A stretch of 13,202 nucleotides of DNA from JAZDEY01 sp043808325 [NCBI: Candidatus Eiseniibacteriota bacterium]. Lineage in GTDB: Bacteria > Arandabacterota > Arandabacteria > Arandabacterales. Below the pieces are notes generated by a model, which saw only the letters and a program-made list of their open reading frames with translations, had not been told where the DNA came from and made no database searches. The number at the start of each line of letters is the position of its first letter. Position 1 is the first letter of the stretch. Positions 1 through 13,202 of the stretch are shown here, piece after piece. The stretch is from contig JAZDEY010000022.1 of the NCBI GenBank assembly GCA_043808325.1, positions 1 to 13,202 of the forward strand, in the 5' to 3' direction. Both the position numbers and the translations under genes were made by a program.

Positions 1-1
1 C

Positions 2-52
2 CTGACGACCCAAGAAACCCTGGAGGATGTGGCTCATGCGGCTGTCTCCTAA
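2..52 (+). CDS. C-terminal end of an unidentified upstream protein (partial)
   Basis: An open frame enters from the left edge and gives 16 residues, LTTQETLEDVAHAAVS, before a TAA at 50-52. The frame suits a GC-rich coding tail, and the DNA after the stop becomes clearly more AT-rich, as expected at a gene end. The fragment is too short to name a family. It could also be a chance open frame. It is on the same strand as all other genes here, but the next gene has its own promoter, so they are probably not one operon. Confidence 0.4.
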   Translation: MTTQETLEDVAHAAVS

Positions 53-90
53 CCCGCCCCGATCGGAATCATTTCAAATACATTTATTTG

Positions 91-135
91 TGAGGCAACG
101 AATACCCGTTCAGATACTTTTTTACTTGAGGCAAC
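91..135. repeat. Two direct copies of TGAGGCAAC, 36 bp apart
   Basis: The nine-base word TGAGGCAAC occurs at 91-99 and again at 127-135 in the non-coding region before the membrane-protein gene, with a T-rich run (117-123) between them. Same-orientation copies on the same strand could be binding sites for a regulator, but the promoter recognised for the gene lies more than 120 bp downstream. A nine-base repeat in a 270-base region may also be chance. Confidence 0.3.
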
Positions 136-198
136 AGGGGCCGCGATGTGGCTTATAGTGTAACGTTTTGTGTGCGGAATTGGTTAGAGGAAAGAAGC

Positions 199-267
199 AT
201 GGGGTGTTACGACTACTCATACCCCGGCAGCCCCGGTCACCGAATTCAGGTATTGCTTGCAAGATAA
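199..267 (+). CDS. Possible 22-codon small ORF upstream of the membrane protein
   Basis: An ATG at 199 preceded by a purine-rich AGAGGAAAG (186-194) opens a 22-codon frame (MGCYDYSYPGSPGHRIQVLL plus two residues) that stops with TAA at 265-267. The frame overlaps the -35 box of the promoter at 257-285, so it would belong to a different, upstream transcript. It is not rich in any one amino acid, as an attenuator peptide would be, and has no recognisable domain. It may be spurious. Confidence 0.15.
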   Translation: MGCYDYSYPGSPGHRIQVLLAR

Positions 268-285
268 TCGTCACGCACCTATAAT
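257..285 (+). promoter_or_regulatory. Sigma70-type promoter for the membrane-protein gene
   Basis: A -35-like TTGCAA (257-262; four of six consensus bases) is separated by exactly 17 bp from a perfect TATAAT (280-285). Transcription would begin near 291-293, leaving a leader of about 33 bases that contains the GGGAGG ribosome-binding site and leads to the ATG at 325. This argues against the longer in-frame TTG start at 292, which would sit at the transcript's first bases. Confidence 0.65.
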
Positions 286-310
286 CTACCATTGATTGTT
301 CCGACCCATA

Positions 311-316
311 GGGAGG
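311..316 (+). promoter_or_regulatory. Ribosome-binding site that fixes the membrane-protein start
   Basis: GGGAGG at 311-316 lies eight bases before the ATG at 325, an ideal spacing. This makes 325 the preferred start over the upstream in-frame TTG at 292. Confidence 0.7.
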
Positions 317-324
317 ACAGCGAA

Positions 325-1017
325 ATGGAGAAACCGAAAACCAAGTCTCTGGCAAGACGCGACATTCTCGTAGCAATAATCGTTTTGGGTTCCGTCTGGG
401 GCTTCCTCGAAGTGGTCCTCGGCGGCGCCATGAAGTCAGCGTCAATCCCGTACAAGGGAGACCTCCTGACCGGTCTTGGGATAGGCGTGATGGCGGTATG
501 CATTGCTCTTACGCGGAGGCCGCTCTTGGTTCTCGGTATCGCGGTAACCGCAGTCGCCCTGAAGCAGCTGGCGGTACCGATACTTCATCTGCCTTTCCTG
601 TGCAAGGCCAATTCCTGCCTGGCGGTGATGCTTGCGGGAGGCGCCTTGGCAGGTACGGCCTCCATAGCAGGGAGGACCCTCAAGAAGGGCATCGTCCCGA
701 GAGTAGCTACGGGGCTCTCCGCAGGCCTCCTCGGGGCAACGGGCTTCTACTTCATCGGCATGCACGTGGCGCCGTGTCAGTACCTGTTGTCGTTCAATCG
801 TCCGGGCGGCTTGGTATCGTTCATGGGCGCTGAGGGCATGATCTGGGGTGTCCTGGCCGGAATATTCTTCCCAGCCGGATATCGCCTGGGGCTCACCTTG
901 CAGGACAACCTTTATGGGCTGCGAACCGCCAGACCTCTGGCCTATTACCTCGTCTCGGCCGCAATCATTGCTTGCGCCTGGATAGTAAGCGGCTTTGCGA
1001 TAGCCTCCGGTTTGTAG
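325..1017 (+). CDS. Multi-pass membrane protein of unknown function
   Basis: The 230-residue product has a basic N-terminus (EKPKTKSLARR) and then about seven hydrophobic segments, near residues 13-33, 46-62, 65-88, 96-115, 127-146, 165-187 and 207-228. Visible features are GSVWGFLEVVLGG in the first helix, cysteines at 59, 93, 98, 151 and 217 (93/98 form C-x4-C at a loop), and a His-Val-Ala-Pro-Cys cluster near 147-151. I do not recognise the family. The size and helix count would suit a small transporter or a substrate-binding membrane component, but no signature shows this. The start is set by the GGGAGG site and the TATAAT promoter upstream. The gene lies next to but outside the lexA operon, which has its own promoter, and there is no obvious terminator in the 50 bases between them. 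Confidence 0.8.
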   Translation: MEKPKTKSLARRDILVAIIVLGSVWGFLEVVLGGAMKSASIPYKGDLLTGLGIGVMAVCIALTRRPLLVLGIAVTAVALKQLAVPILHLPFLCKANSCLAVMLAGGALAGTASIAGRTLKKGIVPRVATGLSAGLLGATGFYFIGMHVAPCQYLLSFNRPGGLVSFMGAEGMIWGVLAGIFFPAGYRLGLTLQDNLYGLRTARPLAYYLVSAAIIACAWIVSGFAIASGL

Positions 1018-1061
1018 TGGGGTCTTTGAAGCCTTTCCATCCCTGATCACCAAGAAACAGC

Positions 1062-1090
1062 TTGACTACCAAACGATTGTTTGGTATCTT
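1062..1090 (+). promoter_or_regulatory. lexA-cassette promoter
   Basis: TTGACT (1062-1067; five of six -35 consensus bases) and TATCTT (1085-1090; four of six -10 bases) are 17 bp apart. The start point would be near 1096-1098, only 10-12 bases before the lexA ATG at 1108, so the transcript would begin inside or just before the GAGGGA ribosome-binding site (1095-1100). The whole spacer is occupied by the operator palindrome. This is the only promoter-like site seen before the four-gene cassette. Confidence 0.7.
1067..1086. promoter_or_regulatory. Probable LexA operator (SOS box), 8+4+8 palindrome
   Basis: TACCAAAC, four bases, then GTTTGGTA form a perfect inverted repeat lying between and touching the -35 and -10 boxes of the lexA promoter, so a bound repressor would block RNA polymerase. 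The core AAAC-N4-GTTT has the same half-site spacing as the Gram-positive type box GAAC-N4-GTTC but with A in place of the first G. It does not match the E. coli type CTGT-N8-ACAG. I saw no second copy of this palindrome in the window. Assignment to LexA rests on position and spacing. Confidence 0.75.
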
Positions 1091-1107
1091 GGTAGAGGGA
1101 TGGGAAA

Positions 1108-1710
1108 ATGAGACCTCTTACGCCGCGCCAGCGCGAAATCCTCGACTACATAATCGCATCCATAAGGGATCGCGACCGATTCCCTTCATATCGAGAAATC
1201 GGCCGGAGATTCCACCTGGCCTCGTCCGCGACCGTAAGTCAGCACCTCGATGCTCTCGCGAAGAAAGGTTTCCTCACTCGACTAGGCAAGAGGCTTATGC
1301 TTTCTCCCGAGCATAGGCCCGTACGCGGCATTCCGATAATCGGAAGAGTGGCTGCCGGCATGCCGATCGAGGCAATTGAAAACCACGAGGGTCAGCTCGA
1401 TGTAAGTACGCTCTTTCATGGCGACGGCACTTACTTCGCGGTCAGAGTCAACGGCGACAGCATGCGCGATGCCGGCATGTTTGACGGTGACTATGTCGTC
1501 GTTAGGCAGCAGGAAGACGCCGAGGACGGCGACGTCGTCGTGGCCTACCTGGGGAATGATGAAGCAACGGTAAAGGTCCTGCGTAAGCGAGGCAAGACTT
1601 TGGAACTCGAGCCAAGGAATGCTGCCTACAAAAGCCTGAGGGTGAGTTCCAAACAGCACAACCTGCATATCGGGGGCAAAGTGGTGGGCCTGGTAAGAAA
1701 ACTCAAGTGA
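1108..1710 (+). CDS. lexA: LexA repressor, autocleaving SOS regulator
   Basis: This 200-residue protein has the usual LexA length and layout. Residues 1-65 form the winged helix-turn-helix (LTPRQREILDYI near the start, then PSYREIGRRFHLASSATVSQ), which resembles the B. subtilis type. Residues 75-200 form the S24 peptidase-like domain. The self-cleavage site is Ala83-Gly84 in GRVAAGMP. The catalytic dyad is Ser118 (GDSM) and Lys156 (EATVKVL), so RecA-stimulated autocleavage should be intact. The ATG at 1108 follows GAGGGA at seven bases. An operator-like palindrome sits in the gene's own promoter, indicating autoregulation. The gene leads an apparent operon with the DUF6504-like protein, the Y-family polymerase and DnaE, so its product probably controls the cassette. 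Whether it is the cell's only LexA or a cassette-specific copy cannot be judged here. Confidence 0.95.
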   Translation: MRPLTPRQREILDYIIASIRDRDRFPSYREIGRRFHLASSATVSQHLDALAKKGFLTRLGKRLMLSPEHRPVRGIPIIGRVAAGMPIEAIENHEGQLDVSTLFHGDGTYFAVRVNGDSMRDAGMFDGDYVVVRQQEDAEDGDVVVAYLGNDEATVKVLRKRGKTLELEPRNAAYKSLRVSSKQHNLHIGGKVVGLVRKLK

Positions 1711-1719
1711 GGCGGAGCA

Positions 1720-1974
1720 ATGCTGGTTGAACGCCTTGATGAGAAGATAAAGGTGCGGGCTGACTTCGGGGGAGGAACGATCAAACCCCTGGTCTTCATG
1801 CGGCGCGGCCAGATACACCGGGTAGTGAAGGTGAACTGCTACTGGATGGACCGCGAAGGCAACGCCAAGATCCATTACTTCTCGGTGACGTCCGATTCCG
1901 GCGATGTCTACCAGATACACTTTAACAGTGACGACATGGTCTGGCACCTTGACCTTGTGATGGTGGAGTCATGA
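1720..1974 (+). CDS. Small DUF6504-like protein in the SOS polymerase cassette
   Basis: The 84-residue protein lies between lexA (9-base gap) and the Y-family polymerase (4-base ATGA overlap). GAGG (1709-1712) lies seven bases before its ATG. It is predicted to be mostly beta: KPLVFMRRGQIHRVVKVN, then W-x-D, then IHYFSVTSDSGDVYQIHF and WHLDLV. The order F-x-x-RG-x-x-x-x-V-x-x-V...W...YF-x-V...G-x-Y-x-I...W-x-L resembles the DUF6504 family, which I recall occurring with Y-family and DnaE2 polymerases in actinobacteria. The match is by eye and tentative. It occupies the slot of imuA in the proteobacterial cassette but is far too small to be the RecA-like ImuA. Co-translation with the polymerase suggests an accessory or assembly role in translesion synthesis (inference). 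Confidence 0.7.
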   Translation: MLVERLDEKIKVRADFGGGTIKPLVFMRRGQIHRVVKVNCYWMDREGNAKIHYFSVTSDSGDVYQIHFNSDDMVWHLDLVMVES

Positions 1975-3170
1975 TCGAACGGCTCATAATGTATCTCGAC
2001 ATAGACGCTTTTTTCCCTTCGGTTGAACAGGCGCGGTTCCCGAACCTGCGCGGCAGACCCGTTATCGTGGGCTCGGGTGTGGTTGCAAGCTCGTCCTACG
2101 AGGCGCGCCGCCGCGGCGTCTCGACCGGCATGTCCATAGCACACGCGGTTCGCATCTGTCCCGAAGCCGTGGTTCTCAAGGGACATCAGCATGTCTATGC
2201 CTCATTTGCCGGACACGTATTCGATCGTTGTCGCGAGCTCACACCTCGTGTAGAGACTTATCTCGATGAGGCCTTCTGTGATCTCACAGGAACGCCGGCT
2301 TCAAGATGCGACCCGGCTCGGATCGGCAACGATCTAAGGGCTGCCATAAGAGACGAGGCCGCGCTTGGCGTGACCATAGGTTTCGCTTCGAACCGCATGA
2401 TCGCCAAACTCGCAGCCAAGGATGTGAAGCCCGACGGCGTCGCGGTGGTGGCGTCGGGGCAGGAAGAGACCTTCATGCAGGAGCGACCGGTCGGCGACAT
2501 CCCGGGCATAGGCCGCAAAGGAGCCGAGACGCTCCGTCAGATCAACGTAACCCGCGTCAAGCACCTGCGGCAGTTCCCGTTTCATTATCTGGAGAAGCTC
2601 TTCGGCAAGAACGCCTTCCTGATCCACGAACGGGCGCAGGGACGAGATCCCTATGTAGCGCCATCATTCCCCAGGTCGATATCGCGCGAAACAAGTTTCA
2701 CGCATGACACCATCGACCTTGATGAAATCCTGGGCACGCTCTATTACCTTGCCGAGCGAGCCTGCCGGTCCGCGAGGTCGCTCCCGGCCCTGCCGCGAAG
2801 AGTACACGTCAAGGTCCATTACGGAGACGGCTCCTCTGAGACGGCGTCGTCCTCGTATGGGGAAGCCCAGGTGCTCGATCGTGCGGTCTTCGGGGTCGCC
2901 AAGGACCTCTTCGTAGGAATGTACCGAAGATGCCGCGTGCGCTTGGTCGGTGTCATTCTCTCGGGACTGGTCCCGGCTGACCACGACCAGCAGTCGCTCT
3001 ACGACCAACCACACCAGCGGAGGCTCGGCGACCTTTATCACTCGCTCGATGCTATCCGGGCCAAGTATGGTCACTCATCGGTTATAGCCGGAAGATCCGT
3101 CAGCCTGATCAACCGCCTCGAGCGTGACTCCTATGGCTACATCCTTCGTACCCCTTCGCTTACGAAGTAG
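1971..3170 (+). CDS. dinB: Y-family translesion DNA polymerase (DinB-like)
   Basis: The 399-residue protein has the full Y-family order. The palm begins with LDIDAFFPSVEQ, giving Asp10 and Asp12, and carries the second acidic motif YLDEAFCDLT with Asp99-Glu100, so the metal-binding triad appears intact. Phe15 is the likely steric gate against ribonucleotides. The thumb helix-hairpin-helix is GDIPGIGRKGAETL (176-189). The little finger begins around SRETSF (238-243). A likely beta-clamp-binding peptide is QQSLY (340-344), and the C-terminus is GYILRTPSLTK. Family members bypass damaged bases at replication forks. ImuB proteins occupy this position in lexA-imuA-imuB-dnaE2 operons but lack the catalytic acids, so this one is closer to an active Pol IV. 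The start at 1971 overlaps the preceding stop (ATGA); an in-frame ATG at 1989 is the alternative. The 3' end overlaps dnaE. Confidence 0.92.
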   Translation: MIERLIMYLDIDAFFPSVEQARFPNLRGRPVIVGSGVVASSSYEARRRGVSTGMSIAHAVRICPEAVVLKGHQHVYASFAGHVFDRCRELTPRVETYLDEAFCDLTGTPASRCDPARIGNDLRAAIRDEAALGVTIGFASNRMIAKLAAKDVKPDGVAVVASGQEETFMQERPVGDIPGIGRKGAETLRQINVTRVKHLRQFPFHYLEKLFGKNAFLIHERAQGRDPYVAPSFPRSISRETSFTHDTIDLDEILGTLYYLAERACRSARSLPALPRRVHVKVHYGDGSSETASSSYGEAQVLDRAVFGVAKDLFVGMYRRCRVRLVGVILSGLVPADHDQQSLYDQPHQRRLGDLYHSLDAIRAKYGHSSVIAGRSVSLINRLERDSYGYILRTPSLTK

Positions 3171-6138
3171 ATACAGCCTCTTCGGCGGTACAATGCCTGC
3201 CGGCAAGATCGGTCTCCACCTGCGCGCCGCCGGCCTCGAAGCCGGCGCGCTGCGTGATCGCGGCAATCTCTATGGGGCTCTCGAATTCTACGAGGGATGT
3301 GTCGCTGAGGGAATCAAGCCTCTCGTTGGGGTCGACCTTGTCTGCCCTGTGACCGGACGCGAGCTTGGGCTCGTGGCCCTGACCAGGGATGGTTACGCCA
3401 ACTTATGCCGGATAGTCTCCAAGGTCAAGCTGGACGGTGAGACGCCGCTCATTGGGACTGTGAGAGGGAACTCTCAAGACATCGCCGTGCTTGCCGCCGA
3501 TGCCGACTCCGCGCTCGAGCTCGTGGATTCCATCGGCAGGGACAGGGTGTGGCTGGAGCTGGTGGGGAACCGCGACCCCGCCTCGGTCGTGCGGGAGAAA
3601 CTGGTGGCGGCCGCCCGACATTCCTTGCGAACGGTCGCATCGTGGGACGTAAGGTGTCTGGATCCGACCGAGCACAGGATCTCGCAGGTGCTCCGCACGA
3701 TCGGGGACGGGAAGACCGTGGAGCAGGTCGCCCCTGATGCCAGAGATGCCTCGCTCAAGCAGAGCTTGGGCCTTGCGGACGTGTTCCGCGAGCAGCCTCG
3801 ACTTCTGGACGAATCGGCGAGACTGGCCGAAATGGCGGACCTCAAGATCGAAACCGGCAGACCCCATTTCCCGCGCATCAATGCCACACCGGCACAGTCT
3901 CTCGCCGATCTCGAAAGAATGTCCCTTGACGCGTTGCCGCGCAAGTATCCTCAAGGCCGCGACAAGGCTCTTGCCAGACTTGGTGAAGAACTCCGGACGA
4001 TCAGTGCGCTCGGGCTTGCGGATTACTTCCTGGTTGTGGCGGACATCGTCGGCTTTGCTAGGAACCGGGCGATTCCTGTGACCGGAAGGGGTTCCGGCGT
4101 GGGTTCCATCGTTGCATACCTGGCAGATATCACTCAGGTCGACCCCGTCTCCGAGGAACTGCTCTTCGAGCGGTTCCTGAACGAACTGCGGCCGGACTAT
4201 CCCGACCTCGACATCGACATCTCCTGGAAGCGCAGGGACGAGGTGATCGACTATGTTTACCGGCGCTTCGGCTCGGAAAACGTAGCCATGATCTCAACGC
4301 GTGCCTGTTTCGAGCTTAGACTTGCGGCGCGCGAGGTCGCCAAAGCCTTCGGCCTGAGTCCCTACGAGGCCCAGGCACTTGCGGACAGGTTACCCTACCA
4401 TGCCCCGAAGGATCCCCGGGGGGCCATCGTAAGCATCCTGGGGGACGTGAAACCCGAGTTGCGCCCTGAGCACCGCCGGGCCATAGGAGAGCTGGCCTCT
4501 TCGATCATTGGCTTTCCCAACCATTCAAGTATGCATTGCGGTGGCATTGTTGTCTCGGACCGCCCGCTTACCTATTACACGCCGCTCGAGCGGGCAGCCA
4601 AGGGCATTCAGGTCACCCAATTCGATATGTACTCGATTGAGAGGATCGGACTTGTCAAGATTGACCTGTTGGGGAACCGCGCCCTCGGCATGATCGAGGA
4701 ATCGACCGCCGAAATCCGGCGCAGCCGGGGCAGCGCCCCGGAGGTCCGGCCTGATGATCCAGAAACGGCAAAGATCCTCAGAAGCGGCAGCACGCTCGGG
4801 TGCTTCCAGCTGGAGTCCCCGGCGATGCGCAACCTCCTGGGCATGATGAGGGCGACAACGAGGACCGATGCGACGCTCGCTCTTGCGCTGGTGCGCCCGG
4901 GCCCCTCGGCGGGAGGGATGAAACAGGAATTTCTGAGGCGCCGCCTGGTCGCCGCCGGCGATGGCTGTCCTGAAGAAGGCCCCCGGCTCCCAGTCTACGA
5001 AGAGGATGTGATGAGGGTCATAGCCGAACACACCGGTGTTGGCTTTGCCGAGGCGGATCTCTTCAGACGCTCCCTCAAAGAGGATGCCGGAGACGGCGGT
5101 GAGCTCCAAGCCAAGTTCGTTTTGCTGGCCCAGTCAGCGGGCGTAGGCCGCAGTGAGGCGCTCAGAGCTTGGCACGATGTCAAACGCTTTGCGAGGTACA
5201 CCTTCTCCAAGGCCCATGCTGCCTCCTTTGGCGCGCTTGCCTACGCAGCTGCCTACCTCAAGGCCAACTTCCCGCTGGAGTTTTACGCCGGCGTCTTGAG
5301 GAACCCTTCGGGTATGTATCCACCGTGGGTTCACGTCAACGAGGCGAGGAGAGTCGGAGTAAGAGTGCTGCTCCCGTCGGTCAATCATTCTCAGATGGAT
5401 TTCTCAATCGAGTGCGGAAGCCTGAGAACCGGATTTGCGTCGATCAAGAACCTGCCGCAGGCGACGATCGAAGCGATCGTTCGCGAGCGCAGGGAGGCCC
5501 CCTTTCAGTCGCTCTCCGACTTTCTGGCGCGGGTACCGGCGGGCAAGGAGGCAACACTGGGGCTCATAACCAGTGGGGCCTTCGACCCAATCGAGCCCGA
5601 CCGCTGCCGAGCTCTCACCGAGTATCTGGCCTCCGGCCGGAAGCACCACGCCAGGGGCGAGCTCTGGCTTGGTCTGGGAGAAACCCTTCTTCGCCCGCCC
5701 TCACGGCCCTTCACGCTGCTCCAAGAGCGGAAGATGGAATACACTACGCTTGGTTTCTCCCCACTTGTCCATCCCCTGGAATTCTTTGAAAGCCGCCCCG
5801 GTAATTCGGACCGGGGCTGGGGCGCGGATGTCACCAAACACTGCCCCGACCCCGCAGATTCGCGCCCCCGGCCCCGTCAGCCTCATCCACCAGGCCCCAA
5901 GGCCGTCCGCGGCCTCGTGGCGGCTCTAAGACAGTTCAAGGAGAAGGGCCCGGGTCTATGGTTTGTCAGTCTTGACAATCCGGACGGCATTTCGGAGTGC
6001 ATAGTGCCGCCTGGTGTGCGCCCGGGGCGACTCGAGCTCGGTCAGGCCTGCCTCGCAACCGGCATATCCCAGGACAGGTTCGGGATCTCGACTCTCAGAG
6101 TCAGGTCGATCGAAAACCTGCCGGAGAGATTCGACTGA
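3124..6138 (+). CDS. dnaE2: Error-prone DnaE-type (C-family) DNA polymerase, DnaE2-like
   Basis: At 1004 residues this is shorter than replicative DnaE (about 1160). The order is a degenerate PHP domain (8-240), a palm with GRGSGVGS (321-328), PDLDIDIS with catalytic Asp363 and Asp365, and GLVKIDLLG with Asp514. Fingers motifs follow (GCFQLESPAMR 559-569, LVRPGP 589-594, SKAHAASFG 695-703), then a Pro/Arg-rich linker (about 891-925) and an OB fold (928-998). PHP metal ligands are replaced: P10, R12, R14, G21, R46 and R177 stand where His/Asp are usual, so no PHP exonuclease is expected. Position after lexA and a Y-family gene, the short length and the dead PHP fit a DnaE2 mutagenic polymerase. 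The GTG at 3124 overlaps the upstream gene by 47 bases; the ATG at 3133 is equally plausible. Neither has a strong ribosome-binding site, suggesting translational coupling. I saw no obvious clamp-binding peptide near its C-terminus. Confidence 0.92.
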   Translation: MTPMATSFVPLRLRSRYSLFGGTMPAGKIGLHLRAAGLEAGALRDRGNLYGALEFYEGCVAEGIKPLVGVDLVCPVTGRELGLVALTRDGYANLCRIVSKVKLDGETPLIGTVRGNSQDIAVLAADADSALELVDSIGRDRVWLELVGNRDPASVVREKLVAAARHSLRTVASWDVRCLDPTEHRISQVLRTIGDGKTVEQVAPDARDASLKQSLGLADVFREQPRLLDESARLAEMADLKIETGRPHFPRINATPAQSLADLERMSLDALPRKYPQGRDKALARLGEELRTISALGLADYFLVVADIVGFARNRAIPVTGRGSGVGSIVAYLADITQVDPVSEELLFERFLNELRPDYPDLDIDISWKRRDEVIDYVYRRFGSENVAMISTRACFELRLAAREVAKAFGLSPYEAQALADRLPYHAPKDPRGAIVSILGDVKPELRPEHRRAIGELASSIIGFPNHSSMHCGGIVVSDRPLTYYTPLERAAKGIQVTQFDMYSIERIGLVKIDLLGNRALGMIEESTAEIRRSRGSAPEVRPDDPETAKILRSGSTLGCFQLESPAMRNLLGMMRATTRTDATLALALVRPGPSAGGMKQEFLRRRLVAAGDGCPEEGPRLPVYEEDVMRVIAEHTGVGFAEADLFRRSLKEDAGDGGELQAKFVLLAQSAGVGRSEALRAWHDVKRFARYTFSKAHAASFGALAYAAAYLKANFPLEFYAGVLRNPSGMYPPWVHVNEARRVGVRVLLPSVNHSQMDFSIECGSLRTGFASIKNLPQATIEAIVRERREAPFQSLSDFLARVPAGKEATLGLITSGAFDPIEPDRCRALTEYLASGRKHHARGELWLGLGETLLRPPSRPFTLLQERKMEYTTLGFSPLVHPLEFFESRPGNSDRGWGADVTKHCPDPADSRPRPRQPHPPGPKAVRGLVAALRQFKEKGPGLWFVSLDNPDGISECIVPPGVRPGRLELGQACLATGISQDRFGISTLRVRSIENLPERFD

Positions 6139-6161
6139 GGCAGCCCCACATTATATTTCGC

Positions 6162-6190
6162 TTGACGTGATAGTCGCAGCCTGTTACGTT
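6162..6190 (+). promoter_or_regulatory. Probable promoter for tRNA-Gly
   Basis: TTGACG (6162-6167; five of six) and TACGTT (6185-6190; weak, three of six) are 17 bp apart. Transcription would start near 6197, about 17 bases before the mature tRNA. No terminator separates the tRNA from the radical-SAM gene, so this promoter may also serve the downstream operon. Confidence 0.5.
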
Positions 6191-6213
6191 TGCGTGAGTT
6201 AGCAATCCTGGAT

Positions 6214-6289
6214 GCGGGCATAGCTCAGTTGGTAGAGCATTAGCTTCCCAAGCTGAGGGTCACGGGTTCAAATCCCGTTGCCCGCTCCA
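6214..6289 (+). tRNA. tRNA-Gly (anticodon CCC)
   Basis: A complete cloverleaf can be drawn. The acceptor stem is GCGGGCA/TGCCCGC and the D arm is GCTC...GAGC. The anticodon stem is TTAGC/GCTGA around loop TTCCCAA (anticodon CCC, reading GGG). The T arm is ACGGG-TTCAAAT-CCCGT. The discriminator T is followed by an encoded CCA (6287-6289). The gene lies 75 bases after dnaE2 and 21 bases before the radical-SAM gene. Confidence 0.95.
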
Positions 6290-6300
6290 TTTTTTCGATC

Positions 6301-6306
6301 AGGAGG
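6301..6306 (+). promoter_or_regulatory. Ribosome-binding site deciding the radical-SAM gene start
   Basis: AGGAGG at 6301-6306 is followed by AATT and then GTG at 6311. Spacing is a little short (four bases), but the site is a full consensus. The longer in-frame TTG at 6278 lies inside the tRNA and can be excluded. Confidence 0.65.
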
Positions 6307-6310
6307 AATT

Positions 6311-7687
6311 GTGATCGCGCTGCTCGCTGGACGGCCCTCCAGGGTAGATGGACCTTCGGAGAAGCGGCGCCCCAAGGAAGGTGGATGCCGCCCAGGGCGC
6401 AAGGGTGTCAGGGTCGCGAGTGTGGCCGCCCGCTCGCCTGCCCGGCGGGCTGGAATTCGGCCGGGCGACATGATCACAGGTATCGACGAGATACCGATCA
6501 GTGACTTTCTCGATTTCTACGGTGCCATGTTCGGGTCCGAGCACGTGATCGAGGTAGTCCGCGATCGGACCCACCACTATTTCGAGCTCACACGCAGGAA
6601 AAACCAGGACAGCGGCGTGGAGTCGGCGCCGGCGGGATTGCGCGCCTGTAACAATAAGTGCGTTTTCTGTTTCGTTGACCAGTTGCCGCCAGGCCTGAGA
6701 CGCGAGCTTTACTTCAAGGATGAGGACTTCCGGCTTTCCTTCCTTCACGGCAACTACCTTACCTTGACCAACCTGAGGCTGGCCGATGAGCGAAGGATCG
6801 GCGAGATGCATCTTTCGCCCTTGTACGTTTCGGTACACGCTACCGACGAGGACGTTCGCGCGAGACTGATTGGTCGAAAACCGAGGCAGCCCATACTTGA
6901 TATTCTGGCTCGCATGGGAGGAGCCGGCATACGTTTCCACGCCCAGATTGTGGTTGTGCCGGGCTACAACGACGGGAAGTCTATCAGATCGACTATTGAG
7001 GACTTGCTTGGGCTTGGCGAGATCATCCTTTCGGTGAGCGTGGTGCCTGTTGGGCTGACATCTCACCGCCAAGGGCTGCCCATGCTAAGGCCCATGAACG
7101 AGAAGCAGGCCCGCCAGGTGGTTACCTATGTTGCCGGGCTTAACGCCTCGATGCGCAGGAAGACGGACAGAGGCTTGGTTTACGCATCTGACGAACTGCT
7201 GATTCTCGGCAGCTTCGACATTCCGCCGACGACCTATTATGACGATTTTCCTCAGATAGAAAATGGAGTCGGCCTGGTCCGCCGGCTACTTGATGAGATC
7301 AGGACCCTGAAGACGCCCCCTCAGCTTCGAGGCAAGCGGCTGGCGTTTGTGACCGGATGTCTGGCCAAACCTTACATGGAGCAGGTGGCCTCTAAGCTCG
7401 GGGCGACTGGGCTCAAAGCCGAGGTGATCGCGGTGCGGAACACGCTGCTCGGTCCCGGCGTGACTGTCAGCGGGCTCGTCCCGGGAAGGGCTATCATTGC
7501 CGCGCTCGCCGGTTGGGCGAGGTTCGACGCCGTGGTGCTGCCGCCGGACGTTGTGAACACGGGCGGTCTCACGCTCGATGATGTTCACCCAAGGGATATT
7601 CAGAGGATCTTGAGGACGCCGACGGTCGTCGGAGATTACAGCATCAAGCAAACCTTGAAGAAGGTAATGGCCCATGCGATCGCTTGA
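6311..7687 (+). CDS. PDZ/radical-SAM/DUF512 protein
   Basis: Counting from the GTG, the product has 458 residues. After a basic, Gly/Pro-rich N-terminus, residues 34-95 form a PDZ-like domain (RSPARRAGIRPGD in its ligand-groove region). Next comes the radical-SAM core with Cys113, Cys117 and Cys120 in CNNKCVFCFVDQLP, spacing C-x3-C-x2-C for a 4Fe-4S cluster, followed by YFKDEDFRLSFLHGNYLTLT. The remainder is the DUF512 region, with conserved stretches such as VPVGLTSHR and VTGCLAKPYMEQ. The family is widespread in Firmicutes, cyanobacteria and candidate phyla, usually beside der. Its substrate is not established to my knowledge. The stop overlaps the der start by 14 bases, so the two are co-translated. 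The N-terminal 30 residues are poorly conserved in appearance, so the exact start is less certain than the rest. Confidence 0.92.
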   Translation: MIALLAGRPSRVDGPSEKRRPKEGGCRPGRKGVRVASVAARSPARRAGIRPGDMITGIDEIPISDFLDFYGAMFGSEHVIEVVRDRTHHYFELTRRKNQDSGVESAPAGLRACNNKCVFCFVDQLPPGLRRELYFKDEDFRLSFLHGNYLTLTNLRLADERRIGEMHLSPLYVSVHATDEDVRARLIGRKPRQPILDILARMGGAGIRFHAQIVVVPGYNDGKSIRSTIEDLLGLGEIILSVSVVPVGLTSHRQGLPMLRPMNEKQARQVVTYVAGLNASMRRKTDRGLVYASDELLILGSFDIPPTTYYDDFPQIENGVGLVRRLLDEIRTLKTPPQLRGKRLAFVTGCLAKPYMEQVASKLGATGLKAEVIAVRNTLLGPGVTVSGLVPGRAIIAALAGWARFDAVVLPPDVVNTGGLTLDDVHPRDIQRILRTPTVVGDYSIKQTLKKVMAHAIA

Positions 7688-9023
7688 ATCCAAGCAGCGG
7701 ACGCGTGCGAAGGGAAGCTACCGCGACTTACCGGTAGTAGCGATCGTGGGCAGACCCAATGTCGGCAAGTCCACGCTTTTCAATCGTATTGTCCGCGGGC
7801 GCCTGGCGATTGTCGATGATGAGCCCGGGGTCACGCGGGACCGGAACTACAGAGAGACCAACTGGGCCGGCAAGCGCTTTTTCGTCGTCGACACCGGGGG
7901 CCTTGTTCCCGACGCAAAGGGCGCGATCGACTCGCTGGTCCGAAGGCAGATAGAGGCAGCTCTTGACGAGGCGATCCTGGTGGTGATGGTGGTGGACGGC
8001 ACGGCTGGCATTACGCCGCTGGATCAAGAGATCGCCCGGATCTTGCGGAAACGGGCCACGCAGTTTCTGCTGGTCGTCAACAAGATTGACAGCAAGAAGG
8101 CGGAGGCTCAGGCATCCGAGTTCTACGAACTTGGCCTCGGAGAGTTCATCGAGGTTTCGGCCGAGCATGGTTTGAACACCACGGAACTCCTGGATGCGAT
8201 TGTCGAGCGGATTCCCAGGGTCGAGGCAGGGGAAGAGAAGGTAGTTGCCATGGCGGTCGTGGGCAAGCCCAACGTGGGCAAATCATCACTGGTCAATGCC
8301 CTGACCGGCAGCGAGAACGTAATCGTTCATAACGAGCCGGGCACAACGCGGGACTCCGTGGATACTTTCCTCGAGACCAGCGGGGGTCTGGTCAGATTGG
8401 TAGACACCGCGGGCCTGAGGAGGAAATCACGCGCGGACACCGATCTGGAGAAACACGCCAATTTGAGATCGATCCAGGCGATTGACCGGTCTGATGTCGT
8501 GATCCTTATGCTCGATCCCGAGAGCGGTATAGCAAAGCAGGACCTGGTGATCGCGACCTATGTGGAAAGAGCAGGCAAAGGTCTGGTGCTTGCGTGGAAC
8601 AAGTGGGACCTCAGGGGTGACCGAGATAAGAGGTCTTTCCGGGCCCAAGTGAAGGAGCGTCTCCGGGATGCCACCTATTTGCCGGTTGTCTTCACCTCAT
8701 GTCTGACGGGGCAAGGGCTTGAGTCCCTCCTTGAGACTTGTCTGCGTGTCTGTGTCGATCGGGACGTCAGGATCCCCACCGGGGTCCTTAATCGTTCGAT
8801 TCTCGCGGCCTTCGAGAAGAAGCCTCCATCGGTCAAAGGCAGGGGGTTTCCCAAAGTCTATTATGTAGCACAGACCGGGACCAAGCCCCCGGCCTTCACA
8901 CTCTTCGTCAACAACCCGGACGTGTTCACCGAGACCTACAAACGCCACGTCGAGAAAATCATCCGAACCGTTCACCCGTTCGAGGGAAGTCCCGTGAGAA
9001 TCCGGGTGAGGAGAAGCAAATAG
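7674..9023 (+). CDS. der: Der (EngA), double-domain GTPase for 50S ribosome assembly
   Basis: The 449-residue protein has two tandem GTPase domains and a C-terminal KH-like domain, the hallmark of Der. Domain 1 has GRPNVGKST (26-34), PGVTRDR (51-57), DTGG (73-76) and NKID (136-139). Domain 2 has GKPNVGKSS (197-205), PGTTRD (222-227), DTAG (244-247) and NKWD (309-312). The KH-like part runs from about 370 to the end and is very basic at its tip (RIRVRRSK). The protein acts on the large ribosomal subunit in the cytoplasm and is essential in most bacteria. About 18 residues precede the usual PVVAIVGRPN start; the ATG at 7674 overlaps the DUF512 gene by 14 bases. No later start with a better ribosome-binding site was seen. 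plsY follows after a single base. Confidence 0.98.
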   Translation: MRSLESKQRTRAKGSYRDLPVVAIVGRPNVGKSTLFNRIVRGRLAIVDDEPGVTRDRNYRETNWAGKRFFVVDTGGLVPDAKGAIDSLVRRQIEAALDEAILVVMVVDGTAGITPLDQEIARILRKRATQFLLVVNKIDSKKAEAQASEFYELGLGEFIEVSAEHGLNTTELLDAIVERIPRVEAGEEKVVAMAVVGKPNVGKSSLVNALTGSENVIVHNEPGTTRDSVDTFLETSGGLVRLVDTAGLRRKSRADTDLEKHANLRSIQAIDRSDVVILMLDPESGIAKQDLVIATYVERAGKGLVLAWNKWDLRGDRDKRSFRAQVKERLRDATYLPVVFTSCLTGQGLESLLETCLRVCVDRDVRIPTGVLNRSILAAFEKKPPSVKGRGFPKVYYVAQTGTKPPAFTLFVNNPDVFTETYKRHVEKIIRTVHPFEGSPVRIRVRRSK

Positions 9024-9024
9024 C

Positions 9025-9726
9025 ATGCTGGGAATACTGCTGCTTGCCGGTGTCTCATACCTGATCGGATCGATCCCCTTTGGCTTCCTGGTGGGAAGGT
9101 CGAAGGGCGTCGACCTGAGAACGGTCGGCAGCGGCAACATCGGTTCCACCAATGTCTACCGTGCGCTAGGTCTCGGGACCGCGATTTTGGTCTTTGCCCT
9201 GGACGCGGGAAAGGGTTTTGCGGGAACGCGAATCGTGCCTATGCTGGGTGCGAGTGCGTGGGATGCCGGCTATGTCAGGTTGATCTGTGCGGCCGCTACA
9301 ATTCTCGGGAGCGTGGCCGGCGTCTTCATGAGATTCCGGGGAGGCAAGGGTGTTGCAGCCGGCGCCGGGGTTTTCCTGGGACTCGCGCCTCTCCCAACGG
9401 GGATATGCATCGGTATCTGGGTGGGGCTTGTGGCCCTGACAAAATACGTCTCGGTGGGTTCGCTTGCCGCTGCCGCCTCGCTTCCTGTTTTGGTCGCAGC
9501 CTTCAATCGTTTGGAGTATTCGCGCGACCCGGTTTTCTACCTCGCGGCGGCAGTTGCCGCGGTCGTCTTTGTACGGCACCGGGCCAATCTGAAACGGTTG
9601 GCGGATGGCACAGAGAACCGAGTGGGCGGCAAGAGGCCGGGAACTGTAACCCCGGCCGGGTGCGGCACGAGCACTCCGGATGCCGACAGTCGTCCAGCCG
9701 GCAGCGCCGGCGGGGGGTCACAATAG
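9025..9726 (+). CDS. plsY: PlsY, acyl-phosphate:glycerol-3-phosphate acyltransferase
   Basis: PlsY transfers an acyl group from acyl-phosphate to glycerol-3-phosphate at the inner membrane, making lysophosphatidic acid. The 233-residue protein has the expected hydrophobic helices and the three cytosolic motifs. These are SIPFGFLVGR leading to GSGNIGSTN (35-43), the Gly-rich phosphate-binding loop FRGGKGVAAG (104-113), and RHRANLKRLADGTEN (184-198) with the important His185, Asn188 and Glu197. The usual LGH-x-FPVF stretch before the Gly-rich loop reads LGSVAGVF here, so a commonly conserved His is Ser96. A hydrophilic Gly/Ser/Pro tail (about 203-233) extends beyond the usual end. The gene starts one base after der and is followed by gpsA, which makes its substrate; the stop and the gpsA GTG share one base. 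Confidence 0.95.
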   Translation: MLGILLLAGVSYLIGSIPFGFLVGRSKGVDLRTVGSGNIGSTNVYRALGLGTAILVFALDAGKGFAGTRIVPMLGASAWDAGYVRLICAAATILGSVAGVFMRFRGGKGVAAGAGVFLGLAPLPTGICIGIWVGLVALTKYVSVGSLAAAASLPVLVAAFNRLEYSRDPVFYLAAAVAAVVFVRHRANLKRLADGTENRVGGKRPGTVTPAGCGTSTPDADSRPAGSAGGGSQ

Positions 9727-10745
9727 TGGATGCCGGCAGGGTCAAGAACGTAACCGTGTTGGGAGGAGGCAGCTGGGGAACCGCACTTGCGGTGCTGCTG
9801 GCCTCCAAGGCATATCAAGTCTCAGTCTGGGAGTTTTTCCCCGAGCGGGCGGAGGCCCTTAGGCGGGACCGTGAGAACAGGGCGATGTTGCCTGGGGTAC
9901 GGATACCCGACGAGGTGCGGATAACACCCGACATCGAAGAGGCCTGCGCCGGCACAGACCACCTGCTTTTTGTGGTACCCTCGCACGTTTTGAGGGACAC
10001 AGCCAGGAAAGCCGCGCCGTTCGTCAAGCGAGAACATACGATCACGATCGCAACCAAGGGTATTGAGGAAGGCAGTCTCAAGCGCATGTCGCAAGTGGCC
10101 GCGGAGACGATCCCCGTTGCTGCGGAAAGGATAGCGGTTCTTGTGGGTCCCAGCCATGCCGAGGAAGTGAGCCGGGGCTTGCCTACCGCCGTCGTGGCTT
10201 CCTCCGTTTGTCCCGCGACCGCCGAGACCGTCCAGGAGATCTTCATGACCCCCACCTTCAGGGTATATACCAACACCGACATCGTGGGGGTCGAGGTGGG
10301 AGTCTCCCTTAAGAACGTTGTCGCAATCGCCGCAGGTATATGCGACGGCCTCGGATTCGGAGACAACACCAAGGGAGCCCTGATGACACGTGGACTTGCC
10401 GAGATAACCCGGCTTGGGGTGAGGATGGGAGCGCGCCAGGAGACCTTCTCGGGACTGGCCGGCATTGGGGATCTCATCACCACATGCATTTCGAGGCATA
10501 GTCGGAACCGATATGTCGGGGAGGAGATGGCCAAAGGAAACACCCTTGACCGGGTGCTTGCAGGAATGGTGATGGTCGCTGAAGGGGTGCGGACCACCCG
10601 CAGCGCCGTGAGTCTCGCGAAGGCGCTTGAGGTTGAAATGCCCATCGCTCAGGAAGTCTATCAGATTCTCTTTGACGGAAAGTCACCGAAACAGGCGATC
10701 AAGGATCTGATGCTGAGGAGCAGGAAACCGGAGATATGGTGGTAG
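9726..10745 (+). CDS. gpsA: GpsA, NAD(P)-dependent glycerol-3-phosphate dehydrogenase
   Basis: GpsA reduces dihydroxyacetone phosphate to sn-glycerol-3-phosphate for phospholipid synthesis. From the GTG at 9726 the product is 339 residues, the normal family length. The Rossmann dinucleotide site is VLGGGSWGTALA (11-22). The substrate domain carries VSLKNVVAIAAG with the catalytic Lys196, GDNTKGALMTRGLAEI (212-227), and GLAGIGDLITTC (243-254) followed by SRHSRN. The GTG was chosen because it lies directly upstream of the Rossmann start, follows a G-run (9712-9718), and shares one base with the plsY stop (TAGTG), a typical re-initiation arrangement. The same frame is open far upstream through plsY in the wrong frame; that part is not coding. 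PlsY and GpsA adjacency links supply and use of glycerol-3-phosphate. Confidence 0.97.
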   Translation: MDAGRVKNVTVLGGGSWGTALAVLLASKAYQVSVWEFFPERAEALRRDRENRAMLPGVRIPDEVRITPDIEEACAGTDHLLFVVPSHVLRDTARKAAPFVKREHTITIATKGIEEGSLKRMSQVAAETIPVAAERIAVLVGPSHAEEVSRGLPTAVVASSVCPATAETVQEIFMTPTFRVYTNTDIVGVEVGVSLKNVVAIAAGICDGLGFGDNTKGALMTRGLAEITRLGVRMGARQETFSGLAGIGDLITTCISRHSRNRYVGEEMAKGNTLDRVLAGMVMVAEGVRTTRSAVSLAKALEVEMPIAQEVYQILFDGKSPKQAIKDLMLRSRKPEIWW

Positions 10746-10761
10746 AGCGAGGAGACCAAAT

Positions 10762-11115
10762 ATGAGAAAGAAACCACCGACCAGACTCTACTATTCGATA
10801 ACCGAGGTTGCGAGCATGACGGGCGTGCGGCCTCATGTGCTCCGCTACTGGGAGACCGAGTTCAAGGTGCTCAGGCCCAAGAAGAATCGGGCCGGCAACC
10901 GCATCTACAGGGCGGGCGACATAAAGATCATCCTACTGATCAGGAAGCTGCTCTATGAGGATGGGTTTACGATCGCCGGTGCAAAGAGGAAGATTCCTCA
11001 CGCGAAGGCCGATCCCGAAGCCCCCAAGCACCCCAAGAGGACCAAGCGGGATGACTTGGTTGAGTCGCTCAGAAAGGATCTCCTTGAGATCAAGCAGATT
11101 CTCGAGAGCTCGTAG
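10762..11115 (+). CDS. Short MerR-family DNA-binding regulator
   Basis: The 117-residue protein carries a MerR-type winged helix-turn-helix at 10-77: YYSITEVASMTGVRPHVLRY, then a wing ending in NRIYRAGDI, then a helix beginning KIILLIRKLLYEDGFTI. It has none of the cysteines or effector domains of metal- or drug-sensing MerR proteins. Residues 80-97 are Lys/Pro-rich and 97-117 are a charged helix that could mediate dimerisation. Small proteins of this type are common beside tRNA-Pro and surE in deltaproteobacteria and related phyla. Targets are unknown. The ATG follows AGGAG (10750-10754) at a good distance, 16 bases after gpsA, so it is probably the last gene of the lipid/der operon. Confidence 0.9.
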   Translation: MRKKPPTRLYYSITEVASMTGVRPHVLRYWETEFKVLRPKKNRAGNRIYRAGDIKIILLIRKLLYEDGFTIAGAKRKIPHAKADPEAPKHPKRTKRDDLVESLRKDLLEIKQILESS

Positions 11116-11122
11116 TTTGGGC

Positions 11123-11149
11123 TTGAAGCCTGGTTCCGGTTGTGATAAT
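11123..11149 (+). promoter_or_regulatory. Possible extended -10 promoter for tRNA-Pro(GGG)
   Basis: TTGAAG (11123-11128) lies upstream of GATAAT (11144-11149), which is preceded by TGT and so forms an extended -10 element (11141-11149). The spacer is only 15 bp, so recognition would rely on the extended -10. Transcription would start about 15 bases before the tRNA. Confidence 0.45.
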
Positions 11150-11170
11150 TTCTAGTTCGAAAGCATTGGT

Positions 11171-11247
11171 CGGGGCGTGGCGCAGCCTGGTAGCGCACTG
11201 GCATGGGGGGCCAGGGGTCAGCAGTTCGAATCTGCTCGCCCCGACCA
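11171..11247 (+). tRNA. tRNA-Pro (anticodon GGG)
   Basis: The cloverleaf is complete. The acceptor stem is CGGGGCG/CGCCCCG and the D arm GCGC...GCGC closes around AGCCTGGTA. The anticodon stem is CTGGC/GCCAG around loop ATGGGGG (anticodon GGG, reading CCC). The T arm is AGCAG-TTCGAAT-CTGCT. Discriminator A is followed by an encoded CCA (11245-11247). The C1-G72 first pair is a proline identity feature in bacteria. Confidence 0.95.
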
Positions 11248-11253
11248 ATTTCA

Positions 11254-11265
11254 CCGTCATGACGG
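11254..11265. repeat. 12-bp perfect palindrome CCGTCATGACGG before surE
   Basis: CCGTCA (11254-11259) is followed without spacer by its reverse complement TGACGG (11260-11265), six bases after tRNA-Pro and about 40 bases before surE. It could be a protein-binding site. It lacks a loop and a T-run, so it is not a terminator. It may be chance. Confidence 0.3.
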
Positions 11266-11307
11266 GTCTAGCACCAGTCATTTTGTTGGTACAGAGTGTG
11301 GAAAGAC

Positions 11308-12090
11308 ATGGGACTGGATAATCGCCCCGTGATCCTGGTGTCCAATGACGATGGCATCGGATCCGCGGGCCTCAGAGTACTGGCAGAGAGCCTCAGCCCC
11401 TTGGGCGATGTAGTGGTCGTTGCGCCGGACAGAGAGCGGAGTGCAGCTGCGCATGCCCTGACCCTCAGTCGACCGCTTCGCGTGTCTTCCGTGAAGGAGG
11501 GCTGGTACAGCGTGGACGGCACGCCAACCGATTGCATCGCTCTGGCAGTCATGGAGCTGTTGCCAAGGTATCCCGACCTGGTGGCGGCGGGCATCAACCA
11601 TGGCTCGAATCTGGGTGATGATGTGACATATTCTGGAACAGTGTCGCTAGCCATGGAAGCTACCTTGCAGGGTATCCCGGCATTCGCTGTATCAGTCGCG
11701 GGCAAGAGCGACTTTGATTTCCGTGCAGCCGCCACGTTCTCGCGTCGCGTGGCGCAAGAGATCCTGCGGCGCGGCCTCCCCAAGGACACCCTGCTGAATG
11801 TAAACGTCCCCAACGTACCCCTCGAGGCGATCCGGGGTGTTGCGGTGACCCGCCAGGGGCGCCGTGTCTACAGTGAGACGGTGGTCCGAAAGATGGATCC
11901 GCGCGGCAAGGCGTACTACTGGATTGGTGGCGCCGAGGCCACATGGGAACGTCCAGGAGGAACGGATTACGAGGCGGTGATGGACGGATGGATATCCCTC
12001 ACGCCACTCCACCTGGATCTCACGAACAACCAGGTCCTTGATCAATTGAAGGGATGGGGCCTCTCGCTGAACGGCGGTCCCGAGGCATAG
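11308..12090 (+). CDS. surE: SurE, 5'/3'-nucleotidase (survival protein)
   Basis: SurE is a metal-dependent cytoplasmic phosphatase acting on nucleoside monophosphates and sometimes on short polyphosphate. The signature N-terminal region is present: VSNDDGIGSAGL with metal ligands Asp14-Asp15, APDRERSAAAHALTL with Ser45, and AAGINHGSNLGDDVTYSGTV with Asn97. The C-terminal part has the family's WISLTPLHLDLT. From the ATG at 11308 the product is 260 residues, within the normal range. A GTG at 11296 would add four residues; neither start has a good ribosome-binding site, and 11308 was preferred by comparison with typical SurE starts. pcm follows, the classical survival-gene pairing known from proteobacteria. 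Confidence 0.95.
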   Translation: MGLDNRPVILVSNDDGIGSAGLRVLAESLSPLGDVVVVAPDRERSAAAHALTLSRPLRVSSVKEGWYSVDGTPTDCIALAVMELLPRYPDLVAAGINHGSNLGDDVTYSGTVSLAMEATLQGIPAFAVSVAGKSDFDFRAAATFSRRVAQEILRRGLPKDTLLNVNVPNVPLEAIRGVAVTRQGRRVYSETVVRKMDPRGKAYYWIGGAEATWERPGGTDYEAVMDGWISLTPLHLDLTNNQVLDQLKGWGLSLNGGPEA

Positions 12091-12190
12091 AACCCCTCCG
12101 GTGGCGTCCCGACTCGCTGGTTGGTTTGTTGGCCAGTGGCTGAAAGAGGCTTTCCTTCGCCGCAGGACTGTGGTATGTTCCAAGTCGCCG

Positions 12191-12838
12191 ATGGAGTTTG
12201 TCATCCCCAGGGAACGCATGGTCACCGAGCAGTTGGCGCGCCGGGGCATCCGGGACGAACGGGTGTTGCGGGCTATGGGGAAGATTCCACGGCATCTTTT
12301 CGTGGACGAGGCCCTGGCGGGACGGGCATACGGCGATTATCCGCTGCCTATTGGCGAACGCCAGACCATCTCCCAGCCGTACATGGTTGCTCTCATGACC
12401 GAGGCGCTGGAGTTAGTCGGGCACGAGCGGGTACTCGAGATCGGCAGCGGCTCGGGCTATCAGACTGCCGTTCTGGCCGAACTCTGCAGCAAGGTGTATT
12501 CGGTCGAGCGGATCAAGAGTCTGGCCGATCGCGCTCTCCACACATTGGATAGTCTCGGTTACTACAACATCCTCATCCGGGTGGGTGATGGCTCGCTGGG
12601 GTGGCGCGACGAAGCCCCCTTTGATGCGGTCCTGGTAGCGGCGGGGGCACCAGCAGTTCCAAGCGCTCTTGTTGAACAGTTGGCTCCAAGAGGTCGGCTG
12701 GCCGTTCCGGTGGGGGATACCTACGGGCAGACGCTGCGCAAGGGCGTCAAGGAAGATGAGGGAATACGCTGGACTGATCTGGGCGGCTGTATCTTCGTGA
12801 AGTTGATCGGTCAGCAAGGTTGGCCCAACGAACAATAA
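12191..12838 (+). CDS. pcm: Pcm, protein-L-isoaspartate O-methyltransferase
   Basis: Pcm methylates isoaspartyl residues in aged proteins with S-adenosylmethionine, starting their repair. From the ATG at 12191 the protein has 215 residues, matching the family. It shows [18 protein letters not shown] (9-26), the substrate loop [13 protein letters not shown] (53-65) with the conserved Thr59-Ile60-Ser61, the methyltransferase glycine motif [13 protein letters not shown] (81-93), YSVERI (103-108), and [12 protein letters not shown] (143-154). A longer frame starts with GTG at 12101, only 10 bases after surE, and would add 30 residues unlike the family. It has no clear ribosome-binding site, so the shorter form is preferred, with doubt. 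That choice leaves a 100-base gap after surE in which I see no clear signal. Confidence 0.93.
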
Positions 12839-12875
12839 CACGGGGCAAGGGTAGACTCACAACTGATCGTACGCG

Positions 12876-12953
<78 letters not shown>

Positions 12954-13098
12954 ATTCTTGTGAGGCGGTAGGGAACCGTGGCGTGCCTCACCTATCGATG
13001 TTTCGCCGATGCCGGTGTGTGTGAAAGGGAATGAACACTGGCAAGGATGGAGAATGCGTGTCAGGAGGCAAGCCAACCTCGGCTTGCCTTTCCTTTTT
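12954..13098 (+). ncRNA. Candidate structured RNA between tRNA-Pro and terminator
   Basis: Three hairpins can be drawn. Hairpin 1 pairs GTGAGGC (12960-12966) with GCCTCAC (12985-12991) and contains a small inner GGT/ACC stem closing loop AGGGA. Hairpin 2 pairs TGCCGGTGT (13010-13018) with ACACTGGCA (13035-13043), with one G-T wobble, around a purine-rich loop containing AGGGAA. Hairpin 3 is the terminator at 13066-13098. Both apical loops carry AGGGA, and five GGA triplets occur from 12972 to 13066, recalling the GGA-in-loop pattern of CsrA/RsmA-binding RNAs. No independent promoter was seen, so it may be the 3' part of the tRNA transcript, or a leader for the gene at 13105. No known riboswitch consensus was matched by eye. 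Confidence 0.35.
13066..13098 (+). terminator. Intrinsic (Rho-independent) terminator
   Basis: AGGCAAGCC (13066-13074) pairs perfectly with GGCTTGCCT (13081-13089) across a six-base loop AACCTC, and a T-rich run (TTTCCTTTTT from 13089) follows. This should end transcripts from the surE-pcm-tRNA-Pro unit. The next candidate start codon is only six bases after the T-run, so a downstream message would need a promoter within or very near this site, or read-through. Confidence 0.85.
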
Positions 13099-13104
13099 GA
13101 CCAG

Positions 13105-13202
13105 ATGGCCGATTGCGTCATGGAGCAGATATCGTCCTCCGGTTTGCCGGACAGTAATCTTGCCTCATTAGAGGTGCGCGTTGTAGGCCGAGTACAGGGC
13201 GT
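13105..13202 (+). CDS. acyP: Acylphosphatase-like protein, N-terminal part (runs off the window)
   Basis: The open frame gives about 32 residues to the window edge, ending [12 protein letters not shown], which matches the acylphosphatase signature h-x-G-x-VQG-(V)-x-FR just before the catalytic Arg. Acylphosphatases hydrolyse acyl-phosphates such as carbamoyl-phosphate and 1,3-bisphosphoglycerate. The start is uncertain: ATG at 13105, ATG at 13120 or GTG at 13174 are all in frame, and none has a convincing ribosome-binding site. The first two give an N-terminus 15-20 residues longer than usual. The N-terminal domain of HypF has a similar motif and cannot be excluded from this fragment. Confidence 0.65.

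Follow-up and report, generated by a model that had tools for sequence, protein, structure and literature searches.

We describe a compact operon that very probably encodes a translesion mutasome of the split-ImuB type, a rare form of a known bacterial mutagenesis system, under LexA repression. In the window, the whole 13,202-nucleotide stretch of DNA analysed here, one operator-bearing promoter is followed by lexA, a gene for an 84-residue protein, a Y-family polymerase (PolY) and a DnaE, all of which proved to be real genes, as the original prediction from this DNA had proposed. The new elements are a lexA-led operon of this kind outside Actinobacteria, a conserved PolY tail whose last residues read RTPSLTK, and the finding that this PolY and a DnaE2-type polymerase tend to occur together.

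Organisation of the operon

The features of the operon are as follows.

1062..1090, + strand: sigma-70-like promoter, TTGACT-17-TATCTT
1067..1086, + strand: probable LexA operator, TACCAAAC-GATT-GTTTGGTA, a perfect 8+4+8 inverted repeat in the promoter spacer
1108..1710, + strand: lexA, SOS repressor, 200 aa (TIGR00498 E=1.4e-52, over cut-off; A83-G84 site, S118/K156)
1720..1974, + strand: standalone ImuB-C protein, as best read (DUF6504 family), 84 aa (weak PF20114 match; six strands in the model)
1971..3170, + strand: Y-family polymerase (PolY), 399 aa (IMS E=4.5e-36, IMS_C E=4.1e-18)
3124..6138, + strand: predicted DnaE2-type C-family polymerase, 1004 aa, GTG start (DNA_pol3_alpha E=4.2e-69)

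The gene coordinates bear out the tight spacing first read from the sequence, with +9, -4 and -47 bases separating lexA, the small protein, PolY and DnaE in turn. Scanning positions 950-6320 returned the listed promoter as the sole promoter-like site, where 1.3 would be expected by chance; a separate promoter inside the cluster, which would have spoken against a single operon, was not seen in this range. The description of the set as ImuA-less also holds within the 13-kb window, where no RecA-like gene lies between lexA and dnaE and the 84-aa gene is the only one there besides PolY. At the genome level, the NCBIfam ImuA model is a weak test, exceeding its cut-off in 0/16 cassette or relative genomes but also in 0/14 controls, including Caulobacter, which has ImuA. 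Matches below the cut-off occur in 15/16 genomes, mostly in frames of 287-433 aa that are probably RecA.

LexA and its probable operator

LexA comprises a DNA-binding domain and an S24 peptidase domain, with the Ser/Lys pair and the Ala-Gly site all present. The residues A83-G84, S118 and K156 are retained, and are presumably those of self-cleavage. Judged from its geometry and location, the repeat at 1067-1086 is a probable LexA operator. With up to 3 mismatches allowed, its 18-base core has a single match in the window (0.28 expected), and a related genome carries TAGTGAAC-GATC-GTTCACTA in the same geometry just upstream of lexA (locus L088). Of the 15 lexA starts scanned, 3 (the window, L088 and L111) have, within 60 bases upstream, a perfect repeat whose arms stand 4 bases apart; at L009, the Candidatus Anammoxibacter locus, the region upstream of lexA showed no operator-like repeat. 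The gene set is probably switched on by DNA damage.

The small protein as a probable standalone ImuB-C

The reading that fits the 84-aa protein best is a standalone ImuB-C, the domain otherwise fused to the end of ImuB. The original prediction called it DUF6504-like; the match is weak when taken alone (16.2 bits against a Pfam cut-off of 24.2, E=0.013), but family, profile and strand order agree with ImuB-C. DUF6504 is a marker of ImuB-C: a Syntrophomonas protein matches it (7.5e-8), as does the 80-aa product of a Deinococcus cassette (2.1e-7), and so, under the cut-off, does the C-terminus of Agrobacterium ImuB (residues 427-481, E=0.0042). Eight of the ten aligned small proteins, the window's included, match PF20114 at E<=0.1. 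Using hhalign, the small-protein profile matched Syntrophomonas/Alicyclobacillus ImuB-C at 74.9%; compared directly with the fused ImuB-C domain, it scored weakly (14.8% probability). The structure model of the window protein (pLDDT 89.5) has six strands and no helix, and its strand order is that of the Syntrophomonas ImuB-C model, also of six strands. Trp75, near the C-terminus, is invariant in 9/9 and 10/10 aligned rows (two rows being common to both). Among PDB chains ranked by Foldseek, none clearly matched the ImuB-C model (top Z 5.4), and we draw nothing firm from weak or absent matches in this fold search. With the small protein read as a standalone ImuB-C, the set would be a 'split ImuB' accompanied by a DnaE2-type polymerase.

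PolY retains its catalytic acids

The original prediction named Asp10, Asp12, Asp99 and Glu100 in the Y-family protein, and all four are present. These intact acids suggest that PolY is catalytically competent. Across 44 aligned PolYs, D10, D12 and D99 are kept in 44/44, DnaE-linked or not, while position 100 is Glu in 22, Asp in 21 and Gly in 1; since Glu100 is replaced in 22/44, catalysis may be relaxed within the group. When the protein was placed in a tree, as the original prediction had proposed, it fell in a starred clade that does not include E. coli DinB.

Beyond the catalytic core, PolY carries a clamp-like motif, QQSLY, at 340-344 and a conserved C-terminal tail, GYILRTPSLTK, found in DnaE-linked and unlinked PolYs alike. 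A RecA-NT-like helix aligns with E. coli RecA residues 5-29 at a marginal score: 3.7 bits (E=12) against the first 60 residues of RecA and 0.6 bits against whole RecA. Against shuffles of the first 45 RecA residues, the real match ranked 7th of 3,600 scored. In two further phylum samples no PolY match reached the end of the tail: neither the 5 at E<=1e-80 among 198 genomes of the phylum of G009, an Actinomycetota-labelled genome (furthest model position 388 of 408), nor the 42 at E<=1e-70 among 68 genomes of the phylum of G001 (396 of 408).

DnaE is a predicted second-copy, DnaE2-type polymerase

By its sequence, the window DnaE is a predicted non-replicative, second-copy polymerase of the DnaE2 type. 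Its catalytic aspartates are kept, its PHP histidines are lost, and no QxxLF is found at the usual clamp-motif site. In the DnaE tree it belongs to a starred clade (99) of 7 rows, which grows to 9 rows in the larger tree and whose other DnaEs come from genomes that have the tail-bearing PolY; its branch is long and its exact place unsure. Constraining it to one clade with six DnaE1 rows was rejected (p-AU 0.0002), which together with the lost PHP histidines speaks against a replicative dnaE1 identity; one clade with the two alphaproteobacterial DnaE2 (DnaE2A) rows was likewise rejected (p-AU 0.000365). The other DnaE of nine of the searched cassette or relative genomes (L146, L147, L149-L155) groups with E. 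coli DnaE1. Also on long branches, the window DnaE groups loosely with a Bacteroidetes row of DnaE2B type by description (L159), and a Streptomyces row whose kind is described as DnaE2B (L160) falls with DnaE2A. One row labelled DnaE1 (L173) lies outside the DnaE1 group. The cassettes of Syntrophomonas, Alicyclobacillus and Deinococcus, with their inactive-looking Y proteins, were kept apart from this group, as their DnaEs sit elsewhere in the tree.

Distribution and co-occurrence

The original prediction proposed searching genomes for the ordered set of lexA, a protein of about 84 aa, a Y-family polymerase and DnaE. In a gene-order survey of 44 loci, window included, the order lexA-ImuB-C-PolY-DnaE was found also in L009, L088 and L090, and ImuB-C-PolY-DnaE in L089, L123 and L125. 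PolY and DnaE overlap by 47 bases in L009 just as in the window, although the two DnaEs are 35% identical. Seven loci have lexA-ImuB-C-PolY with no DnaE in the fetched region (L087, L111, L115, L116, L120, L122 and L124), and for 22/42 loci the fetched region showed no ImuB-C. A scan of the genome collection with DnaE gave 25 loci, with all four genes only at L009. The viral contigs yielded no relative to either PolY or DnaE, and the plasmid collection held DnaE relatives in 1922 records and PolY relatives in 1597, all below 60% identity. As a guide to host lineage, the Der protein was compared with 28 chosen genomes, where identity reached at most 46% (26 matched; 37-40% in those from the sample of G006's phylum), and with 149 genomes of the phylum of G010, where it reached at most 49% (140 matched), neither comparison assigning the host to a phylum.

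The tail-bearing PolY and this type of DnaE often occur in the same genome. In the sample of G006's phylum such a DnaE is present in 21/27 genomes with the tail-bearing PolY (23/27 with two added by hand) versus 14/172 not counted as having it, and in that of G003's phylum in 20/24 with versus 6/16 without, with the DnaE type called by a bit cut-off and the counts taking no account of shared ancestry. The two genes are often unlinked in both samples, and a second DnaE can be present elsewhere in the genome when not adjacent to PolY (for example G032, G142 and G045).

Comparison with known systems

An ImuA-less, LexA-led operon of the mutasome type with an intact-looking PolY stands as originally described, but the idea of an alternative mutasome is not new, having been published in 2019 and 2026. 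ImuA-less variants have been in print since 2019 (PMC6511836), and the composition of active PolY, ImuB-C and DnaE2B was reported in 2026, in a complete-genome set and only in Actinobacteria (Timinskas et al., PMC12926913). Tessaracoccus lapidicaptus is a representative of that DnaE2B-PolY-ImuB-C-RecA module (PMC12926913). Likened by description, it shares an apparently active PolY, a standalone ImuB-C, a DnaE2 and no ImuA or ImuB, whereas the window set is led by lexA and lies outside Actinobacteria. The Geobacter sulfurreducens lexA-imuB-C-polY operon, a damage-induced single transcript with an active PolY (PMC6511836), matches by description the window's first three genes and their order; unlike the window, it has no dnaE2. 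The Deinococcus imuY-imuB-C-dnaE2 cassette (D. deserti and D. ficus being named) has the same four gene kinds under LexA and no imuA. It differs in that ImuY is predicted to be inactive whereas the window PolY keeps its acids, in that the ImuB-C gene comes after the Y gene, not before it, and in the DnaE, which for Deinococcus sp. D7000 sits elsewhere in the tree on a long branch.

The lexA-imuA-imuB-dnaE2 mutasome has LexA control, a Y-family hub, an ImuB-C domain and an error-prone DnaE in common with the window, which lacks ImuA, has ImuB-C as a separate gene, keeps the PolY acids and has a DnaE apart from the DnaE2A rows. The Bacteroidetes PolY2-DnaE2 pair (L159, on a Chryseobacterium plasmid) also has an intact-looking PolY followed by DnaE with no ImuA annotated beside it, but no ImuB-C was found there and lexA is divergent. 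Literature searches found no work on a mutasome in anammox bacteria, only two Timinskas papers on ImuB-C with PolY in Planctomycetes and, by paper search, none on Geobacter lexA operons.

The implication is that the composition of active PolY, ImuB-C and DnaE2 now extends to other phyla, behind a single LexA-type operator. It was suggested in 2019 that DnaE2 is not needed where PolY is active (PMC6511836); the co-occurrence of the tail-bearing PolY with a DnaE2-type polymerase argues against this. It also makes testable whether two active polymerases of different families share the work in a single SOS-induced complex, dividing insertion from extension; these small natural cassettes and the defined tail of PolY lend themselves to biochemistry.

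Proposed mechanism and alternatives

We postulate that, upon DNA damage, RecA would trigger LexA self-cleavage and free the operator, so that lexA, ImuB-C, PolY and DnaE would be made from one transcript. PolY would act as the hub, binding the beta clamp via QQSLY and a RecA protomer via its RecA-NT-like helix. The GYILRTPSLTK tail probably docks ImuB-C, since PolYs carry it whether or not a DnaE is linked, and ImuB-C in turn probably bridges to the DnaE PHP domain; published AlphaFold models propose a contact between ImuB and the DnaE2 PHP domain. DnaE, which has neither proofreading residues nor the usual clamp motif, would thereby be brought to the lesion for low-fidelity synthesis. The intact active site suggests that PolY can insert opposite the lesion, and we infer that the polymerases act jointly, PolY handing over to DnaE for extension. 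A bolder reading, which we consider rather doubtful, is of a widespread two-polymerase mutasome of Planctomycetota, of the phylum to which the Calditrichota genome G003 belongs and of at least one further lineage. Here a catalytically active PolY would insert opposite lesions and hand the end over to the DnaE2-type polymerase by way of an ImuB-C clip, which the RTPSLTK tail would hold in place. The cassette would be a living form of the split, still-active ancestor that gave rise to ImuB when its parts fused and activity was lost.

The most serious rival to joint action, unlikely though worth weighing, is that PolY is intact yet serves as a scaffold only, like ImuB, with DnaE doing all synthesis and the acids being relics in the course of disappearing. 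The Asp and Gly replacements of Glu100 would fit this, as does the dependence of UV mutagenesis in Deinococcus on both DnaE2 and an ImuY predicted to be inactive (PMC8072749); the conservation of D10, D12 and D99 in every aligned PolY, and of E100 in the window, speaks against it. Decidedly less probable are two separate translesion polymerases that share a promoter, PolY working with ImuB-C and RecA, and DnaE alone. Such a division is in keeping with the lexA-ImuB-C-PolY loci that lack DnaE, as in Geobacter (PMC6511836), but sits poorly with the second DnaE that can be present elsewhere when not adjacent and with a co-occurrence that is strong, kinship being ignored.

Split-ImuB organisation, our preferred reading, also has to be set against an ordinary dinB and a replicative dnaE1 that follow lexA by chance, a possibility raised with the original prediction and one that we consider highly improbable. 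General family models do name Pol IV and Pol III alpha, but the NCBIfam matches fall below cut-off, except for the broad superfamily TIGR00594. The trees place both proteins otherwise, with the DnaE1 grouping rejected and PolY in a clade without E. coli DinB, and the PHP residues of DnaE are lost.

Operon organization and probable LexA control

The original prediction, in which lexA, an 84-residue protein, a Y-family polymerase (PolY) and a DnaE follow one operator-bearing promoter with gaps or overlaps of +9, -4 and -47 bases, is borne out by the gene calls, their spacing, the promoter and a perfect repeat; the arrangement is real and was well read.

Features of the window
1062-1090, + strand: sigma-70-like promoter
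1108-1710, + strand: lexA (LexA family model match)
1720-1974, + strand: gene of the 84-residue protein, ImuB-C (gene call and weak DUF6504 match)
1971-3170, + strand: Y-family polymerase gene (IMS and IMS_C family models)
3124-6138, + strand: dnaE-type gene (Pol III alpha family model)
6214-6289, 3' of the operon genes: tRNA-Gly (tRNA gene found)
within 6278-12838: DUF512 radical SAM/PDZ protein, then Der (family-model matches)
after Der, within 6278-12838: presumably PlsY, GpsA, a MerR-like regulator, SurE and protein isoaspartate methyltransferase (ORFs assigned by eye)
among and after these last ORFs: two tRNA-Pro genes (tRNA genes found)

Scanning 950-6320 gave this one promoter-like site (1.3 expected by chance), none internal to the cluster, and no terminator-like site. 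Inside the 17-base spacer of the promoter lies a perfect 8+4+8 inverted repeat, TACCAAAC-GATT-GTTTGGTA, whose 18-base core has no second copy in the window even when as many as 3 mismatches are allowed. The related locus L088 carries TAGTGAAC-GATC-GTTCACTA 5' of lexA in the same geometry, a repeat near GAAC-N4-GTTC, the LexA operator of Gram-positives. Perfect repeats with a 4-base spacer are found at most 60 bases 5' of lexA at 3 of the 15 starts scanned (window, L088 and L111); the Candidatus Anammoxibacter locus (L009) has none within that distance. Residues A83-G84, S118 and K156 are present in the window LexA. The 241-aa product of 292-1017, encoded on the same strand just 5' of the lexA promoter, matched nothing in NCBIfam, and its best Pfam hit (E=0.17) was not significant.

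Identity of the small protein

On sequence profiles and predicted structure, we assign the 84-residue protein to ImuB-C, the domain fused to the end of ImuB (Pfam DUF6504, for which a literature search found no paper). Its own match to DUF6504 is weak and under the cut-off (E=0.013); at E<=0.1 the model matches 8 of 10 aligned small proteins, the window's among the ten (best 2.9e-7). Further matches to DUF6504 are a Syntrophomonas protein (7.5e-8), an 80-aa protein encoded in a lexA-Y-DnaE cassette of Deinococcus (2.1e-7) and, below the cut-off at E=0.0042, residues 427-481 at the C-terminus of an Agrobacterium ImuB. Workers on Deinococcus use the name ImuB-C for their 80-aa protein (PMC8072749). 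Aravind et al. 2013 named the domain from GSU0042-like and Syntrophomonas proteins (PMC3765255). Profile comparison linked the window group to Syntrophomonas/Alicyclobacillus ImuB-Cs at 74.9% probability, and these to fused ImuB-C at 53.1%; directly, the window group reached fused ImuB-C at only 14.8%. As modelled, the window protein (pLDDT 89.5) and a Syntrophomonas ImuB-C (pLDDT 92.0) have six strands in identical order, the former being helix-free. The model of the window protein has no clear match in the PDB (best Z 5.4), consistent with the statement in the 2026 paper that ImuB-C seems a novel fold (PMC12926913).

The two polymerases

All four acids claimed for the window PolY (D10, D12, D99 and E100) are present in an alignment with 43 relatives, including the tail-less rows L001 and L018. 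D10, D12 and D99 are kept in 44/44 PolYs; position 100 is Glu in 22 of them, Asp in another 21 and Gly in the last (hand count). Residues 340-344, QQSLY, resemble a clamp motif, and C-terminal of them LYHSLDAIRAKYGHSSVIAG falls within a stretch that aligns, at a marginal score (3.7 bits), with the published RecA-NT motif (E. coli RecA 5-29). The terminal GYILRTPSLTK is identical in the window and Anammoxibacter proteins, which are 44% identical overall, and variants of this tail terminate the remaining aligned PolYs except L001 and L018. A quick tree, with several long branches and some plainly misplaced (e.g. UmuC), puts the window PolY in a starred 15-row clade mixing DnaE-linked and unlinked PolYs, with E. 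coli DinB outside. At L111-L125, from the phylum of the Calditrichota genome G003, Asp replaces the catalytic Glu in 15/15 tail-bearing PolYs, with D10/D12/D99 retained.

The window DnaE has intact catalytic motifs (PDLDID and KIDLLG) and has lost PHP residues, PLRLRS replacing HLHxHS and RDRGN replacing TDHGN. QxxLF is absent from its usual clamp site, with two looser Q-type matches outside it, at positions 224 and 499. DnaE2 and DnaE3 are described as having lost PHP residues and as having weak clamp motifs (PMC3919608). That the protein might be an ordinary DnaE1 is answered by phylogeny: one clade with six DnaE1 rows was rejected (p-AU 0.0002), as was one with two DnaE2A rows (p-AU 0.000365). 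Trees of 62 and 26 DnaEs place it in a 99* clade of 9 and 7 rows, respectively, with DnaEs from genomes that have tail-bearing PolYs; its position within the clade is unsure because of its long branch. Among 20 chosen genomes, 18 have two DnaE matches, G010 one and G013 three, two of the last being neighbouring pieces on the same contig.

The PolY/DnaE overlap is exactly 47 bases both in the window (3124-3170) and in Anammoxibacter (L009:8001-8047), whose DnaEs are only 35% identical; this DNA codes both for the tail conserved in PolY and for the beginning of DnaE. L004, whose contig bears the label Thioalkalivibrio, has a DnaE placed among Chloroflexota rows (100*); the contig may be mislabelled or the gene transferred.

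Distribution and co-occurrence

We surveyed gene order at 44 loci, window included, with counts limited by contig ends. The order lexA-ImuB-C-PolY-DnaE on one strand occurs at 4/44 (window, L009, L088, L090), and ImuB-C-PolY-DnaE at 3/44 (L089, L123, L125); in L094, ImuB-C and PolY are followed 1.7 kb on by broken DnaE frames. PolY-DnaE with no ImuB-C detected between is found at 6/44 (L096, which has lexA, L001, L109, L110, L117 and L102, where DnaE is split), and lexA-ImuB-C-PolY with no DnaE nearby at 7/44 (L087, L111, L115, L116, L120, L122, L124). Parts are fewer or more scattered at the remaining loci.

In a drawn sample of 199 genomes from the phylum of G006 (Anammoxibacter), a DnaE of at least 945 bits, a narrow first cut-off, is present in 21/27 genomes with tail-bearing PolY and 14/172 others (Fisher p 3e-14), or in 23/27 when G027 and the split G013 are added (p 1e-16); in the phylum of G003 (40 genomes) the counts are 20/24 and 6/16 (p 0.006), all with classes fixed after the tables were seen and p values that ignore shared ancestry. 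Tail-complete PolY was found in 0 of 198 genomes from the phylum of the Slackia-labelled genome G009 (Actinomycetota; E<=1e-80) and 0 of 68 from that of the Hydrogenedentota-labelled genome G001 (E<=1e-70).

Two consecutive LexA-like ORFs lie upstream of ImuB-C at six of loci L111-L125. In G032, lexA is directly followed by a dnaE of the window DnaE's clade (L204), and the lexA-ImuB-C-PolY operon (L087) sits on a different contig; the two look like halves of a divided cassette, each led by its own lexA.

Proposed mechanism and published relatives

The window operon is most likely a LexA-repressed split-ImuB mutasome. PolY would hold the clamp and RecA, ImuB-C would connect the PolY tail with the DnaE PHP domain, and low-fidelity synthesis would fall to DnaE; the PHP/ImuB-C contact and RecA binding come from AlphaFold work on relatives (PMC12926913). 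We suggest that the tail may dock on ImuB-C because it is present with and without linked DnaE, although ImuB-C was not found near 22/42 tail-bearing PolYs. Bearing on synthesis by PolY itself, the window acids are intact and Glu100 drifts within the group. The interest of the finding lies in the putative cooperation of two active polymerases.

The kind of system is a described one; its phylogenetic setting and the lexA-led four-gene operon form are new. Timinskas and Venclovas 2019 described ImuA-less variants, among them lexA-imuB-C-polY in Geobacter, inactive PolY with ImuB-C and DnaE2 in Kyrpidia, and active PolY2 with DnaE2 in Bacteroidetes; they proposed that ImuB arose from a PolY/ImuB-C fusion, with DnaE2 recruitment and activity loss later, and supposed that DnaE2 is not needed where PolY is active (PMC6511836). 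Timinskas et al. 2026 list a complex in which DnaE2B is accompanied by an active PolY and a standalone ImuB-C, and state that it occurred only in Actinobacteria (PMC12926913). In the Deinococcus arrangement, lexA-imuY-imuB-C-dnaE2, loss of ImuY or DnaE2 abolished UV mutagenesis in D. deserti and lowered it in D. ficus (PMC8072749). A Desulfosarcina ovata plasmid (L156) carries a cassette in which lexA is joined by genes for a DUF72 protein, a Y-family-like protein (annotation: hypothetical) and a DnaE.
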